Of a DNA stretch of 64,000 nt, positions 1 through 64,000 are shown piece by piece; positions within the stretch are counted from its first letter, which is position 1; every line of letters starts with the position of its first letter. The translations under genes were made by a program, and so were the position numbers. The notes beneath the pieces were generated by a model, which worked only from the letters and a program-made list of their open reading frames with translations, searched no databases and had not been told where the DNA came from. This DNA is from Methylocella sp. (GTDB taxonomy: Bacteria > Pseudomonadota > Alphaproteobacteria > Rhizobiales > Beijerinckiaceae). The DNA is taken from contig JBBCGG010000001.1 in assembly GCA_037200525.1 (NCBI GenBank), positions 831,526 through 895,525 on the forward strand, written 5' to 3'.

Positions 1-1096
1 AGGCTGCAAGGTCATCATGTCCGCCAGGTGGGTGGCCGATACTGTCCTTCGCGCCGACACGGGAGGCGCGGCGCTCCAGCCCGCACAGCTGAGCGGCGAG
101 CCTACGATGATCGAGCAATTGCACCCGGCGACTGTTAAGGATCGGCAGGAAGCCGCTGAAATAGTCGCTCGTCGTCATTTCGCTGTGGCGGTAGGTGACG
201 CCGTTCTTGCCAAACAGCTCCACAGTGAATCCGGCGCCGTAGCGATCACCCGTCACCTCATGAAGCTCATACGTCTTGAGAGCCTCGCAGAGCTCAATGA
301 CGACCTCTTCAGGACTGAATGGCGGTCTCTTCTCAAGCAGCAGGTCGAGAACCCCGACGTTGTCCTCGACGTGGCCTATCGCCAATGTGAAGCTGTCTTG
401 TCCGCCTCCCGACGGATCAACGTGAGCAACATATGATCTGCCCTTCGCGAACTCGATTTGGGCAACGCCCTTCACTGTGCAGGCGTCGACGATTTCCGGC
501 GAAACATACGATTCCAGGTCGTTTCGGAACTGGCCGCCCCATTCGCTTGCGGCAACCGAGGCATCATCTTCATAGGCTCGGTCGATAACCGACTGCTTGA
601 TCGTCGGATTGAAAAGCTTTGTCGGGCCGTTGGCGACCAAGATCGCCGGGTTGCCGTTGGGGCCAAAGTGCTTCTGGTAGGTGCGCCACATCTCGCCCCG
701 CCTGGCGTGCGGAGAGCCGATGCAGAACAATTGGCCTCCGGTCGTGGCCAAGCTTGGCTTGACTGCGGCGAGGATCTCTTTATCGGGGTTGCGGCTGTCG
801 TCCGACTGCCACATGCTTGCTTCCTCGGCGATAACCGCCACCGCGCTGAAACCGCGGATCGTTCGAAAGGATGCCGGCCGGATTTGGATATCCACGCGGT
901 TCTTTAATGAAATCGTGTCCGCCGTGATGCTCCCAGCCATGGCTGCGAAGCGCGGTATGTCAGTGAAGATGCCCCGCGCGAAGTTCATCAGGGTCTGCGC
1001 TTGCTGCATCGAGGCCGCCAGGATCGGCAGCACCCCGCGCTCGCCAAGCCCCGCCGCGACGCTATCGCGCGCGGGGTTCGCTGTTTCAAAAGCCAT
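1..1096 (-). pseudogene. Phage terminase large subunit, 5'-truncated and running off the left edge
   Basis: The reverse strand reads open from an ATG at 1096 to the window edge (about 365 codons) and matches the later part of a phage large terminase. The frame contains a Walker-B-like segment (VAVIAEEASMW) and a nuclease region with DPSGGGQDSF, GDRYGAGF and, near the edge, SIGHPPGGHDDLA. In this family the Walker A loop comes roughly 30 residues before the GERGVLPILAAS segment. Here that segment lies only 17 residues after the first Met, so Walker A and the N-terminus are missing. I see no Walker A in the 330 bases upstream, which hold the AlpA-like gene. A functional packaging motor is therefore unlikely; this looks like a deletion remnant. 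The terminase identity is well supported by motif order. Confidence 0.72.
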
Positions 1097-1099
1097 CGA

Positions 1100-1357
1100 C
1101 TATACCGCCTCCGAGACAGAGAGTCGGACGCGTTTTAGTTTCCAGGCTTCAATCTCGGCACGCCTAAAATACCAGCGACCATTGATTACGTTTGGTTTCG
1201 GGAAATTTAGATCGGAGTATTCGAGCCATCGCGCAAGGGTGCGTCGGACGATGCCGAATTCCGCCGCAACGACCATGGCAGGTACAAGTTTCTCTGAATT
1301 GTCCTTCGCCAAAATTGCTGACGAGGCACTGCTTAATGATTCCAGTGGCATATTCAT
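1100..1357 (-). CDS. AlpA/excisionase-like helix-turn-helix protein
   Basis: This 85-residue protein has a winged-helix/MerR-like DNA-binding pattern: MVVAAEFGIVRRTLARWLEY, then FPKPNVINGRWYFRRAEIEAW. That order (helix-turn-helix, then a short hairpin with GRWYFRRAEIEAW) is typical of AlpA regulators and phage excisionases, which bind DNA at attachment sites or integrase promoters. It lies between the terminase remnant (3 bases downstream) and the gene ending at 1426, in the same direction, in keeping with a decayed integrative element. It is the only apparently complete recombination-related gene here. It could be an excisionase or a transcription regulator; the sequence does not decide. Confidence 0.7.
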   Translation of the reverse strand: MNMPLESLSSASSAILAKDNSEKLVPAMVVAAEFGIVRRTLARWLEYSDLNFPKPNVINGRWYFRRAEIEAWKLKRVRLSVSEAV

Positions 1358-1425
1358 TGTGGAGTTCCTGTCGTGACATAACAGGACTTACAATGGCGCG
1401 GAGGCCGCCGATTAGGTACGCTAAG

Positions 1426-2232
1426 CTATGACGATAAGGGCTGTACTTTCTTCAGATGCGCTATGGCGGAGCGAGCAACATGAAGAGGGTCAGTATCTAT
1501 GTGCATTGCGAGGAACACGTTGGTGATGAGATCAAGAAACACGCCGCGCGGATAGCCGGCGCGATCCAGAGCTTTACGAGTCGGCAGTCCAGCGTATGGA
1601 ATCGCTTTGAGGGCTTTCTCTGGTGGGTCAACCACTATCGTCGGCTCCCTCTCGGTTAGCCGTTGATAACTGTAAGCCAAGTGCCTTCCAACACCGTGTG
1701 CGAAGTTATCCCTAGCTCTACCAGCGTCTTGGGATTCTTTTGGGGTGGCCATCGATGCAGCGCGTGCGAGAGGGCGCAAATCCTCCGCCAATCGCCGACG
1801 ATCTATTTCGACGGCGCGAAGCTCATTAGGAAATTGCGTTCGAACGTAGCCGACGTCAAGGAGCACGTAGTCGTCGCGATCTGTCTTGAAGGCTGGAGTA
1901 TCTGCGAGGGCGTCAATCGTCGTTTGATGCATCGTCTCAAGACGAACAGCCAATTGCAGGCATGACCTTCTGGCGTGGCGCGAAGGGCTTTCCAATGCGT
2001 GGGCCAAGGATCCAGCACGTGTTGAAATGCTGGCAAGCTCTTTAACCGCCAAGGTTGTTTCGCACGGTCTAAAAGCTCGACGTGATTTATCTTCGACCAT
2101 TCGCATATGACTTGCGAATAATACCAGATCGTCGATCTCCCGCGCGAGATCGGGCTCTTTATTGGCGCGAATTTTGAGCTTCCCAAACTCTCGAACCAAT
2201 TGACTCCGCAGGTCTCTATTTTCTGTGGCCAT
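1426..2232 (-). CDS. Hypothetical protein of the integrative element
   Basis: This 268-residue protein is not recognised. The ATG at 2232 is preferred because it follows the integrase stop at 2234-2236 directly; the open frame continues upstream to 2364 but would overlap the integrase. The product is soluble, charged and mostly helical in character (NRDLRSQLVREFGKLKIR near the start), with no signal peptide, membrane segment or clear catalytic motif. Its position immediately after the integrase, on the same strand, suggests cargo or accessory function of the element. No function is proposed. Confidence 0.5.
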   Translation of the reverse strand: MATENRDLRSQLVREFGKLKIRANKEPDLAREIDDLVLFASHMRMVEDKSRRAFRPCETTLAVKELASISTRAGSLAHALESPSRHARRSCLQLAVRLETMHQTTIDALADTPAFKTDRDDYVLLDVGYVRTQFPNELRAVEIDRRRLAEDLRPLARAASMATPKESQDAGRARDNFAHGVGRHLAYSYQRLTEREPTIVVDPPEKALKAIPYAGLPTRKALDRAGYPRGVFLDLITNVFLAMHIDTDPLHVARSAIAHLKKVQPLSS

Positions 2233-2233
2233 T

Positions 2234-3454
2234 CTATCCCCGCACGGTGGATAATTCGAGAATATTTCCACTGAGCCTGCTACGCGTGAGCTCCTCGACA
2301 AAGTGCGCCCATGCTTCGACGGCGCTGCGCTGCTCGTCGGCATAATTGAAACGCTGATATACACCGGTAATTCCGCCGAAGGTTCCGCCGGTGTGATTTA
2401 GGAGCTTTTCCGTGACGTGAACGGCGATCCCCATGCGGGCGAGGTTGCTCGCAAACGTCCTTCGAAGGTCATGCAATCTCCAGGGAATCATATCTTTCGG
2501 GAGAAGATCATCGAGGCGCCGCTTGATCAGCGCATAGCCCACCAAGGGATTATCCCCAGAAAATGTGAAAACGAACTCGCTTCCGGCAATCCGGGGAGCT
2601 GTCTTCAGGATCGCGATCGCAGGGTCGGAAAGCGGGATAGTGTGCTCGCGCTTGTTTTTGGCTCGTACGGCGGGGAGGGTCCAGGTCCGCGCGTCAAGGT
2701 CAAGCTCGCTCCACGCTAAGTCGGTTACCTCTGAGCGCCGCTGGCCTGTGAGAATGAGAATTTGGGCGACATGCCCATAAGGCCAACCGATCGCTTCGGC
2801 CGCCTGCGGCTTTTATTTCCTCATCGTTCAGGATTCGGTCGCGGGACTTTTCGGGCGATGGCGAAGTGACGGTCGCGCATGGGGAAATCTCAATTATCCC
2901 TCGTTCGACCGACCACGAGCACAGTTTCTTAAACCAGGCGAGAGCGCGGTTCGCGGCATACGGCGCTCCGCGCTCGATGATATCGTCAAGCAGGCGGTGG
3001 ACGTCCTGCCGCTTAATCTCGGATAGCTTCCGCTTAGGCCAAGCATCAACAATTTCGTTTTTTAATATTCGTTTGACTTCGATAAAGGTCGCCTCTTTCA
3101 ACCTGCGCTTGGCATAGTTCGCCAAGAACGACGCGACGACCTTCTCAATTAGGTCCTGGTCCGCGGGAATGCGCGCGGAGCGACGTGCCTCTTTTTTTTC
3201 GGCCGCGGGGTCTCTGCCATCGGCAACGGCGACCAATGCCCGCCCGGCGAGTTCTCGCGCGGTCTTAAGACCAACCACGGCCACGGTCCTAGAGTCAATT
3301 TCCGGGGGCGCCCCGCAACCCGATATCGAACAGCCCACGAGGCTTGGCCGCTAGGCTGCGAAACGAAGAAAAGGCCTCGGACAGTCCCATCTGCTATCTC
3401 GCGGCGTTTGGGTCCGGGCTTCAGCGTCTCAAGAAACTTAGCAGTAAGCGCCAC
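2234..3454 (-). pseudogene. Tyrosine recombinase (P4-type integrase), two frameshifts
   Basis: Three consecutive reverse-strand frames together encode one integrase with an N-terminal DUF4102-type arm-binding domain. The first piece starts at 3454 with MALTAKFLETLKPGPKRREI and reads to about 3280, where the frame must change to continue with VVGLKTARELAGRALVAVAD. The second piece contains the core-binding domain and breaks near 2800, just after ILNDEEIKAA. The third carries the catalytic domain, including TGQRRSEVTDLAW (first Arg), HDLRRTFASNLARMG (HxxR) and LLNHTGG followed by GVYQRFNY (final Tyr). Both shifts are consistent with single-base indels. Catalytic residues are still visible, so decay is probably recent, but no full-length protein can be made without two frame changes. 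It is the last gene before the element boundary, as usual for integrases next to their attachment site. Confidence 0.85.
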
Positions 3455-3589
3455 GGTTCGAGACTTTCGTTACCCTAGTTACCCAACCTATATAAGGGTA
3501 ACGATATGGTCTGTCTAGGCGCTTCCTGATTTGTCTGGGTCTTTGTTAGAAAGTATAATAATAACATGATGTTATTGTCGTGTCGGGTG

Positions 3590-3627
3590 ACTTGGAATGA
3601 CGTAGTTTGTCCCGCTATTCAATCTGA
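3590..3627. other. Probable right boundary/attachment site of the integrative element
   Basis: Recognisable phospholipase-D coding sequence begins abruptly around 3621-3627, about 170 bases upstream of the integrase start. To its left no phospholipase-D sequence is seen. The junction falls on the first residue of the HxKxxxxD motif, which reads NLKTYQID here, so the expected His codon has become AAT. I infer that recombination occurred at or near this point. No direct repeat can be shown because the other end of the element lies outside the window. Confidence 0.35.
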
Positions 3628-3845
3628 AAACCTATCAGATCGACGGCCGGCTATTGCGGACCAGCGCGGCGAATTTTTCCGCTTCCGGGCTGAAGCGACA
3701 GGACAATGATCTCATCATCATCGAAAGCCCTGTCGCGGCTGCGGCCTTCACGCGCCATTTCGAGGCGATCTTCGCCGGCAGCGAGCCCTTGCCGCCCGAC
3801 GCGTCGGAACGAGCGCGAGCGCTGGCTCCCTCCGCAGAAAACTGA
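3624..3845 (+). pseudogene. 3' fragment of a phospholipase-D-family gene
   Basis: The plus-strand frame reads LKTYQIDGRLLRTSAANFSA, then SGLKRQDNDLIIIESPVAAA, and ends at TGA 3843-3845. This is the second HKD half-site and C-terminus of PLD/cardiolipin-synthase-like phosphodiesterases, where the pattern is HxK(x4)D followed by a Gly/Ser-Asn strand. The Lys and Asp are present but the His is Asn, and everything upstream, including the first HKD motif, is absent. No plausible start precedes it, so it is a fragment and not a short gene. The integrase remnant immediately to the left suggests the gene was split by integration; the 5' part may survive at the far end of the element. Confidence 0.68.
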
Positions 3846-3885
3846 CGACCCCGATCGGCTTCTCCTCCGTCGAGAGGAGAAGGGA

Positions 3886-6228
3886 TTATGTCCTGCCGCG
3901 CCCATAGTCTTGCCGGGGCTGGATGCGATGCAGCGCGGCGACGAGGCAGTCTATGTCCTCGAAAGTGTTGTAGAGCGCAAGCGAAGGCCGCACCGTCGTC
4001 TCGAGCCCGAAGCGGCGCAAAATCGGTTGCGCGCAATGGTGTCCAGCGCGCACGGCTATGCCTTCCCGATCGAGCGCCGCGCCGACATCCTCGCTGCGGC
4101 AGCCATTGAGGACGAACGAGATGACGCCGGCTTTTTCCTTTGCGGTCCCGATGATTTTAAGGCCCGGCAAGCCGAGCAGCCCTTGCGTCGCATAGCCGAG
4201 AAGCTCGTGCTCATAGGCGGCGATGTTTCCCATCCCGATGCGGTCGAGATAGTCGATGGCGGCGCCGAGCCCGACGGCGTCGGCGATGTTGCCGGTGCCC
4301 GCCTCGAAACGCAGGGGCGGACCCTGATAGACCGTCTTCTCGAAGGTGACGTCGGCGATCATATTGCCGCCGCCCTGCCAAGGCGGCATCGCCGCCAAAA
4401 CCTCCGGCTTGCCGTAAAGAACGCCGATGCCGGTCGGACCGAACACTTTGTGGCCCGAGAAGGCGTAAAAATCGCAATCGAGCGTCTGGACATTGACAGG
4501 CATGTGCGAGACGGCCTGAGCGCCATCGACCAGCACGCAGGCCCCGTGGCGATGCGCTATCGCAACCATCTCCTGCGCCGGAGTCACCGTGCCGAGCGCG
4601 TTCGAGACCTGCGGCAAGGAGACGAGCCGCGTGCGCGGCCCGAGCAGCTTGGTATATTCATCGAGCAAAATCTGGCCGCTGTCGTCGACCGGAGCGACGC
4701 GCAAAACAGCGCCGGTTTCGGCGCACAGCATCTGCCAGGGCACGATATTGGCGTGATGTTCGAGCCAGGTGATGACAATTTCGTCGCCCTCACGGACGTT
4801 GCGGACTCCCCACGCCTTCGCGACGAGGTTGATCGCCTCGGTCGCGCCGCGCGCGAAGACGATGTCGTTTGGCGAGCTTGCGCCAAGGAATCTGCGGACT
4901 TTTTCGCGCGCCGCCTCATAGGCGTCGGTGGATCGCGCGGCGAGCGCATGCGCGCCTCTGTGGATGTTCGAGTTTTCGGTCTCGTAGAACTGCGCGAGGC
5001 GGTCGATCACCGCCTGCGGCTTTTGCGTCGTCGCGGCGTTGTCGAGCCAAATCAGCGGCTTGCCATGAACCTGCTGGCGCAGAATCGGGAAATCGCGCTT
5101 GATCGCATAGGCGTCGAAGGCTCGGGTTCCAGAGACGAGGTCCGGCGTGAGGAGCGGCTTAAGTTCGGGCGCGACCGGCGCGAAAAAAGAATGCTGGGTC
5201 GGGGCGTTGGCGGCGGCGGGCGCCGCGGCGGTCTGCGTCTCGTTTAGAAAATACAAGGATTCGCCCGGAACGGCGGGATATCCGCCGGGCGAGGATTTCT
5301 GACTAAATCCGGACGGCGAGGCCGCCGCGCCCAACAGACTCACATCGCCAACGCCGTGGGGGCGTAGGTCCGTCTCGGTCGGGTAGTTTGTCGAAGCGAA
5401 CGCCGGATGCTGCTCGATGGAAGAGCCGGGAACTTCAGCCGCAACTGGAGCGCTCCCTCGAACCCCTGGTGGACCGGCGTGAGTTGGAGGCGCGGTCACG
5501 CTCTGCGCCGGGGCCGAGGGCGACGGCGGCGCGAACGCCAATCCGGCTTCTTTGAGGAATGACAGGGATGTTTCCGGCGGCTTCGGCGAGCCCATGGGGA
5601 CAGAGCCATGCGAAAACCCCGCGGGAAAAGAAGGCGCGGGAGACAAGCCGCCGGCAGGCGCGCTGCTATGGGAAAATCCCGAAGGAAATGTGGACGGCGT
5701 GAGTGACGTCACGTCGCCAAGGCCCTGCACCAGCGCGAGGAGCGCCTTCTCGCGCAAATGGGCTCGCGGGTGCGGGAGGTCGGGGCCTTCTTCCGGCGCA
5801 AGCCCAACGGAAGCGGCGAACGATTCCGGCGTTGTCGTTACGGCGGGCGAATCCGCCGCGGCGGCTGCGTGTCCGGCGGCAGGCGCGTGCTTGATCGGCG
5901 CTCCAGCGGTTCCCGCGGTTACGCCCGGCAATTCTGTGACAAAAGGAACAGACTGCGCGCCCGGAATGCTCGTCCCCGGCGCTGCAACCACCGCGCCGAT
6001 AGTCCCCGGCGCTGACGTCGGCGGGATCGGCAGACGATCCTGCACCATGAAATTGGCCAGAGCCTGGGGATCGACCATCTGCCCCGGCGCAGCGTTGAAG
6101 AACGAGTTCGCCATCCGCGCGATCAATCCGGGATCGATGACGGCAGGCCCCTGTCCCCCGTATTGCGGAGCCGCCGGAGCGGCGATGGGAGCCGTTGCCG
6201 CCGCTTGCTTCGGATCAGGCGTACTCAT
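3886..6228 (-). CDS. SufS-like cysteine desulfurase with long disordered N-terminal arm (Family 2A encapsulin cargo)
   Basis: This 780-residue protein has two parts. Residues about 370-775 form a class II (SufS-type) PLP cysteine desulfurase: the PLP Lys is K594 in SGHKVFGPTG and the persulfide Cys is C733 in RAGHHCAQP, with the usual LDNAATTQKP and SNIHRGAH segments. The enzyme takes sulfur from cysteine, leaving alanine. Residues 1-365 are an Ala/Pro/Ser/Gly-rich arm that ordinary SufS (about 410 residues) lacks. The arm has three GFS repeats (FPSGFSHSSAPAGG at 181, FPAGFSHGSVPMGS at 201, SPSGFSQKSSPGGY at 304), two SLxFL motifs (SLSFLKEAGLAF at 221, SLYFLNETQ at 324) and a predicted helix near IDPGLIARMANSFF. 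Such arms are known to load desulfurases into Family 2A encapsulins, and the shell gene lies directly upstream with a 14-base overlap, so the pair is translationally coupled. No other SUF genes are nearby, which argues for a dedicated encapsulated role instead of general Fe-S assembly. Confidence 0.9.
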   Translation of the reverse strand: MSTPDPKQAAATAPIAAPAAPQYGGQGPAVIDPGLIARMANSFFNAAPGQMVDPQALANFMVQDRLPIPPTSAPGTIGAVVAAPGTSIPGAQSVPFVTELPGVTAGTAGAPIKHAPAAGHAAAAADSPAVTTTPESFAASVGLAPEEGPDLPHPRAHLREKALLALVQGLGDVTSLTPSTFPSGFSHSSAPAGGLSPAPSFPAGFSHGSVPMGSPKPPETSLSFLKEAGLAFAPPSPSAPAQSVTAPPTHAGPPGVRGSAPVAAEVPGSSIEQHPAFASTNYPTETDLRPHGVGDVSLLGAAASPSGFSQKSSPGGYPAVPGESLYFLNETQTAAAPAAANAPTQHSFFAPVAPELKPLLTPDLVSGTRAFDAYAIKRDFPILRQQVHGKPLIWLDNAATTQKPQAVIDRLAQFYETENSNIHRGAHALAARSTDAYEAAREKVRRFLGASSPNDIVFARGATEAINLVAKAWGVRNVREGDEIVITWLEHHANIVPWQMLCAETGAVLRVAPVDDSGQILLDEYTKLLGPRTRLVSLPQVSNALGTVTPAQEMVAIAHRHGACVLVDGAQAVSHMPVNVQTLDCDFYAFSGHKVFGPTGIGVLYGKPEVLAAMPPWQGGGNMIADVTFEKTVYQGPPLRFEAGTGNIADAVGLGAAIDYLDRIGMGNIAAYEHELLGYATQGLLGLPGLKIIGTAKEKAGVISFVLNGCRSEDVGAALDREGIAVRAGHHCAQPILRRFGLETTVRPSLALYNTFEDIDCLVAALHRIQPRQDYGRGRT

Positions 6229-7156
6229 GATAATGCCCCACCTCGACGTTCTCGAGCACCCCGAGCGCGTCGGGGGTGAGGATCGCCGACGAGCAGTAGA
6301 GCGAGATCAGGTAGGACGCGATCGCCTTGCGATTGATTCCCATGAATCGAACCGAAAGGCTTGGCGTGACTTCGCCTGGGACGCCTGGCTGGAAGAGGCC
6401 GACGACGCCCTGTTTCCGTTCGCCGGTGCGCAAAAGCAGAATGTCGGTGGTGCCGCCGCCATCGGGGCCAGCTGCGATCTTCAGCTTGTCGCTTGGAACC
6501 AGCGGAAGGCCGCGCCAAGTCAAGAACGGCGTGCCGAACAGATTGATCGTTGGCGGCGGCACGCCACGGCGCGTGCATTCCCGGCCGAAGGCGGCGATGG
6601 CGCGCGGATGGGCGAGGAAGAAGGCGGGTTCTTTCCAGACGCGGGCGATCAGCTCATCGAGATCATCGGGCGTCGGCGGACCGCGCCGCGTGCTGATCCG
6701 CATCGCCGGAGAGGAATTCGGCAGCAGACCGTACTCTGGATTATTGATGAGCTCGCTTTCCTGCCGCTCCTTGACCTTCTCGATCAGCAGCCGCAGCTGC
6801 TCCTGGATCTGGTCATAGGGCTGATTGTAGAGATCGGAAACGCGGGTCTGCACGTCGAGGACAGTGGTGACTGCGTTGAGGAAGTATTCGCGCGGCGCAG
6901 TCTCGTAGTCGACGAAGGTCTCCGGCAGGTCGCTATCGCGCTCCCGACTCGGGCTGCATTCGACGTCGCCATCGCCTTCGGTGTCCTTGACGCGGTTTAG
7001 CCGATAAATGCCGGCTTCGACAGGCACCCAGGGAAGGAAAGAAACGAGCCAGCGCGGGGTAATTCCCGACCATTGCGCCCGTGTTTTCGTGGCGTTGGCA
7101 AGCTGACGCGCAGCCGGTTCGCTCAGAGTTCTGCGGCCCTCGGGTTCGTCGACCAT
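6215..7156 (-). CDS. Family 2A encapsulin shell protein (SrpI-like)
   Basis: This 313-residue protein matches the HK97-fold encapsulins of Family 2A. Visible family features are the N-terminal LSEPAARQLANATKTRAQWS segment, the ITPRWLVSFLPWVPVEAGIY stretch, a long central helix (VSDLYNQPYDQIQEQLRLLI) and the C-terminal SVRFMGINRKAIASYLISLY run. The length leaves no room for the cyclic-nucleotide-binding domain that defines Family 2B. The ATG at 7156 has an AAGGAG ribosome-binding site seven bases upstream. The downstream desulfurase gene overlaps its stop. Family 2A shells are icosahedral compartments housing a cysteine desulfurase and linked to sulfur metabolism and storage; that role is inferred here from homology and gene order. 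An IS element ends about 160 bases upstream and may affect its promoter. Confidence 0.9.
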   Translation of the reverse strand: MVDEPEGRRTLSEPAARQLANATKTRAQWSGITPRWLVSFLPWVPVEAGIYRLNRVKDTEGDGDVECSPSRERDSDLPETFVDYETAPREYFLNAVTTVLDVQTRVSDLYNQPYDQIQEQLRLLIEKVKERQESELINNPEYGLLPNSSPAMRISTRRGPPTPDDLDELIARVWKEPAFFLAHPRAIAAFGRECTRRGVPPPTINLFGTPFLTWRGLPLVPSDKLKIAAGPDGGGTTDILLLRTGERKQGVVGLFQPGVPGEVTPSLSVRFMGINRKAIASYLISLYCSSAILTPDALGVLENVEVGHYHEYA

Positions 7157-7314
7157 CTAACAGCTCCTTGTCTAGAATCGCCTGATCTCTAGCTGAAGCT
7201 GATGTAGCACTTCTTGCGTAGAATATTCTCCTTTATTTGAGTTTACTGCGAAAAATGATGAGTCTACAAATTCTATCAATTTTCGACGCTGAAAACGTTC
7301 GCTGCGACAGTCTA
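7157..7314. other. Encapsulin upstream region, cut short by an IS element
   Basis: About 158 bases separate the encapsulin start from the IS target TA. The stretch is AT-richer than its surroundings and must hold any native encapsulin promoter left after the insertion. A TATTCT-like hexamer on the reverse strand (near 7225) could be a -10, but I see no convincing -35. Confidence 0.3.
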
Positions 7315-7331
7315 GGCAGTAGTGACGAATT
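7315..7331 (+). repeat. Left terminal inverted repeat of the IS
   Basis: GGCAGTAGTGACGAATT; its partner at 8164-8180, read on the other strand, is GGCCGTTGTGACGAATT (15 of 17 identical). Flanked outside by TA. Confidence 0.85.
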
Positions 7332-8099
7332 ACCTGAGCATGATAGCAATAGCGGCGAGCAATACGAAGCCTCGGTAGTTTGCGAGGAGCTTGTCGTATC
7401 GGGTTGCGACGCGCCGGAACTGCTTCAGTTTATTGAAGAAACGCTCGACGAGATTGCGCTCCTTGTAGAGCGCCTTGTCGTAGGGGAGCGGCGCGCGGCG
7501 ATTGGATTTTGATGGGATCACCGGCTCAGCCTCACGCATAAGAACAGCCTTGCGCAAGTGATTGGCGTCATAACCTTTATCGGCGATGATCGCATCGGCC
7601 GCAAAGCCTTCGATCAGGGCGTGCGCTTTTGTGATGTCGTTGCGCTGCCCAGGTCCGAGAAGGAGCCGAACGGGGTTGCCGAGCGCGTCTGTCGCGGCGT
7701 GGATTTTGGTGCTCAAACCACCGCGAGAGCGGCCCAGGCCTTGGGCATCCGCCCCCCTTTGGCGATCCTTGCGCCGGCCGCGTGCTGATGGGCGCGCACG
7801 ATTGTTGAGTCGATCATCAGCCATTCGAGATCGGCCTCGGCGGTGAATGCCTCAAGAAATCCGTCCAAGGCGCCGCGCTCGATCCAGCGATAGTAGCGGC
7901 GTTTCACCGCCTGATGGTCGCCGAAGCGTTCGGGCAGATCGCGCCAGCGGCCGCCCGAGCGGGCCATCCATAACAGCGCGTCGACGAAGCGTCGATTGTC
8001 GCAGCGCGGCCCGCGCTGGCCGGCTCTTCCGCCTGGCACAAGATCACAAAGCCGCTCCCATTGATCGTCTCGCAGCGCATCGACATCCCGAATCATCAA
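7330..8099 (-). CDS. IS5-family transposase, two frames joined by programmed frameshift
   Basis: The first frame (8099 to 7713) encodes the N-terminal DUF4096-type domain (DQWERLCDLVPGG; LLWMARSGGRWRDLPERFG; YRWIERG) and the first catalytic Asp in LEWLMIDSTIVRAHQHAAG. The second frame (7824 to 7330) carries RGGLSTKIHAATDALGNPVR, the second Asp in AIIADKGYDA, and the catalytic Glu in the YKERNLVERFFNKLK signature, completing the DDE triad. A run reading AAAGGGGGG on the coding strand at 7752-7760 sits in the overlap and is a good slippage site for producing the fused transposase, as is standard in this group. The stop lies inside the left terminal repeat region. Confidence 0.87.
7752..7760 (-). 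other. Slippery site for transposase frameshifting
   Basis: The coding strand reads AAAGGGGGG within the overlap of the two transposase frames. The upstream frame continues as AKGGRMPKAW, while the downstream frame reads RGADAQGLGRSRGG over the same bases. Homopolymer slippage here would join them. Confidence 0.6.
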
Positions 8100-8393
8100 G
8101 GCTGATCTCCAAAAATCAGCCTTGAATCATGGAAAGATCCTCGCGAGAATCCCCCAAACGCCGAATTCGTCACAACGGCCTAGTTGGCGGGTTCTTTATA
8201 GTTTTTGTGAACACGAGCGCGCGCAAGCCCGTTTGACCGCCGGCTGAGATGCGCTTCTCAACTATAAACGCTCCAAACCAAAGCAGCCGCCTGACCAGAA
8301 GCGAGCGGCGAGCGCTGGCAAGATGGCCTAAGCAACCAGGATCGCCTTATAAGCAAAAGGCGGCCAAGTTTTTGTGCGGCGCAACCTTCCTGC

Positions 8394-8420
8394 CTGGACG
8401 CAGGCAAAGCCTGCGTCCAG
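8394..8420. terminator. Perfect 12-bp hairpin downstream of greA
   Basis: CTGGACGCAGGC, loop AAA, GCCTGCGTCCAG. It lies about 30 bases past the greA stop on the reverse strand, in the stretch between the IS and greA that otherwise holds no gene. There is no T-run, so it may be an RNA 3'-end structure instead of a classic rho-independent terminator. Confidence 0.45.
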
Positions 8421-8449
8421 AAGCATAAGGCTCAGCTTCTTCAAACGGC

Positions 8450-8923
8450 TCAGACGAAAGCCACTTTCAGGATTTCATAGCTCTTGCCGCCGCCGGGCGT
8501 ATTCACCTCGACGGTATCGCCGACTTTTTTGCCGATCAGGGCGCGCGCGGTCGGCGATGTAATCGAGACCCGGCCGGCCTTCACGTCGGCCTCGTTTTCG
8601 CCGACGATCTGATAGGTTTTCTGCTCCTCGGTGTCCTCATCGACCAGCGTCACCGTCGCGCCGAACATCACCGTTGTGCCGGACAGCTTCGACACGTCGA
8701 TTACCTCGGCGCGGGACAATTTATCCTCAAGCTCGGCGACTCGGCCCTCGTTCAGCGACTGGGCCTCCTTGGCGGAATGATATTCGGCGTTCTCGGAAAG
8801 ATCCCCGTGCGAGCGCGCTTCCGCAATCGCCTGGATGATGCGCGGCCGCTCGATCTGCTGGCGCCGCTTCAACTCCTCTTCGAGAGCGATATATCCGCCG
8901 GCCGTCATGGGGAACTTGTCCAT
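8450..8923 (-). CDS. greA: Transcription elongation factor GreA
   Basis: This 157-residue protein is a full-length GreA, which enters the RNA polymerase secondary channel and stimulates cleavage of backtracked transcripts. The N-terminal coiled coil is clear ([20 protein letters not shown], then [20 protein letters not shown] with the acidic tip residues), followed by the FKBP-like C-terminal domain ([38 protein letters not shown]-type region). The start at 8923 gives the normal N-terminus [11 protein letters not shown]; the frame stays open upstream but would add residues unlike the family. It follows carB on the same strand, a common alphaproteobacterial order, with 350 bases between them. 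Confidence 0.95.
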
Positions 8924-9273
8924 GTGATTCTCTTTCGCGTCTTTGTTCTTCTTGACCAATGGTGACCGCTTCGCCGTGGCGCAAGGTGCGCTCACGTCCG
9001 GGAATGGTCGGCTTTTTTGCGCGGGCGCACATACGCCTGCTCCGGGTTCGAGCGCATCACCGCTCGGAACCCGTTCGCCGAATAGCAGACACCTTCATGA
9101 TGCCCACTGCAAGAGGGGCGTTTTCTCAAGGTCGGCGGCGGCCGCAGCGTGACGTCTGCGGGTCCGCTTTCTCAAAGAGGATCGATGCAACTTCGCGGCG
9201 GTTCGTCGAGAACCGCCGCTCCGAAGTTAAGATCTTGTAGAAAAATCACAAATTTTTCAGGACCATGCAGGAT
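8924..9273. other. Intergenic region between carB and greA with a 10-bp hairpin
   Basis: No gene is seen. A perfect inverted repeat, GCGGCGGTTC/GAACCGCCGC with a five-base loop, occupies 9195-9219, about 55 bases past the carB stop on the reverse strand. It lacks a following T-run but may end or stabilise the carB message. The rest must hold the greA promoter, which I cannot place. Confidence 0.4.
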
Positions 9274-12597
<3,324 letters not shown>

Positions 12598-13010
12598 AAA
12601 AAACTCTTTCCCCGTTGCGGCGGGCGTTAGACGTTGGCGGCGCGCAAAAAAGGGCCGCGCCGGGCCCATCCGGCCAACGCGTCCTTGCGCCAAGGCTCAA
12701 AACAGGGTCGTTTCGAGTGTTGGAGGCTCCCCGAGCGAGTTTTGGCGATGAGCCAAAGCCCGCGCGATCGAGCGCGGTCAAGAAGAACGAAGTGTCTCTA
12801 AACTAGAATCTCGCGATTGTGAACCCGCTGGCCTTTGCAGCGGCAATGACGCGGATTGCGCCAGCCGGGCGCAAATCCCGGCCAGAATAATCGAGGTCGC
12901 GTGCGGGACTTCGAAGCATCGGCCAAAAGGCCGCCCGCAACAAAACTGCCCCCGCGGCGATAGCCTAATCCACAGTCCGCAATCGGATTGCGCGCTGGAT
13001 ATCCAAAGCC
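12598..13010. other. Gap between carB and the flippase gene
   Basis: About 413 bases with no supported gene; open frames here are short and composition-driven. Both flanking genes are on the reverse strand, so the stretch holds the carB promoter and the 3' end of the flippase transcript. No hairpin with a T-run stands out. Confidence 0.35.
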
Positions 13011-14345
13011 TCATTTCAATCGGAAATAGCGGCGCAATGTTGAGTCACCGAGATTTATCGGCGCTTGAGCCAGCAGCTTCTTCAAATGCCCTTTCCTGTA
13101 AAGCACAAGGGCGAACATCATTCCGACTGCCGCCTCCGTGACCACGCGAATGAAGGCGATGCCCGCGGCGCCATAGGTCGGCGCCAAAAGATAGGTGAAG
13201 CCTAGGCTGCCGCACTGACCGAGGGAAACCGCCGCTACGAAACTGACGTCAAGCCGCAAAGGCAGCATCAAGTATAATCCAAGCGCGTAATTTATGGCGA
13301 TGATCGGGAATATAAATGAGAGGATCTGCAAGACTTGCACTGACTCAGTAAACTGAAAGCCGGTAAACATATGAATTAGTATTCCTGCGCTGAAAAATGT
13401 TCCTAACGTAAAAATAATGCTGACGGCTAGCAAAACTATCAAAATATATCTAGCCACCAAATACATCGTATCCGGACCGCCTTTCGCTGCTTGATTGTAC
13501 ACATAGGGCATCAGAGCCTGAGTGGCGGGGCTGAAGGCGTTGATGATCGTTCCTGCGAATCTATCGGCCGCGTTCAAAAATCCAACTTGGGCCGGACCAG
13601 CCATCGCTCCAAGAATAAGCGCGATAGCCGCGGCATGGACAGATCCTCCGGCCCTGAAAATGAACATTGGGGCGCCGGACTTTAAATGGTCGAGCAACTT
13701 GCGCCAGTCGATCGAGATGCGCTTGAGCTTGCCCAACGCCATCGCGTGTCCAACAGCCAAAACAATGACCTGAGCGACGAGCTGGCAAAGCAGAACCGTA
13801 TTTATATCCGAGGTCGAATGGACCAAGAAAAAGACAGGGATGAACCACATCAATTGGGCGGAGACATCAAGAGCGGCGGAGGCTGTCGCGCGGCCAGTGC
13901 CAATAAAGTACCAGCTGAGGCTGAATCCTTGCGCTCCGCCGAGGAGGACAATCAAGCTAAGGCTCGCGGGAAACTGAAAGATTGAGGGGGCAAAAAGCGC
14001 CAAAACTCCGAAAACAAGTCCCACCAAGCCAAATAGCGCCAGCTTTACCGTGGTGACGCCTATCAAGATTCCGCTCCGATCGTCGGCTTCGGCTGAGGAA
14101 ATCTCCCTCAGCGCGGATATGCTGAAGCCATATTCAACAATGATCGATATAGCCGTCGCCAGAGACGTCGCAATCGCAAGCACGCCTAGGCCCGATGGAC
14201 CGAGCACCCGCGCCAAGAACGGCAGGGAGGCAAATGAGATCAGGTAACGCGCTACAAACGCGCAATACAGTGAAAGAAATGCCTTTTTCAACGGCGGAGC
14301 CCATGTGTGCGATTGCAAAAGGTAAAAGCAATGAGCAACAAGCAA
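13011..14345 (-). CDS. Wzx-type polysaccharide flippase (MOP superfamily)
   Basis: This protein of up to 444 residues has about twelve hydrophobic helices and the Wzx/PST pattern near its start (FVARYLISFASLPFLARVLG, then GPSGLGVLAIATSLATAISI). The family flips lipid-linked oligosaccharides across the inner membrane for O-antigen or exopolysaccharide assembly. A glycosyltransferase gene lies upstream on the same strand with a 355-base gap, which supports a surface-polysaccharide role, although no polymerase or other sugar genes are nearby. The N-terminus is uncertain: no ATG precedes the first helix, and TTG codons at 14345 or about 14291 (LKKAFLSLYC) are the candidates; neither has a clear ribosome-binding site. 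Confidence 0.82.
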   Translation of the reverse strand: MLVAHCFYLLQSHTWAPPLKKAFLSLYCAFVARYLISFASLPFLARVLGPSGLGVLAIATSLATAISIIVEYGFSISALREISSAEADDRSGILIGVTTVKLALFGLVGLVFGVLALFAPSIFQFPASLSLIVLLGGAQGFSLSWYFIGTGRATASAALDVSAQLMWFIPVFFLVHSTSDINTVLLCQLVAQVIVLAVGHAMALGKLKRISIDWRKLLDHLKSGAPMFIFRAGGSVHAAAIALILGAMAGPAQVGFLNAADRFAGTIINAFSPATQALMPYVYNQAAKGGPDTMYLVARYILIVLLAVSIIFTLGTFFSAGILIHMFTGFQFTESVQVLQILSFIFPIIAINYALGLYLMLPLRLDVSFVAAVSLGQCGSLGFTYLLAPTYGAAGIAFIRVVTEAAVGMMFALVLYRKGHLKKLLAQAPINLGDSTLRRYFRLK

Positions 14346-14700
14346 AGCATTGCGCCGTCCCGGCCGTCGGCGCGTTTATCCGAGCGACGAATTTAAATGA
14401 AAGGCGTCGAGCGACGAGAGGACATGAGGCGTTTAAAACTGAGCAGCGAGGGGTCCTTTGAATTGAGTGCGTCAATGAGGACGAGAAGATCGCCTTTTCA
14501 GGGCGCAAATTCCAGCCCCTCCTTCTTTTCATATCATGGAGCAACGCCTTGTGTCTGTAGCCGCCTCCATGCAGAGTTACGATCTGGGCGGCTTCAGTCA
14601 GCCGCCGCGCGCAGCTTCGCGTTCAAGCGCCCTGCGAGGAACAGCTGGGAAGGCATGTTGTTGAAAGGCGGGCGCGGTTCGCCAAAACCCCAGGCGATCT
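14346..14700. other. Gap between glycosyltransferase and flippase genes
   Basis: About 355 bases without a supported gene. A 7-bp inverted repeat (GGCGGCT/AGCCGCC, six-base loop) lies at 14587-14606, about 95 bases past the glycosyltransferase stop, with no T-run. The region presumably carries the flippase promoter. Confidence 0.3.
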
Positions 14701-15966
14701 TCAGTTCGCTCTGGAGAGGCCTTCGTACTCTTTGAGAAGATCGCCGGTGACGCGCTCCCAAGTGAAGCAGCTGAACGCCCGCTGGCGCGCGGCCCGGCCC
14801 ATGGCTTCTCTGGCGACATCATTCTCAAGCATCTCAAGAAGCGCTCGCGCCAAGGCCGGCGCATCGTTCTTGGCGACCAGCAGCCCCGTCTCGCCATCCT
14901 TGACGGTTTCGACTACGGCTCCGGACCGGCTGGCCACGACGGGAGCGCCCGCCGCCATCGCCTCCACGGGAGGTATGCCGAAACCTTCATCCCAAATTGG
15001 GGGAAAGGCGAAGATGTCCGCGTCGAAATAGCGGTCGACCAGCTCCGCGCGCGGGATCATGCCGAGAAATGCGACTTTGGGGGCGACGTCCGCCGTCAGG
15101 AGAGACTTCAAATGGGATAGATAGTCGCTGCCATACCAAGGAGCGAGGCTCGAAATTGTCGCCTTATCCGCAAGGTCAAAGTTCTCGCTGAGCGGATAGC
15201 CGCCATGGGGGCCGACGACGTCCAGGCGGACGCGAGGGTAGCGCTGAACGACCATGCTGAAGGCGTCCAGCAAAATGTGGATTCCCTTATGAGGCGAAAC
15301 GGCGCCGGCATATAATATCCGCTTCTCCTCGCGCTGACTGCCGACCCGGTAATCCCTGTCGCGACTGAACTCTTCGGCGTCGATGCCGTTGTAGGCGGTC
15401 ACCACGCGATTGGCGATCATCGGGAAATCCCGGCGGGTTTTCTGGGTGATGTAATTGCTGACTGTGGCTATCAGATCGACATTCCGGAGACGCCGCGCGA
15501 GAGTGGGATAATCGTTCTGCGAAAACCACTCGGCGTGCAGTTGCAGGACAATTTTCACTTTGGGATTGAAGGACCGAATCACAGAAACATATTGCGAGCT
15601 GTGCTGGACGTGAATGATGTCGCAGCGCTGCTTTTGGAGATCGGCCGCAACCTGGCGGCCATACGCGGGAAACGACCAGGCAGCGGAGGATGCGGGCGTT
15701 GTCGTCATTCCGAGTTTCATGAGTTCGCGTCCAGTTTTATAAAGGACGCGGTCTCTCATGTTTGGAGGGAAGAAGTGGAAGCGCACCCCGCGGTCAACCA
15801 AATATGTGGGAGCGCCGCCATGCCGGTGTTGCTGCCCGTAGACAACGACCTCGCAGAACTTAGCGAGGCAACCAACTGTCCCGTAGGTGCAAGCTCCCAC
15901 CGAGGTTTGGTACGGCGGCAGGATGACATCAATCGGCTGGTTGACGAACGCTACCCTCATCGTCAT
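14701..15966 (-). CDS. Glycosyltransferase family 4
   Basis: This 421-residue protein has the GT-B fold signature of GT4 enzymes. The N-terminal half has the acceptor-domain pattern (RVAFVNQPIDVILPPYQTSV) and a HVQHSSQY loop. The C-terminal half carries the nucleotide-sugar site: LYAGAVSPHKGIHILLDAF, then FAFPPIWDEGFGIPPVEAMA with the conserved E(x7)E motif, and AAGAPVVASRSG. It transfers a sugar from an activated donor, probably to a lipid-linked or capsular glycan; donor and acceptor cannot be told from sequence. The flippase gene downstream fits. The start is ATG at 15966 or 15960. Confidence 0.88.
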   Translation of the reverse strand: MTMRVAFVNQPIDVILPPYQTSVGACTYGTVGCLAKFCEVVVYGQQHRHGGAPTYLVDRGVRFHFFPPNMRDRVLYKTGRELMKLGMTTTPASSAAWSFPAYGRQVAADLQKQRCDIIHVQHSSQYVSVIRSFNPKVKIVLQLHAEWFSQNDYPTLARRLRNVDLIATVSNYITQKTRRDFPMIANRVVTAYNGIDAEEFSRDRDYRVGSQREEKRILYAGAVSPHKGIHILLDAFSMVVQRYPRVRLDVVGPHGGYPLSENFDLADKATISSLAPWYGSDYLSHLKSLLTADVAPKVAFLGMIPRAELVDRYFDADIFAFPPIWDEGFGIPPVEAMAAGAPVVASRSGAVVETVKDGETGLLVAKNDAPALARALLEMLENDVAREAMGRAARQRAFSCFTWERVTGDLLKEYEGLSRAN

Positions 15967-16302
15967 GCGATCCGCAATTTTCCGGTACGGTTTGACGCTG
16001 CGCAGGTCGGAATTTAGTCTTAGGGAACGCTGTATTTTCGGACGTGGCCGGTTCGCGGTCTCGTGATACTCCGTCTACAATAACTATTCCTCCGCAATTG
16101 GCACGGCGTCAACAACGGAAAAATCTTGAAGCAGCGATGGAGCGTTGAGCTCTGTCGCGTTGAAAACGGAAGCGCGGCAAATAATCAGGCTGAATGGACG
16201 GCGCCGAACTCCCTGACCATCATCGCAATGCGGCGGCGCATCGATCGAGTTGCGAAGCGCCGGCGTTCGGTTGCGCCCAAAGTTGAGAAAGGTTTGCGCA
16301 TA
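15967..16302. other. Divergent intergenic region
   Basis: About 336 bases between the divergently transcribed glycosyltransferase and alcohol dehydrogenase genes. It should hold both promoters. Open frames crossing it are extensions of the dehydrogenase frame without homology to that family. Nothing else is recognisable. Confidence 0.35.
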
Positions 16303-17298
16303 ATGAAAGCGATGATTTTTGAAGGCCCGCGCAAACCTCTGGTTTTCCGGGAAACGCCCATGCCTCAACCTGACGAAGATCAGGTCCTGATCCGCGTCCG
16401 CGCCTGCGCCGTCTGCCGCACGGATCTCCACATCATTGACGGCGAACTTGCGCAGCCGAAGCTTCCGCTTATCCCCGGCCATGAAATCGTCGGCGTGGTG
16501 GCGGGCAAAGGCGCGCGGGTCGATCGCTTCAAACTGGGGGATCGCGTTGGCGTCCCGTGGCTCGGCTGGACCTGCGGCGTCTGTGAGTTCTGCCGTTCGG
16601 GTCGAGAAAATCTATGCGATAAAGCGGGCTTTACGGGCTACCAGATCGACGGCGGATTTGCGCAATTCACCGTCGCAAATCAGCGTTTCTGTTTTGCGCT
16701 TCCCGATTTCTATACTGACGTTGAAGCGGCTCCGTTGCTTTGCGCCGGATTGATCGGCTATCGCTCGCTGCGCCTCGCCGGGGAAGGGCGCCGTCTCGGC
16801 ATTTATGGCTTTGGCGCCGCGGCGCATATCGTCGCTCAGGTAGCCGAGCATCAGGGCTGGGAGATCTACGCCTTCACCCGGCCGGGCGATGCGGCGGCCG
16901 AGGATTTTGCGCGGGAGCTCGGCGCCGTCTGGGCTGGCGGCTCGTTGACGCCCCCGCCTCAGCCCCTTGACGCGGCGCTGATCTTTGCGCCTGTGGGGTC
17001 GCTGGTTCCGGCCGCGCTCCGCGCGCTGGGAAAAGGGGGAACCGTTGTGTGCGGCGGCATCCACATGAGCGACATACCCGCATTCCCCTATGCCGACCTA
17101 TGGGAGGAGCGGGTCATCCGCTCCGTGGCCAATCTGACGCGCCGGGACGCCGAGGAGTTCCTTGCCCTGGCGCCGCAGGTTCCCGTCAAAACAAGGACGG
17201 TTTCCTATCCGTTGGAACGAGCCAATGAGGCGCTCGACGATCTTCGTCACAGCCGCATCTCCGGCGCCGCCGTTCTCACGCCGCCGCCGGTAGAATGA
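16303..17298 (+). CDS. Zinc-dependent alcohol dehydrogenase family protein
   Basis: This 331-residue medium-chain dehydrogenase has the catalytic zinc ligands C38 (ACAVCRTDLH) and H60-E61 (IPGHEIVG) and the four-Cys structural zinc lobe (C91, C94, C97, C105 in CGVCEFCRSGRENLC). The NAD(P)-binding region reads LGIYGFGAAAHIVAQVAEHQ, an unusual variant of GxGxxG. The start at 16303 gives the family N-terminus MKAMIFEGPRKPL; the frame is open 59 codons upstream but that part is not family-like. It belongs to the propanol-preferring/AdhP-like group; its substrate is unknown. The next gene, pncA, starts 127 bases later. Confidence 0.88.
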   Translation: MKAMIFEGPRKPLVFRETPMPQPDEDQVLIRVRACAVCRTDLHIIDGELAQPKLPLIPGHEIVGVVAGKGARVDRFKLGDRVGVPWLGWTCGVCEFCRSGRENLCDKAGFTGYQIDGGFAQFTVANQRFCFALPDFYTDVEAAPLLCAGLIGYRSLRLAGEGRRLGIYGFGAAAHIVAQVAEHQGWEIYAFTRPGDAAAEDFARELGAVWAGGSLTPPPQPLDAALIFAPVGSLVPAALRALGKGGTVVCGGIHMSDIPAFPYADLWEERVIRSVANLTRRDAEEFLALAPQVPVKTRTVSYPLERANEALDDLRHSRISGAAVLTPPPVE

Positions 17299-17424
17299 TT
17301 GGCTAGCGCATGACCCTTCGGCTGCGTCGCGGCGCATTCTCCGACGCGCCGGAAGATTGTGCTATGGAGCATCGCCAAGGGGCCAAGCTGCGCGTGCGCA
17401 AGCCAGGCGCGTAATGGAGAGGCG

Positions 17425-18063
17425 ATGACAGCCAAGATCAGGATCGAGCCCAGCGATATCTTCCTCGTCGTAGACGTCCAAAACGACTTTTGTCCCGGCG
17501 GCCGCCTGCCTGTTCCGCATGGCGATGAAGTTGTCGCGCCGATCAATCGCCTCGCGCGGAGTTTTGATCATGTGGTGCTGACGCAGGACTGGCATCCGCC
17601 CGCGCATCGCTCCTTCGCCGCCTCGCATCAGGGACGAGAAGTTTACGAAGCAATCGAAGCGGATTACGGCGCGCAGATCCTGTGGCCCGACCATTGCGTC
17701 TGGGGAACGCCCGGCGCGGCGTTCCATGAGGATTTGAGGATCCCGCATGCGGAGCTGATCCTGCGCAAAGGTTTTAGGCCGGCTATCGATTCCTATTCGG
17801 CTTTCTTCGAGAGCGATCGCACAACGCCGACAGGGCTCGCCGGCTATTTGCGCGAACGCGGATTTCAAAGGGTTTTTCTCGCGGGGCTCGCCTTTGACTT
17901 CTGCGTGCGCTATTCAGCGCAGGATGCGCAACGCCAAGGATTCGCAGCCATCGTCATTGAGGATGCCTGCCGGGGAATTGATATGGATGGCTCCGTACAG
18001 GCGACCCGAGAGAGTTTCGTCGCGCAAGGCGTCAGGGTTGTCGCGGCTGAAGCCATCGGCTAG
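17425..18063 (+). CDS. pncA: Nicotinamidase/pyrazinamidase
   Basis: This 212-residue cysteine hydrolase converts nicotinamide to nicotinic acid for NAD salvage. The catalytic triad D17 (VVDVQNDF), K115 (LRKGFRP) and C160 (LAFDFCV) is complete, and metal ligands D55, H57 and H61 appear in TQDWHPPAH. Length is normal for PncA. The ATG at 17425 follows a GGAGAGG ribosome-binding site. The ABC transporter starting at 18201 is on the same strand but 137 bases away, so it is probably a separate unit. Confidence 0.94.
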   Translation: MTAKIRIEPSDIFLVVDVQNDFCPGGRLPVPHGDEVVAPINRLARSFDHVVLTQDWHPPAHRSFAASHQGREVYEAIEADYGAQILWPDHCVWGTPGAAFHEDLRIPHAELILRKGFRPAIDSYSAFFESDRTTPTGLAGYLRERGFQRVFLAGLAFDFCVRYSAQDAQRQGFAAIVIEDACRGIDMDGSVQATRESFVAQGVRVVAAEAIG

Positions 18064-18200
18064 AGCGTTAGCCGGAGTTTGGGTCAGATCATGCATTAAA
18101 ACATCTAAAGACGCGTCGGGCCAGCGCGCCCGATTGAAGCAATTGCCCTAGCGTCGTCGGGCGCCGACCCCGACTTAGATCTTCTCCATCAGGCATCAAC

Positions 18201-19121
18201 GTGACGTCGATTATTTCCGTTTCCGATCTGACAAAGACCTACGCTTCCGGTTTCCAGGCGCTGAAGGCTGTTAATCTCGAGATCCGCCAGGGCGAGATAT
18301 TCGCTTTGCTCGGGCCAAACGGCGCGGGCAAAACGACGCTGATCAACATCATCTGCGGGATCGTCAACCCAACGAGCGGCGTTGCGCTGGCGGGCGGGCA
18401 TGACATCGTTCGCGACTACCGAGCCGCGCGATCAAAGATCGGCCTCGTGCCGCAGGAGCTATCGACGGACTCGTTCGAGACGGTGTTGGCCACGGTCCGA
18501 TTCAGCCGCGGTCTTTTCGGCAAAGCCGCCAACGAGGCCTATATCGAAAAGGTGCTGAGGGACCTGTCCTTGTGGGACAAGAAAGACAATAAGATCATGA
18601 CATTGTCGGGCGGCATGAAGCGCCGCGTCATGATCGCCAAGGCGTTATCGCATGAACCGACAATTTTGTTTCTCGACGAGCCTTCGGCGGGCGTTGACGT
18701 CGAGCTTCGGCGGGATATGTGGGAGATGGTGCGATCCTTGCGCGCCACCGGAGTCACTATCATCCTCACAACCCATTACATCGAAGAGGCCGAAGAAATG
18801 GCTGACCGGATCGGGGTGATTCGCAAGGGCGAAATCATTCTGGTTGAGGATAAGGCGACCTTGATGGAGAAGTTCGGCGAGAAGCAGCTGACGCTTGCGC
18901 TGCGCAGCAGATTGGAGCGCATTCCGAAGGAGCTTTCGGGGTTCAAGCTAGAGCTGTCGGCGGATGGATGTCAGCTCGTTTACACGTTTGACGCGGAAGG
19001 CGATGGAACGGGAATCGCCGCGTTGATGAGGCAGCTTGGCGAACTTGGGATCGATTTCAAGGATCTTCACACGCGCCAAAGCTCGCTCGAAGAAATTTTC
19101 GTCAGTCTGGTGAGGGCGTAG
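18201..19121 (+). CDS. ABC transporter ATP-binding protein
   Basis: This 306-residue ATPase has Walker A ([16 protein letters not shown]), the signature motif ([15 protein letters not shown]), Walker B with catalytic Glu ([15 protein letters not shown]) and the H-loop ([14 protein letters not shown]). It starts at GTG 18201. The extra C-terminal domain of about 80 residues ([18 protein letters not shown] onward) is typical of DrrA/CcmA-like exporter ATPases. The permease gene begins two bases after its stop, so the two form one ABC-2 exporter. Homologues often export drugs, lipids or polysaccharides; the substrate is unknown. Confidence 0.93.
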
Positions 19122-19123
19122 CC

Positions 19124-19885
19124 ATGAATGTTCACGCCATCCGAGCGATCTACCTTTTTGAGATGGCCCGCACCTGGCGCACCTTGCTGCAAAGCATCGT
19201 TTCGCCTGTGATCTCGACGGCGCTCTATTTCATCGTCTTTGGCGCAGCCATCGGCGCGCATATGACGTCGATTGATGGGGTCAGCTACGGAGCCTTCATC
19301 GTGCCGGGGCTGATCATGCTTTCGCTGCTGACGCAGAGCATCGCCAACGCGTCCTTCGGCATATTCTTCCCGAAATTTACGGGGACGATCTATGAGATTC
19401 TTTCGGCCCCGGCTTCAGCTGTAGAGATCGTCTGCGGCTATGTCGGCGCCTCTGCGACCAAGTCTATTCTTATCGGCGTCATCATCCTCATCACCGCAAG
19501 GCTGTTCGTGGCGTTCGACGTAGCGCATCCATTTTGGATGCTGAGTTTCCTGATTCTCACCGCCATCACTTTCAGTCTGTTCGGATTCATCATCGGCATA
19601 TGGGCCGAAGGGTTTGAAATGCTGCAATTGACGCCGCTGCTGATTGTGACGCCGCTGACGTTTTTGGGCGGCAGCTTCTATTCCATCGATATGTTGCCGC
19701 CGTTCTGGCGAACGGTCACCTTGGCCAATCCGGTCGTCTACCTCGTCAGCGGATTTCGCTGGAGTTTTTATGAGACGTCCGACGTCAGCGTCGGCGTCAG
19801 CCTCGGGATGACCCTCGCCTTTCTGATTCTGTGTCTGGCGGCGATCTGGTGGATTTTCAGGACGGGATATAAGCTCAGAGCCTGA
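19124..19885 (+). CDS. ABC-2 type transporter permease
   Basis: This 253-residue membrane protein has about six transmembrane helices and the ABC-2 family pattern ([53 protein letters not shown] followed by [20 protein letters not shown]). It partners the ATPase immediately upstream (two-base gap, surely cotranscribed). The C-terminal [19 protein letters not shown] stretch is the usual family hallmark. The Nramp-like gene downstream is convergent. Confidence 0.92.
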
Positions 19886-19912
19886 TTGCGGGCGCGAGCG
19901 CGGCGCCGACGA

Positions 19913-21202
19913 TCAAAGCGCCAGAAAGGCGATGCTCGCGACCAGCATGACGGCTGTCGCCAACCATCCAATTGCGGTCATCGGCCACGGCAGGACAAGC
20001 TCTCCCATGATGCGCCGGTTGTTGGCGATCAGCAACATCGCCATCATGAGGGGCGCTGCCAGAAGACCGTTCAGGACCGCGCTCCAGTAAAGCGCCTTGA
20101 TCGGATCGATGCCTACAAAATTAAGCGCGAGACCAATGAGCGTCGCCAGCGCAATGACGCCATAAAAGGCGCGGGCGTCCTCGAGTTTGCGGTCGAGGCC
20201 TTCTACCCAATCGAAGGTCTCGCAGACGGCATAGGCGGCGGACCCAGCCAGCACTGGCACGGCCAAAAGTCCTGCGCCGATAATGCCGGCGGCGAATATG
20301 ACGAAGGTCAGGGGCCCGGCGATCGGACGCAACGCTTCGGCCGCTTGCGCGGATGTCTGTATTTCGGTCATTCCGCTGGCGTGCAGGGTCGCCGCCGTGG
20401 CGAGGATGATGAACAAGGAGATCAGGTTGGAGAGCCCCATGCCCACCCAGGTGTCGATGCTCATGCGTTGAAACTCGGGAGCCGCTTTGCCTGGGGTGAT
20501 GTAGAGCGGGTTCGTCGCTCGGCGGAGTTGTTCCTCGATTTCCTGCGAGGCCTGCCAAAAGAAGAGATAAGGACTGATGGTGGTGCCGAGCACCGCGACA
20601 ATGGCCATCGCATGTGCGGAATCAAGTACGACCGTCGGAATGAAAATGCTCTTGAGCGCTTCGCCCCATGGAACCTCCACGGCTATGACGACGACGACAT
20701 AAGAAAACAGCGAAAGCGTCATCCATTTCAACACCGCCGCATATCGGGCGTAATTCAAAAACACCTGGAGAAGAATGCAGATTGCCGCGAATGCGATCGT
20801 ATAGATCAGCGCGGGGCCGCCGACGAGAAGCTGAAGCGCCGAACCCATCGCGCCAAGGTCTGCTCCGAGATTGGCGACGTTGGCGATCAGCAACAGCAAT
20901 ACGATGATTCGCAGCAGCCAGCGCGGATAGTGACGGCGCAAATTCTGCGCGATGCCGCGTCCCGTTACGCACCCGATGCGGGCGGCGATCGCCTGCGTCA
21001 CCGCCATCAGCGGATAACTGAACAGCATGATCCATGACAGCTGATAGCCAAATTGCGCGCCGACCTGGCTATAGGTCGCAATTCCGCTGGGGTCGTCGTC
21101 CGCAGCGCCCGTCACGAGACCAGGTCCCAAGGCTCGGAAGACGGTGCGCAAAGCTCCGCCGCGCGGCGCCTCTTCGTTATCTGCGTCGATGCGATCGGTC
21201 AT
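19913..21202 (-). CDS. Nramp-family divalent metal transporter, non-canonical ion site
   Basis: This 429-residue protein has about eleven transmembrane helices and the Nramp fold pattern. Canonical Nramps use DPGN in helix 1 and MPH in helix 6 to bind Mn or Fe. Here helix 1 reads GPGLVTGAADDDPSGIATYS (Asp kept, Asn replaced) and helix 6 reads LGTTISPYLFFWQASQE, where Met is replaced by Ser. That points to Nramp-related carriers with altered metal preference, possibly larger or harder ions such as Mg, but the substrate cannot be read from sequence. It is transcribed alone and convergent with the ABC permease. Confidence 0.85.
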   Translation of the reverse strand: MTDRIDADNEEAPRGGALRTVFRALGPGLVTGAADDDPSGIATYSQVGAQFGYQLSWIMLFSYPLMAVTQAIAARIGCVTGRGIAQNLRRHYPRWLLRIIVLLLLIANVANLGADLGAMGSALQLLVGGPALIYTIAFAAICILLQVFLNYARYAAVLKWMTLSLFSYVVVVIAVEVPWGEALKSIFIPTVVLDSAHAMAIVAVLGTTISPYLFFWQASQEIEEQLRRATNPLYITPGKAAPEFQRMSIDTWVGMGLSNLISLFIILATAATLHASGMTEIQTSAQAAEALRPIAGPLTFVIFAAGIIGAGLLAVPVLAGSAAYAVCETFDWVEGLDRKLEDARAFYGVIALATLIGLALNFVGIDPIKALYWSAVLNGLLAAPLMMAMLLIANNRRIMGELVLPWPMTAIGWLATAVMLVASIAFLAL

Positions 21203-21336
21203 CTGATCCCAATTTGAAAACGGGCGGCGACCGCGAGAACAGTTGAGGCGGAGTGGGCGTTTTGGCTAAGCGCCAACCGCAACAAAACGCCCACAACCTA
21301 AAGGTTGACGCAGGAACAGCCTTTCCGAACGCGGCC

Positions 21337-21798
21337 CTACAATCGGTGCACCGGTCGGGCCCATTCAGCGAGGTGGGGCTGGAGCTCGTGATCCGGCGTA
21401 TTGGTCAGATCCTTGGCGAGCGCGCCGCGCAGCTTCTCTTTGGTCGAAATGTCGAGGCTATCGCGCAGGTCGTTCAAAATATGGCTGGGCGCGACGAGCA
21501 CGAGTTCTCGAAATTCCTCCCGCTTGGAAGCCTCAACCAGCAGATGAGCGACATGCTTTGCGAAGAGTTCCTTGGCGGCTTCATGGGGATCCGTGCGGGG
21601 CGTCACGCCATGATGCGCCGATGACCCGCTCTCATCGACGCGGCCCGGCCTGTCGGTTCCAAGATCAGACGATCGCAGATGGGCGGTCGCGGAATCGATC
21701 CGGTCCACGGTGCGCAGCGCGCCATCCTCCGCCGGCGCAACAATCCGCGCATGCTCCCCATCGGCGACAATGAACCATAGTCTGTGCTGTTTTGGCAT
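21337..21798 (-). CDS. Host-attachment family protein
   Basis: This 153-residue protein belongs to the family annotated as required for attachment to host cells (Host_attach, eRF1-like fold). Diagnostic segments are LWFIVADGEHARIV at the N-terminus, TDPHEAAKELFAKHVAHLL in the middle and REFRELVLVAPSHILNDLR-type sequence followed by the ISTKEKLRGALAKDLTNTP motif. The start at 21798 (MPKQHRLWF) fits the family better than an upstream extension. The biochemical role of the family is unclear, and it is common in free-living bacteria too. It stands alone. Confidence 0.85.
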   Translation of the reverse strand: MPKQHRLWFIVADGEHARIVAPAEDGALRTVDRIDSATAHLRSSDLGTDRPGRVDESGSSAHHGVTPRTDPHEAAKELFAKHVAHLLVEASKREEFRELVLVAPSHILNDLRDSLDISTKEKLRGALAKDLTNTPDHELQPHLAEWARPVHRL

Positions 21799-22009
21799 AA
21801 CGTACTTTTCCTCAACGCTTGCGCGGCCGGTCACCGCGCGCGGCCCCTTCGCAAACGGCGACGCTAGAGTCGCCCCGCTCGCGTAACGGCTGAGCCGGCG
21901 TTCCGTTCCGGCCGCGCTGCAAGATCGATCTGTCTTGCTTGAGGCTGGGCGAACCTTCAGCGCCGCGCCGGTCCCGTCTGCGCTCCGATCAGGACAAAGG
22001 GTCTGATAG

Positions 22010-23689
22010 TTACGCCGTGCTGCCGGGAAGGCCGGAGAGAAAAGAGTGCAGTTGAGCGACTACGGCGGCTCCCTCGCCGATTGCCCCGCCGACCCGTTTG
22101 ACCGAGCCGGACCTGGCATCGCCTACTGCGAACACGCCCCGGACGCTCGATTGCAGCGGCAAGTCGAGACGAGCCTCCGCTTGCGTCGAATTACCCTTCG
22201 GCGCCGCATCGAAGCCGGTTCGGACGAACCCCTTATCGTCGAGCGCCACGCCGCAGTCGTCTAGCCAGGCCGTCGCCGGATCCGCGCCGATGAACAGGAA
22301 GACATTGCGGATCGGCAATTCCGTCTCCTTGCCGCTTGGAGCGTGGCGCCATTTTACGCCTTCCAGCCTTTTCTCGATTGAGCCTTCGAGAGCGACGATT
22401 TCGGTCCGGGCGAGCAGTTCTATGTTTGGCGTGGATGCAATGCGATCGATCAAATAACGCGACATGGTGGCGGCGAGCCCTTCGCCTCGCACCAACATCC
22501 ATATCTTTTTGGCGTAGGCGGCGAGGAAGACGGCGGCTTGCCCGGCCGAATTGCCGCCGCCGACCAGAACGATTTCCTCTTGCCGGCACATCCGCGCCTC
22601 GATCGGCGAGACCCAATACCAGACGCCGCGGCCTTCGAATTCCTCAAGGCGCGGAATATTCGGCCGCCGGTAGCGGGCCCCGGACGCGACGACGACAGCG
22701 CGCGCCTCGATTTTGCGGCCGTCCGCCAGATCCAGCGTCAGGGGCGAGGCCGAGCAATTGAGCCGGGTGACTTCGGTTGGGATCGCCATGTCGGCGCCGA
22801 ATTTCAGCGCCTGCACAAATGCCCGCCCGGCAAGAGCCTGCCCTGAGATCCCGGTTGGAAATCCAAGATAGTTTTCGATGCGCGCGCTGGCTCCCGCCTG
22901 TCCGCCAAAGGCGCGCGAGTCGAGGACGGTCACAGACAGCCCTTCCGATGCGCCGTAGACAGCCGTCGCAAGACCGGCGGGTCCGGCTCCGACAATCGCC
23001 ACGTCGTAGATGCGGTCGGAAGCGTCCGTTCCCGCCACGCCGAGGCAACGCGCAAGCTCCCCTTCGCTCGGATTTTTGAGCACCGTGCCATCGGGACAGA
23101 CAACCAGCGGCAGGTCCGACAGCTGCGGCGAATAGCGCTCGATGAGCGCTTTCGCGTCTTTGTCCTCATCCGGGTCAAGCACCTGATGCGGGTGTCCATT
23201 GCGCGCGAGGAAGCCTTGCAGCCGCAGCATGTCGCGGTTCAACGCTGGCCCGATCAAAACGGGGCCGCCGGCGCCGCTCTCGATCAAGGAGACCCGGCGC
23301 AGGATCAACGCCCGGACGATCCGCTCGCCGAGCTCCGCCTCGGCGATCAGCACCGCGCGCAAATTATAGGGCGCAATCACCAGCGCCTCGACGTCAGTCT
23401 TGGCGTTTGCGTCGATCAGCGACGGGGCGCCGGATAATTGGCCGATTTCGGCAAGAAAGTCGCCCGGCACTCTCTGCCCGATCGGAAGAATGTGATCCAA
23501 ACCATCGTGTGACGCGATAACGATCGTCCCAGATAGCACGACCACCATTCCTGGGCTGGGTTCGCCAGTAGCGAATAAGCGGCTTCCTGCGGGGTATCGG
23601 CGGACTTCGCCGAAGCGGCGCAGCCGATCGATCTCCTCCGGCCGAAGCTTCGGAAACATCTGGTCATAACGCGCTTCGAACGTAGACAT
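22010..23689 (-). CDS. Cyclic-nucleotide-binding-domain/thioredoxin-reductase-like flavoprotein
   Basis: This 559-residue protein combines three parts. Residues about 5-130 are a cNMP-binding domain (MVVVLSGTIVIASHDG; GDFLAEIGQLSGAPSLIDA). Residues about 145-215 resemble the glutaredoxin/thioredoxin-like linker of this fusion family (PLVVCPDGTVLKNPSEGELA). Residues 225-555 are a thioredoxin-reductase-like FAD/NAD(P)H module with GAGPAGLATA at 234, the second dinucleotide site in EIVLVGGGNSAGQAAVF, and the FAD motif GVFAVGDAR. The usual CxxC redox pair before the second Rossmann domain is missing; only one Cys remains (EARMCRQEE). It therefore should not reduce thioredoxin by the standard route. 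The cNMP domain suggests ligand control of electron transfer; the true partner is unknown. Confidence 0.87.
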   Translation of the reverse strand: MSTFEARYDQMFPKLRPEEIDRLRRFGEVRRYPAGSRLFATGEPSPGMVVVLSGTIVIASHDGLDHILPIGQRVPGDFLAEIGQLSGAPSLIDANAKTDVEALVIAPYNLRAVLIAEAELGERIVRALILRRVSLIESGAGGPVLIGPALNRDMLRLQGFLARNGHPHQVLDPDEDKDAKALIERYSPQLSDLPLVVCPDGTVLKNPSEGELARCLGVAGTDASDRIYDVAIVGAGPAGLATAVYGASEGLSVTVLDSRAFGGQAGASARIENYLGFPTGISGQALAGRAFVQALKFGADMAIPTEVTRLNCSASPLTLDLADGRKIEARAVVVASGARYRRPNIPRLEEFEGRGVWYWVSPIEARMCRQEEIVLVGGGNSAGQAAVFLAAYAKKIWMLVRGEGLAATMSRYLIDRIASTPNIELLARTEIVALEGSIEKRLEGVKWRHAPSGKETELPIRNVFLFIGADPATAWLDDCGVALDDKGFVRTGFDAAPKGNSTQAEARLDLPLQSSVRGVFAVGDARSGSVKRVGGAIGEGAAVVAQLHSFLSGLPGSTA

Positions 23690-23949
23690 GATAGATCCCT
23701 ATAAGTTGCATTAAGCATAACAGTAGAAACTTCTGGATGCTGTCTCGTTTTTGGTAAAGTCTTTACCTGCTGTGGTCTAGCCTGTTCCATTACCGATATT
23801 TTTTTAGCGCATTTACGCTCGCATGGCGTGTACGGCAAAGATCAGCCACAATTCGGATCTCTTAATAAATACTTAAAGACTAAGGCGAAGCTTTAACAAA
23901 ATGTGAGGCTTGGTGGTCCGCCACGCGGGCGCAATGAGGGATCAGAACC

Positions 23950-25380
23950 ATGAGCGAGCCTGTTACGAAACGGCAGCCAATGATCGATTTGGAAGAGTTT
24001 GAAAGGCGCCTGCGCCGGCCACGCCCTATGAACCAAATGGATGGCGAACCCCTCGCCGAACTGATCCATCTCTTTCGCGGCCATGAAATCCTCGACGCCG
24101 GACAGCCTTCCGCGCAAGCGCGCGAAGATGCATCGACTGAGGCTGAAGCGCAATCGCCTCTCATCGGCGGCGACTTTGCCGAGATCGAGGCCGCTCTGCT
24201 GGCCGCCCAACGCGCTGCAGGGCCATTGGCGACCACAGAGGCGAATGCGGAACCCGTTCGCGAAGCTGAAGCCGAGGCGCCGCTGATTAGCGGCGATTTC
24301 TCGGAGATCGAGGCCGGATTGCTGAGCGCGCTGCAACAGGACGCCGCGCCGATGTCGATGGCGACCGGAGCCGAGACTTTTCTGCCGATCACCATCGATG
24401 CGCCGGACTATTTGCGCGATGTGAATGAAACAATGACGTCGCGGCTGAGCGGCGCGGCGGAGGTCCGCTCGCGCCGTCCGCTGTATTTCATGGCGGCGAT
24501 CGTGCTTGCGGGAATTGGCGGAGTCGCCGGCCTGGCGATTCATTCCGGTTCGAAGCGCGACGTCCCGGCTCAGCCCGAGGTTGCAACCATCAAGGCTCAG
24601 CCCGGAGCCGCCAAGTTTGCCGCGCCTGAGACGGACGCCGCGGATGCGGGCAACGCTTCGTCAACCGAGAATGCAGCGACCCAAGACGCGTCCAACCTTG
24701 CTCCCTCGCCGCAATCATTCTCCACCGCCGGCATTGCCGGACAAGAAAAAACGCCGCGCGTGATCGCGCTGACCGAGCCAACGGGCCCGGCGGCGAGCGA
24801 GCCCGTGACTGAAGCGCCGAGCATCCTCGCGCCGCCGGCGCCGAGTTTTGCGGCGCCGGTCGAGGGCGCGGCTGCGATCGAACCCAAAAGGGTAAAGACG
24901 GCGTCGGTCAGGCCGGACGGCTCTGTCATTTCCCAGGACGCGGCGCTCCAGGATTTCTCTAACCAAAACGCTCCCCCAAAAAATTCTATCCCGAAGGCAT
25001 CGCTTCCCAAAGACGCGACGGCTCACGCCGCAGCAAAGGCCGCGCCTCTTCCCGTGCCGCGCGAGGCTTCCGCCGCCAAAACCCCGGCGGCGAAAGCGGC
25101 CGCCCATGCGACGACGACAGCAAAACCCTCCGCCACGGCCGCATTGACCGGGGGCCCCCAGCCCGCGCACAAAGCGAACGCGGACGCCGCGAAGCCGGCG
25201 AGCGCGACGGACGCCAAGCCGGCTCAGGTCGTTGACGCTGGCCCCGTCGCAGCTCCACCGTCGCCAAAACAGCCGGCCTCGGGGGGCGATGGGCCGTTCG
25301 GCATCGTAAATTCCGCAGTGAATTCAATCACAGGCGCTACCTCGAAGCTGCTGGATTGGGGCAAAACAGGTCCGCAATGA
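23950..25380 (+). CDS. Ala/Pro-rich single-pass membrane protein, unknown function
   Basis: This 476-residue protein is not recognised. Residues 1-175 are acidic and probably cytoplasmic. They contain a near-duplicate, SPLIGGDFAEIEAALLAA (69-86) and APLISGDFSEIEAGLLSA (110-127), which looks like a binding module used twice. One transmembrane helix spans about 178-197 (YFMAAIVLAGIGGVAGLAIH). The remaining 280 residues are Ala/Pro/Lys-rich and low-complexity, probably extended in the periplasm. No enzyme motif is seen. The topology resembles envelope linker proteins (TonB- or PopZ-binding-type), but that is only analogy. The ATG at 23950 follows GAGGGATC. It is flanked by 260- and 586-base non-coding stretches and appears monocistronic. 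Confidence 0.7.
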   Translation: MSEPVTKRQPMIDLEEFERRLRRPRPMNQMDGEPLAELIHLFRGHEILDAGQPSAQAREDASTEAEAQSPLIGGDFAEIEAALLAAQRAAGPLATTEANAEPVREAEAEAPLISGDFSEIEAGLLSALQQDAAPMSMATGAETFLPITIDAPDYLRDVNETMTSRLSGAAEVRSRRPLYFMAAIVLAGIGGVAGLAIHSGSKRDVPAQPEVATIKAQPGAAKFAAPETDAADAGNASSTENAATQDASNLAPSPQSFSTAGIAGQEKTPRVIALTEPTGPAASEPVTEAPSILAPPAPSFAAPVEGAAAIEPKRVKTASVRPDGSVISQDAALQDFSNQNAPPKNSIPKASLPKDATAHAAAKAAPLPVPREASAAKTPAAKAAAHATTTAKPSATAALTGGPQPAHKANADAAKPASATDAKPAQVVDAGPVAAPPSPKQPASGGDGPFGIVNSAVNSITGATSKLLDWGKTGPQ

Positions 25381-25966
25381 TCGCTTGCGATCAACGGCGA
25401 TGACGGATTTGCGCATGATCGGTGGACTTCAGCCGATCATGCGTCGTTCCGACAGCTGAAAGCTACCCTGTTTGAAGCGCTTGGCGGAACGCGTCGTTCT
25501 GGCCTGGCTCGCGAGGGTCGCTCCGACCGGTCGCCGGCCTTACCGAAATCCTCATTCGTCATGCACATGATCGCGCCGTCCCGCGATCGTGTTTTTTGCG
25601 TTGGGCCGACGGATGGGCGCGCAGCATAAATTCTTGCCGCTCGATACGCCGAAAATCACTCAATTTTTAGGCAGGACTGCGGCAATGGCGCCTGTTCTGC
25701 TCTGGACCGCCCAGCGCGGGCGGAGCTGAGGCGGCATATTGACGCTGCCGCGCAGCAAATCATTGTACGCAACGGAAATTGCCGCCATTTTTGGTTCCAG
25801 AAGATCGTCTGAATATGACTTGATGGCCCGTTGCAAGCACGGGTTCACGAGAAATAAACGGACCCGCCGCGGGCGAGAGGCGCTGAAGCAGTGCGAGCCT
25901 CGTCCGAGGCGCAGTTGACTTATCGGATCAGGCTGAAGTCATCCGCTAAAGCTGGGAAATTTCGAA
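25381..25966. other. Long intergenic region
   Basis: 586 bases without a convincing gene. A 62-codon reverse-strand frame at 25660-25848 has no homology or ribosome-binding site I can recognise. The stretch includes the palindrome at 25413-25442 and must hold the promoter of the molybdoenzyme gene starting at 25967. I see no riboswitch I can name. Confidence 0.4.
25413..25442. repeat. GCATGATC palindrome, intergenic
   Basis: Perfect 10-bp inverted repeat GCATGATCGG/CCGATCATGC with a ten-base centre, 33 bases after the preceding gene. It shares its GCATGATC ends with the dispersed elements near 52.66 and 61.05 kb. Confidence 0.55.
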
Positions 25967-28303
25967 ATGACGAAGCACGACGTTCCAGGCATTGGCAATT
26001 ATTACGGCCCCGCGGGCGGATGGGGGGCGCTCCATGCGGTAGCAAAAGCGATTAAGGAGCAATCCGCCGTTGGAACGGACGTGCGCGCGCTTCTCAAGGC
26101 CAATCAGCCGACAGGGTTTGACTGCCCCGGCTGCGCTTGGCCTGATCCAAATCATCGATCCTCATTTGAGTTTTGCGAGAACGGCGCCAAGGCCGTCGCG
26201 TGGGAGGCGACGGCAAAGCGCACGCTGCCCGAATTTTTCATAAGCCATACGGTATCCGAACTCTGGACTTGGACGGATTTCGAGCTGGAAGGAGCGGGAC
26301 GGCTTACCCATCCGATGGTCTATGATCGTCAGAGCGACCGCTATGTCGCAATCGAATGGGACGAAGCATTCCGGCGCATAGGAGAGGGGCTAAAAGCTAT
26401 CCCCGACCCCGACGCGGTGGAGTTTTACACCTCTGGACGCGCCTCGAACGAGGCTGCTTTTCTGTATCAGCTTTTCGTTCGCGAATTCGGCACCAATAAT
26501 TTCCCCGATTGCTCGAACATGTGCCACGAGGCGACGAGCGTTGGTCTGCCGGAATCGGTCGGCGTTGGCAAAGGCACGGTTACGCTCAAGGACTTTGATC
26601 ATTGCGATGCGATCTTCTGCATCGGACATAATCCGGGAACCAACCACCCTCGAATGCTCGCGACGCTGCGGGAGGCGGCAAAGCGAAACGTTCCAATCGT
26701 CGTCTTCAACCCTCTGCGCGAGCGCGGACTTGAGCGCTTTGCTTCGCCGCAAAGTCCGTTTGAAATGTTAACGATGCGCTCCACGGACATCGCCACCGCA
26801 TATTATCAGGTCAAGGTGGGCGGCGACGCCGGCCTCCTGAAAGGGATGATGAAGGCTGTCCTCGCCACCGATGCGGAATCTCTGGAGTCCGGCGGAGAAG
26901 GAGTTCTCGATCGCGCGTTCATCGCCGAGCATACGACCGGATTCGATGCTCTTGTTGCCGATCTCGAAAAGACAACTTGGGAGGAGATCGAACAGAGCTC
27001 TGGATTAAAGCGGGAGGATATCGAGGCGGCTGCGGCCGTCTACGTCAAGGCCGAACGCGTCATCCTCTGCTATGGGATGGGCATAACCCAGCATCGGCGC
27101 GGCACCTCCAATGTCCAGCAGCTCGCCAATCTTCTGCTGCTGAGAGGCAATATCGGCCGCGAGGGCGCCGGGATCTGTCCGTTGCGCGGCCATTCCAATG
27201 TGCAGGGCGATCGCACCGTTGGGATCACGGAAATTCCGACGGAGGCTTTTTTGAGCCAGCTCGACAGCGTGTTCGACATAAAATCTCCGCGAGGCAAAGG
27301 ACACAACGCCGTCGAGGCCGTCGAGGCCATCAGCGAAGGCAGATCGAAAGCGATGATCTGCCTTGGCGGCAATCTGGCGGTCGCCATGCCCGATCCCGAC
27401 ATCACTTTCCCGGCGATGCGAAAGCTTGACCTCGTGGTGCATATCGCGACCAAGCTGAATCGCAGTCACCTCCTCACCGCAAAAGAATCCTTCATTCTGC
27501 CGTGCCTCGGCCGGACGGAGATCGACGTCCAAGAGAGCGGGCCGCAGGCGGTCACCGTCGAAGATTCCATGTCGATGGTGCACGCGTCTCGCGGCGGATT
27601 GAAGCCCGCGTCGGAGCATCTGCGCTCCGAACCCGCGATTGTCGCCGGCCTTGCGAAAGCTGCTCTTCGCCATACCAAAGTGGATTGGGACCATTTGGTT
27701 GCGGACTACGGACGCATCCGCGACAAGATCGAAGCAGTGTTTTCCGATTTTGCTGGATATAACGAGAAGATTCTCAGTCCTGGCGGCTTTCGCCTCCGCG
27801 TTGCATCTTCCGAGCGGCAATGGCTGACGGATTCGGGCAAGGCGAATTTTCTCGTTGTCAAAGGCGTCGCCGAAGATCCGCCTGCGACGGTGGAGGACAG
27901 CCTCACGCTGACGACGATCCGCAGCCACGACCAATATAATACGACGATCTACAGCCTCAACGATCGCTATCGCGGCGTCACCGGCCGGCGAGACGTCATC
28001 TTTGTGAGCCCGAAGGATTTGGAGGATCGCGGCCTCAAACACGGCGATAAAGTGGATTTGGAAGCCTTGGACGAGCCCGGAACGAACATGGAGCCGCGTG
28101 CGCTGCGCGGCTTCACGGCGGTGTCCTACAACATCGCCGAAGGTTCGATCGCCGCCTATTATCCCGAGGGGAACGTATTGGTGGCGCTACATTCCTTTGA
28201 TCCGAAAAGCGGCACGCCAGCTTATAAGTCCATTCCGGTGACGCTTAGGGCGGCAAATGACGCGCACCGAAGCGATGCTCTCCCGAGATTGGCTCAGCTT
28301 TAG
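25967..28303 (+). CDS. YdeP/FdhF-family molybdopterin oxidoreductase
   Basis: This 778-residue protein is a full-length member of the formate-dehydrogenase-alpha-like YdeP family. The N-terminal GFDCPGCAWPDPNHRSSFEF segment has the family Cys pair, but there is no standard CxxCxxxC [4Fe-4S] motif of formate dehydrogenases. Molybdopterin-guanine-dinucleotide contacts are visible (YTSGRASNEAAFLYQ; NMCHEATSVGLPESVG; IFCIGHNPGTNHPRM; YGMGITQHRRGTSNVQQLAN), as is the C-terminal cap domain (TIRSHDQYNTTIYSLNDRYR). Such proteins probably use a bis-MGD cofactor; YdeP is linked to acid resistance in enterics, and the physiological substrate is not established. There is no accessory subunit gene beside it. 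Neighbouring epsC starts 357 bases downstream. Confidence 0.87.
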   Translation: MTKHDVPGIGNYYGPAGGWGALHAVAKAIKEQSAVGTDVRALLKANQPTGFDCPGCAWPDPNHRSSFEFCENGAKAVAWEATAKRTLPEFFISHTVSELWTWTDFELEGAGRLTHPMVYDRQSDRYVAIEWDEAFRRIGEGLKAIPDPDAVEFYTSGRASNEAAFLYQLFVREFGTNNFPDCSNMCHEATSVGLPESVGVGKGTVTLKDFDHCDAIFCIGHNPGTNHPRMLATLREAAKRNVPIVVFNPLRERGLERFASPQSPFEMLTMRSTDIATAYYQVKVGGDAGLLKGMMKAVLATDAESLESGGEGVLDRAFIAEHTTGFDALVADLEKTTWEEIEQSSGLKREDIEAAAAVYVKAERVILCYGMGITQHRRGTSNVQQLANLLLLRGNIGREGAGICPLRGHSNVQGDRTVGITEIPTEAFLSQLDSVFDIKSPRGKGHNAVEAVEAISEGRSKAMICLGGNLAVAMPDPDITFPAMRKLDLVVHIATKLNRSHLLTAKESFILPCLGRTEIDVQESGPQAVTVEDSMSMVHASRGGLKPASEHLRSEPAIVAGLAKAALRHTKVDWDHLVADYGRIRDKIEAVFSDFAGYNEKILSPGGFRLRVASSERQWLTDSGKANFLVVKGVAEDPPATVEDSLTLTTIRSHDQYNTTIYSLNDRYRGVTGRRDVIFVSPKDLEDRGLKHGDKVDLEALDEPGTNMEPRALRGFTAVSYNIAEGSIAAYYPEGNVLVALHSFDPKSGTPAYKSIPVTLRAANDAHRSDALPRLAQL

Positions 28304-28660
28304 GTCAACTGGGGAGCGGCGAAAAAAAGGCGCAAACTTTTCCGGCCGGCTTTTTGACCTAATCCAAGAGACGGTCGGCGCGATCGATCCGATTTAAGGC
28401 GCTCCTCCATGGGATGGCCATGATGGTCAGCGTCAGAACTATCGATCCTCGCTCGCGACATCGTTCACTTGGGCGGTGGGGACTTCTGCTGCCGCAGCCT
28501 TGCTCGTTGGGCTGCGCAGGACGCAAAATTTAACTATATGAATGCGGTCTGGTAAGTAACGTCCGACAAGGAGCCCCTTCAAACGGCGGGGGCTCGCATC
28601 CGGGCGAGGCAGAGTCGCTCGGGCATTCGGTCGAAGGCGTCCATCAGAAAAGGTCGCAGC
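28304..28660. other. Gap between molybdoenzyme gene and epsC
   Basis: 357 bases with no supported gene. Just after the upstream stop, AAAAAGGCG and CGGCTTTTT (about 28323-28356) could form a weak, mismatched hairpin ending in T's. The remainder should carry the epsC promoter; nothing more is recognised. Confidence 0.3.
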
Positions 28661-29605
28661 ATGAACCCAAGGATCAAAAAGCTCAGCGCATGCGCAGGCG
28701 CCAGCCCCTACTGGGATATCGAAGGAGTAGTCGCGGATCTGCGCAATTTGCGATTGAAGGATCACGAGAGGCGAGAAGGGCCCTGCAAACTACCGTCCCG
28801 CAAGGCGTTGATCGGCATCACGGAGGGCCTTAGCGCCGCTCTATTCCCCAACCGTCTGGGACTGCCCGACCTAACCGGCGAGGGGGTCGATTTCTTTGTC
28901 GGACACACGCTCGATGTGACCTTGAGGGAATTGCTCAAGCAGATTCGCCTTGAGTTCGAATTCAGGTCGGGCCGCGACGACATCAGCAAAAGCGATTTCG
29001 ACCGGGCGATCAAAGTCACTCATGCCTTCGCCAGCGAGTTGCCGCGAGTGCGCTGTTTGCTGGAAACCGACATACGCGCGGCCTACGACGGCGACCCGGC
29101 GGCGCACAGCATCGACGAAGTGCTGATTTGCTACCCGGGCGTCACGGCGATGATTCATCACCGGCTCGCTCATGTTCTCTATGGGCTTGATGCGCCGCTG
29201 TTGTCGCGCATGATCGCCGAAATCGCGCATTCAACGACAGGGATCGACATTCATCCCGGCGCCCAGATCAGCGAGAGCTTTTTCATCGACCACGGCACCG
29301 GGGTCGTGATCGGGGAAACGACGGTCATCGGCCAGCGGGTGCGTCTTTATCAGGCCGTTACGCTGGGGGCCAAGCGCTTTCCGACGGACGATCATGGCGC
29401 ATTGATGAAGGGCGGCGCCCGCCATCCGATCGTCGAAGACGACGTCGTGATCTACGCCGGCGCGACTATACTTGGCCGCATCACCATCGGCCGCGGCTCC
29501 TCCATCGGCGGCAACGTCTGGTTGACGCGGAGCGTGCCTCCCGGCAGCACGATCTCGCAGGCGCACGTGCGCAGCGAACATTTCCATGACGGCGGCGGCA
29601 TTTGA
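28661..29605 (+). CDS. epsC: Serine O-acetyltransferase, EpsC type
   Basis: This 314-residue enzyme acetylates serine with acetyl-CoA to give O-acetylserine, the carbon acceptor for sulfide in cysteine synthesis. The C-terminal left-handed beta-helix has hexapeptide repeats with the catalytic His region (TGIDIHPGAQISESFFIDHG, TGVVIGETTVIGQRVRLYQA, VTLGAKRFP). The long N-terminal helical domain of about 185 residues (ITEGLSAALFPNRLG; VLICYPGVTAMIHHRLAHVL) is the EpsC subgroup type, longer than CysE. It is convergent with cysI, 39 bases away. EpsC-like genes are often found beside Family 2A encapsulin operons; here the encapsulin pair is 21 kb away. Confidence 0.92.
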   Translation: MNPRIKKLSACAGASPYWDIEGVVADLRNLRLKDHERREGPCKLPSRKALIGITEGLSAALFPNRLGLPDLTGEGVDFFVGHTLDVTLRELLKQIRLEFEFRSGRDDISKSDFDRAIKVTHAFASELPRVRCLLETDIRAAYDGDPAAHSIDEVLICYPGVTAMIHHRLAHVLYGLDAPLLSRMIAEIAHSTTGIDIHPGAQISESFFIDHGTGVVIGETTVIGQRVRLYQAVTLGAKRFPTDDHGALMKGGARHPIVEDDVVIYAGATILGRITIGRGSSIGGNVWLTRSVPPGSTISQAHVRSEHFHDGGGI

Positions 29606-29643
29606 GTTGTTTGCTGCGTATCCGCTTCAGGAAGGCGCGGCGC

Positions 29644-31380
29644 TCAGTCGTTGAACTCGCGCCCCGCCCGCACTTCTTTCACGTAGCCGGCGCGGATGGT
29701 GAAGTCGCCGAAGTGCTCGCCCGCGCGCCTGTCACGGGCATAATGGGCGGCGACCTCGGCGATCGCCGCCAGAATGGAGTCCTCGCCGATATTTTCGAGA
29801 TACATTTTGTTCAGGCGCTCGCCGTGAAAGCCGCCGCCGAAATAGAGATTGTATTTGCCGGGGGCGCGGCCGGTAAGGCCGATTTCCGCAACATAGGGCC
29901 GCGCGCAGCCATTGGGGCAGCCAGTCATGCGAATGGTGATCGGCTCCTTCTCCAGCGCGTTGTCGGCGAGGATCTTTTCGATCTTGGTGACGAGCGAGGG
30001 CAGATAGCGTTCGCTCTCCGCCATCGCGAGGCCGCAGGTCGGCAGTGCGACGCAAGCCATGGAATTTAAGCGCAAAGCGCTCTGCTTATTGCGTTGATCC
30101 AGCCCATATGCTTTCAGCAGCGCTGCAATCTTCGGACGCGCTTTTGCCGGAATATCGGCGATCACGAGATTCTGGTTGGGCGTCAGCCGGAATGAGCCGG
30201 CATGAACCTCGGCGATGGCGCGTAGCCCGTCGAGAAGCGCAAAACCCTCGCGATTGACGATACGACCGTTCTCGATGAACAGAGTGAAATGGTGGCGGCC
30301 ATCCTTGCCCTTAGCCCAGCCGAGCGCGTCGCCATTGGTCGTGAAGTGGAAAGGCCGCGCCGGCTCAAAGACGAAACCCATTCGTGTCTCGATGTCCTGC
30401 TTGACCCAATCCAGCCCAAGATCGTCGATCGTATATTTGAAACGGGCGTGAGCGCGGTCGACGCGATCGCCATGGTCGCGCTGGACGCCGAGCACGGCGT
30501 CGGCGGCGGCGAGCAGTCCGTCTTTGGGAATGAATCCAATCACGTCGCCAAGCCGCGGATATGTCTTGGGCGCTTGGTCCGTGCGACCCATGCCGCCGCC
30601 GATCACGACATTATAGCCTTCGAGGCCATCACTTCCTGTAATGGCGATGAAGCCGAGATCCTGCGTATAGACGTCGATGTCATTGCTTGGCGGAATGACC
30701 AGACCGATTTTGAACTTTCGCGGCAGATACGTCGGGCCATAGAACGGCTCTTCCGGTTCGGACGTCGCCACGCGTTCCTCGCCGTACCAGATTTCGTGAT
30801 AGGCGCGCATGTTCGGAATGACATGAGCGCTGACCTGCTTGGCAGCATGATAAACTTTGGCGTGAAGCGCGGAAAGCTTCGGATTGATCGAGCACATGAC
30901 GCCGCGCACATCATCGCCGCAGGCGGAGATCGTATCGATCAGCGCTTCGTGCAAACCCTGGATGGTCGTCTTCAGATTATTCTTCAGCACCCAATGAAAT
31001 TGAAACGTCTGCCGCGTCGTGACGCGCAGCGAACCAGCGCCGTAAGCCCGCGCGAGTTCGTCTAGCTTTCGCCATTGCGCGGCCGTGCAAACGCCGCCGG
31101 GGAGACGCAGGCGGATGAGGAACTGATAAGCAGGCTCAAGCTTCTGGCGGCGGCGCTCGTCGCGCAGGTCCCGATCGTCCTGCACATAGATGCCATGAAA
31201 CTTCATCAGCTTGTTGTTGTCCTCGCCGGAGACGGCGCCGGTGATCGCGTCGAGGAGCCCCTCTTTGATCGTGCCGCGCAAATAATCGCTGCGCGCCTTC
31301 ATCCGCTCATCGGGACTTAGCTTGTCAAGCGGCTGCGAGATATCGCGGCTGCGATCCGGATGAGGCAAGGTCTTGGTCAT
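29644..31380 (-). CDS. cysI: Assimilatory sulfite reductase hemoprotein subunit
   Basis: This 578-residue siroheme/[4Fe-4S] protein reduces sulfite to sulfide with six electrons. The cluster and siroheme ligands are present: ACVALPTCGLA (Cx5C) and MTGCPNGCARP (Cx3C). Typical substrate-site segments appear (RVTTRQTFQFHWVLKNNLK; GDDVRGVMCSINP). The ATG at 31380 gives the normal N-terminus; the open frame upstream overlaps cysJ. It follows cysJ with 10 bases between, so the two are one operon. Together they feed sulfide to cysteine synthesis with epsC nearby. Confidence 0.95.
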   Translation of the reverse strand: MTKTLPHPDRSRDISQPLDKLSPDERMKARSDYLRGTIKEGLLDAITGAVSGEDNNKLMKFHGIYVQDDRDLRDERRRQKLEPAYQFLIRLRLPGGVCTAAQWRKLDELARAYGAGSLRVTTRQTFQFHWVLKNNLKTTIQGLHEALIDTISACGDDVRGVMCSINPKLSALHAKVYHAAKQVSAHVIPNMRAYHEIWYGEERVATSEPEEPFYGPTYLPRKFKIGLVIPPSNDIDVYTQDLGFIAITGSDGLEGYNVVIGGGMGRTDQAPKTYPRLGDVIGFIPKDGLLAAADAVLGVQRDHGDRVDRAHARFKYTIDDLGLDWVKQDIETRMGFVFEPARPFHFTTNGDALGWAKGKDGRHHFTLFIENGRIVNREGFALLDGLRAIAEVHAGSFRLTPNQNLVIADIPAKARPKIAALLKAYGLDQRNKQSALRLNSMACVALPTCGLAMAESERYLPSLVTKIEKILADNALEKEPITIRMTGCPNGCARPYVAEIGLTGRAPGKYNLYFGGGFHGERLNKMYLENIGEDSILAAIAEVAAHYARDRRAGEHFGDFTIRAGYVKEVRAGREFND

Positions 31381-31390
31381 CTCGTCGTCC

Positions 31391-33259
31391 TCAATAGACG
31401 TCGCGCTGATAGCGGTGGTCGCGTTGCAGGCCGCGCACATATTCATCCGCGGCGTCGCGGCCAAGGCTGCCATGGGCTTCTACAACGGCGATCAGAGCAG
31501 CGTGGACGTCTGGGGCGAGCCGGGCGGCGTCGCCGCAGACATAGACATGCGCGCCTTCTTCGAGCCAGGCGAAGACCTCGCGGCCATGCTCCAGCAATCT
31601 GTGCTGAACATATGCCTTTTCTGCGCCGTCGCGCGAGAAGGCGACATCCATGCGGCTCAACGCTTTGTCTTTAAGGTAGGCCTGCCATTCGGTCTGGTAA
31701 AGGAAATCGGTGCGAAAGTTGCGTTCGCCAAAGAATAGCCAGGAACGGCCCCGCGCGCCCCGCGCTTCGCGCTCTTGCATAAAGGCGCGATAGGGCGCGA
31801 CGCCGGTGCCGGCCCCGATCATGATGATCGCAATGTCGTCCGCTGGCAGACGAAAATGCGGATTGGCCTGGACATAGACAGGCGCGAGACTATCCGGCTC
31901 GCCGTGCTTGGCGAAATAACCCGACGCCACGCCCGCGCGGACTTCGCCATTCAGGATATAGCGCACCGTCGAGACTGTGAGATGCGCCTCATCCGGGTTC
32001 GCCGCGAGGCTCGAGGCGATCGAGTAAAGGCGCGGCTGCAATGGCCGCAAGCCAGCGACGAAAGTTTGAGGCTCCAGCCCCGGAACCGGGAACCGCCGGA
32101 TAAGATCGACAATGTGGTGCTCGTGGAGAAAGACGGCGCGTTCCTCCGCGCGTTCTCCCAGCAGCTCTTTCAAGGCGCTCGCGCCCGTCAATTCCGCCCA
32201 ATGCTCGAGGAAACGGGGCGTGGCGGCGGCGATCTCGTATCTCCGCTCCAGAGCTTCTCCGAGCGGTGCCTGACCATCCTTGAGCTTTAGCGGCGTCGCC
32301 GGATCAAATCCGAGGGTCGCCGCGATTGTCGCGACCAGCGCGGGATCGTTGCGCGGCGCAATGCCGAGCGCGTCGCCGGGCTCGAAGCCGAGGCCCGAGC
32401 CTGCAAGAGACAATTCGATGTGACGCGTCTCTTTGGAGGAGCCGCGCCCAGTCAAGACGATATTGCCGATGATCGTCGCCTGAAACGGATTGCGCTTGTC
32501 AAAACCGCCGCGTCGCGGCTCCGCCGCGGTCAGCGCCGCAGCTACGGTTTTTTCAGCGCTCTGGCCGCGATCAAGAGCAACGCGCGCCAGCGCGTCGGCG
32601 GTCCAGGCCGCGGCGGGGTCGTCATAATCAACATCGCAATCAACGCGCGGCAGAAGCCGGATCGCGCCAAGCTCCTCAAAGCGCCGGTCCAGACGCTTGC
32701 CCGCCTCGCAGAAGCGCTCGTAGGTAGAATCGCCAAGCGCCAGCACCCCGTAGCGCACTCCGGTCAGCGAGGGCGCTTTGCGTCCCTCAATGAACTCGAA
32801 GAAATCCACAGCCGGCTGCGGCGGGTCGCCTTCGCCATAAGTGCTCACGATGATAAGGAGGTCCTGCTCGTCCTTCAGTCGGCGCGGCTTGTAATCGCCC
32901 ATGTCGGCGATGACCGCCTCGAGGCCTAGGGCTTTCGCCTCGGAAGCCGCGGTTCGCGCCAGGGCCGCGCTGTTGCCGGTCTCCGTGCCATAGAGGATTG
33001 TTAGCGTGCGCGCCGCCACAGATTGGGCGGGCGTCGGCGGGATCGGAGTCGTCGCCCCGGACAGCGTGGCCTCCGTCAGGCCGCGCGCGCTCGCAAGGCC
33101 CGCGAAATAGCCGCTCAACCAAAGCGCTTGCCGCGGACTCAATGTCGCAGCTAGAGCGTCGATCTGATCCCATTGCTGCGTGGCGATTAGTTCCGTTCCG
33201 GGAAGCTTAGTTGGGTCCCAACTTTGCAAATTCGCTTTCCTGTTTAGCGTCCTCGTCAT
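31391..33259 (-). CDS. cysJ: Sulfite reductase flavoprotein subunit
   Basis: This protein (622 residues from the chosen start) is a diflavin reductase passing NADPH electrons to CysI. The order is flavodoxin domain (LTILYGTETGNSAALARTAA; VSTYGEGDPPQPA; GVLALGDSTYERFCEAG), then FAD-binding (QPRLYSIASSLAANPDEAHL) and NADPH-binding domain (IMIGAGTGVAPYRAFMQERE; LFFGERNFRTDFLY; VYVCGDAARLAPDVH). It ends in the family's RDVY C-terminus. ATG 33259 gives an N-terminus of typical length before the SPRQALWLSGYFAGL helix; an in-frame ATG at 33355 (MDLASILDNP) cannot be excluded and neither has a strong ribosome-binding site. Confidence 0.93.
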   Translation of the reverse strand: MTRTLNRKANLQSWDPTKLPGTELIATQQWDQIDALAATLSPRQALWLSGYFAGLASARGLTEATLSGATTPIPPTPAQSVAARTLTILYGTETGNSAALARTAASEAKALGLEAVIADMGDYKPRRLKDEQDLLIIVSTYGEGDPPQPAVDFFEFIEGRKAPSLTGVRYGVLALGDSTYERFCEAGKRLDRRFEELGAIRLLPRVDCDVDYDDPAAAWTADALARVALDRGQSAEKTVAAALTAAEPRRGGFDKRNPFQATIIGNIVLTGRGSSKETRHIELSLAGSGLGFEPGDALGIAPRNDPALVATIAATLGFDPATPLKLKDGQAPLGEALERRYEIAAATPRFLEHWAELTGASALKELLGERAEERAVFLHEHHIVDLIRRFPVPGLEPQTFVAGLRPLQPRLYSIASSLAANPDEAHLTVSTVRYILNGEVRAGVASGYFAKHGEPDSLAPVYVQANPHFRLPADDIAIIMIGAGTGVAPYRAFMQEREARGARGRSWLFFGERNFRTDFLYQTEWQAYLKDKALSRMDVAFSRDGAEKAYVQHRLLEHGREVFAWLEEGAHVYVCGDAARLAPDVHAALIAVVEAHGSLGRDAADEYVRGLQRDHRYQRDVY

Positions 33260-34003
33260 GTAATTATCTGCAAACCTCGGATTTATTTTGTCAGTTTCCG
33301 CCAGCCGCCACAACCCAAGGTCGCGAGGATTGTCCAGGATGCTTGCTAAATCCATCGTACAGAATTCAAACCGCGATAAACTTGCGGTAAATCGACGGGA
33401 ATTGCGCGGCAGAGGGCCCAATGTCTTGGAAACAAGCGGATTGACGGACTTGTCAATTTTGCGGCGACTCTATAACTTCCAGCTTAGGCTTGGGGGATCC
33501 TTGGTAAATATAAGCTAATTCAACGAGTTGCCACGTGATCCAATATGACTGCGCGCTCTTTTGATTAAGGTCAGGTAAGACAAATGCGGAGCGAGCGCGT
33601 CAGGAAGTTTCGCTGAGCACACCACAAAAGGCGACGCGTGGACAGTTTTTCAAATTTCTCCGATGAAACAGCTAATGCGACAAATTGGCTTCAAATGACA
33701 CTGCTGAGCACAATCGGACAGGCATTTTGTAACCGGGTCCTGCGCGCGCCGCTGCTCGCCGCCGCAACCCTTGTATTCACGATGCCGGAGAAAATGGCCT
33801 TCGAAATCAAGCGCTGCGCCCGATCATCTGCTGGCGCTCCGCTGCCGGATGCATAGCGCGGATCGCAATGGAAGGCTGCCGGTAGCGCACGCTGTCGAAC
33901 GGCTTGGCCTGCCGATCGGCCGAACCAAGCCGGCGCTCACAACGCTGAATCGCCCTGCGCGCCTAATCAAGACAATCGACAAGAAATTCGAACGGGAGGA
34001 AAT
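33260..34003. other. Long divergent intergenic region between cysJ and the lactate permease gene
   Basis: 744 bases (about 650 if cysJ starts at 33355). Several short open frames occur on both strands, but none shows a ribosome-binding site or recognisable product. It must hold the control regions of both the sulfite reductase operon and the lactate permease gene. A TTGACA hexamer lies on the reverse strand near 33445 without a clear -10 partner. No named operator is evident. Confidence 0.4.
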
Positions 34004-35632
34004 ATGTTCCACCAAATTCTGACGCCGGTTGGCGACAACCTGGCTTTATCGTTTCTGGTCGCGGTCGCGCCAATCGCGGTAGTGCTGATAATGCTCGGCG
34101 TGTTGCGCCGCCCGGCATGGCAGGCGTCGCTGGGCGGCCTCATCGTCGGCTTCGCCATCGCCGTGCTGATTTGGCAATTTCCGGTCGGCCTCGCGCTCAA
34201 CAGCATTGCCGCCGGCGCGGTGTTTGCGCTGTGGCCGGTGATGTGGATCGTATTCAACGCGCTGCTGCTTTACAATATTGCAGTCGTATCGGGACAATTC
34301 GACGCTTTCCGCGATTGGGTTCTGAACCACCTCCCGAATGATCGGCGCATCGTGCTGGTGGTGATCGGTTTCTGTTTCGGCTGTTTGCTGGAGGGCATCT
34401 CCGGCTTCGGCACGCCTGTCGCCATCACCAGCGCTTTGCTGATCCTCGTCGGCTTTCCGGCGCTGGAAGCGCTGACCTTCACGTTGATTTTCAATACGGC
34501 GCCCGTTGCGTTCGGCGCGCTCGGCGTCCCGGTCACTGTGCTCGGCCAGGTCACCGGCATATCTCCGGTGACGTTAGGGGCCATGATCGGACGCCAGCTG
34601 CCCTTTATTGCAATGCTATTGCCGTTCTATGTGATGACTCTCTACGGCGGGACGCGGTCCTTGCGCGCCTTGTGGCCGGTGCTGCTGGTGGCCGGCGGCA
34701 GCTTCGCGCTCGGACAGTTCGTGTCCTCGAACTTTCTCGACTATGCTCTGACCGATGTGCTCTCATCGCTCACATCGCTGATCGCGACGCTGGCTTTTCT
34801 CCGCGTCTGGCAGCCTGCGCCCGACCCGGAGTTTTCGGTTCGTCTCCGGGCGGTGCAGGACGGCGCCGCGGATATCGGTCCGAAGCCAACGGGTAAGCTG
34901 TCCGCCTGGCAAGGGTGGCTGCCTTGGATCATTGTCTCAGCGATCGTGATCGTGTGGACTCACCTCAAGGTGTTCACGATCGGGCAGAACGTCATACCTT
35001 GGCCGGGTCTGCACAATCAGATCCTTATCACCCTCTACAACAATAAGCCTTACGCCGCGAACTGGGTGTTCCAGCCATTGGCGACGGGCACAGCCATCCT
35101 TCTGTCTGCGATTATCACAGCGGCCTGCGTCGGGGTCGGCCCTCGCAAGTTCGTCGATTGCATGGGCATGACCTGGCGCCAAAGCCGGATTGCGGTCCTG
35201 ACCGTCACCTTGATCGTGGGTCTCGCCTATCTGATGAATTACTCGGGACTGAATTACACCCTCGGCCTCGGCGTCGCATCGATGGGATTCATCTTCCCGT
35301 TAGTATCGCCGTTCCTTGGCTGGATCGCAGTATTTCTCTCCGGCAGCGATACGTCGGGCAATGCTCTGTTTGGCAATCTGCAAGTCGTGGCCGCAAACCA
35401 GCTTGGCCTCAATCCCGTGCTCATCGCGGCGACAAACTCTTCAGGCGGCGTGATGGGCAAGATGATCTCGCCCCAAAACATCGCGACCGGCGCTTCCGTG
35501 ACCGATCTGAAAGGGCAGGAGGGCGTGATATTCGCTCGCACATTCAAGCACAGCATCGCGCTAACCGTGCTGCTCGGCTTCCTTGTCTTGCTGCAACAGT
35601 ATGTGACGCCGTGGATGATTCCAAATCACTAG
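34004..35632 (+). CDS. lctP: L-lactate permease
   Basis: This 542-residue inner-membrane protein matches the LctP/LldP lactate-proton symporter family, with about 12-14 helices. Recognisable stretches are GVLRRPAWQASLGGLIVGFA, MWIVFNALLLYNIAVVSGQF, CFGCLLEGISGFGTPVAITS and FLGWIAVFLSGSDTSGNALF, plus SSGGVMGKMISPQNIATGA near the end. Length is standard. GGGAGGAA precedes the ATG at 34004. A terminator follows directly, so it is transcribed apart from lutABC, but its position upstream of the lactate oxidation genes confirms the substrate. Confidence 0.95.
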   Translation: MFHQILTPVGDNLALSFLVAVAPIAVVLIMLGVLRRPAWQASLGGLIVGFAIAVLIWQFPVGLALNSIAAGAVFALWPVMWIVFNALLLYNIAVVSGQFDAFRDWVLNHLPNDRRIVLVVIGFCFGCLLEGISGFGTPVAITSALLILVGFPALEALTFTLIFNTAPVAFGALGVPVTVLGQVTGISPVTLGAMIGRQLPFIAMLLPFYVMTLYGGTRSLRALWPVLLVAGGSFALGQFVSSNFLDYALTDVLSSLTSLIATLAFLRVWQPAPDPEFSVRLRAVQDGAADIGPKPTGKLSAWQGWLPWIIVSAIVIVWTHLKVFTIGQNVIPWPGLHNQILITLYNNKPYAANWVFQPLATGTAILLSAIITAACVGVGPRKFVDCMGMTWRQSRIAVLTVTLIVGLAYLMNYSGLNYTLGLGVASMGFIFPLVSPFLGWIAVFLSGSDTSGNALFGNLQVVAANQLGLNPVLIAATNSSGGVMGKMISPQNIATGASVTDLKGQEGVIFARTFKHSIALTVLLGFLVLLQQYVTPWMIPNH

Positions 35633-35647
35633 TAGAACAAGAAGAGC

Positions 35648-35675
35648 CCGCGCCTTCAATCGAGGGCGCGGTTTT
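35648..35675 (+). terminator. Rho-independent terminator of lctP
   Basis: CCGCGCC pairs with GGCGCGG across a ten-base loop and is followed by TTTT. It begins 15 bases after the lctP stop. The remaining 284 bases before lutA hold no recognisable gene. Confidence 0.72.
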
Positions 35676-35959
35676 CAAGTTCATGACGCTCATAAGGACG
35701 ACCGTCATGGCCTTCCCGCCGGTAATTGTCAGAGGCTTGGCGATGGGCTATCGTCCGGGGAATTGATCAAGCCGTGGCCGAAGCCTTCTCATGATTAATG
35801 CGCAATCGATGGTTGTCGCTTCCGTCGCGACGAACCGGTTCAGTCATGAAGAGACGATTCTCCGCTTCGGGTTTCCGCATTCGATCACACTAATCTGAAT
35901 TATCGGCGTCCTCGTCATGCTCCAACTCTATGTCTATTCCTTCACGCAGGCGGTGACTC

Positions 35960-36721
35960 ATTAGCGCAGGCCCGAAAGTCGGACTATTCGTCACCTGTCT
36001 CGCCGATCTGTTTCGGCCGCGAACGGGGTTTGCCGCGCTTAGCCTGCTTGAACGCGCGGGATGCGCGGTCGAGGTTCCGCAAATCCAGACCTGCTGCGGC
36101 CAACCGGCCTTCAATTCCGGCGATTCCGCCGACGCGCGCGAACTCGCCAAGAAGGTCATTTCCGCCTTCGAGCGTTTCGATTATATCGTCGCTCCGTCAG
36201 GTTCATGCATGGGGATGATCAAGCTGCACTATCCCGAACTCTTCGCGGATGATCCGGCTTGGAGGCTGCGCGCGGAAAAACTGGCTGCGCGCGGCTACGA
36301 GCTCTTAAGCTTTCTCGTCGATGTCTGCGACTATCGCCCGGCAGGCGTCGCGCTTGCTGCGACCGCGACCTATCACGATACCTGCTCTGGCCTGCGCGAA
36401 CTCAAGGTCGAGAAGCAACCGCGCGCGCTTCTCGCGCAAGTCGAAGGCCTCCGTCTGACGCCCTTGCCCGACGTTGAAGCCTGCTGCGGATTCGGTGGAA
36501 CGTTCTGCGTCAAATACCCTTCGATCTCCAACGCGATCGTCGAAGCGAAGGCGGAAAATATCGAATCGACGAAAGCTGATCTATTGCTCGGCGGCGATCT
36601 TGGATGCCTGATGAACATGGCGGGCAAGCTTCATCGGCGCGGCTCTCGCGTGCGGGCCTTCCATGCCGCTGAAATAATCGCCGGGATGGGCGATGGCCCG
36701 GCGATCGGCGAGGAGAGCTAG
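35960..36721 (+). CDS. lutA: LutA/LldE iron-sulfur subunit of L-lactate oxidation, apparent ATT start
   Basis: The frame encodes 253 residues matching LutA (YkgE/LldE), a CCG-domain protein that works with LutB and LutC to oxidise L-lactate to pyruvate. Both CCG motifs are present (IQTCCGQPAFNSGD and VEACCGFGGTFCVK). The homologous N-terminus, PKVGLFVTCLADLFRP, starts just after an in-frame TGA at 35954-35956. Between them the only start-like codon is ATT at 35960-35962, giving (M)SAGPKVGLFV, with an AGGCGGTG ribosome-binding-like run a few bases before it. The first in-frame ATG is at 36209, inside the conserved domain. Either ATT is used, as in infC, or the ATG was mutated. lutB follows three bases after the stop. 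Confidence 0.85.
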   Translation: MSAGPKVGLFVTCLADLFRPRTGFAALSLLERAGCAVEVPQIQTCCGQPAFNSGDSADARELAKKVISAFERFDYIVAPSGSCMGMIKLHYPELFADDPAWRLRAEKLAARGYELLSFLVDVCDYRPAGVALAATATYHDTCSGLRELKVEKQPRALLAQVEGLRLTPLPDVEACCGFGGTFCVKYPSISNAIVEAKAENIESTKADLLLGGDLGCLMNMAGKLHRRGSRVRAFHAAEIIAGMGDGPAIGEES

Positions 36722-36724
36722 AGC

Positions 36725-38143
36725 ATGACTCTCGCCGAAGCGGATACCTTCAAAGCGCGCGCTGACGCGGCGCTCGCCGATCGCGATCTGAAAATTGCGA
36801 TCGACCGCACAACCCGTACGGCGCGGAGCAAACGCGACGCCGCCGTCGCGGATTGGCCAGGCTTCGCCAAGGCCCGCGATCTTGCTCGCCGCATCAAAGA
36901 TCATGTCATCGAGAACCTCGATCACTATCTGATCGAGTTCGAACGCAATGCGCAAGCATCGGGCGCAAAGGTGCATTACGCTGCGACGGCGGAGGAGGCC
37001 TGCCAGATCGTCGTCGCCATTTGCCGCGACGCCAAGGCGCAAACGATTACCCGTTCAAAGTCGATGCTCGGCGAGGAGATCGGCCTTCCGCACGCGCTTG
37101 ACGAGGCCGGCCTCAATCGCGTCGAGACCGATCTTGCCGAGCATATCGTGCAGCTTTCCCATGATCGGCCTTCGCATATCATCTGGCCGGCCTTGCATCA
37201 CAAGCGCGAAGACATCGCGGCGCTGTTTCGCGAACATCATCAGGCACCGCAAAACAGCGACGATATTCCGGCGATGGTGGCGAGCGCGCGGCGGGCGTTG
37301 CGCGGCAGTTTTCTCGCCGCCGACGTCGGCATTTCAGGCGCGAATTTCCTCATTGCGGACAGCGGCGCCATTTGCACAGTGACCAATGAAGGCAACGCGG
37401 AATTGACGACGACGATTCCTCGCGTCCATATCGTCACCGCCGGAATTGAGAAGCTGGTCCCAAGCCTGACGCATGCTTTCGCGCTGCTGCGCCTTCTCGT
37501 CCGCTCGGCGACCGGCGCCGACATCACGCAATACACGACATTCCATTGCGGCCCCAAGCGGCAGGGCGATCTCGACGGTCCGCAAGAGTTTCATATCGTT
37601 CTCGTCGATAACGGCCGCACGCGCATGCTCGAGCAGGGGCTAGGCGAAATGCTGCGATGCCTGCGCTGCGGCGCCTGCATGAACCATTGCGTTGTTTTCA
37701 ACGAAATCGGCGGTCATGCCTACGGCGGCGTTTATCCAGGGCCGATGGGCGCGGTGCTGACGCCCATTCTCGATGGATTGGAGAAGTCGCGCGATCTCGC
37801 CCACGCTTGCACTTTGAATGGGCGGTGCCAGGCGGTCTGCCCCGTCGACATCCCTTTGCCGACCATGCTGCGCGGCTGGCGTGAAAAAAGCTGGAGCCAA
37901 GGGCTCGAACCGCAGTCGCAACGCAGCCTTCTCGGGATTTGGGCGTTTGTCGCCAACCATGCAGCGCTCTATAGAATCGGGACGATTTTCGCCGTTAAGG
38001 CGATTCGCCTATTCGCAAAAGACGGATGGATCAGCAAGCTGCCTTTTGCAGGCGGCTGGACGCGTTATCGCGATTTTCCCAAGCCGGCCGCGCGAACCTT
38101 CATGCAGGAATATCAGGCCCAAAAGCGAGAGAAGAGCGCATGA
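36725..38143 (+). CDS. lutB: LutB/LldF iron-sulfur subunit of L-lactate oxidation
   Basis: This 472-residue protein is the LutB component. The N-terminal two thirds are the LUD domain (TRSKSMLGEEIGLPHALDEA; FLAADVGISGANFLIADSGA; LTTTIPRVHIVTAGIEKLVP). The C-terminal third carries two ferredoxin-like clusters, MLRCLRCGACMNHC and HACTLNGRCQAVCPVDIPLP. It overlaps lutC by four bases (ATGA) and follows lutA closely, so the three are one operon. Electrons from lactate presumably pass through these clusters to the respiratory chain. Confidence 0.94.
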   Translation: MTLAEADTFKARADAALADRDLKIAIDRTTRTARSKRDAAVADWPGFAKARDLARRIKDHVIENLDHYLIEFERNAQASGAKVHYAATAEEACQIVVAICRDAKAQTITRSKSMLGEEIGLPHALDEAGLNRVETDLAEHIVQLSHDRPSHIIWPALHHKREDIAALFREHHQAPQNSDDIPAMVASARRALRGSFLAADVGISGANFLIADSGAICTVTNEGNAELTTTIPRVHIVTAGIEKLVPSLTHAFALLRLLVRSATGADITQYTTFHCGPKRQGDLDGPQEFHIVLVDNGRTRMLEQGLGEMLRCLRCGACMNHCVVFNEIGGHAYGGVYPGPMGAVLTPILDGLEKSRDLAHACTLNGRCQAVCPVDIPLPTMLRGWREKSWSQGLEPQSQRSLLGIWAFVANHAALYRIGTIFAVKAIRLFAKDGWISKLPFAGGWTRYRDFPKPAARTFMQEYQAQKREKSA

Positions 38144-38814
38144 GCGTGCGAGACGATATTCTTGCCGCGATAAGGCGCAATCTGCATCGCGAGCCGCAGG
38201 AGCCAGCCGCGATCGCCGCCGCAGCGGAGGCGCTGGCGGGAGAGTCGAAGGACAGCTGGCCGCTGCTTCCGCAAGCCGATCTGGTTGAGGCGTTCGCCGC
38301 TCGCGTTGTCTCGGCCAAAGTGGTCGGCGCTTCCGTTGACAGGGTGAAGCGCTTGGAAGATGCGCCTGAGGCTGTGCGCCGCTATTGCGCGGTCCATGGT
38401 CTGGATTGGGCCATCGTCTTGCAGCCCGATCCCGCTTTGCAACAGCTCGATTGGAGCGGGTTCGAGATCAAGGCGACGGCCGGCGGCGATGAAATGCTGG
38501 CGATCGCGAAAGCGCGATGGGGCATTGCGGAAACCGGCACGCTCGTGTTCCATTCCGGCCCGACGTCTCCAACCTTATTGTCCTTCCTGCCGATGCACCA
38601 TATTTGCGTCATCGAGCATGAGCGCATACTCGCACATCTTGAGGATTACGCGCTGGCGGAGAAGGGCGCAAAAGCGCCGCGCAATGTCAATCTCATTACC
38701 GGGGCCAGCGGCACCGCCGATATTGAAGGCGCTCTCGTCAAAGGCGCGCATGGGCCGGGCTATCTGCATGTGATCATCGTCGATGGACGGGATCTTGATG
38801 AGCGCAAGCCCTGA
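38140..38814 (+). CDS. lutC: LutC/LldG lactate utilisation protein
   Basis: This 224-residue LUD-domain protein completes the lactate oxidation complex. Family features are the N-terminal SVRDDILAAIRRNLHRE helix, WGIAETGTLVFHSGPTSPTL and the C-terminal LITGASGTADIEGALVKGAH followed by GPGYLHVIIVDG. The ATG at 38140 overlaps the lutB stop; an upstream in-frame ATG would overlap lutB by over 100 bases and is rejected. The stop codon lies in the palindrome at 38811-38830. Confidence 0.93.
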   Translation: MSVRDDILAAIRRNLHREPQEPAAIAAAAEALAGESKDSWPLLPQADLVEAFAARVVSAKVVGASVDRVKRLEDAPEAVRRYCAVHGLDWAIVLQPDPALQQLDWSGFEIKATAGGDEMLAIAKARWGIAETGTLVFHSGPTSPTLLSFLPMHHICVIEHERILAHLEDYALAEKGAKAPRNVNLITGASGTADIEGALVKGAHGPGYLHVIIVDGRDLDERKP

Positions 38815-38830
38815 TCCCGATCGGGATCAG
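38811..38830. terminator. Perfect 20-bp palindrome containing both convergent stops
   Basis: CTGATCCCGATCGGGATCAG is fully self-complementary. The lutC stop (TGA) and the stop of the facing tetR gene (TGA on the reverse strand) both lie in it. It may serve as a two-way transcript end, though there is no T-run and no loop. Confidence 0.45.
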
Positions 38831-39447
38831 AATCCATAGCGTGCGATAAACAAGTTTACGGCTTCTTCGACATGAGCCTGCAATTCGGCCTCGCCAAACG
38901 AAGCCTCGGCGATAAGACCGAGCATCTGATAGGTCGAGACTACCGCGCCCACGAAGAGTTTGGCCGCCCGGTCCGGCTCGGGACAGCGCAGCTCGCCGCG
39001 CTGCGTCGCTAAGCCGAGGTAACGCGCGAGCTGATCGAGCAACCGGCCCGGAGCTTGCGCATAGAATATTGGGCCGAGTTCTGCGGCGCGCGGGGCTTCC
39101 GCGACGACAACCCGATAAAGCGACAGAGAATCGGCGCTGAGCAGGAACCGCAGCAAGGTGAGCCCGAGGTCGGACAAGATTTTGCTCGGCGCCCCGATGG
39201 AGGATAATTCCCCCTCCAGTCCGCTGGTGACCCGCGCGGAGCGATTGCGCACGACTTCGGAAAAAAGCCCCTCCTTGCTGCCGAAATGCCGATAAAGGGT
39301 CTCCTTCGACGCGCCCGCTCGCGCGGCAATCACCTGCATTGTCGTGTCCGCAAAGCCACGCTCGAGAAAAACGCGTTCGGCGACGGCCGCGATCTCCTCG
39401 CGGCGCTTCTCCCCCCGTGGCACCCGTCGTACTGGACAGATCTGCAA
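38827..39447 (-). CDS. TetR-family transcriptional regulator of the efflux operon
   Basis: This 206-residue protein has the TetR N-terminal DNA-binding domain (REEIAAVAERVFLERGFADT, then TMQVIAARAGASKETLYRHF and GSKEGLFSEVV) and a helical ligand domain of the AefR/AcrR-like kind. It is divergent from the emrA-like gene, with 61 bases between starts and a palindrome within that gap, which is the standard layout for a local repressor induced by an efflux substrate. The ligand is unknown. Confidence 0.9.
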   Translation of the reverse strand: MQICPVRRVPRGEKRREEIAAVAERVFLERGFADTTMQVIAARAGASKETLYRHFGSKEGLFSEVVRNRSARVTSGLEGELSSIGAPSKILSDLGLTLLRFLLSADSLSLYRVVVAEAPRAAELGPIFYAQAPGRLLDQLARYLGLATQRGELRCPEPDRAAKLFVGAVVSTYQMLGLIAEASFGEAELQAHVEEAVNLFIARYGF

Positions 39448-39474
39448 ATAATTGACTCGCGCTATTTCTCCCTG

Positions 39475-39498
39475 TAACCGTACCAGACAGTTCGGTTA
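39475..39498. promoter_or_regulatory. Probable TetR operator over the efflux promoter
   Basis: Inverted repeat TAACCGTAC-six bases-GTTCGGTTA (one mismatch). A TTGACT hexamer at 39452-39457 lies 17 bases upstream of TAACCG, so the repeat would overlap the -10 of the efflux operon and lies just outside the tetR start. The operator role is inferred from position and symmetry. Confidence 0.5.
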
Positions 39499-39508
39499 GG
39501 CTCAAGAG

Positions 39509-40714
39509 ATGCAATTGGATTCGGCGGCTTTCATGACGGATCAACGCTCAGAAACCGGACTTTTGCGCGAGAATGATGATAAAGCGCCGGAGGCTGATGC
39601 GAATGAGGCTCCTCCGCCGGGACGCGCCGATGTCGTGAGCGGGCCGCGCGAACCGGGGCCAGAACAAGCAGCGTCCAAGAAGAAGCGCTCTTTTGTGCCG
39701 CTGGCAGGCCTCCTCATCGTCGCGGCGTTGGCCGCCGGCGGCGCTTACCTTTGGTGGTCAAACCGCAATATCCAATCCACGGATGACGCCTATACCGATG
39801 GCCGGGCGGTGACGATCGCGCCGCAGGTTTCAGGACTCGTCGTCTCGCTGGATGTGAATGACAATCAATTCGTACGCAAAGGCGATCCGCTGATCCATAT
39901 CGATCCCCGGCAATTTGTGCATGACCGCGACTCAGCTCAAGGCGTCCTCGACACCGCCAAAGCCCAGCTCGCGTCTCAAAAACTTGGCGCCGAGATCGCG
40001 CGGAAAAATTTCCCGGCGGTGCTGAAGCAGGCGCAAGCGCAGCTGGCGGCGGCCCAGGCCGCAGAGGTGAAGGCGCAGGCCGATTATCAGCGCCAGCGCA
40101 GCCTGCCAAAACAGGCGACGACCCAGCAGGAGGTCGACGCCGCAACGGCGGCGCTGCAGCAGGCTCAAGCGCAAGTAAGCCTCGCCGAGGCGCAAGTGAC
40201 GCAGGCGGAGCCCGCGCCGCAACGCATCGGCCAAGCCGACACAGACATCGGCCAACTGGCGGGTCAGGTCGAGCAAGCCCAAGCAAAACTCGATCAGGCG
40301 AATTTGAATCTGGCCTGGACGGTGGTCACCGCGCCGCAAGACGGCTGGATCACCAAGCGAAATGTCGAGGTCGGAAACTATGTCACCCCAGGCCAGCAGA
40401 TTTTCTCGATCGTTTCGCCCGAAATCTGGGTCACCGCGAATTTCAAGGAGACTCAGCTCGATCGGATTCGTCCCGGGCAGCCGGTGAACATCGAGGTGGA
40501 CGCCTATCCGCACCTCGATCTCAAAGGGCATGTGGATAGCATCCAGCTTGGATCGGGCTCGAAATTCACTGCCTTTCCACCCGAGAACGCCACCGGCAAT
40601 TTCGTCAAGATCGTGCAGCGCGTGCCGGTCAAGATCATCATCGACAGCGGCCTTGATCCCGCGCTTCCGCTTCCGCTCGGCGTTTCGGTGGTGCCCACGG
40701 TGAAGCTGCAATGA
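39509..40714 (+). CDS. EmrA/HlyD-type membrane fusion protein
   Basis: This 401-residue periplasmic adaptor links an inner-membrane MFS pump to an outer-membrane channel. It has a cytoplasmic tail of about 55 residues, one transmembrane helix (FVPLAGLLIVAALAAGGAYL), the biotinyl-lipoyl halves (STDDAYTDGRAVTIAPQVSG and VVTAPQDGWITKRNVEVGNY), an alpha-helical hairpin rich in Gln/Ala (about 130-240), and a beta-barrel end (VTANFKETQLDRIRPGQPVN). The start could also be ATG 39533 (MTDQRSE). Its stop overlaps the start of the pump gene by four bases. Confidence 0.92.
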   Translation: MQLDSAAFMTDQRSETGLLRENDDKAPEADANEAPPPGRADVVSGPREPGPEQAASKKKRSFVPLAGLLIVAALAAGGAYLWWSNRNIQSTDDAYTDGRAVTIAPQVSGLVVSLDVNDNQFVRKGDPLIHIDPRQFVHDRDSAQGVLDTAKAQLASQKLGAEIARKNFPAVLKQAQAQLAAAQAAEVKAQADYQRQRSLPKQATTQQEVDAATAALQQAQAQVSLAEAQVTQAEPAPQRIGQADTDIGQLAGQVEQAQAKLDQANLNLAWTVVTAPQDGWITKRNVEVGNYVTPGQQIFSIVSPEIWVTANFKETQLDRIRPGQPVNIEVDAYPHLDLKGHVDSIQLGSGSKFTAFPPENATGNFVKIVQRVPVKIIIDSGLDPALPLPLGVSVVPTVKLQ

Positions 40715-42282
40715 GCGACGCCGAAGGCCACGCGAATTGGAAACCTTCGCATAATCCTTGGGCCATCGCAGTCGTCGTCACGCTCGCGGCTTTCATGGAG
40801 ATTCTCGATACGACGATTGTCAACGTCGCCCTGCCGCATATCGCGGGCAGTCTGTCGTCGAGCAACGACGAGGCCACTTGGGCGCTCACCTCCTATCTTG
40901 TCGCCAATGGCATTGTGCTGACGATTTCAGGCTGGTTGAGCGGAGTGATCGGCCGCAAGCGCTATTTCGTGATCTGCATCTCTATGTTCACGGTTTGCTC
41001 GTTCCTTTGCGGCATCGCCGATAGCCTGCCCCAGCTCGTCTTCTTCCGGCTTCTGCAAGGCTTCTTCGGCGGCGGCATGCAGCCCAGTCAACAGGCGATC
41101 ATTCTCGATACGTTCCCGCCGGAAAAACGCGGCGCGGCGTTTGGCATCACCGCGATCGCAACCATTGTCGCGCCGGTGCTGGGGCCAACTTTGGGAGGCG
41201 TCATCACCGACACCTATAATTGGCGCTGGATCTTTTTTCTCAATCTGCCGATCGGTTTGATCGCGGTTTTTCTGGTCTCGATTTTGGTCGAAGACCCCCC
41301 CTGGGCGAAAAAACTTGCGCGGCGCATCGACATCATAGGCCTCGCGCTGATTACGCTTGGTCTTGGTTGCCTTCAAGTCATGCTGGACCGCGGCGAGGAT
41401 GAAGACTGGTTTGGTTCGCAGTTCATTCAGGTCATGGCGGTTTTGGCCGTGCTTGGCATTCTTGGCGCGATCGGCTGGTTGATGATCGCCAAAAATCCCA
41501 TCGTCAATCTCGACGTTTTCAAAGACAGGAATTTCGCGACGGGGTGCGTCTGCATCGCCGCGACAGGAGGCATTCTTTATTCCGGCTCCGTGGTCATCCC
41601 ACAATTCGCCCAATCGGTCATTCATTACACTGCGACATGGGCGGGCATGATTCTCTCGCCCGGCGGCGTGGTTATCATCTTTCTGATTCCGATCGTCGGC
41701 ATTTTGATGCGCTTCATTCAAACGCGCATCATCATAGCGGTTGGATTTTTCACGATGGGTTCAGCCTATCTCTATTCCAGCATGCTCGCGCCGGACATTG
41801 ATTTCGGCACTCTGGTGCTCATGCGCGCCACACAAACGGCGGGGCTCGCATTCCTTTTCGTGCCGATCAGCACGATCGCCTACACGACATTGCCGCGCCA
41901 ACTGAATGGCGATGCAACAGCGCTTTTTTCTATGTTCCGCAATGTGGCCGGGTCGGTTGGAATTTCGCTGGCGAGCGCCGCAGTCACCGAGCGCACGCAG
42001 GTCCACCAATCCTATCTCGCGCGATGGGCGACCCCTTTTCATCAGCCGTACAATGAATTGATCGCGCGCTATGAAAGATCGATAGTCGCGATGGGACATG
42101 CTGCGAGCGCCGCGCATGATATTGCTATCGGGCGCGTCTATCAGGCCTTTCGGACTCAAGCGTCCGTCCTCGGCTATTCGGATGTTTTCCTTTATGTTGG
42201 CATCGTCTCCTTCGCGGTGGTGCCATTTTGCCTCTTTCTCACAAACACGAAAGCCGGAGCGGGCAGGGCCGCGGCTCACTAG
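40711..42282 (+). CDS. EmrB/QacA-family drug efflux MFS transporter (DHA2)
   Basis: This 523-residue pump has about 14 transmembrane helices and the DHA2 markers: helix 1 motif LAAFMEILDTTIVNVALPHI, motif A region SGWLSGVIGRKRYF, and motif C GPTLGGVITDTYNWRWIFFL. It exports hydrophobic compounds by proton antiport. It is translationally coupled to the adaptor upstream (ATGA) and followed after 45 bases by the outer-membrane channel gene, making a complete tripartite system. Substrates cannot be inferred. Confidence 0.94.
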   Translation: MSDAEGHANWKPSHNPWAIAVVVTLAAFMEILDTTIVNVALPHIAGSLSSSNDEATWALTSYLVANGIVLTISGWLSGVIGRKRYFVICISMFTVCSFLCGIADSLPQLVFFRLLQGFFGGGMQPSQQAIILDTFPPEKRGAAFGITAIATIVAPVLGPTLGGVITDTYNWRWIFFLNLPIGLIAVFLVSILVEDPPWAKKLARRIDIIGLALITLGLGCLQVMLDRGEDEDWFGSQFIQVMAVLAVLGILGAIGWLMIAKNPIVNLDVFKDRNFATGCVCIAATGGILYSGSVVIPQFAQSVIHYTATWAGMILSPGGVVIIFLIPIVGILMRFIQTRIIIAVGFFTMGSAYLYSSMLAPDIDFGTLVLMRATQTAGLAFLFVPISTIAYTTLPRQLNGDATALFSMFRNVAGSVGISLASAAVTERTQVHQSYLARWATPFHQPYNELIARYERSIVAMGHAASAAHDIAIGRVYQAFRTQASVLGYSDVFLYVGIVSFAVVPFCLFLTNTKAGAGRAAAH

Positions 42283-42327
42283 CCCGCGTTGTCTCCTCCG
42301 CGCAGAAACGCACGCGCCAGGAATGAA

Positions 42328-43824
42328 ATGGCTGATAGACACGGCATATGGATAGCGGCGGCGGGGTTAGCCTCCCTTTTGACGAGCGGCTGCTATTCCG
42401 TCGGGCCGGACTACGCGGCCCCCGATCCTTTGCTGCCGCGCGCTTCCTTCTTTGGCCGGCCGGAGCCTGCGCCGGTTGACGCCAGCGCCCCCGCCGGCGC
42501 GCCGGTCGATGCTGAATGGTGGCGGATGTTCCGCGATCCGATCCTGACTTCGCTCGCCGAACGCGTGGCGAGCGCCAATCTCGATGTTCAGACAGCGACG
42601 GTGAGGCTCGCCGAGAGCCGTTCGCAACGCGGGGTCACCGCCTCGGCTGCCTTGCCGACGCTCAACGCCACGCCGTCCTACCAGCGCGAACTTTATAGTA
42701 AGAACGGCATCGTGAGTCTTGCCGGGCCCAATCTCGTCGCGCCTCCGATCAGCATCTATCAGGCCGGCTTCGACGCATCATGGGAACTCGACATCTGGGG
42801 GCATGTCAGGCGCCAGGTCGAGGCTGCGGACGCACAAATTGAAGCCGCCGAATATCAGCGGCGCGACACGCTCGTTTCGACTTTGGCCGAACTCGCGCGA
42901 GACTATATCACGCTGCGCGGCGCGCAGACCCAAATCGCCATAGCCAACGAGAATCTGAAGAGTTCGAGCGACATTCTGCAGTTGACGAAGACCCGCGCCG
43001 AAAAAGGCCTGACCACTGGCCTCGACGTCGAAAACGCCGCCGCCCAGGTCGAAAACATCCGCTCGCAAATACCGACGTTGCAAGATCAGGAATCGGTCGA
43101 AATCAATGCCTTGAGTCTACTGCTCGATGAACCGCCAGGATCGCTGCGGGGCGAGCTTGCGCGCGCAAAACCTGTGCCGCCGACGCCGCCCCGCGCGCCG
43201 CTGGGCGTCCCATCCGAACTTGCGCGCCGCCGCCCCGACATACGTCAGGCCGAGGCGCAGCTCCATGTCGCCACTGCCGATATCGGCGTCGCGGTGGCCG
43301 ATTTTTATCCGAGCGTCAAATTGAATGGCAGCGTCGGGTTCAATGCGCTGGATCTCAAGAATCTCTGGAAGGGCAGCTCGTTGCAATACGCCTTTGGGCC
43401 GAGCGTCTCGCTGCCGATCTTTGAAGGCGGGCGCCTGAAATCAACCTTGGAACTACGCGAAAACCAACAACAGGAAGCAGCCATCGCTTACCACAAAACC
43501 GTGCTTCAGGCCTGGCACGACGTCGTCAACGCCCTGGTCGCCTATCGTACCGAGCAGGAGCGGCGCGACAGTCTGAAGTCGCAGGTGGATCATTCGCGGC
43601 AGGCGTTGGTTCTTTCGCGCGCACGCTACGTCAATGGCGTCGCGGATTTCATCACCGTGCTCGATGCGGAGCGGACCTTGTTGCAGGCGCAGCAGCAATA
43701 TGCGCAAAGCACGACCAACGTATCGACTGATTTTGTCCAACTTTATAAAGCGCTCGGCGGCGGCTGGGAGCCGACTTTCCCGGACAAGCGCGCGGAGGCC
43801 CTCGCAGCGGCGCCTCCGCAATGA
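42328..43824 (+). CDS. NodT/OprM-family outer membrane efflux lipoprotein
   Basis: This 498-residue channel of the TolC-like OEP superfamily has a lipoprotein signal (AAAGLASLLTSGCYSVGPDY, lipobox Cys in TSGC) and duplicated helical-barrel repeats (SLAERVASANLDVQTATVRL; GFDASWELDIWGHVRRQVEA; FGPSVSLPIFEGGRLKSTLE). ATG 42328 is chosen for its AGGA site six bases before and because it gives a compact signal peptide. It completes the EmrA/EmrB efflux operon and is followed by a terminator. Confidence 0.92.
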   Translation: MADRHGIWIAAAGLASLLTSGCYSVGPDYAAPDPLLPRASFFGRPEPAPVDASAPAGAPVDAEWWRMFRDPILTSLAERVASANLDVQTATVRLAESRSQRGVTASAALPTLNATPSYQRELYSKNGIVSLAGPNLVAPPISIYQAGFDASWELDIWGHVRRQVEAADAQIEAAEYQRRDTLVSTLAELARDYITLRGAQTQIAIANENLKSSSDILQLTKTRAEKGLTTGLDVENAAAQVENIRSQIPTLQDQESVEINALSLLLDEPPGSLRGELARAKPVPPTPPRAPLGVPSELARRRPDIRQAEAQLHVATADIGVAVADFYPSVKLNGSVGFNALDLKNLWKGSSLQYAFGPSVSLPIFEGGRLKSTLELRENQQQEAAIAYHKTVLQAWHDVVNALVAYRTEQERRDSLKSQVDHSRQALVLSRARYVNGVADFITVLDAERTLLQAQQQYAQSTTNVSTDFVQLYKALGGGWEPTFPDKRAEALAAAPPQ

Positions 43825-43844
43825 GCGGGCGCCAAGCCAAGCGT

Positions 43845-44282
43845 TCAGCGTGCGGAGGGTCCAACCCGCCTTGCAAGCGTCCGGGCGGGTTTTGTTTTGA
43901 CGCCTTGCGCGCTAACGCGGATATCTCGGGCAAGCGTGCGACGCAGCGCTTCGGCAAACAAATTGCCAAGCGCGTCGGCTTCGGCGTCGTCGGAAATCGG
44001 CTCCAACCGCTCCACCAGTTGACGCCATGTTTCATCTGCGGCGTCGAGGGCGAACGTCCGCAGCACATTGCTGAGGAAGTTCTCGACGGAAACGCGGCGG
44101 TGCGCCGCGACGGCGCGAATTTCGTCGGCGAGGTTGGGGTCAAGACGATCGAGCAAGGGTGCGGACGGAATATCCCCGCTCCTTAAACCGCCGATCAGAT
44201 CGCGAAGACGAAGCGAGGGCTCCCCCTTGAGCCTCAAATCTGAATAAATGGCAAGAAAATCAAAGACAGGCATAGTCGTCAC
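43845..44282 (-). CDS. Hypothetical protein
   Basis: Up to 145 residues; start ATG 44273 (MPVFDFLAIYSDLR) or GTG 44282. Not recognised. It is helical and charged, with the run RRVSVENFLSNVLRTFALDA and a second helix WRQLVERLEPISDDAEADAL, and no signal or membrane segment. The last 20 residues (VKTKPARTLARRVGPSAR) are encoded through the terminator of the facing efflux operon, so this tail may be incidental. It stands alone. Confidence 0.5.
   Translation of the reverse strand: MTTMPVFDFLAIYSDLRLKGEPSLRLRDLIGGLRSGDIPSAPLLDRLDPNLADEIRAVAAHRRVSVENFLSNVLRTFALDAADETWRQLVERLEPISDDAEADALGNLFAEALRRTLARDIRVSAQGVKTKPARTLARRVGPSAR
43863..43899 (+). terminator. Rho-independent terminator of the efflux operon
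   Basis: AACCCGCC at 43863-43870 pairs with GGCGGGTT at 43884-43891, and the 3' side runs into TTTTGTTTT. It starts 38 bases after the channel gene stop. It lies inside the 3' end of the facing hypothetical gene. Confidence 0.75.
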
Positions 44283-44550
44283 GCCTCTAGCTCAAGCATT
44301 GGCCAATGAAACGACAGGTAATTTATACACTAAACCGCGTCCGGCGCGAGCGGAAAGACATGTTCCCGCGCTCGGCGGATCGGCCAAAAGGGCTCCGATA
44401 AATTCGCCCGGTATGGGAATCTACCTTTGCGCGCCAAGAGATCCTTGCGCGTCAGGCGATCTTTGTTGAAAACGTCTCCACCGTCGCGCTGGCGTAGAAC
44501 GCATTGCAGCCCCGCCGCATCGAAACAATTGGACGAAACGGAACATAGAG

Positions 44551-45216
44551 ATGCCGACCAGATTTTGTCTCATCCGCCACGGCGAAACCGATTGGAACGT
44601 CGAGCATCGGATTCAGGGCCAGATCGACATTCCGCTCAATGCGACGGGAAAGGCCCAGGCCGAGGCGGCGGCTCGCGAGCTAGCGGCCAAAAGCTTCGGC
44701 GCCCTCTACAGCAGCGATCTCGCGCGCACTCTCGCAACCGCCGACGCTGCGGCGGGCTCCCTCCGTCTTGGCGTCGAATCGACGCCAACCCTGCGGGAAC
44801 GCCATTTCGGCGATTTTCAAGGGCTGACCCATAGCGAGGCGCAAGCGCGCTACCCCGGCGACTATCTTCGTTTCCGGCAGCGCGATCTTGATCATGCTCC
44901 GCCCGGCGGCGGTGAAAGCCTGCGCCATCTCGCGGCCCGCGTCGAGGCGGTCCCGAATGATCTCACCGGCAGGCACAGCGGCGAGACGCTGCTGCTGGTG
45001 ACGCACGGCGGCGTGCTCGACATCGCGCGCCGCGTGGCGACCGGCCAATCGATTGAGGCCGAGCGGGACTTTCTGCTGCCCAATGCGGCCCTGAATTGGA
45101 TCGAGCGCCGCAACGGGCGATGGGCGCTGCTCAGCTGGGCGGAGCAGAGCCATCTTGAGATCTCGCGGGATGAGCTGAACAGCCCATCGAAGGGGATTTT
45201 CCAAACAGACTTTTAG
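44551..45216 (+). CDS. Histidine phosphatase family protein (GpmB/CobC-like)
   Basis: This 221-residue enzyme has the branch-1 histidine phosphatase motif CLIRHGETDWN near residue 9, the second half-site SDLARTLATADAA, the acid/base segment TLRERHFGDFQGLTHSEAQA and the second His in LLLVTHGGVLDIARR. It removes phosphate through a phospho-His intermediate; the substrate (phosphoglycerate, alpha-ribazole phosphate or another) is not decided by sequence. It ends six bases from the stop of the facing glutathione transferase gene. Confidence 0.9.
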   Translation: MPTRFCLIRHGETDWNVEHRIQGQIDIPLNATGKAQAEAAARELAAKSFGALYSSDLARTLATADAAAGSLRLGVESTPTLRERHFGDFQGLTHSEAQARYPGDYLRFRQRDLDHAPPGGGESLRHLAARVEAVPNDLTGRHSGETLLLVTHGGVLDIARRVATGQSIEAERDFLLPNAALNWIERRNGRWALLSWAEQSHLEISRDELNSPSKGIFQTDF

Positions 45217-45222
45217 CGTCGC

Positions 45223-45942
45223 CTACCCGTCGAGTTCAGGATAGTTGCGGAAGATGCCTTGCTCGCTGAATGCTATCCGGCGGGGGCTCTTGAGATAGAC
45301 GCGAATGCGCGGACGCTGCTCCACCAAATCGTGCAAAGCTTTTACGCGCGGAGTTTTCCTCAGCGCCTGCTTCATGCGGATTGGAAAGGCATAGAGCAGA
45401 CCTTCGACGACCTGAAACAGCGATAGGTCGGCGTAGCTTAAAGACTTGCCGACGAGATGTTTGTCGCCATCTGGATTGCGGGTCAGGATGCTCTCAAACC
45501 AGTTGAGGAACTTGGGGATGCGGTCGGTGCGGAAATGCTTGGCGCGGCGCAACGCTTCCGGCTTTTGCTCCTCATAATAGAGATCGGCGCCCAAAGGGTG
45601 ATGCGTGTCGTGAGCTTCGGCGACGAGATCGGCGATGGTGAGCTGAATTTGATGCGTCCAAAGCCGGTTGACTTCATCTCGGGGGGCCAGTTGATGATGA
45701 TCGCCGAGATAAAGAAGGATGGCGGCGGTTTGGCCGATCAGCACATCGCCGGCCTTCAGATACGGCGGCGCAAAGGGCGGATGCGGAATGTCTTTCCGTC
45801 CCATGTACTCCAACAGATCATCCATGCCGCTTTCCGCACCGCGGGCGACGTCGACATAGGCGGCTCCTGCTTCTTCTAACGCCAACCGGACGAATTCGCC
45901 GCGTCCCTGAATATCCGGCCAATAATATAGTTCATACGCCAT
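45223..45942 (-). CDS. Glutathione S-transferase family protein
   Basis: This 239-residue protein has a thioredoxin-like N-terminal domain (ELYYWPDIQGRGEFVRLALE; GQTAAILLYLGDHHQL with the Ser/Thr-Ala glutathione-binding turn) and an all-helical C-terminal domain with the YADLSLFQVVEGLLYAFP stretch. The YYWP...GRGEFVRL start resembles sigma/alpha-type transferases found in proteobacteria. It probably conjugates or reduces electrophiles with glutathione. It is a single gene convergent with the phosphatase. Confidence 0.9.
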   Translation of the reverse strand: MAYELYYWPDIQGRGEFVRLALEEAGAAYVDVARGAESGMDDLLEYMGRKDIPHPPFAPPYLKAGDVLIGQTAAILLYLGDHHQLAPRDEVNRLWTHQIQLTIADLVAEAHDTHHPLGADLYYEEQKPEALRRAKHFRTDRIPKFLNWFESILTRNPDGDKHLVGKSLSYADLSLFQVVEGLLYAFPIRMKQALRKTPRVKALHDLVEQRPRIRVYLKSPRRIAFSEQGIFRNYPELDG

Positions 45943-46121
45943 GTTTTAGCTCCGCATGAGGCCGCTCCTCAATGCGGATGGCCTACGCCGATAAATTTAT
46001 GAGTGCGTCCGTGAAAAAGGTTTCAGTCTGGCTCTCGCTTCCTCGCTCAGCCAGTTTTTGCAGTTGACGAAAGTAATTTAACATTCCATAGATTGTCAGA
46101 ATAATAATTTGGCGTGGCAAA

Positions 46122-46433
46122 ATGAACGTAAGCGCCGGTCGGGGCCAATTGGATGCGGCGGCGAATATTTTTCGCGCGCTGGCGGATCCATTCCGGCTCA
46201 AGATGTTGATCAGGCTCTCCAAGGATGCGCTCAACGTAACTCAACTTGCCGAGAGCGAAGGCGAGAAGATATCGACGGTATCCGCAAGGCTGAAGATTCT
46301 CTTCGCCGCTCATTTGGTAAAGAGATCGAGAGAAGGACGGACGATCATCTATTCAATCGCCGATGCTCACGTTCTAAACCTTGTGCGCAACGCCATCGAC
46401 CATGCATCCGAGACTGGCGGCGCATCATCTTGA
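46122..46433 (+). CDS. ArsR/SmtB-family metal-responsive repressor with alpha-5 zinc site
   Basis: This 103-residue winged-helix protein shows the ArsR fold (NIFRALADPFRLKMLIRLSK; LNVTQLAESEGEKISTVSAR; HLVKRSREGRTIIYSIADAH). The last helix reads DAHVLNLVRNAIDHASE, which fits the alpha-5 zinc motif DxHx10Hx2(E/H) of SmtB/CzrA-type sensors; the alpha-3 CxC arsenic site is absent. It is therefore probably a zinc (or Co/Ni) sensor. The downstream gene encodes a His-rich protein, a sensible target. A weak inverted repeat (TAACATTC and GAATAATA, twelve bases apart, near 46079-46106) upstream could be its operator. Confidence 0.88.
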   Translation: MNVSAGRGQLDAAANIFRALADPFRLKMLIRLSKDALNVTQLAESEGEKISTVSARLKILFAAHLVKRSREGRTIIYSIADAHVLNLVRNAIDHASETGGASS

Positions 46434-46577
46434 TCAGGGCGTCTGCTTCGACTGTCTCAACTACTCTCGCGCCCGCAGAGCTCGCTTCTTCTGCGCTGAA
46501 GAAAAAGCATGACTTATTTGGGCGCGGCTCCAAATCGGTCTACACTATCACCACATCATTCTCGAAAGGATGAATTC

Positions 46578-46937
46578 GTGAGCAGCCATGATCATGCCAT
46601 CCACGCCGACCATCCGCATGTGCACGGGCCGCATTGCGGTCACGTCGCCGTCCGTCACGACGGTCATATAGATTACCTCCATAGCGGACATCTGCACCAC
46701 CCCCATGCAGGTCATATTGACGAACATGTGATCGAGGTCAGCGCCAAAAATCCCGATCGCGATACGCCGGAGCACCGCTGCGCGGGCCACGAGCCGGGCC
46801 ACGTTCATGGACCGGGATGCGGTCACGAAGCCGTGCCGCACGGCGACCATGTCGACTATCTTGTCGACGGGCATCTTCATCATCCTCATGGCGCCCACTG
46901 CGACGATCACGGCGCGCTTGAGGTTGTACGCGCGTAA
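46578..46937 (+). CDS. Duplicated His-rich metal-binding protein
   Basis: This 119-residue protein, starting at GTG 46578 (GAAAGGA seven bases upstream), consists mostly of two copies of one module: HVHGPHCGHVAVRHDGHIDY followed by LHSGHLHHPHAGHIDEH, and HVHGPGCGHEAVPHGDHVDY followed by LVDGHLHHPHGAHCDDH. About a quarter of the residues are His, plus four Cys and many Asp, so it should bind zinc, nickel or similar ions. There is no signal peptide or membrane segment. Similar proteins are common in proteobacteria without an assigned function. Location just after the zinc-type ArsR suggests it is a regulated metal buffer or chaperone. Confidence 0.85.
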   Translation: MSSHDHAIHADHPHVHGPHCGHVAVRHDGHIDYLHSGHLHHPHAGHIDEHVIEVSAKNPDRDTPEHRCAGHEPGHVHGPGCGHEAVPHGDHVDYLVDGHLHHPHGAHCDDHGALEVVRA

Positions 46938-46957
46938 GGCGCTTGGAGGCTTCCACC

Positions 46958-47341
46958 ATGACGGACGAAAAAAAAGAACGCACCTATTTGGATGACGAAG
47001 TCGAAGCCCGGCTAAAGAGCGAGCTGCCGCGTTGGCATCTGCAAGAAGGCTGGATTCGCCGCAAGTTCAAGACGCATAGCTGGAAAGGCACGCTCATGGT
47101 GATCAACACGGTTGGTCACTTGGCGGAAGCGGCTTGGCACCATCCAGACATTACGGCGTCTTATGCGTGGGTCGAGGTGCGGCTCAAGAACCACAACGCC
47201 AAGGGCATCACCGACAAGGATTTTGAACTGGCGAAGAAGATCGAAGAAGTGGTCTCCTGGCAGCCCGCAAAGGCTGGGGGATCGCTCGAGGGAACGCCGG
47301 AAAAAGATCCGCGCTTCGCTTATTTGAAATATGACGCTTGA
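46958..47341 (+). CDS. Pterin-4a-carbinolamine dehydratase family protein
   Basis: This 127-residue protein has the PCD/DCoH signature (LPRWHLQEGWIRRKFKTHSW, then VGHLAEAAWHHPDITASYAW and VEVRLKNHNAKGITDKDFEL), including the two adjacent His of the active site. It has a C-terminal tail of about 25 residues (AGGSLEGTPEKDPRFAYLKY) beyond the usual 100. ATG 46958 is selected because GGAGG lies eight bases before it. The classic function is dehydration of 4a-hydroxytetrahydrobiopterin, but no aromatic amino-acid hydroxylase is nearby, so a role in H4MPT chemistry next to the fhc genes is plausible. It is convergent with fhcC. Confidence 0.87.
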   Translation: MTDEKKERTYLDDEVEARLKSELPRWHLQEGWIRRKFKTHSWKGTLMVINTVGHLAEAAWHHPDITASYAWVEVRLKNHNAKGITDKDFELAKKIEEVVSWQPAKAGGSLEGTPEKDPRFAYLKYDA

Positions 47342-47349
47342 TCGGTTGC

Positions 47350-47374
47350 CGCCGCGCCGGAACGGGGCGCGGCG
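47350..47374. terminator. GC-rich hairpin between convergent genes
   Basis: CGCCGCGCC and GGCGCGGCG (nine pairs, seven-base loop) lie between the pterin dehydratase stop and fhcC. It could end either transcript; T-runs are absent. Confidence 0.45.
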
Positions 47375-47414
47375 TTGAGCTGGCGTTGAACGCAAGGCGC
47401 CGATGAACGCCTTG

Positions 47415-48218
47415 TCACGCTGGAAAAAAGAGCTCGCCTTTTCCAAGAACAGCGGTATCTCCGCCAAAGCGCTTGAGCCGGCCCGCCAGAAGTTTCGCGG
47501 CGCTGCTGCTGCTTGAGCTCAGCAAACGCGAGAAAACGGCGGCGAAGGTCAAATCAACGGCGCCGCCATCGACGAAAGTCGGGGCCAGCGCTGTCGCCTG
47601 ACCCAAAACGATCGTGCCTCTGCGCATCAGATAGCCCGGCAAGAGGCCAGAAGCGCCAAGCACGACCAGCGTGCCGGCGATGATGCGGCTGCCCGGATAA
47701 TCTCCGGCGGAGCCTTCGATTATGATCGTGCCGCGACGCTGACGGTCCCCAGCCCGATGTCCGGCCGAACCGCGCACGATCAGCAATCCGCCGGTCATGC
47801 CTTCCATCTCGCCATCGATCGGGGCTCCGACAAAATCGCCGGCATCGCCTTTGATCTCGAGTCGGCCGCCGGACATGGTGGAGCCCGCGAACGGGCCGGC
47901 GTCGCCGCTAACGACGAGATTGCCGCCGCTCATGTTGCGCCCAACGAACTGGCCGCTGTCGCCCTCGATGATGATTTCGCCGCCGCTTAAAGCGTGGCCG
48001 AGATTATCGAACCGCGATGATCCGCCTTCGAAGCGGATCGCGTCGGCGCCGCCGGATTTGATGCGAAAAATATCGCCGACCGTGCGCTTTTCCCGAGTTG
48101 TCTGCAATTCGATCGCGGCGATATCCGCCTCGGATTTGCCTTCGAGCAAATGCGGAACGAGAGGAGCAAGATCGAGCCGCTGATCCGGCTCCTGCTTGAG
48201 AGTTAGGACTAGCGTCAC
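47415..48218 (-). CDS. fhcC: Formyltransferase/hydrolase complex subunit C
   Basis: This 267-residue protein is the FwdC/FhcC beta-helix subunit, with many repeats of the GGxxxxxGxxGxxxG kind (HALSGGEIIIEGDSGQFVGR; MSGGNLVVSGDAGPFAGSTM; MSGGRLEIKGDAGDFVG). It holds the FhcABCD complex together and contributes to the methylofuran-binding surface. A GTG at 48218 overlaps the fhcD stop (GTGA) and gives (M)TLVLTLKQEPDQ; the open frame upstream overlaps fhcD and is rejected. It is last in the fhcBADC operon. Confidence 0.93.
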   Translation of the reverse strand: MTLVLTLKQEPDQRLDLAPLVPHLLEGKSEADIAAIELQTTREKRTVGDIFRIKSGGADAIRFEGGSSRFDNLGHALSGGEIIIEGDSGQFVGRNMSGGNLVVSGDAGPFAGSTMSGGRLEIKGDAGDFVGAPIDGEMEGMTGGLLIVRGSAGHRAGDRQRRGTIIIEGSAGDYPGSRIIAGTLVVLGASGLLPGYLMRRGTIVLGQATALAPTFVDGGAVDLTFAAVFSRLLSSSSSSAAKLLAGRLKRFGGDTAVLGKGELFFPA

Positions 48219-49123
48219 GGCAAAAGATCCTTCAAATGGAAGTGGAAGGGGCCGAGTTTGCCGCCATAATTGCCGGCGCCGACGCGCACCGCGCCTTCTT
48301 TCGGCCCGAGCTTCACAATGGCTCCAAGGCCGGCGCGCATGGCCTCGGCTACGGCGCTTTCGGTCAGTCCGTCGATGACGATTTCGAGGACGCAGCCAAT
48401 GTCCTCGTCGAGATTGCTTTTCGCGACGCCGCGCAAAGTCGGGCAATAGGCGTCATTGGTCGACGCCGACATGCCTTTGTATTTGGACCCGACCTTGGAG
48501 CCGGATCGCACGACGCCGCCGGGGAAGGGCATGATCACGCCATCGACGCCATTCATCGCCTCGATCGCATGTTCGGCGGCGCGCATTGTAGTTTCCCAAT
48601 TGGCGCCCATGATCAGGAGGTTGCCGCCTCCGACCGCCTGCTTGGTCAGGCCTGTCGTCGCCTCGCAAAAAAACTCGCCGTCCATGCAGGGAATTCGCCA
48701 GAAGCTGCGATCCAGAAACTTTTTCGAGATCTGCCAGCCATCGCCAAAGGTGCGGATTGCGTCGCCGAGCTGCAACCTATCGGTTCCCTCGAGATCGGCG
48801 AAGCAGGCTGATCCGGGCGACGTCAGAATGCATTGGCCGAGGCGATCGACGAGCTGCGTCTGCAACATGCCGGACGACATGGAAAAGACCAGCACACGGA
48901 CGCCGGGGCGGCCGTCCGGGGTCTTGTCCGCGGGCAATTCGCGGCCGATGCCCGCCTCGATGCCGCATCCGATGACGGAGGTGGCGAATCCGGTCATCGT
49001 CGTAGCGGCCTGCCTGGCCCATTTCATAGTGGGCGCGGTGATGACGATCGCGGTGCCTCTCATTGGAAAGGCCTCGGCGAACGACTCGTCAATGCGGACG
49101 CCGTTGCTGATCATTTGGCGCAT
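48215..49123 (-). CDS. fhcD: Formylmethanofuran--tetrahydromethanopterin formyltransferase
   Basis: This 302-residue protein is the Ftr/FhcD subunit, which moves the formyl group from formyl-H4MPT to methylofuran. Strong family segments include VRIDESFAEAFPMRGTAIVI, GTDRLQLGDAIRTFGDGW and GVRVLVFSMSSGMLQTQLVD, plus SNLDEDIGCVLEIVIDGLTE near the C-terminus. It overlaps fhcA by 13 bases and fhcC by four, so the operon is tightly coupled. Confidence 0.96.
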   Translation of the reverse strand: MRQMISNGVRIDESFAEAFPMRGTAIVITAPTMKWARQAATTMTGFATSVIGCGIEAGIGRELPADKTPDGRPGVRVLVFSMSSGMLQTQLVDRLGQCILTSPGSACFADLEGTDRLQLGDAIRTFGDGWQISKKFLDRSFWRIPCMDGEFFCEATTGLTKQAVGGGNLLIMGANWETTMRAAEHAIEAMNGVDGVIMPFPGGVVRSGSKVGSKYKGMSASTNDAYCPTLRGVAKSNLDEDIGCVLEIVIDGLTESAVAEAMRAGLGAIVKLGPKEGAVRVGAGNYGGKLGPFHFHLKDLLP

Positions 49124-50739
49124 GCGACCTCCTGGAACGGATCTTTATGCGGGAGCATATGGGCGGGCACGGCGAACATATTATGCGAGACGCCATAGTG
49201 GCGTTCGTAATATGCGCCGAGGCGCCGGTTGATCGCCTTGTCGTAACCGGGGTTGACCTTGAGCGCCTTGCCCCAGCGGTAGTGGCTGACGCGCCCATCG
49301 CGGACGACGAGATCGCCGTCCTTGAAAACGAGATGCGCGTGGCGGAACATTTTCGCGATGTCGTCACTAGGCGCATAGACCGCGACGTCGGCCACCGCGC
49401 CTGCGCCGAGCTGGCCGCGATCCTTGAAGCCGAACAGCTTGGCCGGCGCCGCTCTCGTCATCATCGCGACTTCATTGACGTCGTATTCGCGGGCGATCGA
49501 AGGCAGCGTCGTATAGGCGAGAACGTCCTGCGGAATGCGGCTCAAAACCTCCGCCCTGCGGCTGCGGCTCATCAGCAGCGCGAAAATCTCCGGATAGGTC
49601 GTGAATGGCGCGCCATTGGGATGATCCGTGGTGAAGAAAACCCGGTGCGGATCATTGATCAGCAGGAACAGCTCGAGCCCGCAGGCCCATTGAACGGCGT
49701 TGACGAAATCGCCCTCCCGATAGAGGTAGGGGACAATGCCGCCGCCATTCGCATCGCCGTCGAAAATCACTGATTTCCGCGGCTTGGCGCTCCCGACGGC
49801 GCTGAACTGGCGCAACACGTCGGATGAGATCGTGACGGTCTGCCCGAACATCACCTGACCGATGTCGACGGTGACGTTGGGCGTCGCGTTGATCGCTGCG
49901 GCGAGGGTTGCGGCGGCGGAGGAAAAGCCGTGTTCGCCCTCGGAGCCGTAACCGTAGAATTGCATATGCGCCAGATGCAAAGGCATGCCGCGCGCGGCCT
50001 CGATGGTTGCGAGCGCGGTCGAGACATTGCCTGGAATGCCGAGATTGTTGGAGTGCAGATGCAATGGATGCGGGACCTTGAGCTCCGTCAGCGCTTGCTG
50101 CAAAGCCTCGACGATTCTTCGCGAGGTCACGCCATAGAAGGGCACGACATCGTCGAGGCCAAAGGTCCGCGCATTATATTTGAAGGCTTCAGCTCCGCCG
50201 GCGTTGATGCATTTGAGGCCGAGGCTATTGGTCGCCGCCAGGGTCGAGGCGACGTAATCGGCGATCGCCGCCGGGCTTTCGCCGTCGCGCAGGAGGCTCA
50301 GAAGAAAATCATCATTGCCGAGAATGGTCAGCGTGGCTTTGTCGATGATCGGAATGTCTGAAAGTTCGAGATGCGCCTGCAACGCCTGATGCGGCGCAAC
50401 AGCCGGCTCGACGACCGTTGTAAAGCCCATGGAGGCGTAGATGTTGCCGGTCTCGAAGGTCGACCATTTGGAGGTGGCGAGCGGCAGCGTCGGAGCCCTG
50501 CCGGCGCGGTGCATTTCCGGCAGCAGCAAGCGCGCCGTGTTCACATTGCCGCCGGCGATATGCGAATGAATGTCGATCGCGCCGGCCATGACGATCTTGC
50601 CGGCGACGTCATGCGTCTGGTCTGGCTGGCGGCCATGAGGCGCCGCAATGATGCGGCCATCCTCGATCCAGAGATCGGCGATCTCATCGCGATGATGATA
50701 GGGATCGACGATCCGGCCACCCTTGAGAAGAATCAGCAT
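49111..50739 (-). CDS. fhcA: Formyltransferase/hydrolase complex subunit A (formylmethanofuran hydrolase)
   Basis: This 542-residue amidohydrolase-fold protein hydrolyses formyl-methylofuran to formate. Metal-ligand features are in place: AIDIHSHIAGGNVN (HxH), a Lys in GGAEAFKYNARTFG that could be carboxylated, H in HLHSNNLGIPGNVS, H in HLAHMQFYGYG and D in FFTTDHPNGAP. This matches FwdA/FhcA, whose binuclear metal centre performs the hydrolysis. fhcB ends at the base next to its start (TAA directly before ATG), and fhcD overlaps its end. Confidence 0.95.
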   Translation of the reverse strand: MLILLKGGRIVDPYHHRDEIADLWIEDGRIIAAPHGRQPDQTHDVAGKIVMAGAIDIHSHIAGGNVNTARLLLPEMHRAGRAPTLPLATSKWSTFETGNIYASMGFTTVVEPAVAPHQALQAHLELSDIPIIDKATLTILGNDDFLLSLLRDGESPAAIADYVASTLAATNSLGLKCINAGGAEAFKYNARTFGLDDVVPFYGVTSRRIVEALQQALTELKVPHPLHLHSNNLGIPGNVSTALATIEAARGMPLHLAHMQFYGYGSEGEHGFSSAAATLAAAINATPNVTVDIGQVMFGQTVTISSDVLRQFSAVGSAKPRKSVIFDGDANGGGIVPYLYREGDFVNAVQWACGLELFLLINDPHRVFFTTDHPNGAPFTTYPEIFALLMSRSRRAEVLSRIPQDVLAYTTLPSIAREYDVNEVAMMTRAAPAKLFGFKDRGQLGAGAVADVAVYAPSDDIAKMFRHAHLVFKDGDLVVRDGRVSHYRWGKALKVNPGYDKAINRRLGAYYERHYGVSHNMFAVPAHMLPHKDPFQEVACAK

Positions 50740-51831
50740 TTAGGCGTCTCCACCGAACTGTTGGGCGATGCTTGCGATGACGGATGCGACTGAAGCCGCA
50801 TTGCTCGGATGCAAGGCCTCGCGCGCGACAATCGCTCCAACCTCGCGCGCGAACTGCGCCGAGTCGTAATCAACGCCGGGACGGCCGATGTCCACGCGCA
50901 CCTGCGGTTCTTGCGAAAATTGCGTTTCCGGCGGAACAAGCGCGATGAGCGGGACTTGCTTTTTCCATTTCGGCGTCGCCGCGCTATAGGCGGAGATCCA
51001 CAATGCGGCGTCGGCTTCGCCGCTCTCGATCAGCCGATCGGCGTCGAACCGCCATGTATCATGTACGGGAAAGCCGCGCCCGAACGAGGTACGCATCGGG
51101 AACCCCGTCATCCAGCCCGATGTCTGCAAAACGCCGAACGCATTGTCGTCAGTCCCGAGCGGCAGGCCGGTGAAGCGGGTCGTCTTATTGAGATCGGTCA
51201 AGAGGCCATAAAGCATTTCGATCGAGAGCCGATCCAGCAGATCGGGCCCCCATACCGCAACGCCAAACCGCGCGTGCTTGAGAATTTCGGCGACCGCGTC
51301 GAGCTTGCTCTTGACGGCCTCTGCGGCGGCGATCGGCCGGCCGGCCACGCGCGCGCGGACAGATGCGAGGGTCGTCTGCAAATCTGAAGTCTCCAGCGCT
51401 TCGACGGCGACGCCCTCGATCGCCGCGCCGTCTGGGCCGGGCGCGATCCAGATGAGTTTTCTTGACTCCTGCACAAGGCTCATCGGCGGGATTTCGGCGG
51501 GCGCGAGACGCTCTATGAGTTGCGGCCAGATGCGCGTCAGATCGCCGCCGATGAAGAGAAGAACATCGGCATGCAGCCGGGCGATGCTCGGCGTCGTGAC
51601 CATAAGGCCCGCCTGGCGGACGACATCAAGGTCGGCGAAAATCTGATTCGATCGCAAATGGTCATAGGCGCCGCGCACGCGTTCAGCGAGCAAGATCGAA
51701 GCTCTTGCCCCGGCGACGTCCGTCCCGAGGCCGGCGATGACGGGGAGGCGCGCGTGCGACAGAATTTCCGCGGAGCGTTCGGCAGCCGCTTCGATCGAAG
51801 CGGGCTTTCCATCTATCCGGGCCTCAGTCAT
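50740..51831 (-). CDS. fhcB: Formyltransferase/hydrolase complex subunit B
   Basis: This 363-residue protein is the bacterial FhcB, related to formylmethanofuran dehydrogenase subunit B. In methanogens FwdB carries a [4Fe-4S] cluster and a molybdenum/tungsten pterin. This protein contains no cysteine at all, so neither the cluster nor a Cys metal ligand is possible, in line with a structural role in the bacterial complex. Recognisable stretches include GLGTDVAGARASILLAERVR, VLLFIGGDLTRIWPQLIERL and LPLGTDDNAFGVLQTSGWMT. The start at 51831 follows AGGAGGAAT. It is the first gene of fhcBADC. Confidence 0.93.
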   Translation of the reverse strand: MTEARIDGKPASIEAAAERSAEILSHARLPVIAGLGTDVAGARASILLAERVRGAYDHLRSNQIFADLDVVRQAGLMVTTPSIARLHADVLLFIGGDLTRIWPQLIERLAPAEIPPMSLVQESRKLIWIAPGPDGAAIEGVAVEALETSDLQTTLASVRARVAGRPIAAAEAVKSKLDAVAEILKHARFGVAVWGPDLLDRLSIEMLYGLLTDLNKTTRFTGLPLGTDDNAFGVLQTSGWMTGFPMRTSFGRGFPVHDTWRFDADRLIESGEADAALWISAYSAATPKWKKQVPLIALVPPETQFSQEPQVRVDIGRPGVDYDSAQFAREVGAIVAREALHPSNAASVASVIASIAQQFGGDA

Positions 51832-52364
51832 GATTCCTCCTAAAGAACTCGCTCGCGCGGCGATCGCGCCGTTGGAGCTTGCATTGCCTTCGCGCGCCTT
51901 TCCTGCATTTCGCGCCGGTCGGCGGGCGTCGAGGAAGGGTCGCGTCACTCGAGTTATTGCGCGCGGACCGACTCAGTCGCCTCTCGCGCTTTTACGGAAT
52001 TGACGGAATTTCCAAGAAATCATGCCGGGACCGCCGACAAAAAACAGACATTCCTCCCGCGACAGGCGACCCGGTCGATCCCAACGTCGGAAACGACATC
52101 GTTTTATCGATTGCAATGGTGTTTGGCGAGGGCTTTAGTGGGGCCGCAGGGTGGCGCAACCTCAAATAAATGCTGATCGCGCATCCATGCGGCGCAAGAC
52201 GATGACGTCGTTTTTTTGACCGCGCCCATCCGGACGCCGTCCCTCTCTTGAGAGTTGACGCCGCCGCCAATAATATGCATACGAAATTTTGGACGTTCTC
52301 TCGGGAAGTTCGGTCTTTGCGACCCCTTCATGTTAAGCCGATGGGACTACCGGAGGAAGAGTCC
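51832..52364. other. Divergent gap upstream of the fhc operon
   Basis: About 533 bases with no supported gene. It separates fhcB from the small gene at 52365 and should hold the fhc promoter. Short frames on both strands lack ribosome-binding sites or similarity. I cannot place a promoter with confidence. Confidence 0.35.
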
Positions 52365-52607
52365 GTGCTGAATCAGGCTCCAAATTCCATGACTGCCGAC
52401 GGTCGTTTTTGCGCGCAGGCCTTGTTTGGTCGCCGTTTGGTCGCCGCCCTCGATGCGACGGAGCGGCTGGACGGCTGGTTCGCCTATAAAGGCAGGCCGA
52501 CGCCGCACCCGGAGCCCGCCAAGGCGCCGGCTCCTAAGAAAGATGCTTCGAACAATCCCCCTCCAGAAGCGCCTAAGCCCGCCGAACCGGCAAAAGAGCC
52601 CAAATAG
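52365..52607 (+). CDS. Small Pro/Ala/Lys-rich protein, unknown
   Basis: 80 residues from GTG 52365, with GGAGGA eight bases upstream. The first 50 residues look folded (FCAQALFGRRLVAALDATER LDGWFAYKG), the rest is a charged low-complexity tail ending KPAEPAKEPK. No motif is recognised. It may be a small cytosolic or nucleoid-associated protein; this is not established. A frame extension upstream to 52248 lacks a ribosome-binding site. Confidence 0.5.
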   Translation: MLNQAPNSMTADGRFCAQALFGRRLVAALDATERLDGWFAYKGRPTPHPEPAKAPAPKKDASNNPPPEAPKPAEPAKEPK

Positions 52608-52966
52608 GCGCGCGGCGCGCATTATTTGCTTCCCGGCAAGGAACGCCCCCGAGAGCATGATCTTATCTGAAAAGCTGCGGCCTTTTCGGATGGGAATCGC
52701 GTTCATATATTTTAGGGGGGTATTGAGCTTGATCACTCCGATTTGAATCAATCAGCTTGAGACACCGGGCGACCGACAGCGGACAGGATGATCGATCGGT
52801 TCGTCGTTGAGCGCGGATTCCAGGCCATCATGTCGATGGATTGGATCGCTCCAGAGGTATTTGACGGGTGGGTTGATGGAGACCGTTCGGCTTCCGCAAA
52901 CCCGCCCTTCGAGCGCGCAATCAAGGGGGCCTGACCACGGCGGGATGAAGGTTCAGAGGCAAGTCC
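52608..52966. other. Gap upstream of pabB with a dispersed repeat
   Basis: 359 bases, no convincing gene. A copy of the GCATGATC repeat lies at 52655-52690. The pabB promoter should lie here; GAGGC precedes the pabB ATG. Confidence 0.35.
52655..52690. repeat. Dispersed GCATGATC-type hairpin repeat
   Basis: GCATGATCTTATCTGAAAAG at its left end is 18 of 20 identical to the copy at 61033. TCTGAAAAG pairs with CTTTTCGGA (one G-T pair). Members of this kind are common in intergenic DNA of Hyphomicrobiales. Confidence 0.55.
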
Positions 52967-54331
52967 ATGCACGTCATCGAAATTGATTTTCGCGACCCGG
53001 CCGACGCGGCCTACGGGCTCGGGCATTTGCCTTTCCTGACCTTTCTCGACAGCGCGATGGTCGATGAAAAGCTCGGCCGCTATAGTTTCATCGCTGCCGA
53101 CCCTTTTGCGCGAATTCAAGGCCGCGAAACCGATCGTAGCTGGGTCCAGCGCGTAAAATCGCTTTTGGCCGATTTTGCCATCGCCCCCTTACCCAACTTG
53201 CCCCCGTTTCAAGGCGGGGCCGCGGGGCTTTTTTCCTATGAGCTTGGCCGCAGCCTGGAGCGGCTGCCAAAACCGTTGCGGGACGACCTCGCATTTCCCG
53301 ATCTATCGCTTGGGCTCTATGATGTGGTCGTCGCTTTTGACGTGGTGGAGCGGCGCGGGTGGATCATCTCGACGGGCCTTCCCGAGATGGAGCCTCAGGC
53401 GCGCAATCGGCGCGCCGTCGAACGCGGGCTGTGGTTTGAGGCCGAGCTTGCGCGACAGACCGCTATCTCTCCGGCGGCGAATATCTCGCTCGGGGGTTGG
53501 TCCAGCAATTTCACGCGCGAGGGATATGAGCGGGCGGTCGCGGAAGTCATCGAGCGCATTCTCGCCGGCGATATTTTTCAAGCCAATTTGTCGCAGCGGT
53601 TCGAAGCGCCCGTCCCGCCGGATTTCGATCATTTCGGTTTCTATCGCCGTTTGCGCAAGATCAATCCGGCTCCCTTCGCCGCTTATCTCGACCACGCCAA
53701 TTTCATCATCGCCTCGGCTTCGCCAGAGCGTTTCCTGCGCGTTGAGGGCGATCTCGTTGAGACGCGCCCAATCAAGGGCACGCGGCCGCGCTTTGCGGAC
53801 GCGCTCGTCGACATGCTGCAGGCGAAGGCCTTGAGCGAAAGCCGCAAGGATCGCGCCGAAAATGTCATGATCGTCGATCTGTTGCGCAACGACCTGTCCA
53901 AAGTTTGCATCCCAGGCAGCGTGCAGGTGCCGCAACTATGCGGCCTTGAGTCCTTTGCAACCGTCCATCATCTCGTCTCTTCCGTCGTCGGGCGGCTCCG
54001 CGACGGCCAAGGCCCCGTCGACTTGCTTGCGGCCGCTTTTCCCGGCGGATCGATCACCGGCGCCCCAAAACTTCGCGCCATGGAAATCATTACCGAGCTT
54101 GAGGGTCATGCGCGCGGCCCCTATTGCGGCGCCATCGGTTATCTCGGGTTCAACGGAACGATGGACCTGAACATCGTCATCCGCACCGCCAGTTTCCGCG
54201 GGGGCTCTTGCGTCGTGCAGGCGGGCGGGGGCATCGTCACGGCTTCGGATCCCGCATCGGAATATGTCGAAACGCTGGACAAGGCGCGACGCATTTTCGA
54301 AGCCTTCGGCGCGATGGAATTCGCGCAATGA
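52967..54331 (+). CDS. pabB: Aminodeoxychorismate synthase component I
   Basis: This 454-residue chorismate-binding enzyme makes 4-amino-4-deoxychorismate from chorismate with ammonia from PabA. The PabB-diagnostic motif PIKGTRPR (Lys that captures chorismate C2; anthranilate synthase has Ala here) is present, as are IIASASPERFLRVEGDLVET, DLLRNDLSKVCIPGSV and FPGGSITGAPKLRAMEII. ATG 52967 gives a standard N-terminus. pabA overlaps by four bases. Its product leads to pABA, a precursor of folate and of H4MPT, which fits its place beside C1 genes. Confidence 0.93.
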   Translation: MHVIEIDFRDPADAAYGLGHLPFLTFLDSAMVDEKLGRYSFIAADPFARIQGRETDRSWVQRVKSLLADFAIAPLPNLPPFQGGAAGLFSYELGRSLERLPKPLRDDLAFPDLSLGLYDVVVAFDVVERRGWIISTGLPEMEPQARNRRAVERGLWFEAELARQTAISPAANISLGGWSSNFTREGYERAVAEVIERILAGDIFQANLSQRFEAPVPPDFDHFGFYRRLRKINPAPFAAYLDHANFIIASASPERFLRVEGDLVETRPIKGTRPRFADALVDMLQAKALSESRKDRAENVMIVDLLRNDLSKVCIPGSVQVPQLCGLESFATVHHLVSSVVGRLRDGQGPVDLLAAAFPGGSITGAPKLRAMEIITELEGHARGPYCGAIGYLGFNGTMDLNIVIRTASFRGGSCVVQAGGGIVTASDPASEYVETLDKARRIFEAFGAMEFAQ

Positions 54332-54888
54332 TCCTCGTCATCGATAATTATGATTCGTTCGTCCATACGGTGGCGAACTATCTCAGCGAGTTGGGCGAAA
54401 CTCCCGTCGTCATTCGCAACGATGCCGCAATGCCTAATGAAGCCCCGGAGGCGATCGTGATTTCGCCCGGGCCTTGCACTCCGAACGAGGCGGGAATGTC
54501 GATGCAGCTCGTGCGCGATTATTCCGGGCGCGTTCCAATCCTTGGCATTTGTCTTGGCCATCAGGCCATTGGCCAGGCGTTCGGCGGACGCGTAACGCGG
54601 GCCTTGCGGCCAATGCATGGCGAGGCAAGCTCCGTGCGGCACGCCAGCGCAGGCATTCTGCAAGGCTTGCCCAATCCGCTCAGCGTCGGACGCTACCATT
54701 CACTGATTGTCGAACTCGATGAACAAGACACCCCGCTCGAAGCGACGGCATGGTCGCAAGAAGACGAGATCATGGCTCTGCGACATCGCGATCACCCGAC
54801 CTTCGGCGTGCAGTTTCATCCCGAATCGATACTGACGGAGCAAGGGCATCAATTGCTGCGCAATTTCCTTGGATTGATCAAACGGTGA
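54328..54888 (+). CDS. pabA: Aminodeoxychorismate/anthranilate synthase glutamine amidotransferase
   Basis: This 186-residue class I amidotransferase supplies ammonia to PabB. The nucleophile Cys lies in PILGICLGHQAIGQAFGG, and the His-Glu pair in FGVQFHPESILTEQG. The N-terminus ILVIDNYDSFVHTVANYL is family-typical. ATG 54328 overlaps the pabB stop, giving translational coupling; upstream in-frame starts overlap pabB by 200 bases and are rejected. PabA and TrpG are alike, but pairing with pabB decides the role. Confidence 0.93.
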   Translation: MILVIDNYDSFVHTVANYLSELGETPVVIRNDAAMPNEAPEAIVISPGPCTPNEAGMSMQLVRDYSGRVPILGICLGHQAIGQAFGGRVTRALRPMHGEASSVRHASAGILQGLPNPLSVGRYHSLIVELDEQDTPLEATAWSQEDEIMALRHRDHPTFGVQFHPESILTEQGHQLLRNFLGLIKR

Positions 54889-55209
54889 TGACGGGCGGAG
54901 CCATGAGCCGGCTGGACCTCCCAGGGCGCATCGCAGCGAGGCCAGAATTGCTTTTCCGGCTCCAGGCCCTATATTGTTGCGAAAATCACGCTGGAAAATA
55001 GTGGCGAAGGCCAAGCCCAAAATCTTTGGAACCGCATGGCGCAACGCGGCTTAGCGGGTTCGTTGCGCTGACTTTCTGTCTGGCGGGGCGAGCGTTTCGT
55101 CTTCCGGCAGTCTAGCAACACGCGATCTTCACGAAGAAACAGATGGATAGAGAGCATGATCGGCTCAGTTTAGAGCGATCCTGCCAACGACGCTGGGGGA
55201 ATCGTCGCA
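54889..55209. other. Gap between pabA and the mfnB-folB gene
   Basis: 321 bases without a supported gene. A GAGCATGATCGG half-site near 55155 resembles the dispersed repeat but has no visible pair. It probably holds the promoter of the genes from 55210 to 59055. Confidence 0.3.
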
Positions 55210-56391
55210 ATGACTTTGATGCTCGCGAGCGTAACGGGCGCTGCTGAGGCGGAAGCGGTTTTGGCGGGCGGCGTCGACATCGTCGATCTCAAAGACCCGG
55301 CGAGAGGGGCTCTTGGCGCGCTGGACGTCGAAGTCGTCGCCGATTTAGTTCGCACGGTCGCCAAACGGCGGCCGGTTAGCGCGACCATCGGCGATGAGCT
55401 TGCCGAGCCGCAGATCGTTGTCGACGCGGTCAGCGCAATGGCTGCGACCGGGGTCGATTACGTCAAAGTTGGCGTCAAGTCGGATGCGACCGGAGCCGAT
55501 TGCGTCCGCGCATTGGGGTCGCTCGCAAGCAACGCCAAGCTTGTCGGCGTTCTGTTCGCCGATGGCGAACCGGATCTGGATCTCCTGAAGCTCATGGCCA
55601 AACAGGGCTTTGTCGGAGCCATGCTCGATACGGCCATAAAAGGCGACCGGCGTCTTCTCGATCATATGGACGTTGCGAGTCTCGTCGGCTTCGTCGAGCG
55701 ATGCAAAGAAGCGGGGCTGATGTCGGGTCTCGCGGGTTCGCTGGAGGCTCCCGATGTGCCGCGTCTGCTTCCGCTTCAACCGAACTATCTTGGATTTCGC
55801 GGGGCCTTATGTCGGGGCCGATCCCGCGTAGCGGAGATCGATCCGGCGGCGGTGCGGATCATCCGCGATCTCATTCCACGGGAAGCCAATGGCGTCCGCG
55901 CGGCGGGCGAGCCGACTGTGGATTGGCGGCTTTTGCTTGGCCGCGGCTATGTCCCGGCCAGTGAACGCGGCGCCGAGACGGATCGGGTCTTTGTGCATGA
56001 TCTCGTCATGCCATGTTCGATCGGAGCCTATGATTTTGAACGCGGGCTGAAACAGGATGTGCGTTTCAACATCGATGTGGATGTCAGGCGCCTGCAGCAT
56101 CATTCCGATGATATGCGCTATATTTTTTCCTACGACCTGATCGTTGATGCGATCAAAATAATCCTTGGCCGCGGCCATATCGATTTAATCGAAACTTTGG
56201 CGAGGGATATCGCCGATTCTGTGTTGCATCACCCGTGCGTCGCGCAGGTTTCCGTTCGGGTCGAAAAGCTCGACGTCATCCGAGGACAGGTCGGCGTCGA
56301 AATCAAACGCGAGCGCGCGGCCGAGTCGCTTGCAGTCGAGAAGCTTTTTCTGAGCGAGCCGGGCGCCGCCAGCACAACGAGGAGTCGTTGA
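55210..56391 (+). CDS. mfnB: Fusion: (5-formylfuran-3-yl)methyl phosphate synthase (MfnB) + dihydroneopterin-aldolase-like domain
   Basis: This 393-residue protein has an MfnB (DUF556) TIM-barrel at residues 1-235 and a FolB-like domain at about 258-366. MfnB builds the furan ring of methanofuran from two glyceraldehyde-3-phosphates; the family lysines appear in VDIVDLKDPARG (K28), YVKVGVK (K86) and MLDTAIKGDRR (K144). The second domain has FolB hallmarks (CSIGAYDFERGLKQ with the active Glu; VSVRVEKLDVI with the conserved Lys). FolB cleaves dihydroneopterin to hydroxymethylpterin, a folate and H4MPT step. Fusing the two ties furan and pterin branches together. The next gene starts inside its stop (TTGA). 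Confidence 0.85.
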   Translation: MTLMLASVTGAAEAEAVLAGGVDIVDLKDPARGALGALDVEVVADLVRTVAKRRPVSATIGDELAEPQIVVDAVSAMAATGVDYVKVGVKSDATGADCVRALGSLASNAKLVGVLFADGEPDLDLLKLMAKQGFVGAMLDTAIKGDRRLLDHMDVASLVGFVERCKEAGLMSGLAGSLEAPDVPRLLPLQPNYLGFRGALCRGRSRVAEIDPAAVRIIRDLIPREANGVRAAGEPTVDWRLLLGRGYVPASERGAETDRVFVHDLVMPCSIGAYDFERGLKQDVRFNIDVDVRRLQHHSDDMRYIFSYDLIVDAIKIILGRGHIDLIETLARDIADSVLHHPCVAQVSVRVEKLDVIRGQVGVEIKRERAAESLAVEKLFLSEPGAASTTRSR

Positions 56392-57059
56392 GCGCCACCA
56401 TCGTCAAACTCGGCGGCAGCCTCGCCTCTTCGCCGCAGCGCGAAGCCTGGCTTGCGGCGCTGGTTTCTTGGGGTGGGCCGCTGATCCTCGTTCCAGGCGG
56501 CGGTCCGTTTGCCGATGCCGTGCGCGACTCGCAGGACAGACTTGGGTTTGATGATGTTGCAGCTCATCGCATGGCGCTGCTTGCGATGGAGCAATTCGCC
56601 GTGGCGCTCAGCTCATATTCGAAGGCCTTCGTTTTAGCGGCGTCGCGACGAGACATGGACGCCGCCATCAACGCCGGAAAAATTCCAATCTGGCTGCCAT
56701 CGCTCATGGCCTTGGGCGCCCCGGATGTGCCCGCGTGCTGGGATGTGACGTCGGATTCGCTTGCCGCGTGGCTTGCGGGGATCTATCCCGCGCCCCGCTT
56801 GCTGCTGATCAAATCCTGCGATCTTAGGGGGCCGGTTTCCGCGCGCGACTTGGTCGCGCATAAGATCGTCGATCCGCTTTTTCCGCATTTCGCCGCTAAA
56901 AGCCGCGCGGCCGTTTGGATCGCGGGACCGGCGTCGCTGCCAGGCGCCGCGGCGCTTTTGCAATGCGGCGGAATGCCTGGCGTCGGCGTCGCGCCTGACG
57001 CCATGCAACCTATTCCGTCGGCGCGGTCGGATTCATTGCGCAAGGCCGAAGCGAACTGA
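56388..57059 (+). CDS. Amino-acid-kinase-family protein, MfnE-like
   Basis: This 223-residue protein begins at TTG 56388, overlapping the previous stop, with GAGGAG a few bases before. The fold signature is SATIVKLGGSLASS and LILVPGGGPFADAVRDSQDR, then DVTSDSLAAWLAGI (metal/ATP loop). In archaea MfnE phosphorylates the aminomethylfuran phosphate made from the MfnB product. The position right after mfnB supports the same role in methylofuran synthesis; the reaction has not been shown from sequence alone. An upstream frame overlaps mfnB and is rejected. Confidence 0.8.
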   Translation: MSATIVKLGGSLASSPQREAWLAALVSWGGPLILVPGGGPFADAVRDSQDRLGFDDVAAHRMALLAMEQFAVALSSYSKAFVLAASRRDMDAAINAGKIPIWLPSLMALGAPDVPACWDVTSDSLAAWLAGIYPAPRLLLIKSCDLRGPVSARDLVAHKIVDPLFPHFAAKSRAAVWIAGPASLPGAAALLQCGGMPGVGVAPDAMQPIPSARSDSLRKAEAN

Positions 57060-57066
57060 TCACAAC

Positions 57067-58455
57067 ATGAGCGAGCGCATCCTTTTCGTTACCGGCCATC
57101 TCGCCTATCCGCGCCTCGATCGGTTGTTGCGATCCATGGGCGAGACGCCGTTTACCTGGGAGATCTGCGATATAGGCGTCAAGGTCGCGGCCCTGATGAC
57201 CGAAGCCATCCTGCTGCGCCGGTTGCCGCGCCCTATTGGCGCGGACCGAGTCATTTTGCCCGGCCGCTGCCGCGCCAATCTGGAGCGGCTCTCGGCCGAA
57301 GTCGGCGTCCCTGTCGTGCGCGGTCCCGATGAGATCCACGATCTTCCGGTCTTTCTTGGGCGCGGCGGGCGCGTCCCGGATCTGTCGCGGTTCAACATTC
57401 GGATCTTCGCCGAGATCATCGACGCGACGGCCTTGCCTCTTGAGGAATTGCTTGCCCGCGCGGAGCGGCTGCGCAAATCGGGCGCTGACGTCATTGATCT
57501 TGGCTGTCTTCCAGACACTCCGTTTCCGCACCTTGAGGATTGCGTTCGCGCGCTGAAATCAGCCGGGAGCGGGGTCAGCATCGACTCCGCCAATCCCGAT
57601 GAATTGAGGCGCGGGGCCAAGGCCGGCGCGGATTTTCTGTTGAGCCTTGATGAAGGCAATCTCGACATTGCTGAGGACACGGGCGCGACGCCGATTCTTG
57701 TCGGCGCGCCGCTGCACGACATCGACTCGCTGGTTCGCGCCGCTGAAGGAGCGGCGCGGCGCGGCTTGCCATTTATCGTCGATCCCATTCTCGATCCGAT
57801 TCATTTCGGATTCGCCGCCTCTCTCGTCCGTTACGTCGAAACGAGACGCCGTTTACCGCAGGCCGAAATGATGATGGGCACCGGCAATTTGACTGAGCTG
57901 ACCGAGGCGGATTCGAGCGGCGTCACCGCGCTGCTGATCGGCCTTTGTTCAGAACTCGAGATCCATAACGTGCTCACCGTCCACGTCAGTTCGCACACGC
58001 GGCGGACGATCGAGGAGCACGATGCCGCGCGCCGTCTCATGCTGGCGGCCTCGACCGACGGCGCTTTGCCCAAAGGCTACGGCGGCGGGTTGCTTCAGAT
58101 TCACGATAAGTCGCCCTATCCATCCACGGTCGCGGAAATCGCCGAGGTTGCGGCCGATGTGCGCGACGGCAATTTTCGCATAGCGACAGCCGAGGACGGA
58201 ATCCACATCTACAATCGCGACGGCCATCATGTGGCGCGCGAGGCTTTCTCGCTATTTCCCAAGCTCGGCGTCGAGGCGGATGGAGCTCATGCATTTTACC
58301 TTGGCGCCGAGCTGACCAAAGCCGAGATCGCTTTCGCGCTCGGCAAACGCTATACGCAGGACGAATTGCTCGACTGGGGCTGCGCGACTGACCCACCCGA
58401 AGAGCAAAGAGATCGTTTGCGCGAAGCCGGGCACACTCTCCGCCGCAAGGAGTGA
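57067..58455 (+). CDS. Dihydropteroate-synthase-like protein (DUF6513 + DHPS-like domain)
   Basis: This 462-residue protein has an N-terminal DUF6513 region (ILFVTGHLAYPRLDRLLRSM; EICDIGVKVAALMTEAILLR) and a DHPS-type TIM barrel (GADVIDLGCLPDTPFPHLED; SGVSIDSANPDELRRGAKAG; PFIVDPILDPIHFGF; MMMGTGNLTELTEADSSGVT). Homologues occur in methanogens and methylotrophs that make H4MPT, where a DHPS analogue must join the pterin to an aminobenzene ribose derivative. That is the probable role here. Its start is seven bases from the MfnE-like stop, so it belongs to the same operon. Confidence 0.83.
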   Translation: MSERILFVTGHLAYPRLDRLLRSMGETPFTWEICDIGVKVAALMTEAILLRRLPRPIGADRVILPGRCRANLERLSAEVGVPVVRGPDEIHDLPVFLGRGGRVPDLSRFNIRIFAEIIDATALPLEELLARAERLRKSGADVIDLGCLPDTPFPHLEDCVRALKSAGSGVSIDSANPDELRRGAKAGADFLLSLDEGNLDIAEDTGATPILVGAPLHDIDSLVRAAEGAARRGLPFIVDPILDPIHFGFAASLVRYVETRRRLPQAEMMMGTGNLTELTEADSSGVTALLIGLCSELEIHNVLTVHVSSHTRRTIEEHDAARRLMLAASTDGALPKGYGGGLLQIHDKSPYPSTVAEIAEVAADVRDGNFRIATAEDGIHIYNRDGHHVAREAFSLFPKLGVEADGAHAFYLGAELTKAEIAFALGKRYTQDELLDWGCATDPPEEQRDRLREAGHTLRRKE

Positions 58456-58491
58456 TCGGAGCAAGGCGCTGATTTGGGAGGAGGTGGCGAG

Positions 58492-59055
58492 ATGCCGGTG
58501 ATTCGCGAAGTCATCGTTACGACCATCGATCGATCGGGCAAGCCGCATCTTGCGCCGCTGGGCTTGATAGAAGACGGCGACGGTTGGATCATTGCGCCCT
58601 TCCGCCCGTCGATAACGCTCGACAATCTTTTGAGCGTGCCTATCGCGATCGCCAATTACACCGATGATGCGCGCATTTTCGCCGGCCTCGTGACCGGCCG
58701 GCGCGACTGGCCGCTTGCGCCTGCGGCGGCTGGCCGTCCGCCTCGTCTTGAGGCGGCGCTGGCTCACGCCGAACTCCGCGTCTCGCACATCGAGAATCAT
58801 GCCGAGAGGCCAAGGTTCCATTGCAACATGGTGCGTCTTGAGAACCATGCGCCATTTGAAGGATTCAATCGCGCGAAAAACGCCGTGCTCGAATGCGCGA
58901 TTCTCATGACGCGATTGCATATGCTGCCGCGCGAGAAAATCGACTCCGAAATCGCCTATCTCTCGATCGCCATCGAGAAGACGGCCGGTCCGCGCGAGCG
59001 TGAGGCCTGGTCATGGCTGATGCACGCGCGCGAGGCATTCTACGCCCCGAAGTGA
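58492..59055 (+). CDS. DUF447 family protein
   Basis: This 187-residue protein belongs to DUF447, a flavin-reductase/split-barrel fold family found with H4MPT genes. Key stretches are IREVIVTTIDRSGKPHLAPL, GWIIAPFRPSITLDNLL and FEGFNRAKNAVLECAILMTR. The ATG at 58492 follows GGGAGGAGG. Its biochemical function is unknown; FMN binding and a late redox step in cofactor synthesis are possible. Its last 16 bases overlap the end of the facing MfnF-like gene. Confidence 0.83.
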   Translation: MPVIREVIVTTIDRSGKPHLAPLGLIEDGDGWIIAPFRPSITLDNLLSVPIAIANYTDDARIFAGLVTGRRDWPLAPAAAGRPPRLEAALAHAELRVSHIENHAERPRFHCNMVRLENHAPFEGFNRAKNAVLECAILMTRLHMLPREKIDSEIAYLSIAIEKTAGPREREAWSWLMHAREAFYAPK

Positions 59056-60077
59056 AGCGCCGCGGCAAGCGCCAAAGCGGATGCGGGAGCGCAATCAGAG
59101 ACTTGGCTCCGCGCCTCAGGAAGCGCATCGATCAGATCGTCAAAGGCGATAAAAGGGCGCCCCAATCTTTCTGCCAATTGACGAACGACGCCGCGTCCGA
59201 CTCCAGCCCCGACCAGCGGCGCGGCGGCGTCCAACAGCCCGCGCGATAAAACGAGAGAAGCTGCATCCATGATCTCGCGCAACTGCGCTTCAGCGAAGAA
59301 ATGCGCGAGGCCGCTCCATGCGGCGTCGTCAGCATCTCCGACGTCCCGCCCGATCATGCGCGCGAGCCGCGCGCGGGAAGCGGCCGCCGTCTTCTCGCGT
59401 CCATCCGACGTATCCATTTTATCGGCGCCCTCCGGCAATTGCCCGAGGATGCGATAGACATCAGCCGTATTCGCGAACCACTCGTTCATCAAGGCGGTCC
59501 ATTGGCCGGCGAAAGGGACCAGTTTTGGTCCGGCCATCAGAAAGGTTCGCACGAGGCCCGTGTAGACGAGTTCGCCATGCGCCAGCCGCTCCGCATCCGT
59601 GTAGCCCTTGTTGGCGGCAGACCCGTCGGCGATCGGAATGACATCCGTCGTCGTCGAGCCCATGTCGACGAAGAGCGCTTGGCCTTTGCGGGCGCCGATC
59701 AGCGCCGCGCTCGCACGCCAATTCGCGGAGGCTATATCGAGCGCATGGATTGCGACTTCGCTTCTGCCGACAAAGCCGGAGCGACCTGCGTAAAACACTG
59801 CGCGGTCTGGAGCCAGCAGGCGTTCGACAATCGCCGCGACGCCCTCTACCCCCTCCTGGCGGGTAGCGAAGGCGTCGCATAATTCGCCCGTCATCGTGAC
59901 CGCGTTGAGCGGAGCGCAGCCGATTGCCGCCGCAGCCTTCGCGAAGGCGCGGTCGAGTTCGCTCAGTCCCAGCCATAGCGGAGAGGCGACTTGCACGGCG
60001 CGAGTGATGACGCCGTCTTCGAGGCGCGCGGCTTTGAGATGCGCGCCGCCTACGTCCCAACCGATGACCGTTTTCAT
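59040..60077 (-). CDS. Hydantoinase/oxoprolinase-like ASKHA protein, MfnF-like
   Basis: This 345-residue protein has the ASKHA phosphate motifs VIGWDVGGAHLKAARLEDG and ALFVDMGSTTTDVIPIADGS and a C-terminal GAGVGRGVVRQLAERLGRPF segment. It matches the hydantoinase/oxoprolinase-related family that includes archaeal MfnF, which couples the furan phosphate to glutamyl-tyramine in methanofuran synthesis. A comparable step for methylofuran is inferred. ATG 60077 gives MKTVIGWDVGG; the longer frame is not family-like. It faces the DUF447 gene and is divergent from the HisA-like gene. Confidence 0.8.
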   Translation of the reverse strand: MKTVIGWDVGGAHLKAARLEDGVITRAVQVASPLWLGLSELDRAFAKAAAAIGCAPLNAVTMTGELCDAFATRQEGVEGVAAIVERLLAPDRAVFYAGRSGFVGRSEVAIHALDIASANWRASAALIGARKGQALFVDMGSTTTDVIPIADGSAANKGYTDAERLAHGELVYTGLVRTFLMAGPKLVPFAGQWTALMNEWFANTADVYRILGQLPEGADKMDTSDGREKTAAASRARLARMIGRDVGDADDAAWSGLAHFFAEAQLREIMDAASLVLSRGLLDAAAPLVGAGVGRGVVRQLAERLGRPFIAFDDLIDALPEARSQVSDCAPASALALAAALHFGA

Positions 60078-60231
60078 GTGTGACGACCCGTCTCGATTTT
60101 TCTCGCCGATTTCACCTCGATCAAGCGAGAAACATGCGATTGTTTTGCATAACATCGCGGGCGGAAACAGCGAAAATCAACGCGAGCGCGTCGATCGCAA
60201 CGCTCACGCTCTCGCGATGCAGGAGATTTGG

Positions 60232-60942
60232 ATGGAAGTTATTCCCGTCATCGACCTCAAGAGCGGCGCGGTGGTTCGCGCACGCCTTGGACAACGCGAT
60301 TCTTATGCGCCGATCGAAACGAGGCTGTCCCCGACAAGCGCGCCGGTCGATGTCGTCGCCGGGATGCTGACGCTATATAATTTTCGCACGATCTATGTAG
60401 CCGATCTTGATGCGATTGAATCGCGTGGCGACCATGAGGAAAGCCTCAGCTCGCTGAGCGCCGCTTTTCCAAATGTGACTTTCTGGGTCGACGCCGGCAT
60501 CAGCGATGCAGATCAGGCGCGGTCATGGCTTCTGCGTCACGCGCGAGAAAATCTCGTTCTCGGCAGCGAAACGCTCAAGGGCGCCGAAGTCCTGGCAGCG
60601 TTGAAACCGGAAGGCCGGATTATTCTTTCGCTCGACTTTCGCGGCGAATGTTTTCTCGGGCCGGAGGCGCTGTTTGCAGAGCCGCGCCTATGGCCTTCGC
60701 GAGTCATCGTCATGACGCTTGCGCGCGTTGGCGGCAATGCCGGCCCGGATCTCGATCGCCTCGAATCGATTGCGGAGAGGGGCCCTGAAGCCGACTTCAG
60801 CATCTATGCCGCAGGCGGCGTTCGCGGTCCCGCCGATCTTGCTTCTCTTGCGCGAGCTGGGATCGCAGGCGTTCTCGTCGCCTCGGCCTTGCATGACGGC
60901 CTGTTGACGAGCGCCGATCTCGCCGCGGCCGGATCAAAATAA
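60232..60942 (+). CDS. HisA/HisF-like TIM-barrel protein of the C1 gene cluster
   Basis: This 236-residue protein resembles HisA (MEVIPVIDLKSGAVVRARLG; TIYVADLDAIESRG; YAAGGVRGPADLASLARAGI with the second phosphate-binding loop). It diverges in the middle, and it is not beside other his genes but among methylofuran/H4MPT genes, so it is more likely a paralogue with its own reaction. ATG 60232 has AGGAG six bases upstream; the frame remains open upstream without similarity. A strong terminator follows. Confidence 0.8.
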   Translation: MEVIPVIDLKSGAVVRARLGQRDSYAPIETRLSPTSAPVDVVAGMLTLYNFRTIYVADLDAIESRGDHEESLSSLSAAFPNVTFWVDAGISDADQARSWLLRHARENLVLGSETLKGAEVLAALKPEGRIILSLDFRGECFLGPEALFAEPRLWPSRVIVMTLARVGGNAGPDLDRLESIAERGPEADFSIYAAGGVRGPADLASLARAGIAGVLVASALHDGLLTSADLAAAGSK

Positions 60943-60972
60943 AAGGGGGCCGGAGCCCCCTTTAAGTTTTTG
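60942..60972 (+). terminator. Rho-independent terminator after the HisA-like gene
   Basis: AAAGGGGGC pairs with GCCCCCTTT across CGGA, followed by AAGTTTTT. It overlaps the stop codon by one base. Confidence 0.8.
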
Positions 60973-60975
60973 ATA

Positions 60976-61073
60976 GCGCAGCACCTTGTCCAAAAAGTCT
61001 AAAACTCTCCGGGATCATGCCTTCGCTTCAACGCATGGTCTTATCCGAAAAGTCTGACTTTTCGGGATCATGC
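60976..61073. repeat. Two tandem copies of the GGGATCATGC hairpin repeat
   Basis: The right copy (61033-61073) has stem CCGAAAAGT/ACTTTTCGG with loop CTG and ends GGGATCATGC. The left copy (ends at 61020) is a degraded version, AAAAAGTCTAAAACTCTCC then GGGATCATGC. They sit between the converging HisA-like and fae genes. Confidence 0.6.
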
Positions 61074-61074
61074 A

Positions 61075-61584
61075 TTAATTCGGCGCGAAGGGATGCTTTG
61101 CGGTGTTGCGCTGGGCGACGACGGTTTCGGGCGTCGGGTCGCCGTTGATGGCGCGCGCAATAGCTTCCTTGGTCGCCTGATAGTTATAGTCCTGGATCTT
61201 CTTGTCGTCCTTGGCTTCCCAATGGATGAAGACGCCGACGCAGATGAACAGGTCGTTTGCTTCCTTGATCGGAATGACGCCATCGGCGACGCTGTCGGCG
61301 ACAGCCTTGGCGACGCCACGCTGCGCCGGACCAAACATCTGCACGGCCTGCGTCGCATTCTTGATCGTCACTTTGTTGAACATGACGGTCGCGGGCTTGG
61401 CGAGCAGGTTCGGGGCGACGACGGCGAGGAGGGAGGTGAAACCGTCCTTATTGTTGACCAACGCGTTGGCGAAGGCCGTTTCGGCGGCGCTGCCGCGCGG
61501 CCCAATGAGGAGGTCGATATGGGCAACTTCGTTGCCTTCACCGACGAGCGACTCGCCGACCATCAGTTTGGTAATCTTGGTCAC
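61075..61584 (-). CDS. fae: Formaldehyde-activating enzyme
   Basis: This 169-residue enzyme speeds condensation of formaldehyde with H4MPT to methylene-H4MPT, the entry step of formaldehyde oxidation. The conserved parts include [20 protein letters not shown], with the catalytic His, [20 protein letters not shown] and [23 protein letters not shown] 61584 ([11 protein letters not shown]) aligns with the known Fae N-terminus and has GGAGGA nine bases upstream; an ATG at 61602 would add six residues. It lies 146 bases after the CitG-like gene, in the order mch-orf5-orf7-fae known from Methylobacterium. Confidence 0.95.
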
Positions 61585-61730
61585 GTTAAAAAATCCTCCC
61601 ATGAGAGTCCCCTTCATAAAACTGCTGTCGAAGAAGTTCGACAGACGTGAAGGCTTATCCTTGTTGACAGCACCCAAGTTCGCCGGGCCGGTTTGCCGGA
61701 TAGAAGCGGCGATGTTCCGCTGCGGCGCAC

Positions 61731-62579
61731 TCAACCATTATTGGGCCGCTGGATCAAGGCGCCAGTTAGCCGATTGGCAAAGAGCGTTGCGACGGTGAGA
61801 TCGGCGGTCGCGCCGGGATTCAGTCCCGCAGCCTTCAGACGCCGGTCGAAATCCAGGAGGTCATCGAGCGAATCCGCAGGGTTTGATTGGGTCATAAATT
61901 TGTTGCGCGCTGTGAGAGCTTCCGCCTGAACCGCTGCGGCCGCCTCTAGGCCATTTTTACGCGCGATGTGGCTGTCGGGAATGCTGGCGAGGAGCCCAAG
62001 ATAAACGGAAACAGCCGGCCAGGGCGCCGGCCAGCCATTTTGGCGGGCCTTTTTGAGAGCTGCGGTTCCGGTCTCGAATATGTCAGAAAAATCAGCGGCA
62101 TATTGGTAGGCTATTCTGTCTCTGCCGGCGGCCTCGCGCATCGCCTCTAAAAGAGTCGTCTCGGCCGCGTCATGAACGTCGTGGCGGCCGGCGTTGCCGA
62201 GCCCCGCCGGCGAGGCGCGAAGGATGGCGCGGAACGCCAATTGCGCGTCATCGCGAGTCAATCCGGCGAGAACAGCCTTCAACGCGGCGCGAAGATCGCC
62301 GCCCAAATCCGCTGCGGCGGCGAGCGGCGCGCACAATAAAATGATGCCGAGATTGGTGTTCATCCCGACTGACGCCCAGGTGGCCTCGACGGCCGACAGG
62401 ATGCGCTCCCCGACAGAGGCCGCGGATTCGCACAAAGGCGCCGCGGCGACCTCCGCGCTGCGCAGAAAATGCTCCGCCGCCATGCCGTGGCCGGCGGCGA
62501 AAATATGTACGTTGCCGGGCTTTGGCGCTTCGATCTCATCGCGGCACGACGCGATGAAAGCCTCCGCGATTTCGTTCAA
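61731..62579 (-). CDS. CitG-like triphosphoribosyl-dephospho-CoA synthase family protein (Orf7 type)
   Basis: This 282-residue protein has the CitG/MdcB motif [20 protein letters not shown] and [20 protein letters not shown]. No citrate lyase or malonate decarboxylase genes are nearby. In methylotrophs the homologue next to mch and fae is known as Orf7 and is linked to the H4MPT/methylofuran pathway; a ribosyl-transfer-type step in cofactor synthesis is plausible but unproven. It overlaps the ATP-grasp gene by four bases (ATGA). Confidence 0.85.
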
Positions 62580-63523
62580 GCGGCGCCCTCCGCCGCATTT
62601 CGGTCGATGCGCGCCAGCAGATCGGCGGCCAACCGGTCGGAGATCGAAAAGGGCGCTACTTTCTGCAATCCGCGCCAGCCTGGCATGCTGTTCACCTCAA
62701 GCACCTGAGGCGCGTTATCTACGTCCAAGATAATGTCGACCCCGGCGAAATCGGCTCCAACCGCCGCCGCCGAGCGCAAGGCGAGATCGATCATTGCATC
62801 ATGGGGCTCGAGCCATTCCGGCCGGGCGCCCAGCTTGACGTTGGTGATCCAATGTTTTGAGTGACGCGTCATCGCGGCGATGACCTCGCCATGCGACACG
62901 AATAACCGCATGTCGCGAAATCCATTGCGCTCCACGGCTACAAATCGCTGCAGATAATAGACGCCTTCGACTTCATGGAAAGGAGGAAGATCCTCTTCTC
63001 GCCGAATGAGTTTCAGGCCAAAACCCTGCGCGCCGAAAAGCGGCTTGAGAACGAGAGGACCCCGCGCCGCCTCCCGTCGCACGATCTGGTGCGCCGCTTG
63101 TTCGGATTGAACGGTCCAGGTTGGCGGCGTTGGAATATTGGCGCGCGCGAGGGCGAAGCTCGTCGCCGCTTTGTCGACGCAAAGCTCAACGGTTCGCGCG
63201 GAATTGACGACCGGGACGCCGATGTCGCCAAGGCCATGCAGGATGCTCAGGCGCACGGTGACGCTTTCGAAACTGCCGGACCCGATCGCGCGAACGAACA
63301 CCGCGTCGGGACAATCCGCGCCGAAGCCGGGGATGATGAGACCGCTCCGGCGCTTGGTGTCGAAACCGCATTGCGCCAGCCGGATTGGGGCCGCGACAAC
63401 GCCCGCGCGCGAAAAAGCCGCCATCAGATCGCGCGCGTGCCAATCGTAAAGATCGACCGCTATCGCGACCTTTGGTCGGCCTGAGGCATTGGCGATCGCG
63501 ACCGACTCAAGAGAAAGAGGCAT
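62576..63523 (-). CDS. ATP-grasp ligase, RimK-like (Orf5 type)
   Basis: This 315-residue enzyme has the ATP-grasp fold: [20 protein letters not shown] (glycine-rich loop), [20 protein letters not shown], and [20 protein letters not shown] then [15 protein letters not shown] (metal-binding Asn). RimK-like ligases add glutamate to a carboxylate or amine. In the mch-orf5-orf7-fae cluster of methylotrophs this is Orf5, and glutamate ligation to the methylofuran or H4MPT side chain is a reasonable guess. It overlaps mch by 17 bases. Confidence 0.85.
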
Positions 63524-64000
63524 CGAGCAATGCGTGGTCGATCTTGCCGGCGCGGAAGGTCTCTCCCGTATCGACGGCGGTGACGATCGCGCGCGCGGGG
63601 CTGAAGAGCATCGGGTCGATCGAATAGAAATCGCCTTTATAGGCCTTGAACACTTCGGCGAAGGGCCGCCCGTGATCGCGCGATGTCGTGCTCGGCAATT
63701 GTTCCGCTAAAGCCCTGGCGTCGTCGGCGGGTCCCGTCACGAAAAGCTGCGCCTGGCCGCCATAAATGATCGCATCATTGGTGCGGCCCATGGCCTTGAT
63801 GAAATCCGGGTGGGGCGGCGAAAGCGGCGCGCAGGCCAGCCCGTCAATGATGCGCGAGAGCGGGAATTTCAGCTCGTGGGCTTTATGCAGCGCGACTTCA
63901 AGAACCCGCGCGACAACCTGAACGCCGCCGGCGAGGCTCTGCGTCGGGGCGAAAATAAACGCGAGATTTTCGGGCTTTACGCCGCAAGCGTCAGCGACTT
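63507..64000 (-). CDS. mch: Methenyl-H4MPT cyclohydrolase, 3' part (runs off the right edge)
   Basis: About 164 C-terminal codons of Mch are visible. Segments include [60 protein letters not shown] and [20 protein letters not shown]. Mch interconverts methenyl- and N5-formyl-H4MPT, the step before FhcD. The N-terminal half lies beyond 64000. The ATP-grasp gene starts inside its end, so mch leads this operon or continues it. Confidence 0.94.

Follow-up and report, generated by a model that had tools for sequence, protein, structure and literature searches.

The gene pair at 3886-7156 can be read, with a probability of about 85%, as a chromosomal family 2A encapsulin operon, in which a cysteine desulfurase, loaded by its N-terminal arm, would sit in a small HK97-fold shell and store the sulfur of cysteine. 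What is new here is the conserved control DNA ahead of the shell gene, a lead on how such shells are turned on. This promoter element matters more than the compartment, which adds one host to a known family. The window is the whole stretch of DNA that was analysed, 64 kb of a genome that forms one contig of 5,244,354 bases; the genus is that of the host, Methylocella.

The shell protein and its cargo

The features of the operon are as follows.

3886..6228, minus strand: cargo cysteine desulfurase, 780 aa, over the cut-off of NF041166
3919..5118, minus strand: SufS-type catalytic domain of the cargo (about residues 371-770; TIGR01979)
5119..6228, minus strand: Ala/Pro-rich arm at the N terminus of the cargo (roughly residues 1-370), a predicted encapsulation domain
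5239..5262, minus strand: arm motif 2, second copy, ESLYFLNE (published form AASPYYFLDG)
5548..5568, minus strand: arm motif 2, first copy, diverged, SLSFLKE
6097..6126, minus strand: arm motif 1, LIARMANSFF (published form LARLANEFFS)
6215..7156, minus strand: family 2A encapsulin shell, 313 aa (NF041162, PF19307 and PDB matches)

In the profile search, the shell ORF scored 508.9 bits against the family 2A shell model NF041162 (cut-off 380), with residues 11-312 aligned in a single stretch to positions 1-295 of 295, and 362 bits against the SrpI-like model PF19307 (cut-off 22.8). The family 2B model was also above its threshold (440.6 bits; cut-off 400), with a match split in two stretches, the best of which covers positions 205-450 of a 450-position model. 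As judged by model coverage, the cyclic-nucleotide-binding insertion that defines 2B is absent; such a domain cannot fit, because the protein has only 313 residues and the 2A model spans it from end to end. An earlier sequence-only reading had proposed a family 2A shell free of a cyclic-nucleotide domain, and the NF041162 score and this coverage bear out both points. Five distinct PDB shell sequences (8t6r, 6x8m, 9ksl, 8wol and 8won) match the ORF at E ≤ 1.4e-116. The solved SrpI-type shells 8t6r and 6x8m do so at 6.9e-136 and 6.5e-130, over residues 8-312 and 10-312, a match that implies a predicted HK97 fold. Exactly one shell gene was found by the genome profile search.

The cargo ORF scored 847.3 bits against NF041166, the model of the family 2A cargo cysteine desulfurase (cut-off 800), the match beginning at residue 323 and covering model positions 193-623 of 623. 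It also reached 575.2 bits with the SufS model TIGR01979 (cut-off 475.1), and the top PDB match of its catalytic domain is 8kg1. With NF041162 and NF041166 both over their cut-offs, the proposed pairing of a family 2A encapsulin with a cysteine desulfurase cargo stands. K594 (in SGHK) and C732 (in RAGHHCAQP) are invariant across seven aligned rows, which hold at most six distinct cargos; by analogy with SufS, they would be the PLP lysine and the persulfide cysteine, respectively. The last 14 nt of the shell ORF are also the first of the cargo ORF (6215-6228), and the arm ahead of the catalytic domain is about 365-370 residues long, just as the sequence-only reading had described an overlap and a SufS-like enzyme with an extra arm of 365 residues. 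At the level of sequence, chance cannot be the source of the shell and cargo matches and the overlap.

No family match was found by the profile search ahead of residue 323. In the available text of PMC8049743, the arm of the Synechococcus elongatus desulfurase loads the enzyme into its shell via two motifs. Both of these published targeting motifs are present in the arm here. Two copies of motif 2 also occur in six other aligned cargo rows, which stand for five genomes, L002 and L102 being apparently identical; the cargo of G009 (L103) has one copy by pattern search. An arm survey covered 67 distinct arms from 78 loci with the catalytic motif, 11 loci being dropped as duplicates or for having no domain start. 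Motif 1 was present in 62 of the 67 arms; 54 held one or more motif-2-like strings, with a mean of 1.10 per arm vs 0.034 in shuffles, by a loose pattern that scores just one of the window cargo's two copies. The span from motif 1 to the domain is 334 residues in the window; one of the 62 arms has a longer span (349) and one an equal span.

By analogy with relatives, the shell protein would assemble into a small HK97-fold shell, and the cargo would be made through coupled translation at the overlapping start. The arm motifs would then bind the inner shell face and draw the cargo in. The SufS-type domain would take sulfur off cysteine, giving alanine, and the released sulfur may be kept inside the shell as a store for later use.

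Relatives, neighbours and competing roles

A scan of named genomes gave 572 confirmed relatives, and the best 80 of these were analysed. In 73 of the 80, a desulfurase is encoded in the same direction no more than 2.6 kb downstream of the shell; the contigs of the remaining seven stop too early, and no locus with room is without a desulfurase. This near-universal pairing speaks for the main reading, as does the separate SUF system described below. A full-length serine O-acetyltransferase (SAT) is present within the shell locus in 53 of the same best 80.

A regulated desulfurase might instead hand persulfide sulfur to an acceptor outside the shell, or clear excess cysteine, with no storage at all. 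Such a role is proposed in the available parts of PMC8346489 and PMC8049743, the latter also giving the enclosed enzyme as about seven times faster, and the SAT partners of many operons point to cysteine turnover. Against it, none of the five rhodanese matches in the genome is near the operon, and the available part of PMC12407261 cites later work as being on sulfur storage; we consider this role rather unlikely. All five rhodanese matches lying elsewhere is, together with the lack of a SAT beside the operon, likewise counted against the storage reading.

The left-hand neighbours of the operon are integrase fragments (2234-3454) and a terminase-like ORF (2-1096), with a tape-measure-like ORF beyond the window's left edge. 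From these neighbours, the shell could be taken for the capsid gene of a prophage of which they are the remnants. The probability of this is practically nil, and it is already contradicted: the shell matches no PHROGs family, is over the encapsulin model cut-off, and is kept with its cargo amid different neighbours in six relatives of the genus. In these six genomes, the flanks (ORFs of at least 90 aa) differ from those in the window's genome, and the sole shared flanking gene is carB, in G001 and G011. Since the flanking genes are not shared within the genus, the shell-cargo pair seems to move or persist independently.

The cargo domain is over the SufS cut-off, and in one genome of the genus (G009) the cargo is the only SufS match over it. 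Both facts could suggest that the encapsulin desulfurase is the cell's main desulfurase for Fe-S clusters. For the window's genome this is already contradicted, with a chance that is exceedingly slim, as an unbroken, separate SufS (4897003-4898199) has two SufB/SufD-type matches at distances of 0.2 and 2.4 kb. This SUF locus (4.897-4.903 Mb) is away from the encapsulin operon, where no sufS clusters with sufB or sufD. Throughout the genus, a non-cargo SufS over the cut-off was found in 12 of 13 genomes searched and SufB/D-type matches in all 13, five shell-less genomes included. The case of G009 arises because its SUF-locus SufS is read as two pieces, each below the cut-off.

The sequence-only reading had placed the enzyme outside general Fe-S assembly on the ground that the window holds no SUF or ISC genes. 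The whole-genome search agrees on the window, where the cargo is the sole SufS match and SufB/D matches were not found, and a single IscU/NifU-type match of the genome lies at 2.54 Mb. That ground is weak, because 64 kb out of a 5.24-Mb genome says little; the claim itself is upheld by the SufS that belongs to the SUF locus elsewhere in the genome.

The sequence-only reading had also called the compartment's link to C1 metabolism unexplored. Four PQQ alcohol/methanol dehydrogenase matches over cut-off make methylotrophy of the host plausible. The genome profile search found no PF02461 in the window's genome and no match to PF02332, though for the latter the search controls were equally silent. 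Among the best 80 of the 572, relatives occur in the methane oxidisers Methylocapsa, Methylosinus and Methylocystis, and also in Rhodopseudomonas, Azospirillum, Pseudomonas, Azotobacter, Thauera and Acidobacteria. The presence in Pseudomonas and Azotobacter tells against the link, and in the genus the distribution of the shell does not follow that of PF02461 (present in 6 of 9 genomes with the shell, 4 of 6 without it). The link was, therefore, dropped as unsupported. Among the titles listed in a literature search, none concerned encapsulins of methanotrophs or methylotrophs.

The promoter element ahead of the shell gene

The features upstream of the shell gene are given below.

7200..7240, minus strand: conserved 41-bp promoter element, with an imperfect dyad and GTGCTACA
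7203-7210, minus strand: GTGCTACA of the window element
7220-7232, minus strand: imperfect dyad AGGA-N5-TTCT of the window element
7312..8183, minus strand: insertion sequence with two overlapping transposase ORFs (context only)

Fifteen genomes of the genus were searched, and the element is found upstream of the shell in all nine that bear one. When the 180 bp upstream of the shell were aligned for seven of the genus genomes, a conserved island was seen amid diverged DNA, consisting of an A-rich AGAA-N5-TTCT(C) followed by TGCTACA. A regular expression for the element hit 8 of 102 distinct upstream regions, every one from the genus; the ninth shell-bearing genome, G003, has a variant.

The dyad was also recovered by a pattern-free count, in which all 4-base dyads with spacers of 0-14 were tallied over 94 similarity-thinned regions. 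AGAA-N5-TTCT ranked first, with 21 occurrences observed vs 0.45 expected, although these are not fully independent because 7 of the 21 come from one genus. In 60 Markov sets no dyad was counted more than 12 times, the maximum reached, and at other spacers the AGAA/TTCT dyad gave counts of 0-2. A second dyad, TGCC-N4-GGCA (11 of 94 regions), was set aside; its occurrences share a flank at the ends of SAT genes just upstream of the shell and are for that reason read as coding.

A tally of the perfect dyad over 121 regions, same-genome copies included, found it in all 14 rows from other genus members. The figures were 5 of 26 for rows of the same family, 11 of 39 for named Alphaproteobacteria and 0 of 27 for Beta- and Gammaproteobacteria. 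It is universal among the other genus members and a minority feature beyond the genus. The window's own two rows are without the perfect dyad, their left half being AGGA. Of the nine elements, the window's scores lowest (leave-one-out score 31.9 vs 38.5-57.9); the next-best score in 74 kb of its genome is 9.6. The insertion sequence, whose ends (7312-7331 and 8164-8183) are 20 nt long and 90% complementary, comes within 155 bp upstream of the shell ATG. Its position and the weakness of the element are both counted against the storage reading.

If TGCTACA contains an extended -10, the dyad would be centred near -32, a position that would suit a repressor. The Irr box, an iron control element, was considered as a possible identity of the AGAA/TTCT dyad; the available text of PMC3413700 gives no consensus for it.

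The SAT companion, shared control and known systems

Two further features of the window concern sulfur, both overlooked (SAT, cysI and cysJ; 28661-33421) in the sequence-only reading.

28661..29605, plus strand: serine O-acetyltransferase (SAT), NF041874 162.2 bits, cut-off 150
29644..33421, minus strand: cysI and cysJ, assimilatory sulfite reductase, over the cut-offs of TIGR02041 and TIGR01931 (context only)

The co-occurrence of SAT and shell was counted in 298 genomes of the family, evenly drawn from a larger group, with thresholds of at least 280 bits for a full-length SAT and at least 430 bits for a 2A shell. A full-length SAT was present in 44 of 50 genomes with the shell vs 11 of 248 without it, kinship being ignored. 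In the genus, it is present in 9 of 9 shell-bearing and 2 of 6 shell-less genomes. The family-wide association is counted in favour of the storage reading, as are the five genomes, named below, whose SAT gene has the element of the shell promoter.

A tree of 84 SAT rows, made by a quick method, places the window SAT in an unlinked clade with six members, to which G002 and G014, both shell-less, contribute two. The nearest outsiders of this clade are shell-linked SATs of Methylumidiphilus, Methylococcaceae, Methylophilaceae, Competibacteraceae and an unclassified proteobacterium. The linked and unlinked labels reflect the content of each short locus, so that at least L143, L144 and L153 are labelled unlinked though their coordinates put them 1.9-2.5 kb from a shell; the window SAT clade is unaffected. 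From its tree position, the window SAT appears to be kin of the shell companion with a history of its own. That it is the operon's relocated partner was rejected, given the unlinked clade and the lack of the element before it (best score -8.5), and it is probably context.

With an element score above 12 or a perfect dyad as the criterion, the element was found before the SAT in 8 of 96 loci, which amount to five genomes: G001, G006, G013 (with L002), G087 and G023. In G087 the SAT and the shell are on separate contigs, and in G023 the SAT carries the element and no shell match was found. Within the genus, the element precedes three of the four shell-linked SATs, the exception being G005, and none of the eight unlinked ones, the window SAT among them; these absences are counted against the storage reading. 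The five SAT sites have leave-one-out scores of 41.6, 35.9, 27.8, 27.3 and 21.1. A scan of 2.0 Mb of G001 put the shell promoter first (51.2), ahead of a site within an acyltransferase-like ORF (28.6); the SAT promoter was third (27.3), and the fourth-best site scored 17.2. The 28.6 site, which lies inside that ORF on the opposite strand, is taken as chance; since a chance site reaches 28.6, a score of about 28 alone is no proof for the SAT site of G001.

The element suggests a shared regulator of shell and SAT genes and may link expression to sulfur or cysteine status. Tentatively, and with the balance tipped slightly against it, we propose that the 2A operons of the Beijerinckiaceae are under an AGAA-N5-TTCT operator, accompanied by TGCTACA in the genus, looser as a dyad in some other Alphaproteobacteria and, in part of the family, common to SAT, through which a cysteine- or sulfur-sensing regulator would co-switch both. 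If true, cysteine making and sulfur storage would be switched together by one regulator. The material available to the literature search yielded no regulator of proteobacterial family 2A systems and no title on encapsulin regulation. The 41-bp element can serve as bait for finding the regulator and the signal that fills or empties the store.

The window SAT resembles the EpsC-type SATs in being over the cut-off of NF041874 and close to shell-linked SATs; unlike the latter, its clade in the genus is unlinked to the shell and without the promoter element. A 2021 survey lists, in its available text, 1281 family 2A desulfurase operons in 12 phyla, 813 of them in Proteobacteria; the companions most enriched are SAT and rhodanese (PMC8346489). 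Compared with the operons described there, the SAT here belongs to a separate clade and lies 21.5 kb from the shell-cargo pair, which has no rhodanese match near it. The closest likeness described in the available parts of PMC8049743 is SrpI-CyD of Synechococcus elongatus (PDB 6x8m), which has the same shell family and an adjoining SufS-type cargo, and whose N-terminal arm has the LARLANEFFS and AASPYYFLDG motifs in common with the window cargo. The two systems differ in the length of the arm (about 365-370 residues here vs 225), in motif 2, which is doubled here with one copy diverged, and in the SAT, which does not adjoin the pair here. The shell-cargo set is, then, of an ordinary, already-known kind, and it is the host that is new.

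Surroundings of the encapsulin pair

On one side, phage remnants stop close to the cargo desulfurase gene. On the other, an insertion sequence precedes the shell start by 155 bp, and its two overlapping transposase frames are probably read via a frameshift.

2-3454, together with 6126-8072 of locus L097: phage remnants, comprising a terminase-like ORF, a fragmented integrase and a tape-measure-like ORF, the last of these left of the window
7200-7240 (-): conserved 41-bp promoter element preceding the shell gene
7312-8183: insertion sequence, with a DUF4096 part and a DDE part as its transposase frames
25967-28303 (+): FdhF/YdeP-family molybdopterin oxidoreductase, scoring above the cut-off of TIGR01701
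28661-33421: serine O-acetyltransferase (SAT) gene adjoining cysI and cysJ

The promoter element and the sulfur genes

The 41-bp element of the shell promoter is also found before SAT in five related genomes, and it is a possible operator for some regulator. The SAT-cysI-cysJ group lies 21.5 kb from the encapsulin pair; when the longest ORFs are taken, cysI and cysJ share 83 nt. ORFs related to the FdhF/YdeP-family oxidoreductase are present near SAT in two genomes of the genus, G008 and G009.

Methane oxidation and the SUF locus

The particulate methane monooxygenase profile (PF02461) is matched in 10 of the 15 genus genomes, and a whole-genome search returned no match anywhere in the genome holding the window. 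PF02332 was silent on this genome, as were its controls. In G009, the SufS of the SUF locus (G009:C1:1729489-1730686) reads as two pieces in different frames, whereas the encapsulin desulfurase is intact.
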